Source: an uncultured Clostridia bacterium
GTDB lineage: Bacteria > Bacillota > Clostridia > Oscillospirales > Acutalibacteraceae
Direction of reading: 5' to 3'
DNA length: 59,890 bases
Assembly: GCA_944380675.1 (NCBI GenBank)
Contig: CALWIH010000004.1
Location: forward strand, 1-59,890
A program made the position numbers and the translations under genes. Under the pieces are notes generated by a model. It made no database searches. It saw only the letters and a list, made by a program, of their open reading frames with translations, and had not been told where the DNA came from. Shown in pieces: positions 1 through 59,890 of the stretch. Positions within the stretch are counted from its first letter, which is position 1; each line of letters begins with the position of its first letter.

Positions 1-65
1 TATGAAGTTGTGAAAGCGCCGATTTATCAAGGGTTTTGCCAGGGCACCCAACATTCTACGAAGTA
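1..65. other. Sequence replacing the tRNA-Leu 3' half
   Basis: No gene is recognised. On the minus strand the first bases form a small perfect hairpin, TCTAC-TTC-GTAGA, immediately after the tRNA anticodon loop. The rest shows no tRNA T-arm consensus (GGTTCGA). It may be the end of an inserted element or a deletion junction; only 65 bases are visible. Confidence 0.3.
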
Positions 66-106
66 GATTTTGAGTCCGTCACGTCTGCCAATTCCATCAC
101 ACCGGC
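66..106 (-). pseudogene. 5' half of a tRNA-Leu (CAA anticodon), truncated
   Basis: Read on the minus strand from 106, the sequence begins GCCGGTG and continues through a leucine-tRNA-like D arm (AATTGGCAGAC) to an anticodon loop CTCAAAA, with anticodon CAA. The 5' anticodon-stem strand is ACGGA, so a TCCGT partner is expected, but after TC the sequence becomes TACTTCGTAGA and no T arm or 3' acceptor strand follows in positions 1-65. A tRNA-type promoter lies directly upstream. The gene therefore looks cut in the anticodon stem, as happens when an integrative element recombines there. An intron, or a 3' half beyond the window edge, cannot be excluded. Confidence 0.65.
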
Positions 107-120
107 GCGATAACAGGACT

Positions 121-149
121 ATTATATCCGATTGGCGCAAAAATTGCAA
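121..149 (-). promoter_or_regulatory. Promoter of the truncated tRNA-Leu
   Basis: On the minus strand TTGCAA (149-144), a 17-base spacer and a perfect TATAAT (126-121) lie 15 bases before the tRNA 5' end. The spacing and consensus match a strong housekeeping sigma-factor promoter, so the broken tRNA is probably still transcribed. Confidence 0.75.
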
Positions 150-171
150 GGATTTTCTGCGAAAACGGGCG

Positions 172-579
172 TCAGGCCGTTTCGGCGCGGTCGGGGGAGG
201 AGGCGCGCTGGAGGCGCTGCTCGGCGGGGACGACACAGTTTTCGTAGTTCTGGATCTTGTAGTTGAGGCGGTCGAGCGACTCCTGCATCATGCGCATCCG
301 CTCAATGAGCTGCTCGCGCTGCTCGATGAGAATCGCCTTGCGGGCGGGAATCGTCGCGTCCCCCTGCTGGAACAGGGCGACGTACTCGATGAGCGCCTCG
401 ATCTGCACGCCGGCCTGACGGAAGCACTTCATCATCGCGACCCAGCCGCACGATTCCTCCGTGTAGTCGCGCACGCCGCTTTTGCTGCGCGGGACGGGCG
501 GAATCAGGCCGATTCGCTCATAGTAGCGCAGCGTGTCGGGGGAAATCTCATATTTCTTGCTGACCTCGGCGATTGTCAT
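172..579 (-). CDS. MerR-family transcriptional regulator
   Basis: A protein of 135 aa. The N-terminus MTIAEVSKKYEISPDTLRYYERIGL is a classical MerR winged helix-turn-helix (residues 1 to about 70). It is followed by a long dimerisation helix (about 75-120, rich in Q, E, R and M) and a short polar tail. The ATG at 579 is chosen because GGAGG lies about 10 bases upstream and the MerR domain starts there; the frame is open further upstream without homology. The pattern resembles the AdhR/NmlR stress-response subgroup, but effector residues are not clear; Cys residues at about 44, 52 and 116 could sense thiol stress. No target gene is adjacent, since its neighbours are the tRNA fragment and the glgP terminator. 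Confidence 0.88.
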   Translation of the reverse strand: MTIAEVSKKYEISPDTLRYYERIGLIPPVPRSKSGVRDYTEESCGWVAMMKCFRQAGVQIEALIEYVALFQQGDATIPARKAILIEQREQLIERMRMMQESLDRLNYKIQNYENCVVPAEQRLQRASSPDRAETA

Positions 580-613
580 ACCGGCGAAGCCTCCTTTTTC
601 GTTTGTCCCCCTC

Positions 614-641
614 AGTATACTCCCTTTTCGCGCAAAAGCAA
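614..641 (-). promoter_or_regulatory. Promoter of the MerR gene
   Basis: Minus strand: TTGCTT (641-636), a 16-base spacer, TATACT (619-614). The start site would fall about 30 bases before the ATG at 579. Confidence 0.5.
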
Positions 642-651
642 AGCCATTTTC

Positions 652-689
652 GGAAAAGAAAAGGGCCGGAGCGTTCGGCTCCGGCCCTT
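652..689 (-). terminator. Terminator after glgP
   Basis: A 12-bp stem (AAGGGCCGGAGC paired across a 5-base loop, 661-689) is followed on the minus strand by a T-rich run at 660-652. It lies just after the glgP stop at 696 and separates the glycogen operon from the MerR promoter. Confidence 0.8.
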
Positions 690-695
690 CGGCGC

Positions 696-3038
696 TTATT
701 CGGCGGAAATGTGCCAGATTTCGTCCGCGTACTGGGCGATCGTCCGGTCGCTCGAAAACTGGCCCGCGTTCGCGGCGTTCAGGAGGCATTTGCGGGCGAA
801 GGCGTCCTTGTCGGCGTAGTCGCGGTTCGCGCGCAGGCGCGCCTCGCAGTACGGCAGGAAGTCGAGCAGCAGGAAATAGTGGTCGGGCTGATGCCAGCTC
901 GCCCCCTTGAGCAGAGCGTTGTACAGCTCGCGGAACATCCCGCTGCCGCCGTCGTCGAATGTGCCGTCGACGAGCGTATCGACCACGCGCTTGATGCGCG
1001 GCTCGCTCTCGTACAGTTTGCGCGGATCGTATGTCTTCTTCGCCGCGTTGATCTCCTCGACCGTCGCGCCGAAGATGTAGTTGTTCTCCCTGCCCGCGCG
1101 GTCGACGATCTCGATGTTGGCTCCGTCGAGCGTGCCGAGCGTCACCGCGCCGTTGAGCATGAACTTCATGTTGGACGTGCCGCTCGCCTCCGTGCCGGCC
1201 GTGGAGATCTGCTCCGAAACATCGGCCGCCGGGATGAGCTTCTCCGCGTAGGACACGTTGTAGTCCTGCACGAACAGCACCTGCATCTTCCGGTTGACGG
1301 CGTTGTCCCCGTTGACGAGTTTTGCCACCTCATTGATGAACTTGATGACGCCCTTCGCGCGGTAATAGCCGGGCGCGGCCTTCGCGCCGAACAGGAAGAC
1401 GGTCGGCTGGAAGTCCCTGATGCTGCCCTCCTTGAGGCCGAAGTAGATGTCGAGAATCGAGAACGCGTTGAGCAGCTGGCGCTTGTACTCGTGCAGGCGC
1501 TTGATCTGCACGTCAAAGAGAAAATCGGTATGCAGGCCGAAGCCCTCGTGCTTCCAGACATACGCCGCGAGCTGGTTTTTCTTCTCCTGCTTGATGGCGC
1601 GGAACTGGCGCAGCGAATTGACGTCGTTCGCGTACTTCTCAAGCCCCTTGAGCTGCGTGAGATCCGTCAGCCAGCCCTTGCCCACGCGGTCGGACGCGAA
1701 GGCGGCGAGCTCCGGATTGCACAGGCCGAGCCAGCGGCGCTGGGTGACGCCGTTCGTCTTGTTGTTGAAGCGCTCGGGGTAGAGGCGGTACCACTCCGGC
1801 AGCGCGTCGTGCTTGATGATCTCCGTGTGGATCTGCGCCACGCCGTTCGTCGAGTGGGAGGCGTAGATCGCGAGGCGGGCCATGTGGATGCGCCCGTCGC
1901 TGATGATGTGGTAGATCTTCTGCTCGTCCCCGCGGATGCCCTTCGCGTCAAGCTCGCGGCGCAGGCGATTCTGCAGCATGACGACGTACGGGTACACCTC
2001 CGGGATCACCGAGAGGAACAGGCGGACGTCCCATTTTTCCAGCGCCTCGGCCATGATGGTGTGGTTCGTGTACGCAAAGGTCTTCTGCGCGGCGGCAAAC
2101 GCCTCGTCGAACGAAAGCCCATACGTCCCGCAGAGGATGCGCAGCAGCTCCGGAATCGCGACGACGGGATGCGTGTCGTTGAGCTGGACGGCGTACTCGT
2201 CGGCAAAGCGCGAGAAATCCTCGCCGTGCCGCGCCGTATAGCGGTGCACGAGCGTCTGCATCGTGGCGCTCGAAAAGAAATACTGCTGCTTGAGGCGCAG
2301 CCGCTTGCCCTCGTCCGTGTCGTCGTTCGGATAGAGGACGGCGGTGATCATCTCCGCGCGGTTTTTCTCCTGCACGGCCTCGTCATACTTCTGGTCGTTG
2401 AAGGCGTAGAAATCAAAGCCGCGCACCGCCTCCGCCTGCCACAGGCGCAGCGTGTTGACGCACTTCCCGCCGTATCCGATGACCGGCATATCGTACGGGA
2501 CGGCCAGCACCTCCTGATCGGCGAAGACGATCTTCACGGCCTCCTTCTCGCGCCGGACGCTCCACGGGTCGCCGAAGCGCGTCCAGTCGTCCGGGCGCTC
2601 GCACTGGAAGCCGTTGTCGAAATACTGCTGGAACAGGCCGTACCGGTAGCGCAGGCCGAAGCCGTCGAGGGGGAGGGAGTGCGTCGCGGCGGAATCGAGG
2701 AAGCACGCCGCGAGACGGCCGAGGCCGCCGTTGCCGAGGGCGTCGTCCTCAATCTGCTCAAAGACAGAGGGATCGATCCCGTTCTCTCTGAGATAGCTTC
2801 CGCACTCGTCCAGCAGGCCGAGGTTGAACAGGTTGCTGCCGATCAGCCGCCCCATGAGGAACTCGGCGGAGAGGTAGCACGCCCGCTTCTGGCCCTCCTT
2901 TTCCTTCCAGACGGGGGCGAGCTCGCGCATCGCGGCATGGGAAACGGCATTGTACAGCTCCTTCGCGGTGGCATCCTTCGGGGAGGAGACGCCCTCCTCC
3001 TGCAGGTAACGGGCAATATCATCCGTAAAACGGCTCAT
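696..3038 (-). CDS. glgP: Glycogen/maltodextrin phosphorylase
   Basis: A protein of 780 aa, near the usual 750-850 for this family. It removes glucose as glucose-1-phosphate from the non-reducing ends of alpha-1,4-glucans, using pyridoxal phosphate, in the cytoplasm. The PLP-binding signature EASGTSNMKFMLNGAVTLGT is intact, with the lysine near residue 625. Other family blocks (GNGGLGRLAACFLDS near 90-105, KTFAYTNHTIMAEALE near 330, NKTNGVTQRRWL near 430) are also present. The ATG at 3038 follows AGGAGG at normal spacing. It is the last gene of the LacI-malQ-glgP operon, 15 bases after malQ. MalQ rearranges short chains into substrates long enough for this enzyme. Confidence 0.97.
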   Translation of the reverse strand: MSRFTDDIARYLQEEGVSSPKDATAKELYNAVSHAAMRELAPVWKEKEGQKRACYLSAEFLMGRLIGSNLFNLGLLDECGSYLRENGIDPSVFEQIEDDALGNGGLGRLAACFLDSAATHSLPLDGFGLRYRYGLFQQYFDNGFQCERPDDWTRFGDPWSVRREKEAVKIVFADQEVLAVPYDMPVIGYGGKCVNTLRLWQAEAVRGFDFYAFNDQKYDEAVQEKNRAEMITAVLYPNDDTDEGKRLRLKQQYFFSSATMQTLVHRYTARHGEDFSRFADEYAVQLNDTHPVVAIPELLRILCGTYGLSFDEAFAAAQKTFAYTNHTIMAEALEKWDVRLFLSVIPEVYPYVVMLQNRLRRELDAKGIRGDEQKIYHIISDGRIHMARLAIYASHSTNGVAQIHTEIIKHDALPEWYRLYPERFNNKTNGVTQRRWLGLCNPELAAFASDRVGKGWLTDLTQLKGLEKYANDVNSLRQFRAIKQEKKNQLAAYVWKHEGFGLHTDFLFDVQIKRLHEYKRQLLNAFSILDIYFGLKEGSIRDFQPTVFLFGAKAAPGYYRAKGVIKFINEVAKLVNGDNAVNRKMQVLFVQDYNVSYAEKLIPAADVSEQISTAGTEASGTSNMKFMLNGAVTLGTLDGANIEIVDRAGRENNYIFGATVEEINAAKKTYDPRKLYESEPRIKRVVDTLVDGTFDDGGSGMFRELYNALLKGASWHQPDHYFLLLDFLPYCEARLRANRDYADKDAFARKCLLNAANAGQFSSDRTIAQYADEIWHISAE

Positions 3039-3053
3039 GAGTGGTTCCTCCTG

Positions 3054-4583
3054 TCAATCCTTTTTTGTCCGGCTGTCTGCTTCGCGGGCCGCGCGTCCGT
3101 AGAGGGACGCCAGCTCCTTCATCCTTGCCGCAAGCTCCGCGGTGCAAAGGCCGGGGGAGACGCGCCAGCGCCAGTTCCGGCCGAGTGTGGACGGCGTGTT
3201 CACGCGCGCCTCGCTGCCGAGGCACAGAAAGTCCTGCAGCGGCGCGATGGCCAGCGACGCGACGCTCATGTACGCGGCGCGCACAAAATCCCAGCTTTCC
3301 CCGGCGGAGCGGCGGATATGCAGATACCGTCTGGCAAAGCGTACGTCGGCCTTCGGCGCCGTATGCGTCCAGCCGATCATCGTGTCGTTGTCGTGCGTGC
3401 CGGTGTAGACGACGCAGTTCGCGTTGTAGTTGTGCGGCAGATAGTCGCTCTCCTCGCGGGAATCGAAGGCGAACTGCAGCACCTTCATGCCGGGCGCGCC
3501 GACCTTTTTGCGCAGGCGGTGGACGTCGGGCGTGAGGTAGCCGAGATCCTCGAGAATCCATTTCGTGTCCCCGAGCGCCGACTGCACGGCCTCAAAGAAC
3601 GCGAGCCCCGGCCCCTTGCGCCATTCACCGTGCTCCGCCGTCTTGTCCGCGGCGGGGATAGCGTAGTAGCCGACGAGACCGCGGAAGTGGTCGATGCGCA
3701 CGACGTCGTACAGCCTCGCCGTCGCGGCCATGCGGCGCTTCCACCAGGCGAAGCCTGTTTTCTCCTGGTAGTCCCAGCGGTAGAGCGGGTTGCCCCAGAG
3801 CTGTCCCGTGGCGGCGAAGGCGTCCGGCGGGCAGCCCGCCACGTCGATCGGGCGGCAGTCCTCGTCGAGGTAAAAGACCTCCGGCTCCGCCCAGGCGTCG
3901 GCGCTGTCCATCGCGGCGTAGATCGGAATGTCGCCGATGAGCAGGATCCCCTGCTCCTTTGCGTACGCGCGCAGGCGTTCCCACTGCTCGAAGAACTTGA
4001 ACTGGCAGAACTTCCAGAACGCGATGTCCTCCGCAAGCGGCTCGAGCGCTTCGGCGAGGGCGTCCGGCTCCCGGCGGCGCAGCGCCTGCGGCCACTCGAG
4101 CCACGACTTGCCGCCGAAATGCATCTTGAGCGCCATGTACCGCGCGTAATTCTCGAGCCAGTCCGCGTTGCCCCCGCAGAACGCCTCATACGCCGCCGTC
4201 CCCGCGTGCTTGCTGCGAGAAAAGGCCAGCTTCAGAATGGGGAAGCGCTTCTCATAGAGACCGGCGTAGTCGATGTCGTTCTCGTCCTCGCCCCATTCGA
4301 CGGCGGCAAGCTCCTCCTCCTCGAGCAGCCCCTCCTCCCGGAGGAAGTCGAGGTCGATGAAATACGGGTTCCCGGCGAAGGCGGAGAAGCTCTGGTACGG
4401 GCTGTCGCCGTAGCTCGTCGGGCCGAGAGGGAGCACCTGCCAGTAGGCGTGCCCCGCCTCCCTGAGGAAATCGATGAACTCGTACGCCGCCCTGCCGAGC
4501 GTGCCGATGCCGTACGGGGAGGGGAGGCTGAACACAGGCATCAGGACGCCGGCGCTGCGGGGAAACTGCTTTTGCTTTTTCAT
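3054..4583 (-). CDS. malQ: 4-alpha-glucanotransferase (amylomaltase)
   Basis: A protein of 509 aa of GH77. It transfers alpha-1,4-glucan segments between maltodextrins, releasing glucose and making chains that GlgP can use. The catalytic blocks are visible: VRIDHFRGLVGYYAIPA (nucleophile Asp near 296), ILEDLG (Glu acid/base near 343) and YTGTHDNDT (Asp near 398). The ATG at 4583 is preferred over an upstream in-frame GTG at 4592, because AAGGAG lies 8 bases before the ATG and would overlap the GTG. It begins 5 bases after the regulator's stop, so the two are probably translationally linked. Confidence 0.95.
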   Translation of the reverse strand: MKKQKQFPRSAGVLMPVFSLPSPYGIGTLGRAAYEFIDFLREAGHAYWQVLPLGPTSYGDSPYQSFSAFAGNPYFIDLDFLREEGLLEEEELAAVEWGEDENDIDYAGLYEKRFPILKLAFSRSKHAGTAAYEAFCGGNADWLENYARYMALKMHFGGKSWLEWPQALRRREPDALAEALEPLAEDIAFWKFCQFKFFEQWERLRAYAKEQGILLIGDIPIYAAMDSADAWAEPEVFYLDEDCRPIDVAGCPPDAFAATGQLWGNPLYRWDYQEKTGFAWWKRRMAATARLYDVVRIDHFRGLVGYYAIPAADKTAEHGEWRKGPGLAFFEAVQSALGDTKWILEDLGYLTPDVHRLRKKVGAPGMKVLQFAFDSREESDYLPHNYNANCVVYTGTHDNDTMIGWTHTAPKADVRFARRYLHIRRSAGESWDFVRAAYMSVASLAIAPLQDFLCLGSEARVNTPSTLGRNWRWRVSPGLCTAELAARMKELASLYGRAAREADSRTKKD

Positions 4584-4588
4584 CCGTG

Positions 4589-5608
4589 TCACTCCTTGTA
4601 TGCTGTAAGCGGCAATACGCTTTCGCCGCGGATCAGAGAGAAGGGGATGGTCTCGTGCGACGCCCCGCAGGAGCCCTCCATCATGCCGATCAGCAGCGCG
4701 ACGCCGCGCTCCGCGAGACGGTCCGTGTCCTGCCGGACGGTCGTGAGCCGCGGCACGCAGAACCGCGAGAGCTCAATCCCGTCGAAGCCGGTGACGGAGA
4801 CGTCCTCCGGCGCGCGCAGGCCGCGGTCGAACACGGCGCGGATCGCGCCGATTGCCATGAGGTCGCTCATGCACAGGACGGCGGTCAGGGCGGGGAAACC
4901 GTCGAGCAGGCGTCCCATCGCGTCGTGGGCGCTCTCGAGCGAGAAGCGCGCCGTCTCATACCGGCAGAGCTCCTCGAACGCGAGGCCGCGGCGGGAGAAG
5001 GCTTCGCGGCAGCCGGCGAGGCGCTCACGGCTCGCGTCGGACTGCGCGGGACTTCCGCCGATGACGGCGATGTGCCGGTGCCCGTTTTCGAGAAGATGCT
5101 CCGCCGCGGCCTCGGCCGCCGCCGCGTCGTCGGCGCAGACGCTCGAGAGATTCGGGAAGGGGAGCCCCTTCGCCGAGGTCGTCAGAAGGACGGAGGGGCT
5201 TTCAATCGCGGAGAACCGCTTGAGAAACGCCTCGCGGTTCGAGCCGAGGAAAAACAGGCCGCGCGGGTGCGCCTCGCGGCAGAACTGCAGCGCCGCCTGG
5301 ATCTCGTCGCCCTCCTCGTCGAGGTAGACGACGGCCGCCGCGTGCGAGGCGCGCTCGATCAGCGTCTGCAGCCGCTCTATGAGGTCGGCAAAGAGCGCGT
5401 TGCTCGTGCCCTTGACGATGATTCCCACAGTCTTCGACTCCTGCTGCTTGAGCCGCTGGGCGTTGTTGTTCGGGGAAAACTGGCGGAGTCGGATCAGCTC
5501 CTGCACGCGCTCCCGCGTGGCGGGGCTGACGTCCGGGTGCCCGCTCAGGACGCGCGAAACCGTGCTCACCGAGCAGCCCGCCTCCCGGGCAATGTCCTTG
5601 ATGGTGAT
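4589..5608 (-). CDS. LacI-family transcriptional regulator, probable ATC start
   Basis: The frame gives 339 aa with the canonical LacI layout: HTH ITIKDIAREAGCSVSTVSRVL at residues 1-21, hinge near 45-60 (NNNAQRLKQQESKTVGI), then a periplasmic-binding-protein-like sensor domain. No ATG, GTG or TTG occurs in frame before the HTH. The only place giving a complete domain is ATC at 5608, preceded by GGGAGGG at 6-base spacing. A GTG at 5569 would remove the first HTH helix. Upstream sits a consensus promoter and, right after the start site, a palindromic operator, so autoregulation of this malQ-glgP operon is likely. The effector is probably a maltodextrin-related sugar, inferred from context. Confidence 0.85.
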   Translation of the reverse strand: MTIKDIAREAGCSVSTVSRVLSGHPDVSPATRERVQELIRLRQFSPNNNAQRLKQQESKTVGIIVKGTSNALFADLIERLQTLIERASHAAAVVYLDEEGDEIQAALQFCREAHPRGLFFLGSNREAFLKRFSAIESPSVLLTTSAKGLPFPNLSSVCADDAAAAEAAAEHLLENGHRHIAVIGGSPAQSDASRERLAGCREAFSRRGLAFEELCRYETARFSLESAHDAMGRLLDGFPALTAVLCMSDLMAIGAIRAVFDRGLRAPEDVSVTGFDGIELSRFCVPRLTTVRQDTDRLAERGVALLIGMMEGSCGASHETIPFSLIRGESVLPLTAYKE

Positions 5609-5633
5609 GGGAAGCCCTCCCTTCGGGAAAGTC

Positions 5634-5657
5634 GGAAACGGTTCCGGTAACGTTTCC
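5634..5657. promoter_or_regulatory. LacI-type operator, two abutting half-palindromes
   Basis: Two 12-mers lie head to tail: GGAAACGGTTCC and GGTAACGTTTCC. Each differs by one base from the perfect palindrome GGAAACGTTTCC with the central CG typical of LacI-family operators, and the whole 24 bases are themselves nearly symmetric. The site covers about +8 to +31 of the regulator transcript, where a bound repressor would block elongation. Confidence 0.65.
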
Positions 5658-5668
5658 AGAACACAATC

Positions 5669-5697
5669 AGAATACCATAGCCCATGGAAAAAATCAA
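5669..5697 (-). promoter_or_regulatory. Promoter of the LacI-malQ-glgP operon
   Basis: Minus strand: TTGATT (5697-5692), a 17-base spacer, TATTCT (5674-5669). Transcription would begin near 5663, just ahead of the operator. Confidence 0.65.
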
Positions 5698-5708
5698 CAG
5701 TTTACAAG

Positions 5709-5739
5709 AAAAAAGAGGAAAGCTTTTTCAGCTTTCCTC
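5709..5739 (-). terminator. Terminator overlapping the end of the phosphatase-pyrophosphatase gene
   Basis: Minus strand: a 10-bp stem GAGGAAAGCT / AGCTTTCCTC (5739-5715) with a 5-base loop is followed by TTTTTTC. The upstream stem arm encodes the last residues and stop of the preceding gene (stop at 5730-5728), so coding and termination signals share bases. Confidence 0.8.
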
Positions 5740-6609
5740 CACGGGATATTTTTTCGCGTTCTTTTTCATTTTGTCGAGAATACAGGACGAGAGGTCGACG
5801 CCGTACCGGTTCGCGAGGCCGATGCTGTAGATGAGCACGTCGGCGAGCTCCTCGAGGAAGTGCTCGCGCTCCGTTTCCCGCGCCAGCGCGTCGGCCTCCT
5901 TTGGCGTGCACCACTGGAAGATCTCGAGCAGCTCGGCAGCCTCGATGGAGATGCTCATCGCCATGTTCATCGCGTTCATGCCCGTCCAGCCGCGATCGGC
6001 GTTGAACTGCGAAACGGCGTCGCGCAGCGTCTGCACCGCGGTGTGCGGGTCGAAGGGCTCGTCCTCCGGGAGCTCGGGAAGCTCGTACTCCATGAGCTGG
6101 GCGTTGCCCATGCTGAAATGGAAGTAGTCCTCGTTTGCCATATCGTGAAAATACGAGTGCAGGACGCGCATCACGCTGCCGTGGCAGACGAGCAGGACGT
6201 TCTTCCCGCGATACCGGCGGCGCAGCTCGTCGACAAGCGGATAGACGCGCGCGGCGACCTGCATCATCGACTCGCCCCCGCCGGGATAGCGCACCGCGAA
6301 CTGCCGCTTCACGCTGAGAAATTCCGGGGAGAGCCTGTCCTTTCCCTCGCACGAGCCGTAGTTCTGCTCTATCAGGCGGTTTTCAATCCGGACGGGCACG
6401 CCGCACCGCTCGGAGACGCACCGCGCCGTGTCAAGCGCCCGCTGCAGCGGGGAGGCGTAGACGGCGGCGAGGGGGATGCCCGCCATCCGATCGGCGAGCT
6501 CCCTCGCCTGCTCCCGGCCGCGGGCGGTCAGGGGGAGATCCGTTCTCCCGCAGATGATATTTTCGGCGTTCCACGCCGTCTCGCCGTGGCGGGCGACATA
6601 CAGCTTCAT
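5728..6609 (-). CDS. Histidine phosphatase fused to dCTPase/MazG-like NTP pyrophosphohydrolase
   Basis: A two-domain protein of 293 aa. Residues 1-185 are a phosphoglycerate-mutase-type histidine phosphatase: RHGET at 7-11 carries the phospho-accepting His8, and LLVCHGS near 142 carries the second histidine. Residues 190-293 match the all-alpha MazG-like/dCTP pyrophosphatase fold: helices with EAAELLEIFQW and EELADVLIYSIGLANRYG supply the acidic metal ligands, ending in KMKKNAKKYPVE. Together they could cut an NTP to NMP and then remove its phosphate, a house-cleaning route; that is inference. ATG 6609 is chosen because the phosphatase domain starts there. The start overlaps the upstream gene by 4 bases, so they are translationally coupled. 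Confidence 0.92.
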   Translation of the reverse strand: MKLYVARHGETAWNAENIICGRTDLPLTARGREQARELADRMAGIPLAAVYASPLQRALDTARCVSERCGVPVRIENRLIEQNYGSCEGKDRLSPEFLSVKRQFAVRYPGGGESMMQVAARVYPLVDELRRRYRGKNVLLVCHGSVMRVLHSYFHDMANEDYFHFSMGNAQLMEYELPELPEDEPFDPHTAVQTLRDAVSQFNADRGWTGMNAMNMAMSISIEAAELLEIFQWCTPKEADALARETEREHFLEELADVLIYSIGLANRYGVDLSSCILDKMKKNAKKYPVEES

Positions 6610-7073
6610 GGGGAAGACTTCCTTTCCGATCGGTGGTTTCCGGCCAGCCGCCGGAACAGTCCCTGCGGCAGCTCGAAGACGAGCAGAATGCTCAGCACAA
6701 TGGCGACGGCGACCTTCAGCGTCAGAAAGCCGCGCTCTCCCGCCTGCTCGAGCTCGTTCGTCACAATATAATACGCCGTCCAGTACACGCCCGCCCCGGG
6801 GACGAGCGGAAAAATGCCCGAGACGAGAAACACCGTCACGGGACAGCGCTGCCGCACGGCGCACAGCCGCGACAGGAACACGACGGCCACGTTCGCGAAG
6901 AACGTCGCCACCGGCGCCCCGCACGACGGCAGCAGCAGCTCATAGCAGACCCATCCGCAGCCGCCGATGAGGCCGCAGAGGACGTAATACTTTTTCGGCA
7001 CCTGAAACAGGAGCGCGAAGGCGACGGTGCCGACGCACGCCGCCAGAAATTCCCAGGCGATTCGATCCGTCAC
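6606..7073 (-). CDS. ThrE-like transporter, C-terminal half (YjjB type)
   Basis: An integral membrane protein of 155 aa with about five hydrophobic helices (for example ACVGTVAFALLF and VATFFANVAVVFL) and the family's conserved FPLVPGAGVYWTAYY segment. It corresponds to the C-terminal domain of threonine/serine exporters, here a separate gene, as is usual in Firmicutes. The partner half is the adjacent upstream gene, and the two overlap by 4 bases (GTG start at 7073), which fits equal synthesis of a complex. The substrate is probably a small amino or carboxylic acid, known for the family but not shown here. Confidence 0.85.
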   Translation of the reverse strand: MTDRIAWEFLAACVGTVAFALLFQVPKKYYVLCGLIGGCGWVCYELLLPSCGAPVATFFANVAVVFLSRLCAVRQRCPVTVFLVSGIFPLVPGAGVYWTAYYIVTNELEQAGERGFLTLKVAVAIVLSILLVFELPQGLFRRLAGNHRSERKSSP

Positions 7074-7852
7074 AGCAGCGGCCCTCCTATGAATTGATGC
7101 CAGAGCGTGATGACGAGGCCCACGCCCATCGCGATGCAGAACGTCACGAGCAGGGCGTCGAGCATCCGCACGGCCCCGGCGATGTAGTCCTCGTCGGCGA
7201 TGTCGCGGATAGCCGTCGTGAAGGCCACGCCCGGCACCAGCGGGATGATGGAGCCGATGATGATCTCGCCGAGATGGTGGCCGAGCCCGCTCTGGTACAT
7301 GAGAATGCCGAACAGCGTCACGAGCGCGCCGCCCGTGATGTTCGCCGCGATCTTCGAAAGTCTTCCGCGCACAATCAGAAGAAGATACAGATACAAAAGA
7401 ATTCCCGACGCGAAGGCGACGAGGCTGTCGACGGGATCGCCGCCGAACAGGAAGCAGAAGCAGCCGCTGCCGACGCCGGAGGCGAGGATCTGGTGCAGCT
7501 TCGGCTTCGGCGGCATATCGCGGATTTCGAGCAGCCGCCTGTGCGCCTCCTGCGGCGTGTGCAGGCCCTCGACGATCTCGCGCGAGAGCTGATTGACCGC
7601 CGTTACGCGGTCGAGCCGTGCCGCGCTCAGCGGGATGTGGCGCACGCGCGCGAAGTCCTGCTCCGTCTCGCTGCCCGCCGTGAGGAAGATGCCGCTGCTC
7701 AGCACAAAGGCGTCGCTCGACTCGACGCCGTACGCCTTCGCGATCCGCTCGATCGTCTCCTCGACGCGGAAAATCTCCGCGCCGCTCGCGAGGAGGATGT
7801 CCCCGGCAAGCGAGGCGGCGTCGAGCGCCTCGCGCTTATCCCGCGCTTCCAT
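7070..7852 (-). CDS. ThrE-like transporter, N-terminal half (YjjP type)
   Basis: A protein of 260 aa. A soluble N-terminal region (about 1-115, ALDAASLAGDILLASGAEIFRVEETIERIAKAYG) characteristic of this family precedes about five membrane helices, with the signature IIGSIIPLVPGVAFTTAIRDI near 205-225. ATG 7852 is chosen because GGAGGCG lies about 7 bases before it and homology begins there. It overlaps the Nudix gene upstream by 17 bases and the second half of the transporter by 4. Confidence 0.86.
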   Translation of the reverse strand: MEARDKREALDAASLAGDILLASGAEIFRVEETIERIAKAYGVESSDAFVLSSGIFLTAGSETEQDFARVRHIPLSAARLDRVTAVNQLSREIVEGLHTPQEAHRRLLEIRDMPPKPKLHQILASGVGSGCFCFLFGGDPVDSLVAFASGILLYLYLLLIVRGRLSKIAANITGGALVTLFGILMYQSGLGHHLGEIIIGSIIPLVPGVAFTTAIRDIADEDYIAGAVRMLDALLVTFCIAMGVGLVITLWHQFIGGPLL

Positions 7853-8351
7853 CCGGCTCGCCTCCGTTTCCGGCATAGTCCGCGAGGGAGAGCGGGACGC
7901 CGTCGAGCGCGGCCTCGCGGAGAGCGTCCCCCTGATAGACGAGCTTGAGCGAGAAGTACGGCCTGTCAAGCTGGATCAGGCGGAGGAAAATGCGGTCGCC
8001 CTCCCAGGAGGGCAGCTCCGGGACCTTCTCCTTCGGCACCCAGGCGAGCTCGCCCTCGTCGCAGGGGTGCTCCTCGCCCGTGAACCGGTCGCAGGTGAAC
8101 AGATGCATATATTCCGTCTCCCAGAGGTCGGAGACGAAGGTGACGAGGCCCCGGCAGCGCCAGGAGAGCATCGTGTAGCCCGTCTCCTCGCGCACCTCGC
8201 GCACGGCGCACTCCTCGGGGGTTTCGTCCGGCTCGAGTCCGCCGCCCACGCCGATCCATTTCCCCTTGTTCGGGTCAACCTTTTTCCTGACGCGGTGCAG
8301 CATCAGATACGCGCCGTCCCGCTCGAGATAGCACAGCGTCGTGAGTCTCAC
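7836..8351 (-). CDS. Nudix hydrolase, MutT-like
   Basis: A protein of 171 aa. An intact Nudix box (G-x5-E-x7-REVREETGY) lies at residues 37-59, following WIGVGGGLEPDE, which is typical of 8-oxo-dGTP-type diphosphatases of Firmicutes. It probably hydrolyses a damaged or surplus nucleoside diphosphate derivative; the substrate cannot be fixed from sequence. The GTG start at 8351 follows GGGGGG at 7 bases and overlaps the IMPase stop by 4 bases. The phosphatase-pyrophosphatase fusion further along the operon would fit the same nucleotide-cleaning theme. Confidence 0.9.
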   Translation of the reverse strand: MRLTTLCYLERDGAYLMLHRVRKKVDPNKGKWIGVGGGLEPDETPEECAVREVREETGYTMLSWRCRGLVTFVSDLWETEYMHLFTCDRFTGEEHPCDEGELAWVPKEKVPELPSWEGDRIFLRLIQLDRPYFSLKLVYQGDALREAALDGVPLSLADYAGNGGEPDGSAG

Positions 8352-9142
8352 CGCAATCCCCCCTGTACGGCTGTCTTCGCGGCCTGGAGCACCAGCTCGT
8401 ACGCGGGGCCGGAGCCGGCAAGGACGGGCGTCGGGTGCTGAAAATCGAGCGCGTACGGCGCGACGGAGGAGATGACGCCTCCCGCCTCCTCCACAATGAC
8501 CGAGGACGCGGCGTAGTCCCACGGGGAGAGCTTTGCCTCGAAGAAGCCGTCGGCCCTGCCCGCGGCGATGCTGCACAGATCGATGGCCGCCGAGCCGCTG
8601 CGGCGCAGATCGCCGCAGGAGAGGAAGATGGTGCGCAGGGCGGAGAGCGTCGCCTCCGCGAGGTGCCGGTGATAAGGAGCCGTTCCGAAAAGGATGACGG
8701 CTTCCTCCATCGGCGTGTTCGCCGTATGCAGGCGCGCTCCGTTGAGGTACGCGCCGTGGCCGCGCGCCGCGTAGAACAGCTCGCCGGAATAGAAGTTCAG
8801 CACGACGCCGAGGACGGCCCGCCCGTCCTTCACAAGGCCGACGGAGACGGAGGAGCAGCGAAGCCCCCGCATAAAGTTCGTGGTGCCGTCGATTGGGTCA
8901 ATCAGCCAGTTGTAGCCGGGCGCGAGGACGTTGTCCTCCTGCTCCTCGGCGAAAAAGTGCGCCTGCGGAAGCAGCGGGGCGAGGCGTTCCATCAGAAAGG
9001 CCTGCGAGGCCAGATCGGCGCTCGTGACGAAGTTGGCGTGCCCCTCCTTTGTGTATATTTCCGGCTTGTCCATGCGCAGGATTTTCTCCCCATCCTCGCG
9101 GACGATGGCGCAGACCTGCTGCAAAAGCTGCGTGAGCTCCAT
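8348..9142 (-). CDS. Inositol-monophosphatase-family phosphatase
   Basis: A protein of 264 aa. Metal-site motifs of the family are present: FFAEEQED near 63-70, WLIDPIDGTTNF near 78-89, and WDYAASSVIVEEAGG near 205-219. Members dephosphorylate inositol phosphate, 3'-phosphoadenosine 5'-phosphate or sugar phosphates with Mg2+; the substrate is undetermined. The frame is open upstream to 9457, but the family N-terminus begins at ATG 9142. It is the first gene of a five-gene minus-strand operon. Confidence 0.92.
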   Translation of the reverse strand: MELTQLLQQVCAIVREDGEKILRMDKPEIYTKEGHANFVTSADLASQAFLMERLAPLLPQAHFFAEEQEDNVLAPGYNWLIDPIDGTTNFMRGLRCSSVSVGLVKDGRAVLGVVLNFYSGELFYAARGHGAYLNGARLHTANTPMEEAVILFGTAPYHRHLAEATLSALRTIFLSCGDLRRSGSAAIDLCSIAAGRADGFFEAKLSPWDYAASSVIVEEAGGVISSVAPYALDFQHPTPVLAGSGPAYELVLQAAKTAVQGGLR

Positions 9143-9280
9143 GACTCCTGATTCTCCCTTCTGTCCGTACGGAAAAACGGCCGCCCTCCGCGGACGGCGA
9201 AACAGCGTTCTTTCTATTGGTAAGAGTATCATACAGAAGCGAAAATTACAAGAAAGCTTTTTCTTTTTTGTAAAATCCGA

Positions 9281-9309
9281 TTGATCTTCCGCCGCTTTGC
9301 GCCTATACT
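9281..9309 (+). promoter_or_regulatory. Promoter of the cytidylate-kinase-like gene
   Basis: TTGATC (9281-9286), a 17-base spacer and TATACT (9304-9309). Transcription would begin near 9316, about 65 bases before the ATG at 9381. The rest of 9143-9280 is an AT-rich divergent region in which no convincing minus-strand promoter for the IMPase operon was found. Confidence 0.65.
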
Positions 9310-9380
9310 GAATACAGAGGGGAGACCCCCGCTCCGCGCGGAACGAGTCGCGCGGACATTGGAAAGGCAGGGTGAATTTT

Positions 9381-10025
9381 ATGGAGAAAAAGTTCGTGAT
9401 CACGATAGCGCGCGAGTATGGCAGCGGCGGCAAGAGCATCGGCAAGCTCCTCGCCAAGGAGCTCGGCGTGTCCTTCTACAGCCGCGAGATCCTTCGCCTC
9501 GCCTCCGAGAAGAGCGGCATCAGCGAGAGCCTGTTCGCGAACGCCGACGAGAAGGTGCGCTCCTCGCTGCTGTTCCGCACGGCGCGCGGCGCGTACAAGG
9601 GCGAGCTGATCCCGCCGGACAGCGACGATTTCGTCTCGAACGAGAATCTGTTCAATTTCCAGGCCAAGGTGATCCGCGAGCTGGCCGAGACGGAATCGTG
9701 CGTGATCGTCGGCCGCTGCGCCGACTACATTCTCAAGGATATGGACCATGTGCTGCGCATTTACGTTCACGCCCCGTTCGATTACTGCGTGGCGCGCGCG
9801 CAGGAGGTGCACCCGGCGCTGAGCGCCGACGAGGTCAAAAAGCTCATCCGCAAGACGGACAAGCGCCGCGCCGACTACTACCACTACTTCACCGGGCGCA
9901 ACTGGAAGGACGCCGACAATTACGATCTCTGCCTGAACTCCAGCCAGTTCGGCTGGAACAGCAATTCCGGCTGGGAGAAGTGCGTCGCGCTGGTGAAAGC
10001 GTATCTCGACATCATGCTTTCCTGA
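9381..10025 (+). CDS. Cytidylate-kinase-like family protein
   Basis: A protein of 214 aa. The N-terminus ITIAREYGSGGKSIGKLLAKELG (about 7-29) is the modified P-loop of the cytidylate-kinase-like family. Further blocks are SCVIVGRCADYIL near 112-124 and an R-rich lid RKTDKRRADYYHYFTGRNW near 157-175. The family is common in Clostridia, distinct from Cmk, and has no settled substrate. ATG 9381 is preferred to the in-frame GTG at 9372, because GGGTGA is correctly spaced only for the ATG. It is monocistronic, with its own promoter and terminator. Confidence 0.9.
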   Translation: MEKKFVITIAREYGSGGKSIGKLLAKELGVSFYSREILRLASEKSGISESLFANADEKVRSSLLFRTARGAYKGELIPPDSDDFVSNENLFNFQAKVIRELAETESCVIVGRCADYILKDMDHVLRIYVHAPFDYCVARAQEVHPALSADEVKKLIRKTDKRRADYYHYFTGRNWKDADNYDLCLNSSQFGWNSNSGWEKCVALVKAYLDIMLS

Positions 10026-10044
10026 CAGAGGCCGGGAAAACGGG

Positions 10045-10073
10045 GGGAGCGGCCTTCCGGCCGCTCCCTTTTT
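10045..10073 (+). terminator. Rho-independent terminator
   Basis: A perfect 10-bp stem GGGAGCGGCC / GGCCGCTCCC with a TTCC loop is followed by TTTTT. It ends the cytidylate-kinase-like transcript. Confidence 0.9.
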
Positions 10074-10093
10074 GCGAAAGGAGCTGAAGTATA

Positions 10094-10921
10094 ATGGATG
10101 TTTACCGCGTGATACCGCTGCGCGAAAACCTGTGGGCTGTCAGCGAGCTGGAAAAAACCGTTCTGTATGTGATAAACGGCAGGGAGAAGGCGCTCCTGCT
10201 CGACACCGGCTTCGGCCTCGTGAACCTGCCGGAGCTCGTCCGCGGCCTGTGCGGCGAAAAGCCCGTCGTCGTTGTCAACAGTCACGCGCACCCCGACCAC
10301 AATTCCGGCAACAACCAGTTTGACGCCGTCTGGGTCGGCGCGTTTGACGAGCCGGAGTCCCACGCCGCGCCGGACGAGGCGTCGCGGGAGCAGTCCCGCG
10401 CAATGTTCTTCGAGGAGTTCGAGAAGGCCGGCGGCACGCTGCCGCCGTGGAATCCCGGCCCCGCGCCGCGCGTGAACGTTCTTCTGGACGGCGACGTCAT
10501 CGACCTCGGCGGCCTCGCGCTGCGCGTCATCGAGGCGCCGGGGCACACCCGCGGCTCCATCGCCCTGTTCGAGGAGACGCTCGGCTGGCTCTTTACCGGC
10601 GATCTCATCCTGACCTGGGAGGTCTGGGGGCAGCTGGAGACCTCCGCGGCGCTGCGCGTCTATCATCGTTCTCTCGAGCGGCTTGACGCGCTGCGCCCCC
10701 GCGTGACGGCCGTCTTCCCGGCGCACTGGGACGAGAAGAACCCGTACGGCTACCCCTCGTGCCAGCTGCAGCCCGAGGTGCTCTCCGTCTACGCGGAGGG
10801 GACGGCGCGCATTGTTGACGGCAGAGACGAGGGCGTCCCCTACGAATTCTGGGGGAGGCTGCTGCGCTGCGCGTATTTCTCCGTCGGCGGCATGGTCTTC
10901 GACCCCGACCGGATCGGCTGA
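10094..10921 (+). CDS. MBL-fold metallo-hydrolase
   Basis: A protein of 275 aa with the metallo-beta-lactamase fold. The metal motif NSHAHPDHNSG is near residues 59-69, the second metal histidine is in APGHTRGS near 151-158, the bridging Asp is in FTGDLIL near 172, and a final His is in FPAHWDE near 213. It probably hydrolyses a small ester, thioester or phosphodiester; no specific family could be assigned. AGGAG lies about 10 bases before the ATG. Confidence 0.9.
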   Translation: MDVYRVIPLRENLWAVSELEKTVLYVINGREKALLLDTGFGLVNLPELVRGLCGEKPVVVVNSHAHPDHNSGNNQFDAVWVGAFDEPESHAAPDEASREQSRAMFFEEFEKAGGTLPPWNPGPAPRVNVLLDGDVIDLGGLALRVIEAPGHTRGSIALFEETLGWLFTGDLILTWEVWGQLETSAALRVYHRSLERLDALRPRVTAVFPAHWDEKNPYGYPSCQLQPEVLSVYAEGTARIVDGRDEGVPYEFWGRLLRCAYFSVGGMVFDPDRIG

Positions 10922-10989
10922 CCGCCAGCCGGAGTCCGTTTTTTCGCCCGAAACGATCCGAATCTTTACAACGAATTTACATTTTCCCC

Positions 10990-11018
10990 TTGCCGTCCGC
11001 GGCGCCCCGCGCTATCCT
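10990..11018 (+). promoter_or_regulatory. Promoter of the HD-domain gene
   Basis: TTGCCG (10990-10995), a 17-base GC-rich spacer, TATCCT (11013-11018). The predicted start near 11025 leaves a leader of about 45 bases before the TTG at 11069. Confidence 0.5.
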
Positions 11019-11068
11019 GAAAAGTGAGCCGTCCGCCGGCTTCTGAATTACGGAGGAGGAAAGAGAAG

Positions 11069-11728
11069 TTGATAACTAAGGAAACCGTCCGAGAGAACGA
11101 ACAGATCACCACCTACATCCGGAAGGCGGACGAGGCGCTCGAGGCGCTCGGGTACACGGAGCACAGCTTCGCCCATGTGACGCGGGCGGCGCAGTTCGCG
11201 GAAAACCTCCTGCTCGACCTCGGCTATCCGGCGCGCCAGGCGGAGCTGGCCTGGATCGCCGGTTATCTGCATGACATCGGCAACGTCATCAACCGGATCG
11301 ACCACGCGCAGAGCGGAGCCGTCATGGCCTTCCGAATCCTTGACAAGATGGGACTCGACGCCGGCGAGCTCTCCACCGTGATCAGTGCCATCGGCAACCA
11401 CGACGAGAGCACGGCCTTCCCCGTCAACGAGGTGGCCGCCGCCCTGATCCTCGCCGACAAGACGGACGTGCGCCGCAGCCGCGTGCGCAACCGCGATTTC
11501 GCCTCGTTCGACATCCACGATCGCGTGAACTACGCCGTGGTTGAGGCGCGCACCTATCTCACGCCCGAGAAGAACGCGCTTGTGCAGGAGATGAAGATCG
11601 ACACGGAGCTTTCCCCCGTGATGGACTACTTCGAGATCTTCCTCGACCGCATGATGCTCTGCCGAAAGGCGGCGGAGCGCCTCGGCCTGAAATTCCGGCT
11701 GAAGGTCAACGGGCAGACGCTTCTGTAA
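11069..11728 (+). CDS. HD-domain phosphohydrolase-like protein
   Basis: A protein of 219 aa. An HD metal-binding arrangement is visible: HSFAHVTRA near 33, YLHDIGN near 68, the HDES motif near 111 and an ADKTD block near 131. The domain usually hydrolyses nucleotides or phosphate esters; the substrate is unknown. The TTG start at 11069 is chosen because GGAGGAGG sits 9 bases upstream and the predicted transcript start lies after the alternative frame start at 11024. It is transcribed alone and ends in a terminator shared with the convergent SUF genes. Confidence 0.85.
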   Translation: MITKETVRENEQITTYIRKADEALEALGYTEHSFAHVTRAAQFAENLLLDLGYPARQAELAWIAGYLHDIGNVINRIDHAQSGAVMAFRILDKMGLDAGELSTVISAIGNHDESTAFPVNEVAAALILADKTDVRRSRVRNRDFASFDIHDRVNYAVVEARTYLTPEKNALVQEMKIDTELSPVMDYFEIFLDRMMLCRKAAERLGLKFRLKVNGQTLL

Positions 11729-11730
11729 TG

Positions 11731-11762
11731 AAAAGAGCCGCGGCGTGCGCCGCGGCTCTTTT
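11731..11762. terminator. Bidirectional terminator between HD gene and SUF operon
   Basis: A perfect stem of at least 14 bp (AAAAGAGCCGCGGC and complement) with a 4-base loop has A runs on the left and T runs on the right, so it works in both directions. It lies 3 bases after the HD gene and 13 bases after the SUF operon's last stop. Confidence 0.92.
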
Positions 11763-11774
11763 GTGCCGTCTTCT

Positions 11775-12692
11775 TTATTTGAGGAAGCCCTGGATGATGC
11801 GCTCCTCCGCTTCCTCCCGGGTGAGGCCGAGGGTGCGCAGCTTGAGAATCTGCTCGCCCGCGATCTTGCCGATGGCCGCCTCGTGGATGAGCGCCGCGTC
11901 GACGTGCGCCGCCTCGAGGGACGGGGAGGCGACGACGCTGCCGGATTCCGCGAGAATGGCGTCGCACTCCGAGTGGCCGCTGCAGCGGTTCTTGCCGCGC
12001 AGGCAGGAGTTGAACTCCTGCCGCGAGCGTCCCCGCGCGACGGAGCGGGAGATGAGGTCGACGCCGGAGTCCTCGCCCTCGAGCGTGACGTCGAAGTCGC
12101 TTCTCGCCCATTCCGTGCCCGTCGTCATCAGGCGCTCGCGCACGACGAGCCGCGCCCCGGCGGCCAGCGTGGCCGTCGTTCTGCGCATCGTGCTGTCGAC
12201 GCCGCTGATCTGCACGGTGTCCATCTCCAGATAGGAGTTTTCCGCCATTGTGATGTCCGTCACCGGGTCGATGCGCTTCGCGCCCTTGCCCGTGCCGGTG
12301 CCGATGTGCTTTTCGCGGTACAGCACGCGGGCGCCCTTTTCGAGGAAGAAGCGGTGGATGCCGTTGTGCCGCGCCTCGGTGCTCTCGTCGTTGTGCACGC
12401 CGCAGCCCGCCACGACGAGCACGTCCGCGTCCTCGCCGATGTAGAAGTCGTTGTACACCAGATCGTCGACGCCGCCGTGCGTCACGCAGGCCGGAATGTA
12501 GACCGTCTCGCCCTTCGTGCCGGGGCGAACGTGGATCACGAGGCCGGGGCCTTCCTTCTTCGACTCGATTTTGATGTTCTCGCTCGACTGGCGGCCGGCG
12601 CACTCGCCGTCCTCGCGCACGTTGTACGCGCCCTTGAACGTGCCGCCGAAGCCCGAAACGACGCGCAGCAGCGATTCCGTGATTTTATTCAT
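11775..12692 (-). CDS. SufB/SufD-family Fe-S cluster scaffold, short form
   Basis: A protein of 305 aa, clearly shorter than SufB (about 470) and SufD (about 420), but with the SufBD beta-helix core: TGTEWARSDFDVTLEGEDSG, RGRSRQEFNSCLRGKNRCSGHSECD near 215-240, then EAAHVDAALIHEAAIGKI and LGLTREEAEERIIQGFL at the C-terminus. It would bind SufC and hold nascent Fe-S clusters. It overlaps sufC by 4 bases, and no SufS/SufU is adjacent. The pair corresponds to the minimal SUF-like (SMS, SmsC-SmsB) arrangement described for anaerobes. ATG 12692 has AGGAGA 10 bases upstream. Confidence 0.9.
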   Translation of the reverse strand: MNKITESLLRVVSGFGGTFKGAYNVREDGECAGRQSSENIKIESKKEGPGLVIHVRPGTKGETVYIPACVTHGGVDDLVYNDFYIGEDADVLVVAGCGVHNDESTEARHNGIHRFFLEKGARVLYREKHIGTGTGKGAKRIDPVTDITMAENSYLEMDTVQISGVDSTMRRTTATLAAGARLVVRERLMTTGTEWARSDFDVTLEGEDSGVDLISRSVARGRSRQEFNSCLRGKNRCSGHSECDAILAESGSVVASPSLEAAHVDAALIHEAAIGKIAGEQILKLRTLGLTREEAEERIIQGFLK

Positions 12693-13423
12693 ATCCGCGC
12701 ACTCTCCTTTCCGAGCGGGCAGCGGGGAGACTTCTCGTCGGCGAGCAGCGTCGGGAGCAGCTCCTCGCGCGGCCCCGCGCTGCGCACCACGCCGTCCGCG
12801 ATGACGACGATCTCGTCCGCGATGCTCAGGATGCGCTCCTGATGCGAAATGATGAGCAGCGTGCCGGCCTTCTGCCGCCGGACCTCCTGGAACGTCTCCA
12901 CGAGACGGGCGAAGCTCCACAGATCGATGCCGGCCTCCGGCTCGTCGAAGATCGAGAGCTTCGCGCGGCGCGCGAGGACGGAGGCGATCTCGATGCGCTT
13001 GCTCTCGCCGCCCGAGAGGCTCGCGTTGAGCTCGCGGTCGACGTACTCGTTCGCGCACAGGCCGACCTTGCCGAGCAGGTCGCACAGGTGGGCGTCGTCG
13101 AGCGCGCGGCCCGAGGCGAGCTCGAGGAGATCGCGCACCGTCAGCCCCTTGAAGCGCACGGGCTGCTGGAACGCGTACGCGATGCCGCGCTTTGCGCGCT
13201 CCGACACGTCGAGGCCGGTGATCTCCTCGCCCTCGAAGAACAGCCGCCCCGACGAGGGCGTCTCGATTCCCGCGATGAGCTTCGCGAGCGTCGTCTTTCC
13301 GCCGCCGTTCGGGCCGGTCACGACGATCAGCTTGCCGCTCTCGAGGGAGAGATCGATGTCTTTTATGATTCCCGCCCCGTCCGGGAGATCCCAGGCGAGG
13401 TGTTCGAGCTTTAATATCTCCAT
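12689..13423 (-). CDS. sufC: SufC-like ATPase of Fe-S cluster assembly
   Basis: A soluble ABC-type ATPase of 244 aa: Walker A GPNGGGKTT near 36-44, Q-loop FQQPVRFKGLTVRDLLELA near 85, signature LSGGESKR near 142, Walker B LSIFDEPEAGIDLW near 162, switch histidine in IISHQERIL near 193. These blocks are those of SufC, which drives cluster formation on SufB/D. ATG 13423 is chosen over the one at 13450, because the predicted transcription start (about 13461) would leave almost no leader for the latter. Confidence 0.93.
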   Translation of the reverse strand: MEILKLEHLAWDLPDGAGIIKDIDLSLESGKLIVVTGPNGGGKTTLAKLIAGIETPSSGRLFFEGEEITGLDVSERAKRGIAYAFQQPVRFKGLTVRDLLELASGRALDDAHLCDLLGKVGLCANEYVDRELNASLSGGESKRIEIASVLARRAKLSIFDEPEAGIDLWSFARLVETFQEVRRQKAGTLLIISHQERILSIADEIVVIADGVVRSAGPREELLPTLLADEKSPRCPLGKESARI

Positions 13424-13467
13424 GTCCCTTTTTTCCTTTCCCGGGGGCATTGCCGCCCCCTCTCCTT

Positions 13468-13496
13468 ATGCTATGGTACTTTCGTCCCCTTGTCAA
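13468..13496 (-). promoter_or_regulatory. Promoter of the SufC-SufB/D operon
   Basis: Minus strand: a perfect TTGACA (13496-13491), a 17-base spacer and TAGCAT (13473-13468). Confidence 0.8.
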
Positions 13497-13514
13497 GAAT
13501 CCAGTCGGAAATTC

Positions 13515-13529
13515 CTACATTTTTAGTAG
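13515..13529. promoter_or_regulatory. Small inverted repeat upstream of the SUF promoter
   Basis: CTAC-ATTTTTA-GTAG lies about 20 bases upstream of the TTGACA box, in a locally AT-rich stretch. It could be an activator or repressor site for the SUF operon; it is short and may be chance. Between it and the ARH gene (13530-13653) no further gene is seen. Confidence 0.25.
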
Positions 13530-13653
13530 AAAAAATGCGGGGAAAAAGGAATGAAAAACTGGAAAAAAGGCTAAAAGTATAGTATCATTATGTCACGAGG
13601 GCCTCCCGGCCGCAGAGCGGGAGGAAAATCCGCAGCGGAAAGGGGAACGGGCC

Positions 13654-14442
13654 ATGTTCGGCGCAATTCTGGGCGATATCGCCGGCTCGCGGTTTGAATT
13701 CAGCCGGCCGGGAAATTTCAACTATAAAAAGGAGCCGTTTTTTACCGACGGCTGTTTTTTCACCGACGACACCGTCATGACGGTCGCGACAAAGTATGCG
13801 GTGCTCAACGAGACGTCGTACCGCACCGCCTATCTCCATTTCGGGAAAATGTACCCGCTTGTAGGGTACGGAACGATGTTCAAGCACTGGCTTGAGGGAG
13901 GCGGCTGCGCCGCGTACCGCAGCTTCGGCAACGGCTCCGCGATGCGCGTGAGCTTCATCGGCGAATATTTCCCCACGCTGGAGCGCGTGCGCGAGAACGC
14001 GCAGAAAAGCGCCCTGTGCACGCACAACCATCCCGAGGGCGTCAAGGGCGCGGAGGCGACCGCCGTCTGCGTCTATCTGGCGAGAACGGAAAACTCCAAA
14101 AAGGAGATTAAAAAATATATCGAGAAAAATTACGGCTACGATCTGAGCAAGCCGCTCTTTCTCATCCGGCCGCGCGCCAAGGTGGACATGAGCTGCCAGG
14201 TCTCCGTCCCGCTCGCGATCCGCTGCTTCCTTGAGAGCAGCTCCTGGGAGAGCTGTATGCGCAACGTGTACAGCGTCAAATGCGACACCGACACGGTCGG
14301 CTGTATCGCGGGCGCGATCGCGGAGGCGTTTTACCACACGACAGGCCAGAACGATCTCGAGCTCATCCGCAGATATCTCGCGGTGCCCGACGCGCACGGC
14401 CGCTGCGACATGACGCTGTTCAACTGGGCGACGATGAATTGA
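13654..14442 (+). CDS. ADP-ribosylglycohydrolase family protein
   Basis: A protein of 262 aa. The ARH/DraG fold is recognised by GAILGDIAGSRFEF at 3-16, FTDDTVMTVA near 36-45 (metal-binding Thr-Asp-Asp), SFGNGSAMRV near 89-98 and CDTDTVGCIAGAIAEAF near 210-226 (metal Asp-Thr-Asp). The two Mg2+ sites are complete, so hydrolysis of ADP-ribose from an acceptor, or of a related N-glycoside, is expected. Members can reverse ADP-ribosylation or process NAD-derived nucleosides. The next gene, 13 bases on, is an unrecognised partner. Confidence 0.9.
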   Translation: MFGAILGDIAGSRFEFSRPGNFNYKKEPFFTDGCFFTDDTVMTVATKYAVLNETSYRTAYLHFGKMYPLVGYGTMFKHWLEGGGCAAYRSFGNGSAMRVSFIGEYFPTLERVRENAQKSALCTHNHPEGVKGAEATAVCVYLARTENSKKEIKKYIEKNYGYDLSKPLFLIRPRAKVDMSCQVSVPLAIRCFLESSSWESCMRNVYSVKCDTDTVGCIAGAIAEAFYHTTGQNDLELIRRYLAVPDAHGRCDMTLFNWATMN

Positions 14443-14455
14443 AGGAGGATTCTCC

Positions 14456-14974
14456 ATGCTGTCCAATCTGTTTGTGAAAAGCGAGGAAGACGGGTGCTAC
14501 AACCTGGTGACGTACCAGTCGACGCAGGTGCTCGACATCCTGCTCTCCAATAAAATATACCGCGCCTACAAAAGCATTACCTTTGCGAGGGAGTATCAGG
14601 CGCTGATCGATATCCTCGGGCTCCAATGCGACTGCCCGATTTTCGCGTGCGTGAAGGGCAAGCCCCTGTGCGCCGACGGCAGAGTTTCGAGCTCCGTGCT
14701 GCTCACGCTCCGCGTGCCGAAGGAGGAGGTGCGCCTCACCGAATTCCGCGTGTGGGCGGATCTGCTGTATGTGCTGAAGAGCTCAAAAATCGACCTCTCA
14801 AGAACGAGCCAGCTGCAGACGAAGGCGGGCGTCGATACCCGCCAGCTCAGCGAGACGGTGGAGTCTCTCAGGGAGCAGAGGCCGCTTTCCGCGTACAAGG
14901 AGCCGCAGGCTGTGCTCGAGGAGATTCGCCCCGAGTGGCTCGTCAAGTACGAGAAGCTCGCCGCGAAGAAATGA
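14456..14974 (+). CDS. Unrecognised protein, possibly ART-like/DUF3841-like
   Basis: A protein of 172 aa, soluble, with no signal peptide. No family was recognised with certainty. The N-terminal pattern YNLVTYQSTQVLDILLSNKIYRA (about 15-37), followed by an aromatic helix, a P-I-F/GK segment and VLLTLRVPKEEVRLTEFRVW (about 82-101), resembles the order of elements in DUF3841 and in small ADP-ribosyltransferase-like proteins (hydrophobic-T-x4-L-x2-I-L-x-x-x-I near the start). No H-Y-E or R-S-E triad can be assigned by eye. AAGGAGG precedes the ATG. It lies directly after an ADP-ribosylglycohydrolase and 11 bases before ispD. Confidence 0.6.
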   Translation: MLSNLFVKSEEDGCYNLVTYQSTQVLDILLSNKIYRAYKSITFAREYQALIDILGLQCDCPIFACVKGKPLCADGRVSSSVLLTLRVPKEEVRLTEFRVWADLLYVLKSSKIDLSRTSQLQTKAGVDTRQLSETVESLREQRPLSAYKEPQAVLEEIRPEWLVKYEKLAAKK

Positions 14975-14985
14975 GGGGGGATTTG

Positions 14986-15681
14986 ATGGACAGCGCCTGC
15001 TGCGCCGTCGTTGTGGCGGCGGGAAGCTCGTCGCGCATGGGAGCGCCGAAGCAGCTCATGGAGCTTCTCGGCGTTCCGGCGATCGTCTGGACGCTGCGCG
15101 CCTTTGACAGGGCCGAGACCGTTTCCTCTCTCGTCCTCGTCGTCCGGGAGGAGGACAGGGAGACTATCGGGGAGCTCGCCTCCCGCTTCGGGATTCGCAA
15201 GCCGTTTGTGTTCGCGTCCGGCGGAAGCGAGCGCCAGCTCTCCGTGCTCAGCGGCCTGCGCGCCGTCCCGCGGGGGACAAGGCTCGCCGCCGTCCACGAC
15301 GGGGCGCGCTGCCTCGTCACGCCCGGGGAGATCGACGCCGCGGTGCGCGCCGCCGGGGAGGAGTGCGGCTCCGCCCTCGCCGTCCGCGTCAAGGACACGA
15401 TCAAAACCGCGTCGCCGGACGGCCTCGTTCTTTCCACGCCGCCGCGCGACAGCCTCTGGGCCGTGCAGACGCCCCAGGTGTTCCCGTACGAGCGCTTTCT
15501 TCTTGAGACGGAGCGCGCCGCCGCGGAGGGGAGGCTCTACACCGACGACTGCCAGGTCTGGGAGCACGCCGGCCTTCCCGTGCGCCTGTGCGAGGGAAGC
15601 TATGAAAATCTGAAGCTGACAACGCGCGAGGACGTCCTCTCCGCAAAGGCCATCCTGCGCAGAAGGGGGGAACAGGGATGA
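14986..15681 (+). CDS. ispD: 2-C-methyl-D-erythritol 4-phosphate cytidylyltransferase
   Basis: A protein of 231 aa, the typical length. It activates MEP with CTP in the non-mevalonate isoprenoid pathway. The nucleotide-binding loop [13 protein letters not shown] is at about 10-22, with VHDGARCLV near 104-112, RVKDTIK near 137 and WAVQTPQVF near 161. The start is ATG 14986, with GGGGGG 5 bases before it. It overlaps ispF by 4 bases (ATGA), so the two are translationally coupled. Confidence 0.95.
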
Positions 15682-16154
15682 GAATCGGCCACGGCTACGA
15701 CGTCCACCGCCTCACGGAGGGCACGCCGCTGATCCTCGGCGGCGTGCGCGTTCCGTATGAGAGAGGGCTGCTCGGCCACTCCGACGCGGACGTTTTGCTC
15801 CACGCCGTCATGGACGCGCTGCTCGGCGCGGCCGCTCTCGGCGACATCGGCAAGTGGTTCCCGGATAAGGATCCGGCCTATGCCGGCGCGGACAGCGCCG
15901 AGCTTCTCGCCCGCGTCGCCGCGCTGCTCCGCGAAAACGGCTGGCGTGTCAAAAACATCGACTCCACGGTGCTCGCGCAGGCGCCGAAGCTCGCGCCGTA
16001 TATTCCCGCCATGCGGGCGCGCATCGCGTCCGTGCTCGGCGTTTCCGAGGCGTGCGTCAGCGTGAAGGCGACGACGGAGGAGGGGCTCGGCTTCACCGGC
16101 AGCGGCGAGGGGATCGCCGCGCATGCCGTGTGTCTGCTCGCCCCAATCGAATAA
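15678..16154 (+). CDS. ispF: 2-C-methyl-D-erythritol 2,4-cyclodiphosphate synthase
   Basis: A protein of 158 aa, the full family length. It cyclises CDP-ME 2-phosphate to MEcPP with Zn2+ and works as a trimer. Motifs are GHGYDVHRL at 4-12 (metal Asp8 and His10), [29 protein letters not shown] at about 30-58 with the third metal histidine, and [21 protein letters not shown] near 134-154. It directly follows ispD. Confidence 0.97.
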
Positions 16155-16200
16155 ACACCATTTCCCCGCCCTTTTCATAGTCTGTACCAGCCTCTCTGCC

Positions 16201-16222
16201 CGGACGAAGCCGCTTTCGTCCG
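16201..16222 (+). other. Hairpin in the leader of the DUF3343 gene
   Basis: An 8-bp perfect stem CGGACGAA / TTCGTCCG with a 6-base loop lies just upstream of the AGGAGG of the next gene. There is no T-run, so it is not a terminator; it may stabilise mRNA or affect translation. Confidence 0.35.
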
Positions 16223-16236
16223 ACAGGAGGCGACTG

Positions 16237-16473
16237 ATGAAAAGGGGGATCGACATGGGAAAACCGCTGATCACGGTCGGCTCGATCACGCGCGCGATGC
16301 GTGCGCGCGATCTGCTGGCCCGGCATGGGATCGATTCCTATGTGGAGAGAGCGCCGCACCGGCCCGGCGTGGGCTGCGGCTACGGCGTGCACGTCCCCGC
16401 CCGCGAGAGGGAGGCGCTCGCTCTGCTGCGCGGAGCCGGCTTCCTCACGGACGCAGGAGGCGGCGCGCGATGA
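16237..16473 (+). CDS. DUF3343 putative Se/S-carrier-like protein
   Basis: A small protein of 78 aa. The core GKPLITVGSITRAMRARDLLARHGI and the Cys-containing loop VGCGYGVHVP (Cys near 48) match the DUF3343 family, annotated in Pfam as a putative Se/S carrier. It overlaps the following cysteine-desulfurase-like gene by 4 bases, which supports a role in receiving sulfur or selenium from that enzyme. ATG 16237 has AGGAGG at 6 bases; an alternative ATG at 16255 also has a usable site and would remove six residues. Confidence 0.78.
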   Translation: MKRGIDMGKPLITVGSITRAMRARDLLARHGIDSYVERAPHRPGVGCGYGVHVPAREREALALLRGAGFLTDAGGGAR

Positions 16474-17639
16474 TCTATCTCGACAACGCCGCGACGACGT
16501 ACCCGAAGCCGCCGTCGGTTCACAGCGCCGTCGCGTCGGCGCTTTCCCGCTTCGGGGCCAACCCCGGGCGGGGCGGTCACGCCATGAGTATGGCGACCGC
16601 GGAGGAGGTTTACAGGACGCGGGCAGCCGCGTCTGATTTTTTTCACGCTCCCGGGCCGGAGTGCGTCGTCTTCACGATGAACTGCACCCACGCGCTCAAC
16701 GCCGTGCTCAAGGGCCTGCTGCGCCCCGGCGACCATGTCGTCGTCTCGAACCTCGAGCACAACGCCGTCATGCGGCCTCTGCACAAGCTTGCGGAGCGCG
16801 GCGTGACGTACACCGCCGCCGCCGTCGTTCCGGGAGACGGGGACGCGACTGTCGACGCCTTCCGCCGCGCCCTGCGCGAGGAGACGCGCCTCGTCGTGTG
16901 CACGCACGTCTCGAACGTGTGGGGCGTGCGCCTGCCGATCGGGCGGATCGCCGCGCTGGCGCACCAGTACGGGATTCCCGTTTGCGTCGACGCGGCGCAG
17001 TCCGCGGGGCTGTTTCCCGTCTTCCTCGAGGAGGACGGGATCGATTACGTCTGCGCGGCCCCGCACAAGGGCCTTTACGCGCCGATGGGGACGGGGCTGC
17101 TCCTCGCGGCGGACGGCAGCGCCCTCGACACGATTCTCGAGGGCGGCACGGGGACGAATTCGGTTTCCCTCGATCAGCCCGGGGAGCTTCCCGAACGCCT
17201 CGAGAGCGGCACGATCAACGTCCCCGGCGTCGCCGGGCTGCGCGCGGGGCTCGCGTTCGTCCGCGACAAGGGGACGGAGCGCATCCTCACGCACGAGGTG
17301 GGGCTTATGCGCACGCTGCACCGCGCCCTCGCGCGGACGAACGGCGTGGAGCTCTTTACCCCGGAGCCGGACGGCGAATCGTTCGCCCCGGTGGTGTCCT
17401 TCCGCGTCCGCGGCGTCCCGAGCGAGGAGACGGCCTCCCTCCTCGCCTCGAAGGGGATCGCGGTGCGCGCGGGGCTTCACTGCGCGCCGTTCGCCCACCG
17501 CGCGTTCGGCACGCTCGACTCCGGTACGGTGCGCGTCTGCCCGTCGGCGTTCACAACAGGCAGAGACGTGCAGGGCTTTGTCGAGGCGATGCGCGCTCTC
17601 GGAAGGAATTCACACGCCGTTCATAAAGAAAAGCTTTGA
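16470..17639 (+). CDS. Cysteine desulfurase-like aminotransferase class V enzyme
   Basis: A PLP enzyme of 389 aa. IYLDNAATTYPKPPSVHSAV at 2-21 and GGHAMSMATAEEVYRTR are typical of SufS/CsdB-related proteins. The internal-aldimine lysine is in CAAPHKGLYAPMGTG near 193-206, and the persulfide-type Cys is in VRAGLHCAPFAHRAFGT near 333-348. It would remove sulfur (or selenium) from cysteine (selenocysteine) as a persulfide. The tandem DUF3343 gene is the likely acceptor. It could also feed the SUF module at 11775-13423, which has no local sulfur donor; that is inference. Confidence 0.9.
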   Translation: MIYLDNAATTYPKPPSVHSAVASALSRFGANPGRGGHAMSMATAEEVYRTRAAASDFFHAPGPECVVFTMNCTHALNAVLKGLLRPGDHVVVSNLEHNAVMRPLHKLAERGVTYTAAAVVPGDGDATVDAFRRALREETRLVVCTHVSNVWGVRLPIGRIAALAHQYGIPVCVDAAQSAGLFPVFLEEDGIDYVCAAPHKGLYAPMGTGLLLAADGSALDTILEGGTGTNSVSLDQPGELPERLESGTINVPGVAGLRAGLAFVRDKGTERILTHEVGLMRTLHRALARTNGVELFTPEPDGESFAPVVSFRVRGVPSEETASLLASKGIAVRAGLHCAPFAHRAFGTLDSGTVRVCPSAFTTGRDVQGFVEAMRALGRNSHAVHKEKL

Positions 17640-17663
17640 ATCCGTTCCGGGATATGGTAAAAT
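17636..17663 (+). promoter_or_regulatory. Promoter of the cdaA-cdaR operon
   Basis: TTGAAT (17636-17641), a 16-base spacer and TAAAAT (17658-17663). The -35 box overlaps the stop codon of the preceding desulfurase gene. Confidence 0.6.
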
Positions 17664-17741
17664 AAAGAAGGCTATGAATTCGCCGCGGGGCGCGCCGCTT
17701 CGCGGGATTGTCTCAGAAAGTTTTGGGAAGGATGAGAGCAA

Positions 17742-18647
17742 GTGGAGTGGTTCGCGGAATTCTGGTCGCAGTGCGGCGAGTTCCTCTCCAACCTTTGGAT
17801 CCAGTTAGGCAGCCTGGTCTCCTCTTTTACGCTTTCCTCGATGATGGATGTGCTTCTCATCTCGTTCATCATATTCAGCTTCATCAAGCTGGTGCGCGAG
17901 ACGCGTGCGGAGCAGCTCGTCAAGGGTATTTTCCTCCTGCTCGGCGTCTGGCTTGTGGCGAACGTGCTGCAGCTGCGCATGATGCAGAGCATCCTCAACT
18001 ATTTCTTCAACTTCAGCGTCATCGCGCTGCTTGTCGTCTTTCAGCCGGAGGTGCGGCGCGCGCTCGAGCAGATGGGCCGCAGCAACCTAGGCAGGAATCT
18101 CGGCCTGCTCAGCGCGAAGGAGGAGGAAGCCCTCGAGGCGCAGAAGAAAAAGTGCATCACCGCCGTGTCCGACGCCGCCGCCAGCCTGCAGAAATCGCGC
18201 ACGGGCGCGCTGATGGTGTTTGAGCGGCAGACGAAGCTCGGCGACATCATCGACACGGGCACCGTCGTCGACGCCATCCCCTCTCCGCCGATCATCGGAA
18301 ACATCTTCTTCAATAAGGCTCCGCTGCACGACGGGGCGATGGTGATTCGCGACGGCATGGTCTACGCCGCGGGCTGCATTCTGCCGCTGACCAAGAGCGA
18401 CAACGTCAGCATTGACCTCGGCACGCGCCACCGCGCCGCGATCGGCATGAGCGAGAACTCCGACGCCGTCGTCGTGGTCGTCTCCGAGGAGACGGGCCAG
18501 ATCTCGATCGCGTGCAACGGCGTCCTGACGCGCAACTATACGAGAGATACCTTAAAGGCCGCGCTCGAGGGCTTCCTGCTCAAGGAGGAGCCGGAGCATC
18601 CGCAGCGCCGGATTCCCTCGATCAGAAGGGGGAAAAAGCATGAGTGA
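17742..18647 (+). CDS. cdaA: Diadenylate cyclase CdaA
   Basis: A protein of 301 aa that makes c-di-AMP from two ATP at the membrane. Three hydrophobic helices lie in about residues 25-100 (LLISFIIFSFIKLV, FLLLGVWLVANVL, FNFSVIALLVVF). The DisA_N/DAC domain follows, with the catalytic DGA in APLHDGAMVI near 196 and RHR in GTRHRAAIG near 229. GTG 17742 follows AAGGAT. It overlaps cdaR by 8 bases, the usual cdaA-cdaR pair of Firmicutes; no glmM follows here. Confidence 0.95.
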   Translation: MEWFAEFWSQCGEFLSNLWIQLGSLVSSFTLSSMMDVLLISFIIFSFIKLVRETRAEQLVKGIFLLLGVWLVANVLQLRMMQSILNYFFNFSVIALLVVFQPEVRRALEQMGRSNLGRNLGLLSAKEEEALEAQKKKCITAVSDAAASLQKSRTGALMVFERQTKLGDIIDTGTVVDAIPSPPIIGNIFFNKAPLHDGAMVIRDGMVYAAGCILPLTKSDNVSIDLGTRHRAAIGMSENSDAVVVVVSEETGQISIACNGVLTRNYTRDTLKAALEGFLLKEEPEHPQRRIPSIRRGKKHE

Positions 18648-19956
18648 CAAGCAGAACACGCCGAAGAAGGCGCCGGAGAAAAACGCGGAGAAGCGCCGCT
18701 TTTCCATCGGGGCTCTGTTTTACAACAATAAGTTCGTGGCGGTGTTTTCCGTCCTGACGGCTCTGGTGCTGTGGTTCGCCATGGCGTTCTCCAATACGGA
18801 GGAGTTCCCCGTCGCCATCCGGGACGTCCCGGTGACGATCAAAATCCCGGAATCCGCCCAGGCGGAGGGGCTCAAGTGCTTCAGCCCCCTGACGCTCAAG
18901 GTGACGGTGTACGTCAAGGGCAACAGCCTCTCGGTGCATAACGTCACGGCGGACGATATCGTGCTTGAAACGCAGATCACGGAGACAATCTCCGGCGCGA
19001 AGACGTATTTGGCGACGATTTCCTCGTCCAAGAAGGGATATATCACCGATTACGAGATTGATCGCATAGAGCCCTCCATCGTCCAGCTTACGCTCGACTA
19101 CTCGGAGGAAAAGGCGTTTCCCATCGCGACGGATCGGGTCAGCGTGTCCGCCGCGAGCGGCTGTTACGTCGGGACGATCGCCGCCGCGCCGGAGCTTGTG
19201 ACGATCGCCGGGCCGAAGTCCGTCGTCGACAGCATATCGACCGTGACGGTCGGGGAGAAGGCGCTCGGCGAGCTGAGCGAGACGGCGAGCTTCAACGCCG
19301 ACCTGATTCTGCTCGACGCGAACGGCAACACGCTCAACAAGGATAAATACGACCAGCTCTCGCTGAGCGTGCAGTCGTGCGACGTCACGGTTCCCGTCTT
19401 CATGCGCAGGACGGTGCCGTTCACCGCGAACTTCACGAACGCGCCCTCGGGCCTCAAGCTCGACTCGTCGTTCGTCACCATCTCGCCGAGCACGGTGGAG
19501 CTCGCCGGTTCGGAGGAGGATTTCAACTCCTATAAGAGCATTCAGCTCGATCCGATCGATTTCTCGCAGATCAGCCCCGACACGAACGTGTTTGAGATCC
19601 CCGTCTCGCTGCCGTCGTCCTTCCGGAATCTGCAGCAGATCGACGAGGTGACGGTGCGGCTGAATCTCGCCGGCTACACGACGAAGACCATCACGGCGCG
19701 CTCGTTCAAGGTCAACAATCTCGGCTACCAGTATGAGGCGAGCGTCACGACAACCGCTCTCGACGTTGTCGTCGTCGGGCCGGAGTCGGAGCTCGCGAAC
19801 CTGACGGACAGCAACCTCGTGGTGCAGGTGGATATGTCGCAGAACAACGATTTCACCGGCCACACGGAGATGCCGGCGACCATCAGCATTTCCGGCAGCA
19901 CGAAGTGCTGGGCATACGGAAGCTACCGCGTGAATCTTTCCGTGGAGCAGAAATAG
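18640..19956 (+). CDS. cdaR: CdaA regulator CdaR, YbbR domains
   Basis: A protein of 438 aa. A polar N-terminus (1-25) is followed by one membrane helix, KFVAVFSVLTALVLWFAMAFS at about 31-51, in the usual N-in orientation. The extracytoplasmic part contains about four YbbR repeats, each opening with an FPV/FPI-type strand (EEFPVAIRDVPV, KAFPIATDRVSV, RTVPFTANFTNAPSG, RSFKVNNLGYQYEA). CdaR binds CdaA and tunes c-di-AMP synthesis in response to cell-envelope conditions. A strong terminator follows. Confidence 0.92.
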   Translation: MSDKQNTPKKAPEKNAEKRRFSIGALFYNNKFVAVFSVLTALVLWFAMAFSNTEEFPVAIRDVPVTIKIPESAQAEGLKCFSPLTLKVTVYVKGNSLSVHNVTADDIVLETQITETISGAKTYLATISSSKKGYITDYEIDRIEPSIVQLTLDYSEEKAFPIATDRVSVSAASGCYVGTIAAAPELVTIAGPKSVVDSISTVTVGEKALGELSETASFNADLILLDANGNTLNKDKYDQLSLSVQSCDVTVPVFMRRTVPFTANFTNAPSGLKLDSSFVTISPSTVELAGSEEDFNSYKSIQLDPIDFSQISPDTNVFEIPVSLPSSFRNLQQIDEVTVRLNLAGYTTKTITARSFKVNNLGYQYEASVTTTALDVVVVGPESELANLTDSNLVVQVDMSQNNDFTGHTEMPATISISGSTKCWAYGSYRVNLSVEQK

Positions 19957-19968
19957 CGCATGAGCCCG

Positions 19969-20020
19969 AAACGGGGCCGTCCTGCAGGCGGAGAGCCTGC
20001 GGAACGGCTCCGTTTTTCTT
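19969..20020 (+). terminator. Terminator after cdaR
   Basis: A long imperfect hairpin (AACGGGGCCGT and GCAGGC against GCCTGC and ACGGCTCCGTT) is followed by a run of T. The remainder of 19957-20171 contains only the recJ promoter and leader. Confidence 0.8.
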
Positions 20021-20045
20021 TCCGGAGCCCCTCCTTAAAAAAATC

Positions 20046-20074
20046 TTGAATAAGATATGGTACAATGGTACAAT
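20046..20074 (+). promoter_or_regulatory. Promoter of the recJ-relA/spoT operon
   Basis: TTGAAT (20046-20051), a 17-base spacer and TACAAT (20069-20074). A second TACAAT at 20061 is too close to the -35 box. The start site near 20081 leaves a leader of about 90 bases. Confidence 0.7.
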
Positions 20075-20171
20075 AAATAATTATCAACTGTCAAAATCTG
20101 CCCGGAAAGCCTGCGTTTTGCGGTGTTTGCGCAGCGGACGGGACTTTGTGTCGGAGAAGGGGCGGCGTAGA

Positions 20172-22211
20172 ATGAAAAAATGGATGGTGAATCAGGGGCG
20201 CGAGGCAGCCGCGCAGAGCCTGAGCCGGGAGGCCGGGATTTCCCCCGCCTTCGCCCGGCTGCTGGCGGCGCGCGGCTTTTCGGACGCCGCTTCGGTGCAG
20301 GCGTTCCTCAACGGAGAGCAGGAGTTCAATCCGTTTGATTACGCCGGAATGCGGGAGGCGGTCGAGCGCATCGAGCGCGCCGTCGAGGAGTTTGAGTTTA
20401 TCGCCGTCTATGGAGATTATGATGCCGACGGCGTCACCGCGACGGCCATGCTCTACTCCTATCTCGAATCCATCGGCGCGAATGTGATGTACTATATCCC
20501 CGATCGCGAGACGGAGGGCTACGGCCTCAACTGCGAGGCGATCCGCACACTGGCGGATCGGGAGGTTTCGCTCATTGTCACGGTGGACAACGGCGTCTCC
20601 TCCGTCTCGGAGATCGCCTTCGCCGCGACGCTCGGCGTCGACGTGGTCGTAACCGATCATCACCGCCCGCAGCAGGAGCTGCCCGCCGCCTGCGCCGTCG
20701 TCGATCCGCACCGGAGCGGCTGCCGGGGCCGCTGCAAGGCGCTCTCGGGCGTCGGCGTCGCGTTTGAGCTGATTCTCGCGCTCGAGGGCGAGGGCTGCGA
20801 CGTACAGGGGCTGCTTGACAATTACGCCGATCTCATCGCCATCGGCACCATCGGCGACGTGGTGCCGCTCGTCGGCGAAAACCGCCTCTTTGTCCGCGAG
20901 GGGCTTCGCCTTCTCTCGCAGACGGATCGCCTCGGCCTGCGGGCTCTGATAGAGCGCGCGGGGATGGAGAACCGGCAGCTCACCGCCGTGAACGTCGCCT
21001 TCACCGTCGTGCCGCGCATCAACGCCACGGGCCGCATGGGCTCCCCTGACCGCGCCGTGCGCCTGCTGCTTTCGGAATATCCCGAGGAGGCGGAGGAGCT
21101 TGCCGAGGAGATCTGCGCCGACAACGACGAGCGCCGCCGCATCGAGGCGGAAATCTTTGAGGCGGCGCTCGCCCAATTCCGCCGGGAGCCGGGCCGCCTG
21201 CTTGAGCGCCTGCTCGTCGCCGACGGGGAGAACTGGCACCCCGGCGTCATCGGGATCGTCGCCTCCCGGCTGACGGAGCGCTTCGGCAAGCCCTGCTTTG
21301 TCATCTCCCGCTCGGACGACGGGATGGCAAAGGGCTCCGGCCGCAGCGTGGAGGGCTTCGACCTGTTCGCCGCCGTTTCCCACTGCGCCCCGCTTTTGAC
21401 GAAATTCGGCGGCCACCCGATGGCGGCGGGCCTGACGCTTCCGGCGGAGAAGCTGCCGGAGTTTTACCGCACGATCACGCGGTATGCCGTCTCGCAGCCC
21501 GCGGCCTGGCCGTGCGCGTTGATTGACTGCGTCGTCTCGCCGCAGGAGGTGACGGTGGAGCTTGCCCGCGAAACGGCGATGCTCGAGCCGTTCGGGACGG
21601 GAAACCCGCCGCCGGTTTTCGGCCTGATGGACGCCGAGCTCTCCGAGATTACGCCCGTGGGAGGCGGTAAGCATCTGCGGCTGACGGTCACGAAGGATTC
21701 CCGCGCGCTGCGCTGTATGCGGTTCGGCGTATCGCCGGAGGACTTCCCGTACCGCCCCGGCGATCGGATTGATTTGGCGTTTTCTCTCGAGGAAAAGGAG
21801 TTCATGGGGAAGCCGGAGCTCTCCGTCATTGTGCGGGAGCTGCTCCCCGCCGGAGCCGATTCCGGCGCCCTGCTGCGCAGCCGTGCGCGGTATGAGGCCG
21901 CGCGCAGGGGAGCCGTGCTTCCGCCCGCCGTCTGGGAGGAGCAGTTTCCGACGCGCGACTCCTTCGCCCTTCTGTATCGCTTCCTGCGCGAGGCCAACGG
22001 CTTCTCCGGGGAGGCGGAGGCGCTCTGGATGCGCTGCGGCGGCAGGCTGCCGTTCGGCAGGCTGCTGCTCTGTCTCGACGTGCTTTCGGAGCGCGGCCTG
22101 ATTCAGCTCGAATCGTCTGGCTCATATCTGCGTGTGAGGCTTCTGCCAGCGTCCGGCAAGGTGGATCTGTTTTCCTCCAAGCTGCTTGCCGGCCTGAAAA
22201 AATCGGAGTGA
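20172..22211 (+). CDS. recJ: Single-stranded-DNA-specific exonuclease RecJ
   Basis: A protein of 679 aa. The DHH phosphoesterase motifs are clear: VYGDYDADGVTA near 77-88 (motif I), TVDNGVSS near 137-144 (motif II) and VTDHHRP near 160-166 (motif III). A DHHA1 domain follows, with SGRSVEGFDLFAAVSHC and FGGHPMAAGLTL near 416-427, then an OB-type domain and a C-terminal region. It degrades 5' ends of single-stranded DNA in recombination and mismatch repair. ATG 20172 has AAGGGG 9 bases upstream. It is the first gene of a five-gene operon. Confidence 0.95.
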   Translation: MKKWMVNQGREAAAQSLSREAGISPAFARLLAARGFSDAASVQAFLNGEQEFNPFDYAGMREAVERIERAVEEFEFIAVYGDYDADGVTATAMLYSYLESIGANVMYYIPDRETEGYGLNCEAIRTLADREVSLIVTVDNGVSSVSEIAFAATLGVDVVVTDHHRPQQELPAACAVVDPHRSGCRGRCKALSGVGVAFELILALEGEGCDVQGLLDNYADLIAIGTIGDVVPLVGENRLFVREGLRLLSQTDRLGLRALIERAGMENRQLTAVNVAFTVVPRINATGRMGSPDRAVRLLLSEYPEEAEELAEEICADNDERRRIEAEIFEAALAQFRREPGRLLERLLVADGENWHPGVIGIVASRLTERFGKPCFVISRSDDGMAKGSGRSVEGFDLFAAVSHCAPLLTKFGGHPMAAGLTLPAEKLPEFYRTITRYAVSQPAAWPCALIDCVVSPQEVTVELARETAMLEPFGTGNPPPVFGLMDAELSEITPVGGGKHLRLTVTKDSRALRCMRFGVSPEDFPYRPGDRIDLAFSLEEKEFMGKPELSVIVRELLPAGADSGALLRSRARYEAARRGAVLPPAVWEEQFPTRDSFALLYRFLREANGFSGEAEALWMRCGGRLPFGRLLLCLDVLSERGLIQLESSGSYLRVRLLPASGKVDLFSSKLLAGLKKSE

Positions 22212-22222
22212 GGGGGAGTACG

Positions 22223-24451
22223 ATGTCAGAGAGCACGCATCTGAAGGAACTGTTTGATCCGCGTCCGGCCAAGGAAACGCTCAAGACATACGAGGATCTG
22301 CTTCAGGCGATCCGCGCGTCGGAGCGCGATTACGACCTTGCCCTGATCGAGAAGGCGTACACGCTCGCCGAGGCGCAGCACCACGATCAGCGCCGCCTTT
22401 CCGGAGCGCCGTATATTTCGCACCCGCTGGCTGTCGCGTGTATCCTCGTGGAGCTCGGCATGGACACCGAGTCCGTCGTCGCCGGACTTCTGCACGACGT
22501 CGTCGAGGACACGCCCGTCACGCTCGACCAGGTAAGAAAGCTCTTCAGCCCGGAGATCGCCGGCCTCATCGACGGCGTGACAAAGCTCGGCAAGATCCCG
22601 TATTCCTCGCGCGAGGAGCAGCAGGCGGAGAATATCCGCAAGATGCTCATCGCCATGGCGGAGGATATCCGCGTCATCATCATCAAGCTGGCGGACCGCC
22701 TGCACAATATGCGCACCGCCGCCTTCTGGAAGCCGCAGAAGCAGCGCGACAAGTCGCTCGAGAATATGGAGGTCTACGCGCCGATTGCGCACCGCCTCGG
22801 CATCCGGGCCGTCAAGGAGGAGCTCGAGGACCGCTCCCTGCGCTTCCTCGATCCCGTCGCGTACGAGGAGATCGAGCAGGGGCTCGCCCTGCGCAGCGAG
22901 GAGCGCAAGAGCTTCATCGACCTGACGATGCAGCGCATCCGCGACCGCGTCGCCCCGTCGATCCCGAACGTCTATCTCAGCGGCCGCGTCAAGAGCATCA
23001 ACAGCATTTACCGCAAGATGTTCGTTCAGGGCAAGAGCATGGACGAGATTTATGACATCTATGCCGTGCGCGTCATTGTCGACACGGTGGAGGACTGCTA
23101 CAACGTCCTCGGCGTCGTCCACGATATGTTCCGCCCGCTGCCGAACCGCTTCAAGGACTATATCTCCACTCCGAAGCCGAATATGTACCAGTCGCTCCAC
23201 ACGACGGTCATCGGCAAGGAGGGCATCCCCTTCGAGGTGCAGATCCGCACCTGGGAAATGCACCACACCGCCGAGTACGGCATCGCGGCGCACTGGAAGT
23301 ACAAGCTCGGCCTCTCCGGCGAGAACGGGGGAGATTCTCTCGAGAAGCGCCTCGCGTGGATCCGCCAGATGCTCGAAAACCAGAAGGACAGCGGCGACGC
23401 GACCGATCTCATCCGCACCATCAAGTCGGATCTCGCGCCCGAGGAGGTTTTCGTCTTTACGCCGAAGGGCGACGTCATCAGCCTGCCCTCCGGCTCCACC
23501 GTGATTGACTTCGCGTACGCGATTCACAGCGCCGTCGGCAACCGCATGATCGGCGCGAAGGTGGACAAGCGCATCGTCCCGATCGACTATAAGGTCAAGA
23601 CGGGCGAGATCGTCGAGGTCATGACAACCAAGGAGGTCGGCAAGGGGCCGAGCCGCGACTGGCTCAAGATCGTCAAGACGAGCGAGGCCAGAAACAAGAT
23701 CCGCCAGTGGTTCAAGCGCGAGAAGCGCGAGGAGAACATCGTCGAGGGCAAGGCGGAGGTCGAGCGCGAGCTCAAGCGCGCCAACATCGAGTTCACCGAC
23801 GAGGAGATGCAGGAGTTCCTCGAGATGCTCGGCAGAAAGCAGAACTGCCAGAACGCCGACGACGTCTATTCCGCCATCGGGTACGGCGGCATTCAGCTCT
23901 GGAAGGTCATGCCGAAGGTCAAGGAGGACTACCTCAAGAGCCGCAAGCAGGCTCCCCGCGAGCTTCCGCCCGCGAGGCCCGTGCAGCAGGACAAAAAGCC
24001 CGCGAGCGGCGTCGTCGTCGACGGCATGGACAACTGTCTCATCAAATTTTCCCGCTGCTGCTCGCCGCTTCCCGGCGACGAGATCATCGGCTTCATCACC
24101 CGGGGCTTCGGCGTCTCGATCCACAAGAGAAGCTGCTCGAACGTCCCGGCGGACATTGCCTCCGCCGCGGAGCCGGAGCGCTGGATTCAGGCGCACTGGG
24201 TCGGCGAGATCAAGGAGGAGTTCAAGATTACCCTCGAGATCATCGCGAACGACCGCACCGGCCTGCTCGCCGACGTGACGCAGCAGCTCTTTAATATGCA
24301 CGTCCCCATCCACACGCTCAATTCGAGAGAGATGAAGGACGGCCGCGCCGCGATCAACGTGTCCATCACCATCAACGGGCGCGATCATCTGCAGAATGTG
24401 ATCGATCGCCTGTCCCGCATCGAGGGCATCTCCTCGGTGCGCCGCCCGTAA
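22223..24451 (+). CDS. relA: Bifunctional (p)ppGpp synthetase/hydrolase
   Basis: A protein of 742 aa. It carries an HD hydrolase domain (YISHPLAVACILVELG near 60, LLHDVVEDT near 88-96, both active), a synthetase domain (YDIYAVRVIVD near 278-288, STPKPNMYQSLHTTVIG near 318), a TGS domain near 405-465, a zinc-finger-like CCSPLPGDEIIGFITRG region near 613-629 and an ACT domain near 670-742. It makes and degrades the stringent-response alarmone. ATG 22223 has a GGGGGAG site; the gap to recJ is 11 bases. Confidence 0.96.
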   Translation: MSESTHLKELFDPRPAKETLKTYEDLLQAIRASERDYDLALIEKAYTLAEAQHHDQRRLSGAPYISHPLAVACILVELGMDTESVVAGLLHDVVEDTPVTLDQVRKLFSPEIAGLIDGVTKLGKIPYSSREEQQAENIRKMLIAMAEDIRVIIIKLADRLHNMRTAAFWKPQKQRDKSLENMEVYAPIAHRLGIRAVKEELEDRSLRFLDPVAYEEIEQGLALRSEERKSFIDLTMQRIRDRVAPSIPNVYLSGRVKSINSIYRKMFVQGKSMDEIYDIYAVRVIVDTVEDCYNVLGVVHDMFRPLPNRFKDYISTPKPNMYQSLHTTVIGKEGIPFEVQIRTWEMHHTAEYGIAAHWKYKLGLSGENGGDSLEKRLAWIRQMLENQKDSGDATDLIRTIKSDLAPEEVFVFTPKGDVISLPSGSTVIDFAYAIHSAVGNRMIGAKVDKRIVPIDYKVKTGEIVEVMTTKEVGKGPSRDWLKIVKTSEARNKIRQWFKREKREENIVEGKAEVERELKRANIEFTDEEMQEFLEMLGRKQNCQNADDVYSAIGYGGIQLWKVMPKVKEDYLKSRKQAPRELPPARPVQQDKKPASGVVVDGMDNCLIKFSRCCSPLPGDEIIGFITRGFGVSIHKRSCSNVPADIASAAEPERWIQAHWVGEIKEEFKITLEIIANDRTGLLADVTQQLFNMHVPIHTLNSREMKDGRAAINVSITINGRDHLQNVIDRLSRIEGISSVRRP

Positions 24452-24472
24452 GACAAAGGAGAAATACCGCAT

Positions 24473-25096
24473 ATGACTGAAATCAAGCATCTGGTGCTCG
24501 GCCCGCTCGAGACGAACTGTTATTTTCTGCGCGACACGGAGACGGGCGACGTCCTCGTCGTCGACCCTGCCTGGTACGAGCCGGCCCTCGAGCAGGAGGT
24601 CGAAGCGGCCGGCGCGGAGCACATCAAGGGCATTCTTTTGACGCACTGCCATTTCGACCACATGATGGGCGTCTCCCGCCTGCAGAAGAAGACGGGCGCG
24701 CCTGTCTTTCTCCCCGTGCAGGAGAGCCATTTCCCCGCCGATCCGGCGCTCACGCTGGCGTACATGGTTCCCGGCGGGATGGAGCCGTTCGAGACGGGCG
24801 GCCTCGTCTCGGAGGGCAAGCCCCTCACGGCGGGCAGCCTCACGCTGCGCCCGATTCACACGCCCGGCCACACGATCGGCAGCCACTGCTTCCTGATTGA
24901 CGACATCCTGATCGCCGGCGATACGCTGTTCTGCGGCAGCGTCGGCCGCACGGATCATCCCACGGGCAACACGGCGATGATCATGCAGTCGGTGCGCCGC
25001 CTCGCCGCTCTGCCGGGCGGGACGCGCGTCTACCCCGGCCACGGCCCGGAGACCACGATCGATCGCGAGCGCCGGTACAACCCGTATCTGCAGTGA
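24473..25096 (+). CDS. MBL-fold hydrolase, glyoxalase II-like (YcbL type)
   Basis: A protein of 207 aa. The metal motif THCHFDHMMG is near 59-68, HTPGHTIGSHCF near 132-143, IAGDTLFCGSVGRTD near 148-162 and YPGHGPETT near 186-194. The GRTD and short C-terminus match the YcbL group of type II glyoxalase-like thioesterases. The substrate is not proven. Its place between relA and hemZ is common in Clostridia and says little about its function. Confidence 0.9.
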   Translation: MTEIKHLVLGPLETNCYFLRDTETGDVLVVDPAWYEPALEQEVEAAGAEHIKGILLTHCHFDHMMGVSRLQKKTGAPVFLPVQESHFPADPALTLAYMVPGGMEPFETGGLVSEGKPLTAGSLTLRPIHTPGHTIGSHCFLIDDILIAGDTLFCGSVGRTDHPTGNTAMIMQSVRRLAALPGGTRVYPGHGPETTIDRERRYNPYLQ

Positions 25097-25111
25097 GAAA
25101 GGCGGAGCGTC

Positions 25112-26596
25112 TTGAAGCTGTTTCTTTACGGACATTCGTTTCACTATGAGATGGAAAACCTCTGCCGTCTCTTTTTCCACCGCCAGAAGATCGAGGTGGT
25201 GGAAAACTGCCGCGCGATCGACGGTCCCGACGCCGCTCTGGCGCTCGTCGAGCGGACGGACAAGGGCTTCCGCCTGTTTGTGAAGACAGAGCTCGGCCCG
25301 CACAGCGCGGAGGCCGCGGATACGGCTCCGCTCGACGCGCCGCTCCCCGAGCTTGAGCGGCGGCTCGCCGTGCTGCTGTTTCATCAGCTTGAGGCCGCCC
25401 TCGGCGTCCGCCCGCGCTGGGGTATTCTCACGGGCGTGCGCCCCGTCAAGCTCCTGCGCTCGCTGACGGAGCGGTACGGGGAGGAGGCGGCGGTGCGCCG
25501 CTTCCGCGAGGACTATCTCGTCACGGAGGAGAAAATCCGCCTGAGCCGCGAGACGATGCACAACGAGGGCGTCCTCCTGGCGCGCTCGCGTCCGGACTCG
25601 TGCAGCCTCTACGTTTCCATTCCCTTCTGCCCGACGCGGTGCGCCTACTGTTCGTTCGTCTCCTCCACGGTAGAGAAGACGATCAAGCTGATTCCGCAGT
25701 ACGTCGAGCTCCTCTGCCGGGAGCTGGTCCATACGGCGCAGATTGTGCGGGACTGCGGCCTGCGGATTGAGTCGGTCTACTTCGGCGGCGGCACGCCGAC
25801 GGCGATCTCCGCCGGGCAGCTCGCCCTCCTGATCGACACCGTCAACCGGGAGTTCGATCTCTCCCACAGCCGCGAGCTCACCGTCGAGGCGGGACGCCCC
25901 GACACCGTCACGCGCGAAAAGCTCGAGGCGCTGCGCCGCGGCGGCGTGACGCGCATCAGCATCAATCCGCAGACGCTCTCCGACGAGGTGCTGCGCCGCA
26001 TCGGCCGCCGCCACACGACGCGGCAGACGCTCGACGCCTTCGCCCTCGCGCGGGAGGTCGGGATGGACAACATCAACATGGATCTCATCGCGGGGCTTCC
26101 GGGAGACACGGCGGAGGGCTTTCGCGCGACGCTTGACGGCGTCCTCGCGCTTTCCCCGGAGAGCATCACCGTCCACACGCTCTCCCTCAAGCGCTCCGCC
26201 CGGATCTATCAGGACGGCGCGGGCGAGGCGGAGGCGGAGACGGCCGCCGAAATGCTCGATTACGTCGGCCGGCGTCTCCCGGAGGCGGGGTACGCCCCGT
26301 ACTATCTCTACCGGCAAAGCCGCATGGTCGGCAATCTCGAGAACGTCGGCTGGTGCCGCCCCGGCTTTGAGAGCCCGTACAACGTCTATATCATGGACGA
26401 AACGCACTCCATCCTCGCGTGCGGCGCGGGCGCGACCACGAAGGTCAAGCGCCCCGGCGCGGACGATCTGGAGCGCATTTTCAACTTCAAATTCCCATAC
26501 GAATATATTGACCGCTTCCAGGAGGTGCTGGAGAGAAAGAACAGGGTGAAGGAATGCTATGAAGAATTTGGCGGAACAGTACGTTCATTATCATAA
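25112..26596 (+). CDS. hemZ: Coproporphyrinogen dehydrogenase HemZ (radical SAM)
   Basis: A protein of 494 aa. The radical-SAM cluster motif is in PFCPTRCAYCSF near 171-182 (CxxxCxxC), with YFGGGTPTAIS near 223. The C-terminal HemN-like region includes GYAPYYLYRQSRMVGNLENVGW near 391-412. The N-terminal 160 residues match the HemZ-specific extension. It is placed in anaerobic tetrapyrrole synthesis, although some Clostridia carry HemZ without a full haem pathway. The start is TTG 25112. The 3' end overlaps the next gene by 38 bases. Confidence 0.9.
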   Translation: MKLFLYGHSFHYEMENLCRLFFHRQKIEVVENCRAIDGPDAALALVERTDKGFRLFVKTELGPHSAEAADTAPLDAPLPELERRLAVLLFHQLEAALGVRPRWGILTGVRPVKLLRSLTERYGEEAAVRRFREDYLVTEEKIRLSRETMHNEGVLLARSRPDSCSLYVSIPFCPTRCAYCSFVSSTVEKTIKLIPQYVELLCRELVHTAQIVRDCGLRIESVYFGGGTPTAISAGQLALLIDTVNREFDLSHSRELTVEAGRPDTVTREKLEALRRGGVTRISINPQTLSDEVLRRIGRRHTTRQTLDAFALAREVGMDNINMDLIAGLPGDTAEGFRATLDGVLALSPESITVHTLSLKRSARIYQDGAGEAEAETAAEMLDYVGRRLPEAGYAPYYLYRQSRMVGNLENVGWCRPGFESPYNVYIMDETHSILACGAGATTKVKRPGADDLERIFNFKFPYEYIDRFQEVLERKNRVKECYEEFGGTVRSLS

Positions 26597-27503
26597 TTCA
26601 CTCGGTGAAATCAACCGGCGCGCCGCCGGGGAGGCCGCCGCCTTTGCCGAGGAGTCGGAGCGCGCCTACCGAGCGGAGCTGATGCGCATCGCGGAGAAGG
26701 CCGCGCGGGAGACGGGGGACTGCCGCGTCGTCCTGCTCGCCGGTCCCTCCGCCAGCGGGAAAACGACAACGGCGTCGCTGCTGCTCGACTGTCTCCGGAA
26801 GGCGGGTCTCTCGTCCTACGTCTTTTCCCTCGACAATTTCTATCTGAGCGAGGCCGAGAGCCCGCGTCATCCGGACGGAACGCCGGACTTCGAGACGGTG
26901 CACGCCCTCGACGTCCCGCAGATCCGCTCCTGCCTGCTTTCGCTCGTCACGACGCGCTCGTGCCTGATGCCGTCGTTTGACTTCGCGAACCATCGCCCAT
27001 TCCCGGAGAAGGAGCGCGTCGAGCTGCCGCCGCATTCGCTCGTGATCATGGAGGGGCTGCACGCCTTGAATCCGCTTCTTTCCGAGGGGATGCCGGAGGG
27101 AAGCCTCCTGCACGCGTACCTGAGCGTCAAGCAGGGCATTGAGGAGGACGGCGACCTGCTGCTCTCCCCGAACGATATGCGCCTCGTGCGCCGCCTGGTG
27201 CGGGACGCGCAGTTCCGCGCCTGCACGGCGGAGCGTACGCTCGGGATGTGGCCGTCCGTCATGCAGGGCGAGTACCGCTATATCAAGCCCTTCCGCCCCG
27301 ACGCCGACGTGACGATCAACACCTTCCTCGGCTACGAGAGCTGCGTCCTTCGGGACAGCGCGCTCGCCCTCCTGGAAACGGTGCAGGCCGGCAGCCCGTA
27401 CTTCGGGGAGGCGCAGCGGCTGACGCAGGCGCTGCGCCGTGTTGCGCCGCTTCCCGCCTCGCTCGTCCCGCCGGACTCCATTTTGCATGAATTTCTCGGC
27501 TGA
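26559..27503 (+). CDS. Uridine-kinase-like nucleoside kinase
   Basis: A protein of 314 aa. P-loop GPSASGKTT is near residues 65-73, followed by SLDNFYL near 93 (substrate-binding Asp). Later blocks are PSFDFANHRP near 147 and VIMEGLHALNP near 164-174. It resembles the P-loop domain of Firmicute uridine kinase-like proteins that lack the N-terminal TGS-like half found in longer relatives. It phosphorylates a nucleoside; the base is undetermined. ATG 26559 lies inside hemZ and has AAGGAAT upstream. Confidence 0.87.
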   Translation: MKNLAEQYVHYHNSLGEINRRAAGEAAAFAEESERAYRAELMRIAEKAARETGDCRVVLLAGPSASGKTTTASLLLDCLRKAGLSSYVFSLDNFYLSEAESPRHPDGTPDFETVHALDVPQIRSCLLSLVTTRSCLMPSFDFANHRPFPEKERVELPPHSLVIMEGLHALNPLLSEGMPEGSLLHAYLSVKQGIEEDGDLLLSPNDMRLVRRLVRDAQFRACTAERTLGMWPSVMQGEYRYIKPFRPDADVTINTFLGYESCVLRDSALALLETVQAGSPYFGEAQRLTQALRRVAPLPASLVPPDSILHEFLG

Positions 27504-27549
27504 GAAGAGGGAAAACGGGCGAAAACGGCTGCCGTTCACAAATCCTTTC

Positions 27550-27578
27550 TTGTATTTCCCGCGTCCAAATGCTATAAT
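27550..27578 (+). promoter_or_regulatory. Promoter of the zinc-ribbon gene
   Basis: TTGTAT (27550-27555), a 17-base spacer and a perfect TATAAT (27573-27578), about 31 bases before the ATG. Confidence 0.8.
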
Positions 27579-27608
27579 TGAGAAAATCCGATAAGGAGCG
27601 TGAGGTAA

Positions 27609-28037
27609 ATGGGCCTGTTAGAGGATGTTGTTGTCAACGCTAAAACTGCCGTGAACGCTGTGGGAAAGACGGCGGGGAAGATTGTTGATATTTCCAAGCT
27701 CCGCATCAGCGCCGCGGAGCTCAACAGCGAGATCTCCAAGCGGTACGAATCTCTCGGCCGCATGGTGTACGACGCCCAGAAGACGGACAATGACGCGACC
27801 GATCTGGTCAAGGAATGCGTGGTCGCCATCGACGATCTGTACGAGCAGCTCGACGCCGTCAACGAGCAGATCTCCGCGATGCGCAACCGCACCGTGTGCA
27901 AGGGCTGCGGCGCGGAGAATCCGCAGAGCGCGAACTACTGCAGCAAATGCGGCAGACGCCTCTACGATCCCGAGCCGGAGGAGCCTTCCGCCGCGGAAGA
28001 GCCCGCGGAGGCCCCCGAAGAGCCGAAGGACGAATAA
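27609..28037 (+). CDS. Small helical protein with C-terminal zinc ribbon
   Basis: A protein of 142 aa. Residues 1-95 are predicted mostly helical and amphipathic (AKTAVNAVGKTAGKIVDISKL, then a coiled-coil-like ELNSEISKRYESLGRMVYDAQ). Residues about 97-120 form a zinc ribbon CKGCGAENPQSANYCSKCGRRL with two CxxC pairs, and the tail is acidic and proline-rich. Such proteins are common in Clostridia and have no assigned role. It has its own strong promoter and terminator. Confidence 0.85.
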   Translation: MGLLEDVVVNAKTAVNAVGKTAGKIVDISKLRISAAELNSEISKRYESLGRMVYDAQKTDNDATDLVKECVVAIDDLYEQLDAVNEQISAMRNRTVCKGCGAENPQSANYCSKCGRRLYDPEPEEPSAAEEPAEAPEEPKDE

Positions 28038-28043
28038 GCCGGA

Positions 28044-28072
28044 AAAACAGCCGCCCGCGTGGCGGCTGTTTT
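28044..28072 (+). terminator. Terminator after the zinc-ribbon gene
   Basis: A perfect 12-bp stem AAAACAGCCGCC / GGCGGCTGTTTT with a 5-base loop. It is symmetrical and could work in both directions. Confidence 0.88.
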
Positions 28073-28095
28073 CATGTGAAAATTGTCTCAGAGCC

Positions 28096-28124
28096 GTGAC
28101 ATTGCGGCTGCGCTGTGCTACAAT
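28096..28124 (+). promoter_or_regulatory. Promoter of nagB
   Basis: GTGACA (28096-28101), a 17-base spacer and TACAAT (28119-28124). Confidence 0.6.
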
Positions 28125-28175
28125 AGGGGAAATGGGAGCCGCCCCGCGCGGCGAAAAGAGAGAGGAAGTTGTACG

Positions 28176-28928
28176 ATGAGATTTGTCAGTGCATCCGATT
28201 ACGAGCAGATGAGCCGCAAAGCGGCGGGCGTTCTGGCGGCCCAGCTTCTCCTGAAGCCGGACAGTGTGCTCGGCCTCGCGACGGGGTCGACGCCGCTCGG
28301 CATTTATCAAAATTTGATCGCGTGGAATCGGGAGGGCATGATCGATTTCTCGCGGGCGAAAAGCGTCAACCTTGACGAGTACTGCGGCCTGTCTCCGGAG
28401 CACGATCAGAGCTACGCGTACTATATGCGCGAGAACCTGTTTTCCCGTGTCAACATCGATCCGGCGAACACGCATATCCCGAACGGTCTCGCGGAGGACG
28501 CGCAGGCGGAGGGCGCGGCGTACGACGCGCTGATCCGTTCGCTCGGCGGCGCCGACGTTCAGCTCCTCGGCATCGGCCATACGGGCCACATCGGCTTCAA
28601 CGAGCCCGCCGGCGAGTTTATCGGCCCGACGCACCGCGTCGAGCTCAATCCGAAGACGATCGAGGCAAATTCCCGCTTTTTCGCCTCGATGGACGACGTT
28701 CCGCGCTACGCCGTCACGATGGGGGTCGGCTCCATCATGTACGCGAAGAAAATCCTGCTCGCGGCCAGCGGGGCGGACAAGGCGGATATTCTTTACCGCT
28801 CCTTCTTCGGCCCCATTACCCCGCAGGTTCCCGCCTCTGTTCTGCAGCTGCACCGGGACGTGACGGTTATCGCCGACGAGGCCGCCCTCTCCGTCATTCG
28901 GGAAAAGGCGCCCGAAGCGCTGGCGTAA
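28176..28928 (+). CDS. nagB: Glucosamine-6-phosphate deaminase
   Basis: A protein of 250 aa. It converts glucosamine-6-phosphate to fructose-6-phosphate and ammonia. The sugar-phosphate loop LATGSTPLGIYQNL is near 34-47, VNLDEYCGL near 65-73, and the catalytic loop GIGHTGHIGFNEPAG near 128-142. In E. coli the loop reads NDGHIAFNEP, and in B. subtilis the Asp is Asn; here that position is Thr, while the His and Glu are kept. ATG 28176 has GAGGAAG upstream. No nagA is adjacent. The downstream glycan locus may supply amino sugars. Confidence 0.92.
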   Translation: MRFVSASDYEQMSRKAAGVLAAQLLLKPDSVLGLATGSTPLGIYQNLIAWNREGMIDFSRAKSVNLDEYCGLSPEHDQSYAYYMRENLFSRVNIDPANTHIPNGLAEDAQAEGAAYDALIRSLGGADVQLLGIGHTGHIGFNEPAGEFIGPTHRVELNPKTIEANSRFFASMDDVPRYAVTMGVGSIMYAKKILLAASGADKADILYRSFFGPITPQVPASVLQLHRDVTVIADEAALSVIREKAPEALA

Positions 28929-28961
28929 CCGCGAAAAATGCGGGAAAACGGCGCCGCCTCA

Positions 28962-28990
28962 TTGATCCGCGGCGCGGAATGCGGTATAAT
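28962..28990 (+). promoter_or_regulatory. Promoter of the CofE-like gene
   Basis: TTGATC (28962-28967), a 17-base spacer and a perfect TATAAT (28985-28990). Confidence 0.8.
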
Positions 28991-29055
28991 AACAAAACGA
29001 TGTTCAAATGCCCGGGAGGGCATCGCCCCCGGAACAATACAGGAGGAATCGTAAG

Positions 29056-30255
29056 ATGGAAAGAATGGTTGGCACGGTCTCGCGCGGCATCCGCGCGCCG
29101 ATTATCCGCGAGGGCGACGATCTCGCGGCGATTGTGGTGGACTCCGTCCTCGGAGCCGCCGCGGCTGAAAATTTTGAGCTTCACGATCGCGACGTCGTCG
29201 CGGTGACGGAGGCCGTCGTGGCGCGCGCGCAGGGCAACTACGCGACGACCGACGCGATCGCCGCCGACGTGAAAAGCAAATTCGGCGACGACACGGTCGG
29301 CGTCATTTTCCCGATCCTGAGCCGCAATCGCTTTTCCATCTGCCTCAAGGGCATTGCGAAGGGCTGCCGCAAGATCGTCCTCATGCTCAGCTATCCCTCC
29401 GACGAGGTCGGCAATCACCTCATCGATCTCGACGTGATGGACGAGAAGGGCGTCAACCCGTGGAGCGACATTCTCACCGAGGAGAAGTACCGCGAGCTGT
29501 TCGGCTATCAGAAGCACGTCTTCACCGGCGTCGACTACGTCGAGTATTACCGCCGGCTGATCGAGGAGAGCGGCGCTGAGGTCGAGATCATTTTCGCGAA
29601 CAGCCCGAAGGCGATCCTCGGCTACACGAAAAGCGTCCTGACGTGCGACATCCACACCCGCGCCCGCACGAAGCGCATCCTCAAGGCTGCCGGCGCGGAG
29701 AAGGTCTATGGCCTCGACGACATCCTCACCCGGAGCGTGAATGGCAGCGGCTACAACGACCGCTACGGCCTGCTCGGCTCCAACAAGGCCACGGAGGACA
29801 CGGTCAAGCTGTTTCCGATTCACTGCGGCGAGATCGTCGCCCGCATCCACGAATCGCTGCACGAGAAGACCGGCAAAAACATTGAGGTCATGATCTACGG
29901 CGACGGCGCGTTCAAGGATCCCGTCGGCAAGATCTGGGAGCTGGCCGATCCGGTCGTCTCCCCGGCCCATACCCCCGGCCTCGACGGCACGCCGAACGAG
30001 GTCAAGCTCAAGTACCTCGCCGACAACGATTTCGCGAACCTCTCCGGCGAAAGCCTGCGCGAGGCGATCCGCACCGCGATCCGCGAGAAGGACGAGCGCG
30101 CCCAGGATCTCAAGGGCACGATGGTCACGCAGGGCACGACCCCGCGCCGCCTGACGGACCTCATCGGCTCCCTCGCCGATCTGACCTCCGGCAGCGGCGA
30201 CAAGGGCACGCCGATCGTCCTGGTGCAGGGCTATTTCGACAACTATACGAAGTAA
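29056..30255 (+). CDS. Coenzyme F420-0:L-glutamate ligase-like (CofE family) protein
   Basis: A protein of 399 aa. The N-terminus IRAPIIREGDDLAAIVVDSV, then HDRDVVAVTEAVVARAQGN near 42-60, and later GDGAFKDPVGKIWELADPVV near 275-294, follow the CofE ligase fold. It is longer than archaeal CofE (about 250) and matches a Firmicute branch annotated as F420 ligase. No other F420 genes are in the window, and Clostridia generally lack F420, so the real amino-acid or acceptor substrate is open. AGGAGG sits 9 bases before ATG 29056. It has its own promoter. Confidence 0.8.
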   Translation: MERMVGTVSRGIRAPIIREGDDLAAIVVDSVLGAAAAENFELHDRDVVAVTEAVVARAQGNYATTDAIAADVKSKFGDDTVGVIFPILSRNRFSICLKGIAKGCRKIVLMLSYPSDEVGNHLIDLDVMDEKGVNPWSDILTEEKYRELFGYQKHVFTGVDYVEYYRRLIEESGAEVEIIFANSPKAILGYTKSVLTCDIHTRARTKRILKAAGAEKVYGLDDILTRSVNGSGYNDRYGLLGSNKATEDTVKLFPIHCGEIVARIHESLHEKTGKNIEVMIYGDGAFKDPVGKIWELADPVVSPAHTPGLDGTPNEVKLKYLADNDFANLSGESLREAIRTAIREKDERAQDLKGTMVTQGTTPRRLTDLIGSLADLTSGSGDKGTPIVLVQGYFDNYTK

Positions 30256-30274
30256 AAGCAGAGCTGTATGCTTC

Positions 30275-30307
30275 GGAAGGGGAAGGCTGCCCGCCTTCCC
30301 CTTCCTT
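30275..30307 (+). terminator. Probable terminator after the CofE-like gene
   Basis: A perfect 13-bp stem GGAAGGGGAAGGC and complement with a 5-base loop. Only TTATC follows, so the T-run is weak and read-through is likely. Confidence 0.6.
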
Positions 30308-30330
30308 ATCGATTGTCAGGAGGAATGCGT

Positions 30331-30759
30331 GTGAACTGGGAACCGTATCTGCACAAGGCGCAGTATTATGAGACGGACGGAATGGGGATCATCCACCATT
30401 CCAACTATATCCGCTGGTTTGAGGAGGCGCGCGTCGATTTTCTCGCGCAGATTGGAATGCCGTTTGAGGAGGTCGAGGCCCGCGGGATTGTCAGCCCCGT
30501 CCTGCACGTCTCGTGCGATTACAAAACGATGGCGCGCTTCGGCGAGACGGTGCGTATTTTCGTGACGGTCACGGGCTATACCGGAGCGAAGCTGTTCCTC
30601 ACCTACCGCGTGGAGGACGCCGAAACCGGCGCTCTGCGCTGCGCGGGCGAGAGCAGCCATTGCTTTTTGAGCGGCGGGCGGCCCGTCTCGCTGCGCCGCG
30701 CCGTGCCGGACTACGACGCCATCCTCCGCGGACTGCCGCTCGTCGGGAAGGAGGACTGA
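30331..30759 (+). CDS. Acyl-CoA thioesterase (YbgC/FadM type)
   Basis: A hotdog-fold protein of 142 aa. The signature YYETDGMGIIHHSNYIRWFEEARVDFL (about 11-37) contains the catalytic Asp of this family. GTG 30331 is chosen because AGGAGG sits 7 bases upstream, while an ATG at 30325 would be too close. It hydrolyses an acyl- or aroyl-thioester of unknown identity. The MATE gene begins 6 bases after its stop. Confidence 0.9.
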   Translation: MNWEPYLHKAQYYETDGMGIIHHSNYIRWFEEARVDFLAQIGMPFEEVEARGIVSPVLHVSCDYKTMARFGETVRIFVTVTGYTGAKLFLTYRVEDAETGALRCAGESSHCFLSGGRPVSLRRAVPDYDAILRGLPLVGKED

Positions 30760-30765
30760 GTCCGC

Positions 30766-32145
30766 TTGGCAAGACCGAATGATCTCGGCCGCGACCCGGT
30801 CGGCCGTCTTGTCCTGCGGCTCGCCATCCCCTCGATGCTCGCCCAGTTTGTGAACGTCCTGTACAGCATCGTCGACAGAATGTACATCGGCAACATCCCC
30901 GAGGTCGGAGACGCGGCGCTCGCGGGAGCCGGCGTGTGCGGCCCGATCGTGACGCTCATCTCCTCGTTCGCCTTCCTCATCGGCGTCGGCGGCGCGCCGC
31001 TCATGGCGATGAGCATGGGCGCGGGGGACAACGAGCGCGCCCGCCGCATCCTCTCGAACTGCGGCCTGATGCTCGCCGCCGTCGCCGCCGTCGTGACGCC
31101 CGCCGTCCTCCTGTGCAGGGAGCCGATGCTCATGGCCTTTGGCGCGAGCGCCGAGACGTTCCCGTACGCGGACAGCTACCTTACGGTCTACGTCCTCGGC
31201 ACCGCTTTCGCGATCCTCTCGGTCGGCCTGAACCAGTTCATCATCTGCCAGGGCTTTTCCGGGATCGGCATGGCGACGGTGCTCATCGGCGCGGCGCTGA
31301 ATATCGCCCTCGACCCCGTGTTTATCTTTGTCCTCGGGATGGGCGTCAGCGGCGCCGCGGCCGCGACGGTGATCTCCCAGGCGGCGAGCTTCGTCTTTGT
31401 CCTCTGCTTCCTCCTCGGGAAGCGGGTGCACATCCGCCTCTCGTTCGGCGGCTATTCGTGGGGCGTCATGCGGCGCGTTCTGCTGTTCGGCCTGTCGCCG
31501 TTCGTCATCGTGGCGATGGACAGCGTTCTGCTCATCGTCCTCAACGCCGTTGTCCAGCGGTACGGCGGGCCGGAGATGGGCGACGTCTATGTGACGTGCG
31601 CGACGATTGTCCTGAGCTATATGCAGCTTGTCACCATGCCGCTCGGCGGCATCACCGGCGGGACGCAGCCGCTTCTGAGCTATAATTTCGGCGCGAAGAA
31701 CATCGCGCGGATCAAGCGCGCCTACGCCTGCCTGTTTGCCCTGTGTCTCGCGTTCACGACGGTGATGTTCCTCATCAGCCGGTTCGCGTGCGGCGTGTTC
31801 GTCGGGATTTTCACGCAGAACCCGCAGCAGACGGAGCTCGCCGTCTGGGGCATCCGCGTCTTCACGCTCGGCGTGATTCCGCTCGCCATGCAGTATGAGG
31901 TCGTCGACGGCTTTACGGCCCTTGCCCTGCCGCGGCTGGCCATCCCGCTGTCTCTGACGCGCAAGGCGCTCTTTCTTGCCCTGACCGTCGGCCTGCCCGC
32001 CTTCTTCGGCGCGCAGGGCGCGTTTTACGCGGAGCCCGCCGTCGACATCTTCTGCGGAATCCTTTCCACCGTCGTCTTCTTCCTCGTGATAGGCCGTGTC
32101 CTGCGCGAGAGGGAGATCACCCCGGACGTCACCATGCGCGTCTGA
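30766..32145 (+). CDS. MATE-family efflux transporter
   Basis: A protein of 459 aa with about 12 hydrophobic helices in two similar halves. Family blocks include LAIPSMLAQFVNVLYSIVDRMYIG at about 18-41, GVGGAPLMAMSMGAGDNERAR near 74-94 and MPLGGITGGTQPLLSYNFGAKN near 290-311. These proteins export cationic drugs or metabolites using Na+ or H+ gradients. The start is TTG 30766 with GGAGG upstream. It is probably co-transcribed with the thioesterase and the methyltransferase. Confidence 0.92.
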   Translation: MARPNDLGRDPVGRLVLRLAIPSMLAQFVNVLYSIVDRMYIGNIPEVGDAALAGAGVCGPIVTLISSFAFLIGVGGAPLMAMSMGAGDNERARRILSNCGLMLAAVAAVVTPAVLLCREPMLMAFGASAETFPYADSYLTVYVLGTAFAILSVGLNQFIICQGFSGIGMATVLIGAALNIALDPVFIFVLGMGVSGAAAATVISQAASFVFVLCFLLGKRVHIRLSFGGYSWGVMRRVLLFGLSPFVIVAMDSVLLIVLNAVVQRYGGPEMGDVYVTCATIVLSYMQLVTMPLGGITGGTQPLLSYNFGAKNIARIKRAYACLFALCLAFTTVMFLISRFACGVFVGIFTQNPQQTELAVWGIRVFTLGVIPLAMQYEVVDGFTALALPRLAIPLSLTRKALFLALTVGLPAFFGAQGAFYAEPAVDIFCGILSTVVFFLVIGRVLREREITPDVTMRV

Positions 32146-32171
32146 CCACCGATTTTGTAAGGAGCTGAACT

Positions 32172-33290
32172 ATGAAGCAATATCAGATGGCGATCCCCTG
32201 TCTGCTCGGCGTGGAGGGCTTTGTGGCCGACGAGCTGCGCGCGATGGAGGCGCAGGACGTCGAGCCGCAGAACGGCCGCGTCCTCTTTTCGGGCGGCGAC
32301 GAGCTGCTCGCCCGCGCGAACCTGTGGAGCCGGTACGGCGAGCGCGTCCTCATCCTGCTCGGGAGCTTCCCCGCGAGGACGTTCGAGGAGCTGTTTCAGG
32401 GCGTGCGCGCCCTCCCGTGGGAGGAATGGATCGGCAGAAGGGACGCCTTTCCCGTCAAGGGGCGCAGCCTGAATTCGAAGCTCGCGAGCGTCCCGGCGTG
32501 CCAGTCGATTGTGAAGAAGGCAATCGTCGAGCGGCTGAGCAAAAAATACGGCGTGCCGTGGCTCGAGGAGACGGGCAGCCTGCATCAGGTGCAGTTCCTT
32601 CTGATGAAGGACACCGTGAGCGTCATGCTCGACACAAGCGGCCCCGGCCTGCACAAGCGCGGCTACCGCGGCAATTCCGTGGAGGCGCCGATCAAGGAGA
32701 CGCTTGCCGCCGCCATGATTCACCTCTCCCGCCTGCGCCGGGACGCCGCGCTGTATGACCCGTTCTGCGGCTCCGGCACGCTCCTCATCGAGGGCGCGCT
32801 GTACGCGATGAACATCGCGCCGGGCCTGCGCCGCCGTTTTTCCGCCGAGCAGTGGGACGCCGTCGCGCCCGCTGTGTGGAAGCGCGAGAAGGAGCGCGCC
32901 CTGTCGCTCGTCCGCCGCGACGCCGCGTTCGAGGCGTACGGCTCCGACGTCGACCCCGCCGCCGTCTCGCTCGCCGTGGAGAACGCGCGCAAGGCCGGCG
33001 TTGTCGCCCGCGTCCATGTGGAGCGGAAAAGCGTCTCCGACTTCGCGCCGCAGGGGGAGAGCGGCTGGGTGGTCTGCAACCCGCCGTACGGCGAGCGCCT
33101 GCTCGACCTGCGCGCCGCCGAGGAGATCTACCGCGAGATGGGGCGCGTCTTCGAGCGGCGTCCCGGCTGGCATTACACGATCATCAGCCCGGACGAGACG
33201 TTCGAGGACTGCTTCGGCCGCCGCGCTGACAAGCGCCGCAAGCTCTACAACGGCATGATGAAGTGCCAGGTCTACCAGTATTTCCGCTGA
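32172..33290 (+). CDS. THUMP-domain class I SAM-dependent RNA methyltransferase
   Basis: A protein of 372 aa. The N-terminal THUMP domain (about 45-155) precedes a UPF0020/RlmL-type methyltransferase domain: LYDPFCGSGTLLIEGAL near 194-210 (SAM loop) and VVCNPPYGERL near 298-308 (N-P-P-Y catalytic motif). This is the Firmicute YpsC/RlmL-like family that makes m2G in 23S rRNA; the target is inferred. GGAGCTG precedes the ATG. Confidence 0.92.
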   Translation: MKQYQMAIPCLLGVEGFVADELRAMEAQDVEPQNGRVLFSGGDELLARANLWSRYGERVLILLGSFPARTFEELFQGVRALPWEEWIGRRDAFPVKGRSLNSKLASVPACQSIVKKAIVERLSKKYGVPWLEETGSLHQVQFLLMKDTVSVMLDTSGPGLHKRGYRGNSVEAPIKETLAAAMIHLSRLRRDAALYDPFCGSGTLLIEGALYAMNIAPGLRRRFSAEQWDAVAPAVWKREKERALSLVRRDAAFEAYGSDVDPAAVSLAVENARKAGVVARVHVERKSVSDFAPQGESGWVVCNPPYGERLLDLRAAEEIYREMGRVFERRPGWHYTIISPDETFEDCFGRRADKRRKLYNGMMKCQVYQYFR

Positions 33291-33318
33291 GAGACAAGGC
33301 GGGAGGAGGGTGCTGAGG

Positions 33319-34218
33319 GTGAAAACAATCTTTCTCGTCAATCCCGCGGCCGGCAAGCAGGACCCGCGCGGGCGGACGCTGCCGCCGTTTCTCTCGTACT
33401 GGCGGGAACGGGGCGAGCCCTTTGAGACGCTGCTCACCGAAGCGCCCGGACACGCCGAGCGCCTCGTGCGGGAGCTGGGAGAGAGGGGAGAACCCCTGCG
33501 CGTTTTCGCCGTGGGCGGAGACGGCACGTTCCGCGAGGCCGCGGCCGGGGCGGCGGGGCAGCCGTCCGTTTCGCTCGGCATTATCCCGTGCGGCTCAGGG
33601 GATGATTTCGTGCGCAGCCTCGGCGGGCGGGAGCTTTTTCTCTCGCCGGAGCGCCAGCTCTCGGCGTCCCCGCGCCCGCTCGACCTCATCCTGACGGAGT
33701 ATGGCCCCGCCGCAGATATGTGCGCCATCGGCCTCGACGCCGCCGTGGCGTACCATATGGTGCGCTTCAAGCGGCTGCCGCTCGTGACAGGCTCGATGGC
33801 GTACAACCTCGCCCTCGTCAAGTGCTTTTTCGGGAAGCTAGGCTTTCCGATGGACGTCACAATCGACGGCGGGGAGCGCTTTTCCGGCAGCTTTATTTTC
33901 GCCCTCGCGGGGAACGGCCAGTATTACGGCGGCGGCTACCGCGGCGCTCCGCGCGCCGTTCCGGACGACGGCCTGCTCGATTTTGTCCTGATCCGCACGC
34001 CGGGGCGACTCAAGATCCTGCGGATGCTCTCCGCCTACAAGCGCGGCGAGCATTTGGACTCGCCCGCCTTCGCGCCGTACCTTGTCTACCGCCGCGGCAC
34101 GCGGATGGACGTCTCGTCCCGGCGCGAGGCGATTGCCACCTGCGACGGGGAGTGTGTGAAGACGCGCGAAATCTCGTTTTCGGTCAGCCCGAAGGCGTTC
34201 ATTTTTCTTCAGCCATGA
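33319..34218 (+). CDS. Diacylglycerol kinase family lipid kinase
   Basis: A protein of 299 aa. FLVNPAAGKQ at 4-13, the GGDGTFREAA loop near 68-77, IPCGSGDDFVRSL near 90-102 and the C-terminal DDGLLDFVLIR near 216-226 define the DAGK catalytic family. It phosphorylates a lipid such as diacylglycerol. GTG 33319 is chosen over GTG 33310, since GGAGGAGGG would overlap the latter. It follows the methyltransferase by 28 bases and ends before a strong terminator. Confidence 0.9.
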   Translation: MKTIFLVNPAAGKQDPRGRTLPPFLSYWRERGEPFETLLTEAPGHAERLVRELGERGEPLRVFAVGGDGTFREAAAGAAGQPSVSLGIIPCGSGDDFVRSLGGRELFLSPERQLSASPRPLDLILTEYGPAADMCAIGLDAAVAYHMVRFKRLPLVTGSMAYNLALVKCFFGKLGFPMDVTIDGGERFSGSFIFALAGNGQYYGGGYRGAPRAVPDDGLLDFVLIRTPGRLKILRMLSAYKRGEHLDSPAFAPYLVYRRGTRMDVSSRREAIATCDGECVKTREISFSVSPKAFIFLQP

Positions 34219-34263
34219 GCATTCCTGTTCAAATGCGGCGGGCTGAAATCACAGAAAATCATA

Positions 34264-34296
34264 AAAATGCCGGCCTCTCCAGGAGACCGGCATTTT
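34264..34296. terminator. Bidirectional terminator between lipid kinase and DeoR genes
   Basis: AAAATGCCGG / CCGGCATTTT forms a stem that can extend by a CTC/GAG block. Flanking A and T runs allow termination in both directions between the convergent genes. Confidence 0.85.
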
Positions 34297-34366
34297 CTCA
34301 TTTTTGATACAAATCAGGCGAGGCGCGGAAAAGAGACGATGGCGCATTCCGCGCTCCGGCGGCCGC

Positions 34367-35104
34367 TCAGGTGCACAGGATGAAGTTCTGATACCCGGCC
34401 AGCGCCGAAGGGATCCGGTCGGTCAGGACGGGATAATCCTCCAGATTCGCGACCTTGATCATCGTCACGACGCCGTACTTGCTGTGGTCCATCAAAAAGT
34501 ACGGCTGCGTGGAGTTCTTGAGCGCCAGAATCTTGATGGCGCGCTCGTTGATGTCGTGGTTGGTGATGCCCGACTGGATGCTGAAGCCGCTCGCGCCGAG
34601 GAAGCACTTGTTGAAGAAGAAGGTCTTCATGGTCGATTCCGTCAGCGAGCCGATGCACGAATTCGTCGTCAGCTTGATGGAGCCTCCGATCATGACGCAC
34701 GGGATTTCAAGCGATACAAGCTGGTTGATGTGCGCGATCCCGTTCGTGATGACGGTGATCTGCTTGCCGGCCAGATGGGGAATCATCCAGTATGTAGTGC
34801 TCGACGGATCGAGGAAGATCACGTCTCCGTCCTCCACATAGGTTGCCGCCTTCCTGGCGATGATCTCCTTCTCCTCCCGGTTGAGGTTCATCTTCGTCGA
34901 GATGTTCAGCTCCGTCGTCTTCTGCGGCAGGCGAACGCCGCCGCCGTGCAGCAGATGGATTTTCCCCTCGCTCTCCAGCTTGAGGAGGTCGCGGCGGAGT
35001 GTGGAGACGGAGATGCCGAGATATTTCATAAGCGAATCGGTGGAGGCGATTTCGTTCGTGGAAAGCAGCTCGAGTATTTTTTCCTGTCTGAGAGCAGGTA
35101 TCAT
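34367..35104 (-). CDS. DeoR-family transcriptional regulator
   Basis: A protein of 245 aa. An N-terminal DeoR helix-turn-helix (RQEKILELLSTNEIASTDSLMKYLGISVSTLRRDLLKLESEGKI, about 6-48) precedes the HGGGV linker and a DeoRC sugar-phosphate-sensing domain (IARKAATYVEDGDVIFLDPSSTTYWM near 82-107). GGAGGG lies 7 bases before the ATG. It faces the sugar transporter operon divergently, so it is very likely the local repressor responding to a phosphorylated intermediate of the pathway. It may also control itself. Confidence 0.92.
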   Translation of the reverse strand: MIPALRQEKILELLSTNEIASTDSLMKYLGISVSTLRRDLLKLESEGKIHLLHGGGVRLPQKTTELNISTKMNLNREEKEIIARKAATYVEDGDVIFLDPSSTTYWMIPHLAGKQITVITNGIAHINQLVSLEIPCVMIGGSIKLTTNSCIGSLTESTMKTFFFNKCFLGASGFSIQSGITNHDINERAIKILALKNSTQPYFLMDHSKYGVVTMIKVANLEDYPVLTDRIPSALAGYQNFILCT

Positions 35105-35144
35105 GGGTTCGCCCTCCTCACTATTCCTTTTACCTCTTTAGTTT

Positions 35145-35201
35145 ATCACATTGAGAACAAAAAAGGAAGATGCCGAAATGAATAAATGTGAACATATGTG
35201 A
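35145..35201. promoter_or_regulatory. Candidate DeoR operator repeats
   Basis: ATGTGA occurs at 35186-35191 and again at 35196-35201, exactly 10 bases (one helical turn) apart. An inverted copy, ATCACAT, is at 35145-35151, and a similar GTGTGA lies inside the downstream promoter spacer at 35366-35371. Repeats on one face of the helix are typical of DeoR-family operators. Confidence 0.45.
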
Positions 35202-35223
35202 TTTTATATGAATTCCAAATCGG

Positions 35224-35252
35224 TTGACTTTTTGTCGTCTATTTGCTAGAAT
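35224..35252 (+). promoter_or_regulatory. Upstream promoter P1 of the sugar transporter operon
   Basis: TTGACT (35224-35229), a 17-base spacer and TAGAAT (35247-35252). It would give a leader of about 175 bases. Confidence 0.6.
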
Positions 35253-35295
35253 TTTGATTTCATTTCCTTACAAAATGGTTGGAACAACGAAAAAA

Positions 35296-35314
35296 ATACG
35301 CAAGAATAGCGTAT
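35296..35314. promoter_or_regulatory. Inverted repeat between the two promoters
   Basis: ATACGC-AAGAATA-GCGTAT, a perfect 6-bp dyad with a 7-base centre, lies between P1 and P2. It may be a protein-binding site or a small leader hairpin. Confidence 0.4.
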
Positions 35315-35358
35315 CTTCAAATCGAATCAAATTTTTTCAAAAAAATTCAAAAAAACTC

Positions 35359-35387
35359 TTGCAAAGTGTGAAATAATTTGGTAACAT
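35359..35387 (+). promoter_or_regulatory. Proximal promoter P2 of the sugar transporter operon
   Basis: TTGCAA (35359-35364), a 17-base spacer containing GTGTGAAATAA, then TAACAT (35382-35387). The start site near 35394 lies about 42 bases before the ATG of the binding protein. Confidence 0.65.
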
Positions 35388-35435
35388 AATGACACAGGGA
35401 AAATACCCGAAAATAAAACAGGGAGGACTTCAGAA

Positions 35436-36791
35436 ATGAAAAAGAGAGCATCTGTATTGTTCCTTGCGGCTGCGATGGTTCTTGCGGCGTTCTCCGGTTG
35501 TTCCGACAACGGCACGGCTTCCACCGCTGCCAGCACCGGCGGCACGGCTTCCACCGCTTCCACTGCTGAGGGCGGCGAGGAGAGCCAGGCTGAGGAGAAC
35601 GGCGAGGTCGTCGAGCTCGAGTTCTGGGGCTGGTGGAGCTCCGAGGCCAGAAAGCCCGTCATCACGGAGATGGTTGAGAACTACAACGCTTCCCAGAGCA
35701 AGTACCATGTGACGTATGTCGATATCCCGTGGGGCGACATCTTCACGAAGAACATTGCTCAGATCGCCGCCGGTAACCCCTGCGACGTCATGGCGAACAG
35801 CATGGAGGAAGTTCGCTTCCGCGCCAGCGAGGATCAGGTCGAGTCCCTCGACGCGTATGTGACCGACGAGGAGAAGGCCGGCTTCTATGAGCAGTACATC
35901 GACGCCTGCACCGGCGACGACGGCTCCCTCTACGCGATTCCCTACTCCGTTGATACCCGTGCTATCTACTACAATAAGGATCACTTTGAAGAGGTTGGTA
36001 TTGATCCCGAGTCCATCGTCACCTGGGACGACCTGACCGAGGCTGCCTACAAGCTCGATGTCAAGGACGGCGACACCTACACCCGCGTCGGCTTCATGCC
36101 TCTGCTGGGCAACGGCGGCGTTGACACCTGGATCATCAATGCGAACGGCGGCGACGGCTGGTATGACCAGGAGACCCTCGAGCCCACCGTCAACACCGAC
36201 ACCAACAAGGCTGTCCTGAAGTGGATCAGAGGCGTCATCGATCACTACGGCCAGAACACCTATGACACCCTGTCCGCGGCGTTCTCCTCCGGCATGACCG
36301 ATCCCTTCGCTTCCGGCACGATGTCCATGCTGGTACATACGAGCGCTTATACGTCTAGCCTGACCCAGACGGCTCCCGACCTCAACTACGGTGTCATTCC
36401 GCTGCCGGAGTACACGGAGGGCAACGGCAACACCGTCAACGGCGGCGGCTTCGTTCTCGAGGTTCCGAAGGGCGCGAAGGATCCGGCTGCTTCCTATGAC
36501 TTCATCCGCTATGCCACGAGCTACGAGACCCAGGACTTCCTGGCCGTCAACATCGGCGACTTCTCCGCGAGATCTGACTTCGGCGACGACGCTGAATTCT
36601 TCCAGAACCCCATCAGCCAGGATCTGGCGAAGTGCCTCGAGGGCACCGTTACCGTTATCATCCCGAATGAGATCAAGGGTTACACCGACGTTATCAACCC
36701 GCTGATCGAAGAGGGCACCCTGGGCATCGTCGACACCGACACGGCTCTCGACAATGCGCAGAAGGCTTTCGAGGACTTCCTCCTCGGCTAA
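35436..36791 (+). CDS. Sugar ABC transporter substrate-binding lipoprotein
   Basis: A protein of 451 aa. A lipoprotein signal peptide (MKKRASVLFLAAAMVLAAFSGC, lipobox Cys at 22) is followed by a low-complexity Ser/Thr/Ala linker (23-50). A family 1 solute-binding fold follows (VELEFWGWWSSEARKPVITEMVENYNAS near 53-80, IPYSVDTRAIYYNKDHFEEVGI near 168-189). It captures oligosaccharides outside the membrane for the two permeases downstream. Codon use is shifted to GCT, GGT and ACC forms compared with neighbours, as for a highly expressed gene. Hairpins downstream may raise its mRNA level above that of the permeases. Confidence 0.94.
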   Translation: MKKRASVLFLAAAMVLAAFSGCSDNGTASTAASTGGTASTASTAEGGEESQAEENGEVVELEFWGWWSSEARKPVITEMVENYNASQSKYHVTYVDIPWGDIFTKNIAQIAAGNPCDVMANSMEEVRFRASEDQVESLDAYVTDEEKAGFYEQYIDACTGDDGSLYAIPYSVDTRAIYYNKDHFEEVGIDPESIVTWDDLTEAAYKLDVKDGDTYTRVGFMPLLGNGGVDTWIINANGGDGWYDQETLEPTVNTDTNKAVLKWIRGVIDHYGQNTYDTLSAAFSSGMTDPFASGTMSMLVHTSAYTSSLTQTAPDLNYGVIPLPEYTEGNGNTVNGGGFVLEVPKGAKDPAASYDFIRYATSYETQDFLAVNIGDFSARSDFGDDAEFFQNPISQDLAKCLEGTVTVIIPNEIKGYTDVINPLIEEGTLGIVDTDTALDNAQKAFEDFLLG

Positions 36792-36884
36792 TCTGAACTG
36801 TGTTCCCGCGTCTTACCATGGCTTTCGGCTCGGGTTTGCATGAGGGAAACCGAAGCGTTATCTGACCGGATAGCGTGATTTGAC

Positions 36885-36906
36885 GCTCAAATTCTCTGGT
36901 TTGAGC
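36885..36906 (+). other. Intercistronic stem-loop after the binding-protein gene
   Basis: GCTCAAA / TTTGAGC with an 8-base loop. With the hairpin at 36916 it fills the 187-base gap between the binding protein and permease genes; no small gene is seen there. Confidence 0.5.
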
Positions 36907-36915
36907 TTGGTAGTT

Positions 36916-36951
36916 GAAAGGGCTGTTGCGAGCAGACGCGACAGCCCTTTC
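36916..36951 (+). terminator. Partial terminator/processing hairpin before the permease genes
   Basis: An 11-bp stem GAAAGGGCTGT / ACAGCCCTTTC, extendable by GCG/CGC, is followed by only TTAC. It is likely to stop or slow part of the transcripts and protect the 3' end of the binding-protein mRNA, giving less permease than binding protein. Confidence 0.6.
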
Positions 36952-36978
36952 TTACAAAAGGAAAGGGGAGACGTCTGT

Positions 36979-37911
36979 ATGTTTTCAAAACTGATCACCG
37001 CACTCGGCGTGAAAACAAACAGAGGCAGAGAGACGGCGTACGGTTACGTCTTTGTTCTTCCGTGGCTTGTCGGCCTTCTCTGTTTCACCATCGGCCCGAT
37101 GATTTTCTCGTTCATCACCAGCTTCGCCGACTACAATATGCGGTCGGTTGAGTTCACCGGCTTGAACAACTACATCAAGATGTTCACGAGAGACCAGCTG
37201 TTCTGGAAGTCCTTCTACAACACGGTGATCTACTCCGTCATGAACATTCCGCTTGTCACCATCGGAGGCGTCATTGTTGCGGTGCTGCTGAACAAGACGA
37301 TCTTCGGCCTGCGCACCTTCCGCACGATCTACTATCTGCCCTCCATCATGGTCGGCGTCGGCACCTACTTTCTGTGGATGCTCATGCTCGATCCGTCCAA
37401 CGGCCTCGTGAACGTCATCCTCAAGGCGATCGGCATCCAGGGCCCCGCCTGGCTGACCGACCCGGCCTGGACGAAGCCCGCTATCGTCGTCATGCACCTG
37501 TGGGGCCTCGGCGGCCAGATGCTGCTGTACCTTGCCCGCCTGCAGAGCATCCCGAGCGACTACTATGAGGCGGCCAGCCTGGACGGCGCGAGCGCCTTCC
37601 AGAAGTTCTACAAGATTACCGTCCCGCTGATTTCTCCCATTATTTTCTATAACCTTGTCATCGGTATCATCGGTTCGTTCCAGGTCTTCCAGGAGGGCTA
37701 CATCTTCTCCGGAAACGGCTCCGGCAGCCCGGCAGGCTCCCTGCTGTTCTACAACCTGCTCGTCTGGAACAACGCGTTCAAGAACTTTGATACCGGTTAT
37801 GCCAACGCGATGTGCTGGTTCCTGTTCGCCGTCGTCATGATTCTCACGGTGATTGTCCAGAAATCGCAGAAGAAGTGGGTCTACTACGAGGAGGGTGACA
37901 ACGATGATTGA
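36979..37911 (+). CDS. Sugar ABC transporter permease 1 (MalF/UgpA type)
   Basis: A protein of 310 aa with six predicted membrane helices (first YGYVFVLPWLVGLLCFTIGPMIFSFITSF, about 23-51). The EAA loop, DYYEAASLDGASAFQKFYKITVPLISP near 194-220, contacts the ATPase. ATG 36979 has GGGGAG upstream. It overlaps permease 2 by 8 bases. No ATP-binding subunit gene is present; such importers usually share an MsmX-type ATPase encoded elsewhere. Confidence 0.94.
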   Translation: MFSKLITALGVKTNRGRETAYGYVFVLPWLVGLLCFTIGPMIFSFITSFADYNMRSVEFTGLNNYIKMFTRDQLFWKSFYNTVIYSVMNIPLVTIGGVIVAVLLNKTIFGLRTFRTIYYLPSIMVGVGTYFLWMLMLDPSNGLVNVILKAIGIQGPAWLTDPAWTKPAIVVMHLWGLGGQMLLYLARLQSIPSDYYEAASLDGASAFQKFYKITVPLISPIIFYNLVIGIIGSFQVFQEGYIFSGNGSGSPAGSLLFYNLLVWNNAFKNFDTGYANAMCWFLFAVVMILTVIVQKSQKKWVYYEEGDNDD

Positions 37912-38737
37912 GAAGAAAGTTACAGTCGGAAAAATCATCCTGTTTATCATTCTGCTCCTCGGCGCTCTGATCATCCTGTTCCCGATCGCGTGGATGATCA
38001 GTACCTCGCTCAAATCTCTGCCCGAGGTCGCGAAGTACCCGCCGACCCTCCTGCCGGAGCAGCCGATGTGGGAAAACTTCATCATCGCCTGGAACAAGGC
38101 GCCGTTCACCCAGTACACCATCAACACGCTGATCATCGTCTTCTTCAGCATCATCGGCGCGGTGCTCAGCAACTCCTTCGTGGCCTACGGCTTTGCGAAG
38201 ATTGACTTCAGAGGCAAGAAGTTCCTCTTCAAGATCGTTCTCGCGACGATGATGATCCCCGGCTTCATCACTCTCGTGCCGCAGTACGTCATCTACTCGA
38301 AGATCGGCTGGGTCGATACCTACCTGCCGCTCATCGTCCCGATCTTCTGCGCGAACGCCTTCCACATCTTCATGATGCGTCAGTTCTACCGTACGATCCC
38401 GAACGAGCTCATCGAGGCCGCGAAGGTCGACGGCGCCGGACACTTCTACATCTGGGGCAAGCTCATCATGCCGCTTGTCAAACCTGTTCTCGCCACCGTC
38501 GCCCTGATTGCGTTCAAGGGCGCCTGGGGCGACTTCCAGGGCCCCCTGCTCTATTTGAGCGATCGCAACAAGTACACCCTCCAGCTCGGCCTGCAGGTCT
38601 TCAAGGGCGAGGGCTATACGGAGTGGAACTACCTGATGGCGATCTCCTTCCTCTCCATGATCCCGATCCTGATCCTGTTCTTCTGCTTCCAGAATTACTT
38701 CATTCAGGGCATGAACACCAGCGGCGCCGTCAAATAA
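37904..38737 (+). CDS. Sugar ABC transporter permease 2 (MalG/UgpE type)
   Basis: A protein of 277 aa with six predicted membrane helices (first VGKIILFIILLLGALIILFPIAWMI). The EAA loop is NELIEAAKVDGAGHFYIWGKLIMPLVKP near 168-195. GAGGAGGG precedes the ATG, which lies inside the end of permease 1. Together they form the transmembrane channel of a CUT1-type carbohydrate importer. Confidence 0.94.
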   Translation: MIEKKVTVGKIILFIILLLGALIILFPIAWMISTSLKSLPEVAKYPPTLLPEQPMWENFIIAWNKAPFTQYTINTLIIVFFSIIGAVLSNSFVAYGFAKIDFRGKKFLFKIVLATMMIPGFITLVPQYVIYSKIGWVDTYLPLIVPIFCANAFHIFMMRQFYRTIPNELIEAAKVDGAGHFYIWGKLIMPLVKPVLATVALIAFKGAWGDFQGPLLYLSDRNKYTLQLGLQVFKGEGYTEWNYLMAISFLSMIPILILFFCFQNYFIQGMNTSGAVK

Positions 38738-38755
38738 GTACAGGAAGTGGAACCT

Positions 38756-39412
38756 ATGAAATCTGTCGGAATTATCCATACCACGCCCGCGACGATCGCG
38801 AGCCTCGGCGCTCTGGCGCAGGAGCTGCTCCCGGGGGTTCAGGTTGTGAACCTTCTCGACGACTCCATCCTCGGCGATATGCGGGACAACCACAACGTCG
38901 CCTTTGTCCGTGAGCGCTGGCTCTCCTACGCCGCCACGCTCGAGAAGCTCGGCGTGTCCGCCGTGCTGAGCGCGTGCTCCACGGTAGGCGAATTTGCCGA
39001 GGAGGCCGACAAGGCCCTCTCCGTGCGCGTCATGCGCATCGACGAGGCGATGGCCGAGGAGGCCGTCGCGCGCGGCAGCCGGATTGCCGTTTTCGCCACG
39101 CTGCGCTCCACGCTTGACCCCACGGTCCGGCTTGTCGAGCGCAAGGCGAAGGAGGCGGGCGTCGCGACCGAGATCGATACCGTCCTCGTCGAGGGCGCGT
39201 ACGACGCGCTCATGGCGGGCGACAAGGCGGCGCACGACGCGAAGATCGCGCAGGCCGTCTCCGAGCGTCTCGCCTCGGCGGACGTGCTCGTCCTCGCCCA
39301 GGCGTCGATGGCCAGCGCGCTCTCCTCTCTCGAGGGGGCGGGCGGCAAGGTGCTGACCAGTCCGCGCCTCGGCATGGAGCGTCTTGCCAAAGAGCTCGGA
39401 CTCGCGGACTGA
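38756..39412 (+). CDS. Aspartate/glutamate racemase-like protein
   Basis: A protein of 218 aa. The N-terminus SVGIIHTTPATIASLGAL and LSACSTVGEF near 71-80 (Cys near 74) match the Asp/Glu/hydantoin racemase superfamily. The second catalytic cysteine expected in the C-terminal lobe is absent: the block reads VLVLAQASMAS near 177-187, with Gln in its place. It therefore may not be a two-base amino-acid racemase. Its place between sugar permeases and a sugar kinase suggests action on a sugar or sugar acid; that is inference. ATG 38756 has AGGAAG upstream. Confidence 0.75.
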   Translation: MKSVGIIHTTPATIASLGALAQELLPGVQVVNLLDDSILGDMRDNHNVAFVRERWLSYAATLEKLGVSAVLSACSTVGEFAEEADKALSVRVMRIDEAMAEEAVARGSRIAVFATLRSTLDPTVRLVERKAKEAGVATEIDTVLVEGAYDALMAGDKAAHDAKIAQAVSERLASADVLVLAQASMASALSSLEGAGGKVLTSPRLGMERLAKELGLAD

Positions 39413-39423
39413 GGAGGCTTCCC

Positions 39424-40896
39424 ATGCAGGGTACGGTCATTTCCCTTGATATCGGGACGACCCATCTCAAGGCGGCTCTCTTCGACGGCAGCGGCGCCCT
39501 TCTCCGCCTGGAGAAGGAGCCGACGCCGTCGGTTCCCGGGGAAGGCGGGGCGGTGTACGACCCCGCCGCCTTCCGGGCGATTGTGCTTGGGCAGCTCGAA
39601 AGGCTGCTCGAGGCTTCGCCTTCGGTTCCTGCCGGCATCTGTGTGACCGGAATGGCGGAGGCCGGCCTTATTCTTGACAAAAAGACTGGCGAGCCGAAAT
39701 CGGAGCTGCTGCCGTGGTTTCATCCCGGCCCGCTCCCGCTCGCGGACGAGCTGTCCGCGGAGGAGTCCGACCGCCTGTTCCGCTCGACGGGGCTGCGCAG
39801 CAGCTTCAAGTACGGCATCTACAAGTACCGCTGGCTGCTTTCGCGCCTCGGCCTCGCGCCGGAGGGGACGATTTGGCTCTCCGTCTGCGATTACATTGTC
39901 TTCTGCCTGACGGGCGAGTACGTCACCGATCCCAGCTTCGCCGCGCGCACGTACGTCTACGACGTGCTGTCGGGGCGGTGGGACGCGGAGCGTCTCACCG
40001 CATACGGCCTTACCTGCGAGAATTTCCCGCGCGTGCTGCCCTCGGGCGCCCCCGCGGGGACGTTCCGCGGAATTCCCGTCGCGGCAGGCGGACATGACCA
40101 CGTCTGCGCGGCCTTCGGCCTTCTGTTCTCCGATCCGCGCGGCGTCTGCGACAGCGCGGGCACCTCCGAGACGTACGTCGGCCTCCTCCCGAGGGAAAAC
40201 CTCCGGGAGGGCTTCCCGCCCGAGAGCGGCCTGCTCTACGGCCCGTTTGTGGACGGCGGCTTCTTCTTCATGGGGAACGTGCCCTCCTCCGGCCACTCGG
40301 TCGAGTGGTTCCGCAAGCGCCTGCAGCTCTCGCCCGTGGAATACCGCGAGCTCGACGAGCGGACGGCGCGCCTATCCTCCGGCCCCACGGGGATTCTCTA
40401 TCTGCCGTACCTGACCGGCATGGGAGCGCCCTGGTACCGCCCGGAGCTGAAGGCCGCCCTTCTCGGCGTGAGCGAAGCGCACGACGGCACGCAGGTGCTC
40501 AAGGCAATCTTTGAAGGAATCCAATATCAGGCCAGATGGCTTCTTGAAATTCTGGAAAAGGCGCACGGCGTTTCGCCCGGGCGCATCATCTGTGCGGGCG
40601 GCTCCGTGAAGAACCGCCTGATGATGCAGATCAAGGCGGACGTCCTGAACCGCGAGGTGAGCATCCCCGCCCAGTCGGAGGCGACGCTCTCCGGCTGCGC
40701 CGCGCTTTTCCTGGAGCGGAGCCTCGGCCGGGACGCTGCGGCCGCCTTCCTTGCCGGCGCGGCGGCTGACAGCGAGAGCTATGCGCCTATTCCCGATGCC
40801 GCTTCAGAATATGCGGAGGAATACGTCCGCCGCTATCTTCCCGCGGTCAGAGCCGTGTCCGGGCTCTGGGAGGAGCATCCCGAACAAAAAAATTGA
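39424..40896 (+). CDS. FGGY-family carbohydrate kinase
   Basis: A protein of 490 aa. The N-terminal phosphate-binding motif VISLDIGTTHLKAALFDGSG is at 4-23. The substrate Asp is likely in AGGHDHVCAAFGLL near 221-234, and DSAGTSETYVGL near 243-254 and IICAGGSVKNRLMMQIKADVLN near 388-409 complete the ATPase fold. It resembles xylulose/ribulose/gluconate-type kinases, but the sugar cannot be told from sequence. GAGGAGG precedes the ATG. The aldolase gene follows, so kinase and aldolase may act in order. Confidence 0.9.
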   Translation: MQGTVISLDIGTTHLKAALFDGSGALLRLEKEPTPSVPGEGGAVYDPAAFRAIVLGQLERLLEASPSVPAGICVTGMAEAGLILDKKTGEPKSELLPWFHPGPLPLADELSAEESDRLFRSTGLRSSFKYGIYKYRWLLSRLGLAPEGTIWLSVCDYIVFCLTGEYVTDPSFAARTYVYDVLSGRWDAERLTAYGLTCENFPRVLPSGAPAGTFRGIPVAAGGHDHVCAAFGLLFSDPRGVCDSAGTSETYVGLLPRENLREGFPPESGLLYGPFVDGGFFFMGNVPSSGHSVEWFRKRLQLSPVEYRELDERTARLSSGPTGILYLPYLTGMGAPWYRPELKAALLGVSEAHDGTQVLKAIFEGIQYQARWLLEILEKAHGVSPGRIICAGGSVKNRLMMQIKADVLNREVSIPAQSEATLSGCAALFLERSLGRDAAAAFLAGAAADSESYAPIPDAASEYAEEYVRRYLPAVRAVSGLWEEHPEQKN

Positions 40897-40946
40897 CAGG
40901 GAGCCTTCCGGGGCGCCCTATCCGATATCACAGAAAGAGGGATTTT

Positions 40947-41834
40947 ATGAGCAACATTGTGAATTTGACCAGTCTGTTGAAGCACGCTGCGGAGAACCGG
41001 TACGCGGTCGGATCGTTTTCCGCCCGTTACACGAAGCTGATCCGCCCGATTATCGAGGCGGCGATGAACACCCATTCCCCCGTGATCGTTCAGCTCTCCG
41101 AGAAAGAGATCATCCGCCACAAGGTGGGCGCCAAGGAGTTCGCCGAGGAGTTCTATCGCGTGGTAGACGAACTTAACCCTCAGATTCCGATTGCTCTCCA
41201 TCTCGACCATACCAAGACCCTCTCCGTGATTCAGGAGGCCATCGACGTGGGCTTCACGTCCGTCATGATCGACGCCTCCGAGCTCTCCTTTGACGAGAAC
41301 GTCGCCGTCACCCAGAAGGTCGTTGCCATGGCGCATCCGAAGAACGTCACCGTCGAGGCTGAGCTCGGCAAGATCGGCACGACGGACTTCGTGGAAACCG
41401 ACGTCGACGAGGAGCTCTACACCGATCCCGAGGAAGCGAAGCGCTTCTGCGAGCTGACCGGCGTCGACGCGCTGGCCGTCTCCGTCGGCACGGCGCACGG
41501 CGTCTATACCGTCCGCCAGCCGAAGGTCGATTACGCCCGCCTCGAGGCCATCAACGCCCTGACCGACACCCCGCTCGTCCTGCACGGCGGCTCCGGCGTC
41601 CCGAGCGAGATGGTCGTGCGCGCCGCGCAGCTTCCGCAGGGCGGCGTCAGCAAGGTGAACATCGCGACCGACCTCGAGCTCGCCATGCTGGCCGTCGTGG
41701 GCCGCGAGGGCCACATGACGGAGGCCGAGCTCAACGCCTGCACGCCCGAGCAGATCGAGAAGTCGAGAGAGGCCGTCCGCGAGCTCGTCGAGCTCAAGAT
41801 CACCGACTACCTCCTCAGCCGCGACAAGGCTTAA
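40947..41834 (+). CDS. Class II fructose/tagatose-bisphosphate-type aldolase
   Basis: A protein of 295 aa. The zinc-site blocks IALHLDHTKTLSVIQEAIDVGFTSVMIDASELSFDENV (about 82-119), VGTAHGVY near 178-185 and LVLHGGSGVP near 210-219 define class II ketose-bisphosphate aldolases. The length and DASELSFDEN version fit the KbaY/GatY/IolJ side of the family as much as Fba. It would split a phosphorylated ketose to dihydroxyacetone phosphate plus an aldehyde. It may end the first transcription unit of the locus, as a promoter and dyad follow. Confidence 0.92.
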   Translation: MSNIVNLTSLLKHAAENRYAVGSFSARYTKLIRPIIEAAMNTHSPVIVQLSEKEIIRHKVGAKEFAEEFYRVVDELNPQIPIALHLDHTKTLSVIQEAIDVGFTSVMIDASELSFDENVAVTQKVVAMAHPKNVTVEAELGKIGTTDFVETDVDEELYTDPEEAKRFCELTGVDALAVSVGTAHGVYTVRQPKVDYARLEAINALTDTPLVLHGGSGVPSEMVVRAAQLPQGGVSKVNIATDLELAMLAVVGREGHMTEAELNACTPEQIEKSREAVRELVELKITDYLLSRDKA

Positions 41835-41839
41835 TCCAC

Positions 41840-41868
41840 CTTTACACGGGAAAGAAAACTCAGTAAAA
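41840..41868 (+). promoter_or_regulatory. Internal promoter before the first alpha-mannosidase
   Basis: TTTACA (41840-41845), a 17-base spacer and TAAAAT (41863-41868). The start near 41875 is followed at once by the large dyad at 41884. Confidence 0.6.
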
Positions 41869-41883
41869 TATGAAATGAATGGT

Positions 41884-41931
41884 GCCGCACTTTATGACAA
41901 AATAACATTTGTTACAATCATAAAGTGCGGC
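41884..41931 (+). promoter_or_regulatory. Perfect 14-bp inverted repeat in the mannosidase leader
   Basis: GCCGCACTTTATGA and its exact complement TCATAAAGTGCGGC flank a 20-base AT-rich centre that itself holds AACA-TT-TGTT and an extended -10-like TGTTACAAT. A run of six T starts 8 bases after the right arm. It may be a terminator of the upstream unit, a leader attenuator, or an operator around a second promoter. Confidence 0.7.
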
Positions 41932-41978
41932 TCATTCTGTTTTTTCGGCATAGAAGACGCCAGAAAAGGAAAGAAAAG

Positions 41979-44414
41979 ATGAAAAAGAACAAGCTTACCA
42001 TGATCGGAAACGCCCACCTCGACCCCGTCTGGCTCTGGAACTGGCAGGAGGGCTTTCAGGAGGTGAAGGCGACCTTCCGCTCCGCGCTCGACCGCATGAA
42101 CGAGGACCCCGATTTCGTCTTCACCTGCAGCGCCGCCTCCTATTATGAGTGGGTGGAGAAGAACACCCCCGCCATGTTCCGCGAGATCCAGCAGCGCGTC
42201 AGGGAGGGCCGCTGGGAGCTCGCCGGCGGCTGGTGGATCCAGCCGGACTGCAACATTCCCTCCGGCGAGTCGTTTGTCCGGCAGGGTCTCTACGCCCAGC
42301 GCTACTTTCTCGAGAAGTTCGGCAAAATGGCCGTGACCGGCTACAACGTCGACAGCTTCGGCCACAACGGCAATCTTCCGCAGATTCTCAGCAAGAGCGG
42401 CATGAAGAACTACGTCTTCATGCGTCCGATGCCGCTGGAGAAGGGCCTGCCCGGCCGCATCTTCTGGTGGCGCTCGATGGACGGTTCCCGCGTGCTGACG
42501 TACCGCATCCCGTACGAGTACTGCTCCTGGGGCAAGGACCTCGAGAAGTACGTCGACCGTCTGCGCTGCGAGCTCGAGGACGGCGAGGATCATCTGATGA
42601 TGTTCTACGGCGTCGGCAACCACGGCGGCGGCCCCACGAAGGAGAACCTGCGCAGCATTCACGCCCTCGACGCGCGCGAGGATATGCCCGCCATGAAGAT
42701 GGGCACGACCGCCGGATTCTTTGACGAGATCCGCGAAAACGGCAGAGAGTACCCCGAGCACATCGGCGACCTGCAGCACCACGCGAGCGGCTGCTACTCC
42801 GTCCTCTCCCGCGTCAAGCGCGAGAACCGCCGCGCCGAGGAGATGCTCTGCGCCGCCGAGGCGTGGAGCGCCGTTTCCGCCGCAGCCGGAAAGCAGCCGT
42901 ATCCCGACGACTTCACGAAGGCGTGGAAGGGCGTCCTGTTCAACCAGTTCCACGACATTCTCGCCGGCACGAGCATCCCGTCCGCCTACGACGACGCCTC
43001 CTACCTCTACGGGCAGGCAATGGCAATCGGCCAGTACAACCTCAATTACGCCGTGCAGGCCATTTCCTGGGACGTCGACATTGAGGAAGATACAACGATG
43101 AAGCCGATCGTCGTCTTCAACCCGCACGCGTGGAGCGGCAGGATGGCCGTCTCCCTCGAGGTGCGCGGCCTCTCGAACGATTCCTTCAAGCTCACCGACA
43201 GCGAGGGCAGATTGATCCCCGCCCAGCGCATCCAGTCGGAGGCCACCGTCGGCGGTCAGTCCCGCCTGCTGTTCGTCGCCGATCTGCCGAGCCTCGGCTA
43301 CGAGACGTTCAAGCTTTATCTCAACGTGGAGGACGCCCCGTCCTGGCCGAAGGTCCGGGCCGACGAGCTCTCGCTCGAAAATGAGCGCTTCAAGCTTGAG
43401 CTTGACCCCGCCACCGGCTTCCTCAAGAGCTACTTCGACAAGAAGAACGAGCTTGAAATCCTCCGCCGTCCCGGTGCGCGCCTGACGGTCTATGAGGACA
43501 AGTCCGACACCTGGTCGCACAACATCTTTAAGTTCGACAAGGCGATCGGCGATATGCAGCTTGTCTCCGTCACCCGCCTCGAGGAGGGCCCGGTTCGCTC
43601 GACGCTGCGCGTGAAGTACCGCTACGGCCGTTCCTTCGTGACGCAGGACTTCCGCCTCTATCAGGAGCTTGAGTTTGTCGAGACGCGCGTGAAGGTCGAC
43701 TGGAGAGAGCCGCAGACGATGCTCAAGGTGCGCTTCCCCGTCAACTTCAACTTCCGCCGCCCGACGTACGAGATTCCGTACGGCTACATCGAGAAATCCG
43801 CGAACGGCGAGGAGGAGCCCGGCCAGAGCTGGTTTGACTTCACCGGCGAGCACTTCAAGAACGGCGTGATGTACGGCCTCTCCATCGCGAACGACAGCAA
43901 GTACAGCTACAGCTTCGACGTGGATGAAATGCGCCTGACCATCCTCAAGAATTCCGTCTATGCGCACCACGATCCGAAGCAGCTCGAGGACGGCGTCGAG
44001 TACTCGTTCGTCGACGACGGCATTCAGGAGTTTACCTATCTGCTGCTTCCGCACGAGGGCAGCTGGAAGGATTCCGGCATCACCCGCCGCGCGAAGGAGC
44101 TGAATTTCCGCCCCGTCCCGGTCATCGAGACGTACCACAAGGGCTCCAGCCCGCAGAAGCAGTCCTACCTCTCGCTCGAGAGCGACAACGTCCTCGTCGG
44201 CGCGGTGAAGCAGGCGGAGGACGGCAGCGGCCTGATTGTTCGCGCGTGGGAGACGAAGAAGCAGGGCGGCAAGGCTGTGCTGCGCATCCCCATGCTCGGC
44301 CGCGAGGAGGAGCTGACCTTTGCCCCGTGCGAGATCAAGACCGTCAAGGTTCCCTTTGACGCCTCGCTGCCCGTGCAGGAGGTCAATCTGCTCGAATTCC
44401 CGGAGGAAGCGTAA
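41979..44414 (+). CDS. Alpha-mannosidase, GH38 (811 aa)
   Basis: The GH38 catalytic domain begins at the N-terminus: GNAHLDPVWLWNWQEGFQEV at 11-30 holds the zinc ligands His and Asp, and YNVDSFGHNGNLPQIL near 122-137 holds the nucleophile Asp125. A mid helical bundle (FNQFHDILAGTSIPSAYDDA near 320-339) with another zinc His and C-terminal beta domains follow. There is no signal peptide, so it acts inside the cell on imported alpha-mannosides. It lacks the N-terminal extra domain of the second GH38 here. The next gene starts on the base after its stop. Confidence 0.94.
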   Translation: MKKNKLTMIGNAHLDPVWLWNWQEGFQEVKATFRSALDRMNEDPDFVFTCSAASYYEWVEKNTPAMFREIQQRVREGRWELAGGWWIQPDCNIPSGESFVRQGLYAQRYFLEKFGKMAVTGYNVDSFGHNGNLPQILSKSGMKNYVFMRPMPLEKGLPGRIFWWRSMDGSRVLTYRIPYEYCSWGKDLEKYVDRLRCELEDGEDHLMMFYGVGNHGGGPTKENLRSIHALDAREDMPAMKMGTTAGFFDEIRENGREYPEHIGDLQHHASGCYSVLSRVKRENRRAEEMLCAAEAWSAVSAAAGKQPYPDDFTKAWKGVLFNQFHDILAGTSIPSAYDDASYLYGQAMAIGQYNLNYAVQAISWDVDIEEDTTMKPIVVFNPHAWSGRMAVSLEVRGLSNDSFKLTDSEGRLIPAQRIQSEATVGGQSRLLFVADLPSLGYETFKLYLNVEDAPSWPKVRADELSLENERFKLELDPATGFLKSYFDKKNELEILRRPGARLTVYEDKSDTWSHNIFKFDKAIGDMQLVSVTRLEEGPVRSTLRVKYRYGRSFVTQDFRLYQELEFVETRVKVDWREPQTMLKVRFPVNFNFRRPTYEIPYGYIEKSANGEEEPGQSWFDFTGEHFKNGVMYGLSIANDSKYSYSFDVDEMRLTILKNSVYAHHDPKQLEDGVEYSFVDDGIQEFTYLLLPHEGSWKDSGITRRAKELNFRPVPVIETYHKGSSPQKQSYLSLESDNVLVGAVKQAEDGSGLIVRAWETKKQGGKAVLRIPMLGREEELTFAPCEIKTVKVPFDASLPVQEVNLLEFPEEA

Positions 44415-45722
44415 ATGACACATACCATCGTGATCGCGGACGACGTGACCGGCGCGAACGACATCGGCATCATGTATGCCAAGGCGGGGCTTGACGTCCT
44501 CGTCTACAGCCAGGGAGAGGAGGGCGATACGCCCTCCTACGCCCCATGCGACGTCCTCGTCGTCGACACCGATTCCCGTTTCGATACCTATGAGACGGCG
44601 TACGCGAAGGTGCGCCGCGCCGTCGCCCAGGCGCCGCGCGAGGGCGTGCGCCAGTATATTGACAAGCAGTGCTCCGTGTTCCGCGGGAACATCGGCGCGG
44701 AGTTCGACGCCATGCTCGACGAGCTCGGCGAGGAGTTCGCCGTCGTCGTCCTCGGCTTTCCCAACAACGGCCGCACGACGCTCCACAGCGTCCACTATGT
44801 CTTCGGCGTGAAGCTCGAGGATTCCCAGTTCCGCCATGACCCGGTGCACCCGATGACGCGCTCCGACCTGCGCGAAATCCTCGGCAGCCAGACGAAGCGC
44901 CGCGTGAGCGCCATCCACTATGAGCTGTACGACGAGGGGATCGGCGCCGTGCGGGAGGCGCTCGAGCATGAGCGGCGGCAGGGCGGCTACTGCATCATGG
45001 ACGTCCGCGACAACCGCGATCTCGAGCTGCTCGCCGATCTCCTCGCGGAGGAGAAGATCGTCTGCGGCAGTTCCGCGCTGTCGGAGTATCTTGCCCGCGT
45101 GCAGCGCTTCGACGAGAAGCCGCAGGAGTCGGCGCGCCCCGTGTGCGGGGACAGCCGCGTCCTCTGCATCGCCGGAAGCCTCACCCCGCAAACGCTGCGC
45201 CAGACGCAGTGGATGAAGGAAAAGGGCTACCGCACGTTTGAGCTCGATACCCGCCGCCTGCTCGACGGCGGGCAGTATGAGGCGGAATGCGCCCGCATGG
45301 CGGCCTCCGCCGCGGAAGCGCTCGAAGCCTCTGGCTTTGCGATGGTGCATTCGATGCAGACGCCGGAGCTCGTCGAGGAGACGAAGCGCCTCGCGGCGGA
45401 GCGCGGCGTCGGCAACACCGCCGTGTCCTCGCTCGTGTCCGGCGCGCTCTCCCGCGTCGCGCGGCAGGTCGTCGCGGAGAGCGGCGTCCGTCGGATCATC
45501 GTCTGCGGCGGCGACACCTCGGCGGCCATCTGCGCCGGACTCGGCGTGGACGGGATGCGCGTCCTGCGCGAGATTGAGACGGGTCTTCCCACCTGCCGGA
45601 GTGTGAAGGCTCCGTATTATGAGCTGGTGCTCAAATCGGGCAGCTTCGGAAGCCCGGAGTTTATCGAAAAGGCGATCCGCGTCCTGCGCGAGGACGCGGA
45701 CAATAGCAAGGAGGAGTCGTAA
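44415..45722 (+). CDS. Four-carbon acid sugar kinase family protein (DUF1537)
   Basis: A protein of 435 aa. IVIADDVTGANDIGIMYAKAGLDVLVY at 5-31 is the N-terminal substrate-binding motif of the OtnK/DtnK family, and IIVCGGDTSAAICAGLGVDGM near 359-379 is the C-terminal nucleotide-binding motif. Known members phosphorylate D-threonate, D-erythronate or 3-oxo-tetronates at the terminal hydroxyl, usually beside a dehydrogenase and an aldolase or decarboxylase. Here no dehydrogenase is adjacent. It starts with no gap after the mannosidase gene, implying coupling. Confidence 0.92.
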   Translation: MTHTIVIADDVTGANDIGIMYAKAGLDVLVYSQGEEGDTPSYAPCDVLVVDTDSRFDTYETAYAKVRRAVAQAPREGVRQYIDKQCSVFRGNIGAEFDAMLDELGEEFAVVVLGFPNNGRTTLHSVHYVFGVKLEDSQFRHDPVHPMTRSDLREILGSQTKRRVSAIHYELYDEGIGAVREALEHERRQGGYCIMDVRDNRDLELLADLLAEEKIVCGSSALSEYLARVQRFDEKPQESARPVCGDSRVLCIAGSLTPQTLRQTQWMKEKGYRTFELDTRRLLDGGQYEAECARMAASAAEALEASGFAMVHSMQTPELVEETKRLAAERGVGNTAVSSLVSGALSRVARQVVAESGVRRIIVCGGDTSAAICAGLGVDGMRVLREIETGLPTCRSVKAPYYELVLKSGSFGSPEFIEKAIRVLREDADNSKEES

Positions 45723-45724
45723 CC

Positions 45725-46363
45725 ATGAACGTTTCCCATCATCTTGACGAGCTGATCGCCCGCTATCCCGCATTGGAATCGTGCCGCGACGATCTCTGGA
45801 AGGCGTATGAGATTCTGCACGACGTCTACAGCCGGGGCGGCATGACGCTCGTCTGCGGCAACGGCGGCAGCGCGGCAGATTCCGAGCACATTGTGGGAGA
45901 ACTGATGAAGGAGTTTGAGATCCGCCGTCCGCTCCCGCAGGAGGAGCAGGAGAAGCTCAAAGCGTTCTCGGCGGAGTACGGCGCGGTCGTCGCGGAGCAC
46001 CTGCAGGGCGCTCTGCCCGCCGTCTCCCTCACGGGCGGGATCTCGCTCTCCACGGCCTTCGCGAACGACGCCGTGCCGGAGCTCGTCTTCGCCCAGCAGG
46101 CGTACGGGTACGCGAACCCGCAGAGCGCGCTCATCGGCATCAGCACGTCCGGCAACTCGAAGAACGTGATTTACGCCCTGCTGGCCGCCCGTCTCAAGGG
46201 CGCGCGCACCATCGGCCTGACCGGCGCGTCCGGCGGGAAGATGAAGGCGTACTGCGACGTGTGCATCTGCGTCCCGTCGACGTGCACGCCGGACATTCAG
46301 GAGCTGCACCTGCCCGTGTATCACGCGCTCTGCAAGATGGTGGAGGAGGCGTTCTTCGGATGA
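45725..46363 (+). CDS. SIS-domain phosphosugar isomerase, GmhA-like
   Basis: A protein of 212 aa. The SIS fold is recognised by TLVCGNGGSAADSEHIVGELMKEF near 41-64 (phosphate-binding loop) and ALIGISTSGNSKNVIYAL near 136-153, with the catalytic-type EL-HLPVYHAL near 192-201. It resembles D-sedoheptulose-7-phosphate isomerase in sequence, but no other heptose pathway genes are present, so a catabolic phosphosugar isomerase is as likely. It lies 2 bases after the kinase and overlaps the ROK gene by 4. Confidence 0.9.
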   Translation: MNVSHHLDELIARYPALESCRDDLWKAYEILHDVYSRGGMTLVCGNGGSAADSEHIVGELMKEFEIRRPLPQEEQEKLKAFSAEYGAVVAEHLQGALPAVSLTGGISLSTAFANDAVPELVFAQQAYGYANPQSALIGISTSGNSKNVIYALLAARLKGARTIGLTGASGGKMKAYCDVCICVPSTCTPDIQELHLPVYHALCKMVEEAFFG

Positions 46364-47349
46364 GCTGGCTGGCTGGCATTGACATCGGCGGCACGAAATG
46401 CGCCGTCTGCCTGGGCCGGCAGGAGGGGGAGACCGTCGAGATCTGCTGGAAGGAAAAGTTTCCGACGCCGTCCGATCCGCATGAGGCGGTGGCTCGCCTC
46501 GTGGACGGCCTCGCCGCCCTTCTTAACGCCCATCCCGAGGTGCGGCTCGAGGCGGTCGGCGTGAGCTGCGGCGGCCCGCTCGACTCGAAGACGGGCCTCA
46601 TCCTCTGCCCGCCGAACCTTCCGAACTGGGATCGCATCGACGTCGTGCACCCGTTTGAGGAGCGCTTCGGCGTCCCCGCCGCCGTGCAGAACGACGCGAA
46701 CGCCTGCGCCCTCGCCGAGTGGCTCTGGGGCGCCGGCAGGGGCAGCGAGAACATGATCTTCCTCACCTTCGGCACCGGACTCGGCGCGGGCCTCATCCTC
46801 GACGGGCGGCTCTGCAGCGGCGCGTGCGACATGGCGGGCGAGGCCGGCCACATCCGCCTCGCGGAGGACGGCCCCGTGGGCTACGGCAAGCGCGGCTCGT
46901 TCGAGGGCTTCTGCAGCGGCGGCGGCGTGGGCCGACACGCGGCGGCGCTCGCGAAGGAGTGGATCGCCGAAGGAAAAGAGACGCTGCTCGTCCCGCCCGG
47001 CCATACGCCGGACGAGATCACCGCCGCCCTCGTGGGCGAAGCCGCTGCGAAGGGCGACGCGCTCGCGCTCCGCGTCTGGGAGGAGACGGGCAGGAAGCTC
47101 GGCCGCGGCCTTGCGATCCTCATCGACCTCATCAACCCCGAGCGCATCGTCATCGGCAGCATCTTCCTGCGTCAGGAGGCGCTTCTGCGCGGCCCGATGG
47201 AGGAGGAGATCGCGAAGGAGGCGCTCTCCTGCAGCGCGGCGGCCTGCCGCGTCGTTCCGGCCGGACTCGGCGAGGCGATCGGCGATTACGCCGCACTTTC
47301 CGTCGCCGGCAATCTTTTAAGAACCCGCGGGGAACAGGAATCCCTGTAA
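46360..47349 (+). CDS. ROK-family sugar kinase lacking the zinc motif
   Basis: A protein of 329 aa. The ATP-binding motif GIDIGGTKCAVCLG at 6-19, QNDANACALAEWLWGAG near 111-127, FGTGLGAGLILDGRL and GEAGHIRL near 160-167 define the ROK family. The usual zinc loop CxCGxxGCxE is replaced by VGYGKRGSFE near 172-181: all three cysteines are lost while the Glu and upstream His are kept. It probably phosphorylates a hexose such as mannose, glucose or N-acetylmannosamine released by the hydrolases. It is coupled to the SIS gene by an ATGA overlap. Confidence 0.9.
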   Translation: MSWLAGIDIGGTKCAVCLGRQEGETVEICWKEKFPTPSDPHEAVARLVDGLAALLNAHPEVRLEAVGVSCGGPLDSKTGLILCPPNLPNWDRIDVVHPFEERFGVPAAVQNDANACALAEWLWGAGRGSENMIFLTFGTGLGAGLILDGRLCSGACDMAGEAGHIRLAEDGPVGYGKRGSFEGFCSGGGVGRHAAALAKEWIAEGKETLLVPPGHTPDEITAALVGEAAAKGDALALRVWEETGRKLGRGLAILIDLINPERIVIGSIFLRQEALLRGPMEEEIAKEALSCSAAACRVVPAGLGEAIGDYAALSVAGNLLRTRGEQESL

Positions 47350-47362
47350 CGGAGGAAATACA

Positions 47363-50300
47363 ATGAAAGTTCAGGACCCCCATTTTGTACTCGAAAAAAT
47401 CGAAAAATATCTGAGCGAGGACATTCGCCCGACCCGGCACAGAAAAGCCGTCGACATCGAGCCGTGGAAATATCTCGAGACCTCGATGGACGAGCGCATC
47501 GACGACGCGTACCCCGTCGATTACGACGACAGCGCCTGGCAGGATTTCCGCCTGTGGGACACCTGGGGCGGCTATGACCGCGTCGCGTGGTTCCGCACGA
47601 AGCTCGCCGTCCCGGAGGACTTCCGCGGCAAGCAGCTTGCCATCCGTCTGCTGCCCGGCCCGCGCGACGGCGGCGACTCCACGGCGGAGGGCCTGCTCTA
47701 CGTCAACGGCGCGCCGGTGCAGGGCATTGACATCTGGCACGACGAGGCGCTCCTCGAGGAGAAGCTCTGCGGGGAGAAGGAGCTTTCCCTCGCGCTGAAG
47801 GTCTGGAGCGGCGTGCTCGTGCCGCCGAAGTTCCGCACCTTCAAGGTCGCGCAGCTGATTGTCCTCGACCGCAAGGTCGACCGCTTCTGCTTCATGGTCG
47901 ATACGGTGATGCACTGCGCCCGCCTGCTGAAGGAGGGCGATCTGCGCCGCATCCGCCTGACGAAGCTGCTGAATCAGACGTTCGCGCGCGTCAACTTCCT
48001 CAACTATCCCGGCGAGGAGTATTACCGGTCGATCTATGAGGCGCTTGATTTTCTCTCGGCCGGCCTCGACAAGCTGGCCGAGACGGACGAGATCAAGCCT
48101 CTCGTCTACGGCGTGGGTCATTCCCACATCGATATGGCGTGGCTGTGGCGTCTGAACGCGACGCGCGAAAAGGCGTCCCGCACGTTCTCGACCGTCCTCA
48201 ACCTGATGAAGCAGTACCCGGAATACCGCTTCATGCATTCCTCGCCGCAGCTGTACAAGTTCCTCGAGCAGGATTACCCGGAGATCTTTTCGCAGGTCGC
48301 CGAGCGCATCCGCGAGGGCCAGTGGGAGATCACCGGCGGCATGTGGGTCGAGCCGGACACGAACGTCCCCTCCGGCGAATCCCTCGTGCGCCAGTTCCTC
48401 TACGGCAAGCGGTACATCCGCGAGAAGTTCGGCAAGGAGACGAAGCTCGTCTGGCTGCCTGACGTCTTCGGCTATTCCGCCGCCATGCCGCAGATCATGA
48501 AGAAAAGCGGCATGAAGTATTTCATGACGACGAAGATCAGCTGGAACCAGTACAACCACTTCCCGTACGACACCTTCCGCTGGAAGGGCATCGACGGCAG
48601 CGAGATGTTCACCCACTTCATCACGACGCCGGAGGACGGCTCGTGGTTCTACACCTACAACGGCCGCATGACGCCCGAGGACGTCGTCGGCGTGTGGGAG
48701 AATTACAAGGACAAGGACAAGAACGATCGCCTGCTCATCGCCTACGGCTGGGGAGACGGCGGCGGCGGCCCGACCCGCGAGATGATCGAGCAGACGCGCG
48801 TCATGAAGAACATCCCCGGCATCCCGAAGGCCGCCACAAGCGGAGCCGAGGAGTATTTCGAGAACCTGTACACCCACGTCAACCACGACGAGCTCAGCGT
48901 CTGGGAGGGCGAGCTGTACTTTGAGATGCACCGCGGCACCTACACCTCGCAGGCCGCGAACAAGCGCTCCAACCGCAAGACGGAGATTCTGCTGCACAAT
49001 CTGGAGGCGGTTTCCTTCCTCGCCGACCGTCTGAATGGCGAGTCGAGCTATCCCACCGAGGCGCTCGACCGGATGTGGGAGCGCACGCTGCTCAACCAGT
49101 TCCACGACATCCTGCCCGGCTCCTCGATCCGCCAGGTATACGAGGACACCGCCGTCGACTACGCGGCGATCGCGAAGGAGGGCGGCGAGCTGCTCGACGG
49201 GGCGCTGAGCCGCGTCTGCCGCACGATCCGCACCGCGAAGGACAGCGTCGTCCTGTTCAACACGACCGGCCTTGCCCGCAGCGAGTATGTGCTGCTGCCG
49301 TGGGGCGGTTCGCTCGTCTCCGGCTGCGGCGTGTCCGACGAGAACGGCCCCTGCCCGTCTCAGGAGACGAAGGACGGCCTGCTCGTCTATGTGCGCGGCG
49401 TGCCGGCCTACGGCTGGCGCACGCTGCAGATCACCGCGCCCTCTGCCGCTGAGGAGCCGATGCGCCTGACGGAGACGGAGGCGGAGACGCCGTATTACCG
49501 CATCACCTTCACGGAGAACGGTGAGATCGCGTCCCTGTACGACAAGGAAAACAGCCGCATGGTTTCCTGCGGCCAGCCGATGAACCGCTTCGCCGCGTTT
49601 GAGGACAAGCCCCAGCGCTTCGACGCGTGGGACATTGACGTCTATTATAAGGAAAAGCCGTATCAGGCGTTCGCCCTCGAGTCGACGGAGATCGCCGAGT
49701 GCGGCGCGGAGCGCGCCGTCCTGCGCCGGACGTGGCGCTTCAACCGCTCGACCCTCACGCAGGATCTGATCCTCTACCGCCGCAGCCGCCGCATCGACTT
49801 CGTCACGACGGTGGACTGGAAGGAGGAGCAGGTCTTCCTCAAGACGTACTTCCCGGTGGACGTCCACGCGAGCGAGGCGACGTACGAGATCCAGTTCGGC
49901 AGCCTCAAGCGCCCGACGCACACGAACACGGAATGGGATTTCGCCCGCTTCGAGGTGCCCGGCCACCGCTACGCCGACCTCTCGCAGGCCGATTACGGCG
50001 CGGCCATTCTCAATGACTGCAAGTACGGCTGGGACATCCATGAGAACGTCATGGGCCTGTCGCTCATCAAGTCCGCCGTCCGTCCCGACGAGACGGCAGA
50101 CCGCCGCGTCCATCACTTCACCTATTCGTTCCTCCCGCACGCCGGCGCGTTCACGGAGAGCAGCGTCCCCGAGGAGGCCGTCAGCCTGAATATGCCGCTT
50201 CTCTCTGCCTGCACCGAGGGCCAGGAGGGCGCGGAGGACTTCGGGAGCTTCTCCTTCGTGTCGACCGACGCGCCGAACGTCCTGCTTGACACCGTCAAGC

Positions 50301-50509
50301 GTTCCGAGGACGGCTCCGCCTGCGTCGTCCGCCTGTACGAGAACCGCAACGCTTCCGGCGAGGCTGTCCTGCGCTTCGCGTGGCCGATCCGCAGCGCCGT
50401 CGAGACGAACCTGTGCGAGGAGGGGGAGACGCCCGTCTCCTTCGCCGGAAACACGGTCACCGTCCCCATGGGCTGCTTTGAGGTCAAGACGCTGAAAATC
50501 GAATTTTAA
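47363..50509 (+). CDS. Alpha-mannosidase, GH38 (1048 aa)
   Basis: A protein of 1048 aa, typical of the larger bacterial GH38 group. Residues about 1-245 form an N-terminal beta-rich and helical extension. The catalytic domain starts with GVGHSHIDMAWLWRLNATREK near 251-271 (zinc ligands) and has the nucleophile Asp367 in VWLPDVFGYSAAMPQIM. LLNQFHDILPGSSIRQVYED near 574-593 supplies another zinc His. There is no signal peptide. The two GH38 enzymes are distantly related and may split alpha-1,2/1,3 and alpha-1,6 linkages between them; this is inference. GGAGG lies 9 bases before the ATG. Confidence 0.95.
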   Translation: MKVQDPHFVLEKIEKYLSEDIRPTRHRKAVDIEPWKYLETSMDERIDDAYPVDYDDSAWQDFRLWDTWGGYDRVAWFRTKLAVPEDFRGKQLAIRLLPGPRDGGDSTAEGLLYVNGAPVQGIDIWHDEALLEEKLCGEKELSLALKVWSGVLVPPKFRTFKVAQLIVLDRKVDRFCFMVDTVMHCARLLKEGDLRRIRLTKLLNQTFARVNFLNYPGEEYYRSIYEALDFLSAGLDKLAETDEIKPLVYGVGHSHIDMAWLWRLNATREKASRTFSTVLNLMKQYPEYRFMHSSPQLYKFLEQDYPEIFSQVAERIREGQWEITGGMWVEPDTNVPSGESLVRQFLYGKRYIREKFGKETKLVWLPDVFGYSAAMPQIMKKSGMKYFMTTKISWNQYNHFPYDTFRWKGIDGSEMFTHFITTPEDGSWFYTYNGRMTPEDVVGVWENYKDKDKNDRLLIAYGWGDGGGGPTREMIEQTRVMKNIPGIPKAATSGAEEYFENLYTHVNHDELSVWEGELYFEMHRGTYTSQAANKRSNRKTEILLHNLEAVSFLADRLNGESSYPTEALDRMWERTLLNQFHDILPGSSIRQVYEDTAVDYAAIAKEGGELLDGALSRVCRTIRTAKDSVVLFNTTGLARSEYVLLPWGGSLVSGCGVSDENGPCPSQETKDGLLVYVRGVPAYGWRTLQITAPSAAEEPMRLTETEAETPYYRITFTENGEIASLYDKENSRMVSCGQPMNRFAAFEDKPQRFDAWDIDVYYKEKPYQAFALESTEIAECGAERAVLRRTWRFNRSTLTQDLILYRRSRRIDFVTTVDWKEEQVFLKTYFPVDVHASEATYEIQFGSLKRPTHTNTEWDFARFEVPGHRYADLSQADYGAAILNDCKYGWDIHENVMGLSLIKSAVRPDETADRRVHHFTYSFLPHAGAFTESSVPEEAVSLNMPLLSACTEGQEGAEDFGSFSFVSTDAPNVLLDTVKRSEDGSACVVRLYENRNASGEAVLRFAWPIRSAVETNLCEEGETPVSFAGNTVTVPMGCFEVKTLKIEF

Positions 50510-50523
50510 AGAAGACCCGCCCG

Positions 50524-50590
50524 CCTCGGGCGGCGGGACACGGAAGTCTTCGGAGAAGCGATCCTTTTCCGGAGACTTTCTGCTGTCAGA
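50524..50590 (+). other. Intercistronic stem-loops between GH38 and GH2 genes
   Basis: Two structures fill the 108-base gap: CCGCCCG-CCT-CGGGCGG, then AAGTCT..CGGA against TCCG..AGACTT. No T-run follows, so these are more likely mRNA-stability elements than terminators. Confidence 0.4.
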
Positions 50591-50617
50591 ACGAAACGGA
50601 AAGCGGAGGACAGCCAA

Positions 50618-53224
50618 GTGGAAATCGCATTGTCACAGCTGAGCTGGGAGCTCAAGGGCTACTGGCCCTACGTTCCCGAGAAGGAAAAAAGCATGGAGAC
50701 GGGGCAGAAGCTTCACGGCGTGACCGGGTGGATTCCCGCCCGCGTGCCGGGCGGCGTGCACGCGGATCTGTTCCGCGCGGGCCTGATTCCCGACCCGTAC
50801 TTCGGTTTGAACAGCCTTTCCTGCGAGTGGGTGGAAAACCGCTGGTGGATGTACCGCGCAGCCTTTCCCGCCTCTCTGGAGGGGCAGGATCTCACCTCGC
50901 AGCGCGTCGTCCTCGTCTGTAAGGGACTCGACTACGACGCGGACGTGTTTTTCAACGGCGAGCGCGTCGCGGAGCACCGCGGCGGGATGTTCGTTCCGCT
51001 GCGCGTGGAGCTGACGGGTAAAATCCGGGAGCAGAACCGCCTCGTCGTCATCTTCCGCGGCGTCCCGCGCGAGATGGGGCAAATCGGCTTTACGAGCCGC
51101 ACCTCGACGCAGAAGAGCCGCTTCAATTACAAATGGGATTTTTCGACGCACCTTGTCAACATCGGCTTCTGGCAGGACGTTGTCCTCGAGGTCGGGGAGG
51201 ACGTCCGCCTGACGGACTGCTTCCTCTCGTCGGACTATGACGGGAAAACGGGCGTGTTCCGCTTTTCCGCCCTGGTGGAGGACAGCCGCGGCAGGGAGCC
51301 GCACGGCGTTCTGCGGATGCGCGTGACCGGCCCGTTCAGCCGCCGCCTGCCCGGCTTCGGCGAGCGGGAGACGGCCTGGCCCGGCGTCTGCCTGACGGCG
51401 GAGACCGCCGTCGGGGCGGACGACTGCGCGGAGCTCTCGCTGCCGGTCGAGTCGCCCGCCCTCTGGTACCCGAACGGCATGGGCGCGCAGCCGCTCTACC
51501 GCGTGGAGCTTGCCTATGAGGAGGACGGGGCCGTCCTGTGCAGAAAGGAATACGAGCACGGGATCCGATCCCTCCGGCTACTGCACAACGAGGACCGGCA
51601 CGAGGGCGCGCTGCCGTACACCTTCGCCGTCAACGGCAGAAGGCTCTATATCCGGGGCGTCAACATGACGCCGCTCGACCATGTCTACGGCTGCGTCGGC
51701 GAGGCGCAGTACGAGGCGATGGTGCGGTACATGGTAAACGCCGGCGTCAACCTCGTGCGCGTCTGGGGCGGCGGCCTCATCGAGAAGGAGGCGTTTTACC
51801 GCCTCTGCGACGAGAACGGCCTGCTCGTCTGGCAGGAATTCATTCAGTCGAGCTCCGGCATCGACAATATCCCGTGCGAGGACGAGGATTTTCTCCGCCT
51901 CCTGCGCAAAAACACGGAGGAGGCCGTGCGCGGGAAGCGCAGCCATACGGCGCTTGCCGTCTACGGCGGCGGAAACGAGCTGATGGAGCGGGAGAATACG
52001 CCCGTCTCCCTCGACAACAAGAACGTCGCGATGCTCGCCGGGATTGTCCGCCGCCTCGACGGCACGCGGACGTTCTTCCCGACGTCGGCGACCGGCCCGC
52101 GCGAGTTTCTCTCCCGCGAGAAGGGCGTCAGCCACGACGTTCACGGCAGCTGGCGGTATGAGGGCAACCCCGATCACTATTCGTTCTACGAGCAGTCCGA
52201 CAACCTCTTTCACAGCGAGTTCGGCATGGACGGCGCGTCCGCCGTGTCGAGCCTCAAACGCTTCCTGCCCGCCGCGTCGCTTCACCCGACGCCGATGTCC
52301 GGCGACCCGTGCTGGCAGCACCACGGCGAGTGGTGGGGGACGTACTTCCGCGACTGCGAGCTTTTCGGCGAGTTCCCGCGCACGCCGGAGCATCTGGAGG
52401 AATTTTCGCAGTGCAGCCAGTACCTGCAGGCGGAGGGCCTGCGGTACATCATCGAGGCGGACCGCCGCCGCGCGTTTCAGAACAGCGGCGTGATTGTGTG
52501 GCAAATCAACGAGCCGTGGCCGAACGCGAGCTGCACGAACCTCGTCGACTACTACGGCCTGCCGAAGGCCGCCTACTTGGAGACGCAGCGCGCCTTCTCG
52601 CCGCTTCACGTTTCGCTCGTCTACCCCGGCCTGACGCTGACGCCCGGCGGGGAAGCGCGCTTTCCCGTCTGGCTTTCGCACGACGGCGAGGCGCAGGACG
52701 TCCGCGTGCGCATGGAAGTCCTGACGCGGACGGGCGATCGCCTGCTCGACGAGACGGTCTCCGCCGCCGCGCCGGCGAACCGCTCCGCGCAGGTTGCCGT
52801 CTGCCGCTTCTCCGTGCCGGACGAGCCGCTTGTCTTCGTCCGCCTGACGGCGCTGGCCGCGGACGGCCTCGCCTCGGAGAATGTGTACATCTTCGGCACG
52901 AAGCCGGAAGCGCCGCTTGCCGCCCTGCGCGAGGGCGGCGCGCAGATCGAGCTGCTTCGGGAGACGGACGAGCCGCTTCCGGACGGCGGCGTCAGAAAGA
53001 CGATCGAGCTGAAAAACACGGGCGAGGCGGCTGCTGTCCAGATCGCCGTGGAGACGCCCGGCTTCTGCCTTTACGGCAGGGAAAACCACATCACACTGTT
53101 CCCCGGCGAGAGCCGCAGCCTCACGTTCCTGCGGTACGGCGCGCCGGAGATTCCCTTCGGCGGAGCCGGGGAGGCGGCGGACGGCAAGGCGTCCGTCCGC
53201 TGGCTCGGCCGCCGGAATGGCTGA
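50618..53224 (+). CDS. Beta-mannosidase-like glycoside hydrolase, GH2
   Basis: A protein of 868 aa. An N-terminal jelly-roll sugar-binding domain (ARVPGGVHADLFRAGLIPDPYFGLN near 41-65) is followed by Ig-like domains and a TIM barrel. The acid/base Glu454 is in VYGGGNELME and the nucleophile Glu534 in FHSEFGMDG. VRVWGGGLIEKEAFYRLCDENGLLVWQEF near 380-408 is characteristic of beta-mannosidases. It would cut non-reducing beta-mannose from mannan or N-glycan core oligosaccharides. It starts at GTG with GGAGG upstream; no signal peptide. Confidence 0.92.
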   Translation: MEIALSQLSWELKGYWPYVPEKEKSMETGQKLHGVTGWIPARVPGGVHADLFRAGLIPDPYFGLNSLSCEWVENRWWMYRAAFPASLEGQDLTSQRVVLVCKGLDYDADVFFNGERVAEHRGGMFVPLRVELTGKIREQNRLVVIFRGVPREMGQIGFTSRTSTQKSRFNYKWDFSTHLVNIGFWQDVVLEVGEDVRLTDCFLSSDYDGKTGVFRFSALVEDSRGREPHGVLRMRVTGPFSRRLPGFGERETAWPGVCLTAETAVGADDCAELSLPVESPALWYPNGMGAQPLYRVELAYEEDGAVLCRKEYEHGIRSLRLLHNEDRHEGALPYTFAVNGRRLYIRGVNMTPLDHVYGCVGEAQYEAMVRYMVNAGVNLVRVWGGGLIEKEAFYRLCDENGLLVWQEFIQSSSGIDNIPCEDEDFLRLLRKNTEEAVRGKRSHTALAVYGGGNELMERENTPVSLDNKNVAMLAGIVRRLDGTRTFFPTSATGPREFLSREKGVSHDVHGSWRYEGNPDHYSFYEQSDNLFHSEFGMDGASAVSSLKRFLPAASLHPTPMSGDPCWQHHGEWWGTYFRDCELFGEFPRTPEHLEEFSQCSQYLQAEGLRYIIEADRRRAFQNSGVIVWQINEPWPNASCTNLVDYYGLPKAAYLETQRAFSPLHVSLVYPGLTLTPGGEARFPVWLSHDGEAQDVRVRMEVLTRTGDRLLDETVSAAAPANRSAQVAVCRFSVPDEPLVFVRLTALAADGLASENVYIFGTKPEAPLAALREGGAQIELLRETDEPLPDGGVRKTIELKNTGEAAAVQIAVETPGFCLYGRENHITLFPGESRSLTFLRYGAPEIPFGGAGEAADGKASVRWLGRRNG

Positions 53225-53239
53225 CAGGGAGGAGATACC

Positions 53240-55279
53240 ATGAAAATCAAGGATTTTGCGCTGACGATTGTCAGACAGAAAAAAGGGGAGGAATCGCTTC
53301 CCCTCACGGCGGCGGACGGATGCTGGGAATATCAGGGAGGGAAGGATTCCGCCCGCGTGACGCTGCGCGAGGAGAACGGGATTCTCTCCGCGTGGCTCAC
53401 GGCGGAGCTTGCGGCGGAGCCGTTCCGCGAGAACGATCTCTTTGCCGCCGCCTGGCCCGTCACCGCGGAAATTTCGGTTGACGAGCTGCCGTCCCGCATG
53501 ACGGCCCTGCACCTCCACCGCGACTGGTGGACGCGCCCCGTCTTCGCCGCCCGTCCGGAGGACCTTCCCGAGCGCACGCAGTTCCTCTGCATGGAGACGA
53601 AGGACGGCGCGGCCTGCCTCCTGCCCATGGTGGGGAACGAGGCGAAATGCGCCCTGTTTCCCGGACGTCCCGGCGTCTTCACGCTGCGCCTGACGGCGAA
53701 CCGCGGCGGGATTTCCCGCCTGGAGGAGCCGCTGTTCTTCCTTGCGGAGGGCAAGACGGTCTATGAGTGCTCCGCCTCCGTGATGGAAGCCGCGGCTCGG
53801 TACAAGGGCGTGCCGCTGCGGGAGGATCGCCGCTATCCCGAAATGTTTGAGTACCTCGGCTGGTGCAGCTGGGATGCCTTCTACACCGACATCAGCGAGG
53901 ACAAGGTGCGGCAGAAGGCCGCCGAGATTGCGGAGAAGAAGGTGCCCGTGCGCTGGTTCCTGATGGACGACGGCTGGCTCGCCGTCCACGGCCAGAAGCT
54001 CTATGATCTTCTTCCGGAGAAAGAGAAGTTCCCGAACGGCTTCGCGCAGATGATCCGCGACCTGCGCAGTCCCGACGGCATCCGCTGGTTCGGCGTCTGG
54101 CACGCCCTGGGCGGGTACTGGGGCGGCCTTGAGCCCGGCTCAAAGGCGGCGCTGGAGGAGAAGGAGCACCTGTACGCCACCGGCGCGGGGAAGCTCCTGC
54201 CGTACCCGGAGGCGGAAAAGGGCTACGGCTTCTTCCGTGACTGGTATGAGCTGCTGCGGAACGAGGGGATCGACTTTGTGAAGGTCGACGGGCAGAGCGC
54301 CGTCAAGAATTACTTCGAGAACGAGCTCCCCCTCCCCGAGGCCGCGCGCGGGATGCACCGCGCCCTCGAGGGAGCCGCCGCCGCGTACATGGACAATCGC
54401 CTCGTCAACTGCATGGGCATGGCGATGGAGAACATCCTCGCGCGCCCCGGCTCCGGCGTGAGCCGCAACAGCGACGACTTTGTCCCCGGCAACGAGAACG
54501 GCTTCACGGAGCATCTGCTGCAGAACGCGTACAACGCGCTGTATCACAACATCCTGAACCACTGCGACTGGGATATGTTCTGGACGCATCACCCCGACGC
54601 GGAAAAGCACGGCATCCTCCGCGCCGTGAGCGGCGGCCCGATCTATTTCAGCGACCGCATCGGCGACACGAACGCGGACGCCGTGCGCCCGCTCGTGTAC
54701 CATGACGGCAGAATCACGCGCCTCGGGCGCGCCGCCATGCCCGCGCTGGACTGCCTCTTTGCCGATCCGACGCAGGGCGGCCTCATGAAGGTGACGAACC
54801 TCGGCGCGTACGGCGCGGACGGGAAGGCCGGAGCCGTCGCCGTCTACAATCTCGGGGAGCGGGAGGCCTCCGCCCCCGTCTCCGCCGCCGACGTCTTCGA
54901 TCTCCCGGCGGGCGAATACGTCTGCTTCGACTGGAAGCGCCGCCGCGCCTTCACCGGCGGGGAGACGGTTACGCTGCCCGCGGGCGGCTGCGGCCTGTAC
55001 CTCCTCCTGCCGAAGGGGGACGGCGTCACGCCCGTCGGCCTGCTCGACAAATACGTCAGCTTCCACGCGCTCGAGTCCGTGAAGCGCGGCGAGGGCTGCC
55101 TCTCCGCCGTGCTGAAGGACGGCGGCACGTTCGCCCTCCTGCCGGAGGCCCGCGTCACGCGCGTCCTCGTCGACGGGCAGGATCGCACCGCCGATCTGCG
55201 GGAGGAAAACGGCCTTGTCACGCTGGAAACCGGCACGCAGGGCAGCACTGCCATTCTGATTTTCTGGGAAAGGGGTTAA
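53240..55279 (+). CDS. GH36 enzyme of the raffinose-synthase (Sip1) group
   Basis: A protein of 679 aa. EYLGWCSWDAFYTDISEDKV near 207-226, WFLMDDGWL near 238-246 and FGVWHALGGYWGGLEPGS near 280-297 match plant raffinose synthase/alkaline alpha-galactosidase proteins rather than the classical bacterial GH36. The nucleophile Asp350 lies in FVKVDGQSAV and the acid/base is one of Asp412/Asp413 in SRNSDDF. It may hydrolyse or transfer alpha-galactosyl residues. It lies 15 bases after the GH2 gene, with GGGAGG before its ATG, and is followed at once by a fuculose-phosphate-type aldolase. Confidence 0.88.
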   Translation: MKIKDFALTIVRQKKGEESLPLTAADGCWEYQGGKDSARVTLREENGILSAWLTAELAAEPFRENDLFAAAWPVTAEISVDELPSRMTALHLHRDWWTRPVFAARPEDLPERTQFLCMETKDGAACLLPMVGNEAKCALFPGRPGVFTLRLTANRGGISRLEEPLFFLAEGKTVYECSASVMEAAARYKGVPLREDRRYPEMFEYLGWCSWDAFYTDISEDKVRQKAAEIAEKKVPVRWFLMDDGWLAVHGQKLYDLLPEKEKFPNGFAQMIRDLRSPDGIRWFGVWHALGGYWGGLEPGSKAALEEKEHLYATGAGKLLPYPEAEKGYGFFRDWYELLRNEGIDFVKVDGQSAVKNYFENELPLPEAARGMHRALEGAAAAYMDNRLVNCMGMAMENILARPGSGVSRNSDDFVPGNENGFTEHLLQNAYNALYHNILNHCDWDMFWTHHPDAEKHGILRAVSGGPIYFSDRIGDTNADAVRPLVYHDGRITRLGRAAMPALDCLFADPTQGGLMKVTNLGAYGADGKAGAVAVYNLGEREASAPVSAADVFDLPAGEYVCFDWKRRRAFTGGETVTLPAGGCGLYLLLPKGDGVTPVGLLDKYVSFHALESVKRGEGCLSAVLKDGGTFALLPEARVTRVLVDGQDRTADLREENGLVTLETGTQGSTAILIFWERG

Positions 55280-55284
55280 CCGCC

Positions 55285-55902
55285 ATGTATGAGATGGAAA
55301 AAAAGCAGCTTGAGGAAATCTGTCATCTGCTGTATCAGAGGAACCTTGTGAGCGCGAGCGACGGCAACGTCAGCGTCCGCGTCAACGACGAGCACATCCT
55401 GCTCACGCCGTCCGGCCGCAACAAAGGGATGGTCCGCGCGGAGGAAATGATCGTCTGCGACCTCGAAGGCAATGTCGTCGAGGGCAAGGGCAAGGCCTCC
55501 AAGGAGTACCCGATGCACCGCATCATCTACCGGAACCGCCCTGACGTGCGGGCCGTCGTCCACACGCACCCCGTCTTTTCCACGGCCTTCGCGCTTGCCG
55601 GGAAGACGCTGCCGGACGATTATCTGATTGAAATGCGCATGATGCTCGGCGGCGTCGCCCTGACGGACTACGCCACTCCCGGCACGCTCGAGATGGCGGA
55701 CGCCGTCGCGCCCTTCCTCGCGGACTACAACGCCGTCCTGCTCAAAAATCACGGCGCGGTCACCTGGGGCAAGTCCCTCGAGGACGCCTTTGACAAGATG
55801 GAAGTGATGGAGAGCATTGCCAAGACCATCATCATGTCGAAGGTGATCGGCGAGCCGGAGCGCATCAGCCCGGAAAACATGGCAAAGATGAAGAAAAAAT
55901 AA
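55285..55902 (+). CDS. Class II aldolase/adducin family (L-fuculose-phosphate aldolase-like)
   Basis: A protein of 205 aa. SASDGNVSVRVNDEHILLTPSGRNKGMV near 23-50 binds phosphate. The catalytic Glu is in KEYPMHRIIYRNRPDVRAVVHTHPVFSTAFA near 73-103, which also holds the zinc histidines HTH, and the third zinc His is in LLKNHGAVTWG near 152-162. It splits a 1-phosphate ketose to dihydroxyacetone phosphate and an aldehyde, or, in OtnC-type relatives, decarboxylates a phosphorylated oxo-acid. It is the second aldolase of the locus. Confidence 0.9.
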   Translation: MYEMEKKQLEEICHLLYQRNLVSASDGNVSVRVNDEHILLTPSGRNKGMVRAEEMIVCDLEGNVVEGKGKASKEYPMHRIIYRNRPDVRAVVHTHPVFSTAFALAGKTLPDDYLIEMRMMLGGVALTDYATPGTLEMADAVAPFLADYNAVLLKNHGAVTWGKSLEDAFDKMEVMESIAKTIIMSKVIGEPERISPENMAKMKKK

Positions 55903-55924
55903 GCCGGGAGCGGGGGAGAACACC

Positions 55925-58045
55925 ATGGGAAGACAGATTGCGATAGAGGAAAACGGCGTTTTCCTCGTGCTGGAAATTCTCGAGCAGAGCGGCTCGGCCG
56001 TCCTGCTCCACTGCCAGCGCGCGCCGTTTCGCCCCGACGAGATCCGCGAGAACCAGAAAGACTGGTACCGTCTTGTCGAGGTACAGGCGGCCGGGGAAGA
56101 TCAGGACGATCACCACGGCTCCAAATACACCGGAACGCTCCCGGGACGCCGCCTTGTTTTTCAGGAGCTGCGCGACGAGCGCAATGCGAGAGGGCGGCTG
56201 CTCACCGTCGTCCAGCGGGACGCGCAGACCGGCCTGCTGGTCGAGAGCTGTATGCAGTTCATGGGAGAACTGCCCGTCTTCGAGAGCTGGACGCGCGTGA
56301 CGAACGAGGGACAGGAACCCCAGACGCTGACGTATGTCTCGTCGTTCGCGCTCTCCGGCCTCACGAAGTCGGCGCTTGCGCCCTGGGATCAGGCCGCGCG
56401 CCTGTGGGTGCCGTCGAATACCTGGTACGGCGAGTTCCAGTGGAACCGGTACCGCCTGCCGGAGCTCGGCCTCTCGCGCGTCGCGGCGTACTCGACGAAG
56501 CGCCTTTCGTTCAGCGCCACGGGGACGTGGAATTCGCACGAATTTCTGCCGATGGGCTATATCGAGAATGCGGAGAGCGGCGAGGGCTGGTATTTCTCGA
56601 TTGTCCATAACGGCTCCTGGCAGTGGGAGGTCAGCGACACGAAGGATGCGCTTTACCTGCGCCTGAGCGGGCCGACGGAGAACGAGAACCACTGGTGCCG
56701 CACGCTCGCTTCCGGGGAAAGCTTCGAGTCGGTGCACGCCGCCGTCGCCCCGACGGCCCTGGGCTTCGAGGACGCCGCCGCGGAGATAACGCGGTACCGC
56801 CGCGCCGTCCGCCGCAAAAACGAGGACAACGAGAAGCTTCTCGTCATCTTCAACGATTTCATGAACTGCCTCGGCGGCGACCCGACCGCCGAGAAGGAAT
56901 ATCCGCTCATTGACGCTGCCGCCGCCGCGGGCTGCGAATACTTCACGATTGACGCCGGCTGGTACGCGAACGGGAGCTGGTGGTCGCGCGTCGGCGAGTG
57001 GGAGCCGAGCGCGGCCCGCTTCCCGGACGGTCTCGCGCCCGTGCTCGCCTACATCCGTGAAAAGGGGATGATCCCGGGACTGTGGCTGGAGCTTGAGGTC
57101 ATGGGCATCCACTGCCCGATCGCGGCGGAAAAGCCGGACAGCTGGTTCTTCTGCCGTCACGGAAGGCGCGTCATCGATCATGGCCGCTATCAGCTCGACT
57201 ACCGCAATCCCGAGGTGCGTGCGTTTGCCGATTCGGTGATTCGCCGCCTCGTGGAGGAGTACGGCGCGGGCTATATCAAAATGGACTACAACATCAACGC
57301 CGGGATCGGCACGGAGGTTTCCGCCGACAGTGCCGGCGACGGCCTCCTCGGCCATAACCGCGCGTATCTCGACTGGCTCGACAGCGTGTTTTGCCGCTAT
57401 CCGAACCTCATCATCGAGAACTGCGGCAGCGGCGGGATGCGCATCAACGACGCGCTCCTCTCGCGCCACAGCATTCAGTCCAGCTCCGATCAGACGGAAT
57501 ACCTGCGCTACGCGGCCATCGCCGCCGCCGCGCCGTCCGCCGTCACGCCGGAGCAGAATGCCGTCTGGTCATACCCAATGCGCGACGCCGACCCCGAGGT
57601 CGCGGCCTTCAACATGGTCAACGCGATGATGATGCGCATCCACCAGAGCGGCCATCTTGCCGCCCTGCGCCCGGAGAGCCTTGCCCTGGTCAAGGAGGGC
57701 ATCGCGTGCTACAAGACGTACCGGGAACATCTGGCCGAAGCCGTCCCGTTCTGGCCGCTCGGTCTGCCGCGCGAGGGGCAGAGCGTCTTCGCGCTCGGCC
57801 TTTCCTGGAAGGGAAGGACGCTTCTTGCCGTGTGGAACTGCGGCGGGGATCGCGTCTCCCTCTCGCTGCCGCTCCGGCGGACGTACGCCGACGCCGCGCG
57901 GCTCTATCCCGTCTCCCTGCCGGGCGTCTGCCGCTTGCAGGACGCCGGGAATCGCCTCTCCGTCGCGCTCGAGGGCAGAACCGCCCGCATCTTTGCGCTG
58001 ACCGAAACTGACAACGAAAGCGAGGAAGCGTCCCGTGAAAAATAA
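55925..58045 (+). CDS. Alpha-galactosidase, GH36
   Basis: A protein of 706 aa, typical of bacterial GH36 alpha-galactosidases. It has an N-terminal beta-supersandwich (1-310) and a TIM barrel with nucleophile Asp454 in YIKMDYN, then NCGSGGMRIN near 500 and acid/base Asp522 in SSSDQTEYLRY. It removes alpha-1,6-galactose from melibiose, raffinose or galactomannan side chains. It overlaps the sucrose phosphorylase gene by 11 bases, the same gene pair as in the Streptococcus mutans msm operon. No signal peptide. Confidence 0.95.
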   Translation: MGRQIAIEENGVFLVLEILEQSGSAVLLHCQRAPFRPDEIRENQKDWYRLVEVQAAGEDQDDHHGSKYTGTLPGRRLVFQELRDERNARGRLLTVVQRDAQTGLLVESCMQFMGELPVFESWTRVTNEGQEPQTLTYVSSFALSGLTKSALAPWDQAARLWVPSNTWYGEFQWNRYRLPELGLSRVAAYSTKRLSFSATGTWNSHEFLPMGYIENAESGEGWYFSIVHNGSWQWEVSDTKDALYLRLSGPTENENHWCRTLASGESFESVHAAVAPTALGFEDAAAEITRYRRAVRRKNEDNEKLLVIFNDFMNCLGGDPTAEKEYPLIDAAAAAGCEYFTIDAGWYANGSWWSRVGEWEPSAARFPDGLAPVLAYIREKGMIPGLWLELEVMGIHCPIAAEKPDSWFFCRHGRRVIDHGRYQLDYRNPEVRAFADSVIRRLVEEYGAGYIKMDYNINAGIGTEVSADSAGDGLLGHNRAYLDWLDSVFCRYPNLIIENCGSGGMRINDALLSRHSIQSSSDQTEYLRYAAIAAAAPSAVTPEQNAVWSYPMRDADPEVAAFNMVNAMMMRIHQSGHLAALRPESLALVKEGIACYKTYREHLAEAVPFWPLGLPREGQSVFALGLSWKGRTLLAVWNCGGDRVSLSLPLRRTYADAARLYPVSLPGVCRLQDAGNRLSVALEGRTARIFALTETDNESEEASREK

Positions 58046-59474
58046 AATCATGCTCATCACCTATGCCGACAGCTTCGGCAAGAATCTGAAGGAGCTTTCC
58101 GGCGTGCTGGACCGCCATTTCAGCGGCGCGGTCGGCTCGATCCATATCCTGCCCTTTTTCCCGAGCAGCGGCGACCGCGGCTTCTCTCCGATGACGTACG
58201 AGGAGGTCGACCCGGCCTTCGGCGACTGGAACGACATCCGGGCGCTCTCGGAAAAGTACGAGCTGATGTATGACTTCATGGTCAACCATCTGTCCCGCCG
58301 CTCTCCGCAGTTCCTCGATTTCATCCGTCGCCACGACGCGTCGCCCTACAAGGATATGTTCATCCGCTTCAAGGAGTTCTGGCCGGGCGGCGCGCCGACG
58401 CAGGCGGACATCGATCGCCTCAACAAGCGCAAGGATCACGCCCCCTGCGAGCGGATTCAGTTTGACGACGGCACGGAGGAGGACGTCTGGTGCACGTTCA
58501 GCTCCGAGCAGATGGACCTCAACCTTGAGCAGCCGATCACCTGGGAATTCGTCGAGCGCTCGCTGCGCTTTCTGATGGACCACGGCGCGTCGATGCTCCG
58601 CCTCGACGCCTTCGCCTTCGCGACGAAGAAATACGGCACGACCTGCTTCTTCCTCGAGCCGGAGATGTGGGAGATGATGGAGAGAGTCCAGAAGATTCTC
58701 GACGAGAAGCATGTTCCGATGCTGCCCGAGATCCACGACCATTACAAGGTGCAGCTCAAGATTGCGGAGAAGGGCTACGCCGTCTACGATTTCGCCCTGC
58801 CCGTCCTCGTCCTGCACACGCTGTACACCGGCGACTGCCGCCGCCTCAAGGACTGGTTCAAAATCTGCCCGCGCAACCAGTACACGACGCTCGACACGCA
58901 CGACGGCATCGGCGCGATCGACGCGGAGGATCTTCTCTCCGCCGAGGAGCTCGAGAACGTGCTCGCCACGACGCAGAAGAACGGCGCGATCTTCAAGATG
59001 GATCACTCCGAGCGCTCCAAGGACAAGCCCGTCGTCTACCAGATCGAGTGCACCTATTACTCCGCCCTCGGCGAGGACGACGCGGCCTATCTGCTCGCCC
59101 GCGCCATCCAGTTCTTCGGCCCCGGCGTGCCGATGGTGTACTATGTCGGCCTCGTGGCGGGCGGCAATGATTACGAGCTGATGCGCAGGACCAACTATCC
59201 GCGCAACATCAGCCGCCACAATTACACCGTCGAGGAGATCGAGCGCGAGGCGCAGCGCCCTGTCGTGCAGAAGCTGCTGCGGCTCATGCGGATGCGCAAC
59301 GAGTACCCCGCCTTTGACGGCGAGGTGCAGGTCGCCGATCTGCCCGACGACAAGCTCGAGATTGTCCGGGAGAGCAACGGCTGCCGTGCCGTCCTCCGCG
59401 CCGATCTCAAAGCCAAGACGTTTACCATCACCTGCGATGATCCGCAGTACAACTTCTCGACCGAGGCGGAATAA
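58035..59474 (+). CDS. gtfA: Sucrose phosphorylase, GH13 subfamily 18
   Basis: A protein of 479 aa, close in length and motifs to streptococcal GtfA. The N-terminus IMLITYADSFGKNLKEL and PFFPSSGDRGFSPMTYEEVDPAFGDW match almost word for word. The nucleophile Asp is in MLRLDAFAF near 190, the acid/base Glu in LPEIHDHY near 232, and LDTHDGIG lies near 291-298. It converts sucrose and phosphate to glucose-1-phosphate and fructose. Related phosphorylases acting on glucosylglycerol or glucosylglycerate share this subfamily, but the overall match is to sucrose phosphorylase. GTG start with GAGGAAG upstream. Confidence 0.9.
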   Translation: MKNKIMLITYADSFGKNLKELSGVLDRHFSGAVGSIHILPFFPSSGDRGFSPMTYEEVDPAFGDWNDIRALSEKYELMYDFMVNHLSRRSPQFLDFIRRHDASPYKDMFIRFKEFWPGGAPTQADIDRLNKRKDHAPCERIQFDDGTEEDVWCTFSSEQMDLNLEQPITWEFVERSLRFLMDHGASMLRLDAFAFATKKYGTTCFFLEPEMWEMMERVQKILDEKHVPMLPEIHDHYKVQLKIAEKGYAVYDFALPVLVLHTLYTGDCRRLKDWFKICPRNQYTTLDTHDGIGAIDAEDLLSAEELENVLATTQKNGAIFKMDHSERSKDKPVVYQIECTYYSALGEDDAAYLLARAIQFFGPGVPMVYYVGLVAGGNDYELMRRTNYPRNISRHNYTVEEIEREAQRPVVQKLLRLMRMRNEYPAFDGEVQVADLPDDKLEIVRESNGCRAVLRADLKAKTFTITCDDPQYNFSTEAE

Positions 59475-59890
59475 ATGTGGAAGAATGAAAACCGGATGGC
59501 CCCTTCGCGTCACCCGAACATGATCTGGATTTTCGCCGACCAGCTCCGCGCGCAGGCGCTGGGCTGCAACGGCGATCCGAACGTGTACACGCCGAACCTC
59601 GATATGCTCTCCCAGACGGGCATTCAGGTGGAGGGCGGCGTCTCCGGGATGCCGCTGTGCTGCCCGTTCCGCGGCTCGCTTTTGACGGGCCGTTACCCGC
59701 ACCATGCCGTGCCCGGCCATGAAAAGCGGATGCCGCCGGAGCTTCCCACCGTCGCGGACGCTTTCGCGGCGGGCGGCTACGAGACGGCCTACTTCGGGAA
59801 ATGGCACCTCGACGGCCTCGAGAACGGGGACGGCACCTGCGAGCGGTACGTCGTCCCCCGCGAGCGCCGCGGCCATTTCGAGACATGGAT
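59475..59890 (+). CDS. Sulfatase, N-terminal part (cut by window end)
   Basis: The first 138 residues are visible and the gene runs off the window. WIFADQLRAQALGCNGDPNVYTPNLDMLS near 18-46 carries the first metal Asp (Asp22). LCCPFRGSLLTGRYPHH near 61-77 contains CxPxR (Cys62-Cys-Pro-Phe-Arg66), the formylglycine-generating signature, and FGKWHLDG is the next conserved block. It would remove sulfate from sulfated sugars; cysteine-type sulfatases in anaerobes need an anSME maturase encoded elsewhere. The start directly follows the gtfA stop. No signal peptide is evident, so it may act on imported sulfated oligosaccharides. Confidence 0.88.
   Translation, partial: MWKNENRMAPSRHPNMIWIFADQLRAQALGCNGDPNVYTPNLDMLSQTGIQVEGGVSGMPLCCPFRGSLLTGRYPHHAVPGHEKRMPPELPTVADAFAAGGYETAYFGKWHLDGLENGDGTCERYVVPRERRGHFETW

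Follow-up and report, generated by a model that had tools for sequence, protein, structure and literature searches.

The window, the whole stretch of DNA analysed here, is the entire contig C4, 59,890 bases long, of a 2.7-Mb genome in 188 contigs that is 92.9% complete (G000). At its left end lie a promoter, the 5′ part of a gene for the leucine (UUG) tRNA, tRNA-Leu(CAA), and 65 further bases, with two protein-coding frames on the host side (Table 1). The tRNA sequence was compared with intact tRNA-Leu(CAA) genes of relatives, in which 41–43 bp were matched, with up to 100% identity. A first-pass annotation, made from the letters alone, had described 41 bases of good tRNA-Leu(CAA) that stop just past the anticodon loop, with no 3′ half in the remaining 65 bases, and both observations hold. 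Past GGACTCAAAATC (position 66), the window is without the 3′ strand of the anticodon stem, the T arm and the acceptor, and ARAGORN called no tRNA in it. The promoter had been described as a perfect consensus, which is true of the -10 box; over both boxes, it agrees with the consensus at 10 of 12 bases. Three promoter-like sites of at least 9/12 occur in bases 1–700 of the window, where 0.2 would be expected, and the tRNA-Leu promoter scores highest among them.

Table 1. Positions of the promoter, the cut tRNA gene, the element end and the flanking genes in the window
Feature	Position	Strand	Remarks
Host tRNA-Leu promoter, TTGCAA-17-TATAAT	121..149	-	-35 TTGCAA at 149-144, 17-bp spacer, -10 TATAAT at 126-121; 14 nt ahead of tRNA base 1
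Host tRNA-Leu(CAA), 5′ part	66..106	-	Base 1 at 106; sequence normal down to 66
Anticodon loop CTCAAAA	68-74	-	Inside the core
Recombination core ACTCAAAATC	66..75	-	Limit of identity when seven junctions are aligned; complete elements have a copy at each end
Apparent outer end of an integrated element	1..65	-	First 65 bp of the leader; in relatives, the leader runs from the core for about 150 bp to a complete tRNA-Leu(CAA)
Host-flank gene, frame	172..579	-	Presumably a MerR-type regulator; 99% in G005
Host-flank gene, frame	696..3053	-	Presumably glycogen phosphorylase; homologous DNA in 6/6 genomes of the genus

A second genome of the same genus (G005) has the same junction, with 99% identity over 160 bp; its contig extends 61 bp further and then ends. 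The comparisons with relatives given below support the view that the 65 bp past the break belong to one end of an integrated element. The first-pass annotation suggested that the window may begin exactly at such an end; the start in fact lies 65 bp inside the element. Its other proposal, a scar left by imprecise excision, is not needed to explain the junction.

Elsewhere in the window's genome, no complete tRNA-Leu(CAA) occurs among 33 tRNA matches; the leucine tRNAs among them are Leu(UAA), two Leu(CAG) and Leu(GAG). The two tRNA-Leu(CAG) genes stand 1180 bp apart (G000:C3:2383-2466 and 3563-3646). Neither the 3′ half of the host tRNA-Leu(CAA) nor, at E 1e-60, the integrase of the element family was found in this genome. 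A lone tRNA 3′ end with T arm, acceptor and CCA (G000:C185:16021-16052; L044 1501-1532) was rejected as the missing half since its acceptor misfits tRNA-Leu(CAA); it may belong to the end of a different element that targets tRNA genes. Within the genus, the loci of G002, G003 and G004 gave no orthologous empty site. In G002 and G003 the same flanking genes are present with no adjoining tRNA-Leu, and in G004 the phosphorylase gene stands alone, with neither the MerR gene nor a tRNA. The contig of G001 begins at the corresponding locus.

The element end and complete elements in relatives

The window's junction aligns with those of G005 and of loci L025, L094, L131, L132 and L152, with 72–75 of 75 bases in agreement inward from the core. 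Identity among these junctions begins at the core, while the host sides of the seven differ, except that of G005, which is like the window's. In L094, L131, L132 and L152 (record titles Onthomonas avicola, Faecivicinus avistercoris, Oscillospiraceae MAG and Fusicatenibacter merdavium), the window's end stands behind a truncated tRNA-Leu half that is preceded by unrelated host-side DNA, and 75, 72, 74 and 74 of 75 window-end bases are matched, respectively. The same boundary is seen in 10 groups of element ends with at least three members: mean identity is 25–52% in the 60 bp before the host half and 87–96% in the first 60 bp of the element. G003, from the window's genus, has window bases 1–75 at 97% identity about 150 bp from a complete tRNA-Leu(CAA), with no host tRNA half adjoining. 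L025 has an element end like the window's (7482-8332) whose neighbour, instead of a tRNA half, is DNA containing the same GGAGGTCC arm-like repeats; two element ends may meet here in a tandem or circular junction, or the site may be a different one.

Locus L094, which has the window's exact end, continues into a complete tRNA-Leu(CAA) and a 501-aa tyrosine integrase with Phage_integrase and SAM-like domains. The idea that a tyrosine-integrase element had landed at the anticodon site of the tRNA is borne out by this locus and by the core, which corresponds to the anticodon loop. In relatives, ARAGORN places the complete tRNA-Leu(CAA) about 150 bp inside the element, in the same orientation as the host half. 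This replacement tRNA, carried whole by such elements, is a feature that the first-pass annotation lacked.

To find further loci of this kind, a collection of species-representative genomes was searched with a paired exact pattern: a tRNA-Leu 5′ part, 150–179 bp, and a second tRNA-Leu 5′ part. At least 120 stretches match, of which 80 were readable, and the first tRNA is truncated in 77 of these 80. The other three, L098, L116 and L124, are ordinary tandem tRNAs; they were rejected as half-plus-complete loci and excluded from the promoter and integrase counts. A complete tRNA with its own 5′ part follows the half in most of the 77 loci, and several contigs end earlier. The leader between core and tRNA is 137–161 bp long; the element tRNA thus stands at a near-fixed position.

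Four elements could be closed: G072 (25,069 bp), G077 (19,844 bp), G068 (33,389 bp) and G078 (22,704 bp), the sizes of the last two being differences between core positions. In all four, a second copy of the core at the far end is followed by the host 3′ half. The missing half had been predicted beside a repeat of GGACTCAAAATC. It was found so placed in the four complete relatives, at the far end of elements of 19.8–33.4 kb, with the correction that the shared core, at 9–11 bp in the window and relatives, is slightly shorter. When the flanks of G072 and G077 are rejoined, ARAGORN calls a complete tRNA-Leu(CAA). In G068 and G078, the two host halves have a complementary GCCGGAA/TTCCGGC acceptor, and the element's own acceptor is GCCGGTG. 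The same test found no far-end 3′ half in the 6.5 to 100 kb read at G075, G066, G064, G060, G076, G394, G071, G063 and G276.

A subset of the frames of each complete element was scanned with Pfam (6/15 in G077, 11/18 in G078, 10/27 in G068 and 12/21 in G072). No phage structural family was found among these scanned frames with Pfam. Relaxase genes are present in three of the four elements: G077 has a MobA-type relaxase with MobC, while G078 and G068 have a Mob_Pre relaxase with ParB behind the integrase, and type I restriction-modification. No relaxase was found among the 12 of 21 frames scanned in G072. Read from relaxase and integrase genes alone, the complete elements are best taken as putative integrative mobilizable elements, and the elements as a whole appear to be non-phage and partly mobilizable. 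The integrase of G077 is split across two frames, and therefore that copy may be inactive. The cargo of G077 includes a 999-aa protein (L210 6105-9101) with a match to RNA-dependent RNA polymerase (PF05183) at E 6.5e-11, above the cut-off. The cargo of G072 (L204 13787-19378, L205 973-2658) includes RES and HipA proteins, a radical-SAM protein and two large proteins with no match in Pfam or PADLOC; it is perhaps an undescribed cassette.

Proposed expression of the replacement tRNA

We consider it likely, at a probability of about 0.87, that an integrase element has split the host tRNA-Leu(CAA), leaves this gene unrestored and supplies a complete tRNA-Leu(CAA) behind the host promoter. A tyrosine-integrase element would recombine into the anticodon loop of the host gene at the 9–11 bp core, whereupon the host promoter and 5′ half would stay on one side and the 3′ half would come to lie at the far side. 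The element end would not rebuild the split gene; the complete tRNA-Leu(CAA) would lie about 150 bp inside it, in the same orientation. Transcription from the host promoter would then pass the dead 5′ half and the leader, and normal processing would free a working tRNA. The junctions, the complete element tRNA, the integrase, the far-end 3′ half, the rejoined empty sites and serial insertions are all seen in relatives. The window's own element is visible for 65 bp, its interior being missing from the assembly, and presumably has the inner parts of its relatives, namely the replacement tRNA and the integrase.

Promoter-like sites were sought before intact genes, host halves and element tRNAs with the sigma-70 consensus, with repeated leaders merged (95 to 82). 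A site of at least 9/12 within 90 nt was present for 15 of 19 intact tRNA-Leu(CAA) genes, 49 of 81 host halves and 3 of 82 element tRNAs; after removal of similar leaders, the last count was 1 of 42. Host sides below 9/12 numbered 32 of 81, and that of G072 has no site at all. Toward the tRNA, no far end of the four complete elements or of L025 scores above 7/12.

A weak or unusual promoter in the leader might nevertheless drive the element tRNA, in which case capture of the host promoter would be incidental. This is unlikely, though it deserves to be taken seriously: whole leaders contain a site of at least 9/12 in 12 of 82 cases (15%, compared with 9.1% when shuffled), a -10-like box with at most one mismatch lies within 60 nt of the tRNA in 21 of 82 leaders versus 63 of 81 host sides, and a single promoter type was scanned. 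Stronger signals distinguish the two sides. Sites of at least 10/12 are present in 1 of 82 leaders (shuffled 1.2%) versus 33 of 81 host sides (shuffled 1.0%), and an exact TATAAT within 60 nt of the tRNA in none of 82 leaders versus 35 of 81 host sides; the last 90 nt of the leaders reach 9/12 in only the three cases given above. Host halves are thus often preceded by promoter-like sites, whereas leaders have about as many as chance would give, and so the host promoter probably drives the replacement tRNA.

Terminator-like sites fit this arrangement. They are present in 4 of 82 leaders (shuffled 4.1) and behind 33 of 68 element tRNAs (shuffled 4.3), the 14 of 82 leaders with no measurable tRNA end having been left out of the latter count. 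The simplest reading would be one transcription unit comprising the host promoter, the dead 5′ half, the leader, the replacement tRNA and the element's terminator.

A second alternative is that the element was lost and its end alone kept, as a scar or relic. The integrase missing from the window's assembly would agree with this, and so would a part of the loci in relatives. Two Pfam-confirmed integrases served as seeds to count integrases in the 51 of 91 loci with at least 1500 nt behind the element tRNA; the 40 loci with less were left out, 8 of which show a piece of an integrase. The family's tyrosine integrase is present in 31 of the 51 long-enough loci, convergent on the tRNA in 31 of 31; three have only a large serine recombinase, and 17 have neither, as decayed elements would. 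The first-pass annotation had named conservation of the truncated layout across distant relatives in the absence of any element as evidence against its proposal; the layout is indeed conserved, with the recombinase counts just given. An integrase-like frame at L086 was rejected as a chance frame, having no Pfam match and an opposite gene with a Pfam domain. Among the long-enough loci with Alphaproteobacteria titles (L082, L086, L089, L110, L112 and L122), the family integrase is near the tRNA in 0 of 6, and a recombinase of neither kind was found; these six are perhaps decayed elements that left their foreign tRNA behind, or they rely on a different recombinase. For the window, a relic is decidedly improbable, given that the contig simply ends inside the element end, that repeated ends break assemblies, and that G005, with the same junction, ends nearby too.

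In L025 (5476-7185), L081, L142, L143 and L154, the 3′ end of the element tRNA is immediately followed by a large serine recombinase gene, whose product could be the true integrase. This is very improbable with the tyrosine integrase in 31 of 51 loci, and we reject it on the gene order of G068 (the genome of L143), which has both enzymes. There the serine recombinase gene (oriented 650-2384) separates the tRNA from the tyrosine integrase, an order that suggests a second, nested element behind the tRNA.

tRNA genes are classic landing sites of mobile DNA, and an island usually restores the gene that it enters. Under such anticodon-class integration, the element would supply the missing 3′ half and restore the host tRNA at the junction. 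The kind of target, the integrase and the anticodon-loop core are like those of classical islands, and a 5/5 anticodon-stem pairing would be possible at 11 of 82 junctions. Against this, neither a T arm nor an acceptor comes after the half in the window or in the 77 truncated scan loci, most of which show a complete tRNA with its own 5′ part next. Acceptor pairing was counted after leaving out 17 of 82 leaders: it is 7/7 in 65 of 65 testable element tRNAs and in 42 of 65 combinations of the host 5′ part with the element 3′ part, by which measure the element tRNA is predicted to be a better tRNA than a host/element chimera. The element end thus does not rebuild the split tRNA at the examined junctions, and we regard classical restoration as extremely improbable. 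An intron in the anticodon loop is ruled out: what comes next is a complete tRNA that has its own 5′ part, and in four elements a distance of 20–33 kb separates the host 3′ half from the break. A wrong joining of the 65 bp in assembly is scarcely credible: the break does lie 65 bp from a contig end in a fragmented assembly, and the contig of G005 ends nearby too, but a one-off misassembly is unlikely because the junction recurs in this second genome of the genus with 99% identity, four named genomes have the same end after the same core, and contig ends at this place fit a repeated element end.

Spread of the layout and related systems

By record title, carriers among the readable scan loci are mostly Clostridia or close to them. 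Other titles, with those of metagenome bins taken at face value, are Sphingobium, Tardiphaga, Chelativorans, Hyphomicrobiales, Hyphomonadaceae, Rickettsiales, Polaromonas, Desulfovibrio and Odoribacter. In 394 genomes sampled from the window's order, the single pattern was present in 258 and the paired pattern in 14, spanning 13 genera, with the first tRNA truncated in all 14 paired loci.

Copy number was assessed in 20 carrier genomes with the single exact pattern, which matched twice, as a pair, in 13, three times in two, and once in five. Of the two with three matches, G065 has a stack and G061 a pair plus a second copy of the element. With the exception of G061, no tRNA-Leu 5′ part was found outside the array in the carriers (19/20) by this exact pattern, which would miss variants. 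From these match counts, and within the limits of the pattern, the tRNA-Leu(CAA) gene looks single-copy in carriers. Seven loci (5 of the 77 from the scan and 2 of the 14 from the order) have the order half, half, complete, in which a later element has landed in the tRNA of an earlier one. Each insertion removes one landing site and provides another.

A broader interpretation stands, in our estimate, at even odds. The elements would be widespread and would capture promoters: their promoterless tRNA-Leu would be on only after insertion into the anticodon loop of the host's single tRNA-Leu(CAA) gene, behind the host promoter, and silent elsewhere, and the new tRNA would become the host's only copy, an addiction module and the next landing site. 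If so, its role as an addiction module would block loss of the element end, and its role as a fresh landing site would let insertions stack. Loci with the tRNA and the element end and no integrase would then be relics whose foreign tRNA the host has permanently adopted.

The closest known system is the tRNA-dependent lysogeny of actinobacteriophages, in which a tyrosine integrase acts on an attB in a host tRNA gene with a core of 8–17 bp, the tRNA is not rebuilt, the phage encodes the same isotype, and the need for the phage tRNA was proven by experiment (PMC10865867). Phage Gaia of that set targets tRNA-Leu-CAA with an 8-bp core (PMC10865867). The elements described here are alike in having their attB in a host tRNA gene that is not rebuilt, with a core of 9–11 bp in the window and relatives, and in having a tyrosine integrase at the attachment site in 31 of 51 relative loci, including L094, though none was found in the window's genome at E 1e-60. 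They are alike also in their tRNA, since relatives carry a complete tRNA-Leu(CAA) by ARAGORN; the window's element ends too early for it to be seen. Unlike temperate actinobacteriophages, as far as that account describes them, they have no phage structural family in the scanned proteins, and three of four complete elements have a relaxase. In phage Fionnbharth, the tRNA gene brings its own strong promoter and overlaps with a coding gene (PMC10865867), whereas here the tRNA is near-fixed behind a host promoter, with a signal of its own near chance. The authors leave the reach beyond actinobacteriophages open and name prophage Lj965 as a likely case (PMC10865867).

Three other systems share parts of the layout. 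Sinorhizobium prophages similar to Mesorhizobium phage Lo5R7ANS inactivated tRNA-Leu(UAG) in two strains and carry a substitute tRNA (PMC11476347); they differ in being prophages and in the isoacceptor, and the word "promoter" is absent from the text of that report as available (PMC11476347). In ICEMh1 and ICEPmu1 of Pasteurellaceae, an 11-bp direct repeat corresponds to the anticodon loop, and a further, disrupted tRNA-leu copy lies upstream of a full-length copy (PMC6861422). ICEMh1 shares the same tRNA and core region with the elements here (PMC6861422), and its disrupted and full-length tRNA-leu could be the layout found here, a likeness drawn from the description. That description, in the part available, has one functional tRNA left via the conserved T-loop side and does not include a replacement gene (PMC6861422). 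In Islander islands, a tyrosine integrase splits the tRNA gene, as here; those islands restore the split gene (PMC4383910), whereas the elements described here leave a dead fragment and bring an entire gene. No such tRNA replacement in mobilizable elements and no promoter capture was described in the titles and abstracts that searches of the open-licence literature listed. Judged from their sequences, the elements appear to differ from the known systems in being apparently non-phage and partly mobilizable, in their spread, in the near-fixed position of the tRNA and in its missing promoter signal.

Elements mostly with Clostridia titles, and some with Alphaproteobacteria titles, thus leave a gene dead and supply a new one that is apparently wired to the host promoter. 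This would explain truncated halves beside complete tRNA genes, stacked halves, and how elements could become indispensable. A phage phenomenon described in 2024 would be extended to apparently non-phage elements, and the testable idea of integration-dependent tRNA expression is raised. Annotators may take a truncated tRNA gene at the end of a contig as a possible sign of a mobile element.

Phage and plasmid sequences were searched as well. The paired pattern gave no match in viral contigs. Six relatives of the integrase occur in viral contigs at 24–47% identity, and ARAGORN finds no tRNA-Leu at their loci. When the element end and tRNA were compared with phage and plasmid records, only the tRNA part matched, among the matches listed, and the first 66 bases of the window had no plasmid match. 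In eight records (six phage-type, two plasmid), a tRNA-Leu 5′ part was recognised in two, both of them complete and with no upstream core, and in none of the other six. Oenococcus phages have an annotated tRNA-Leu at attL.
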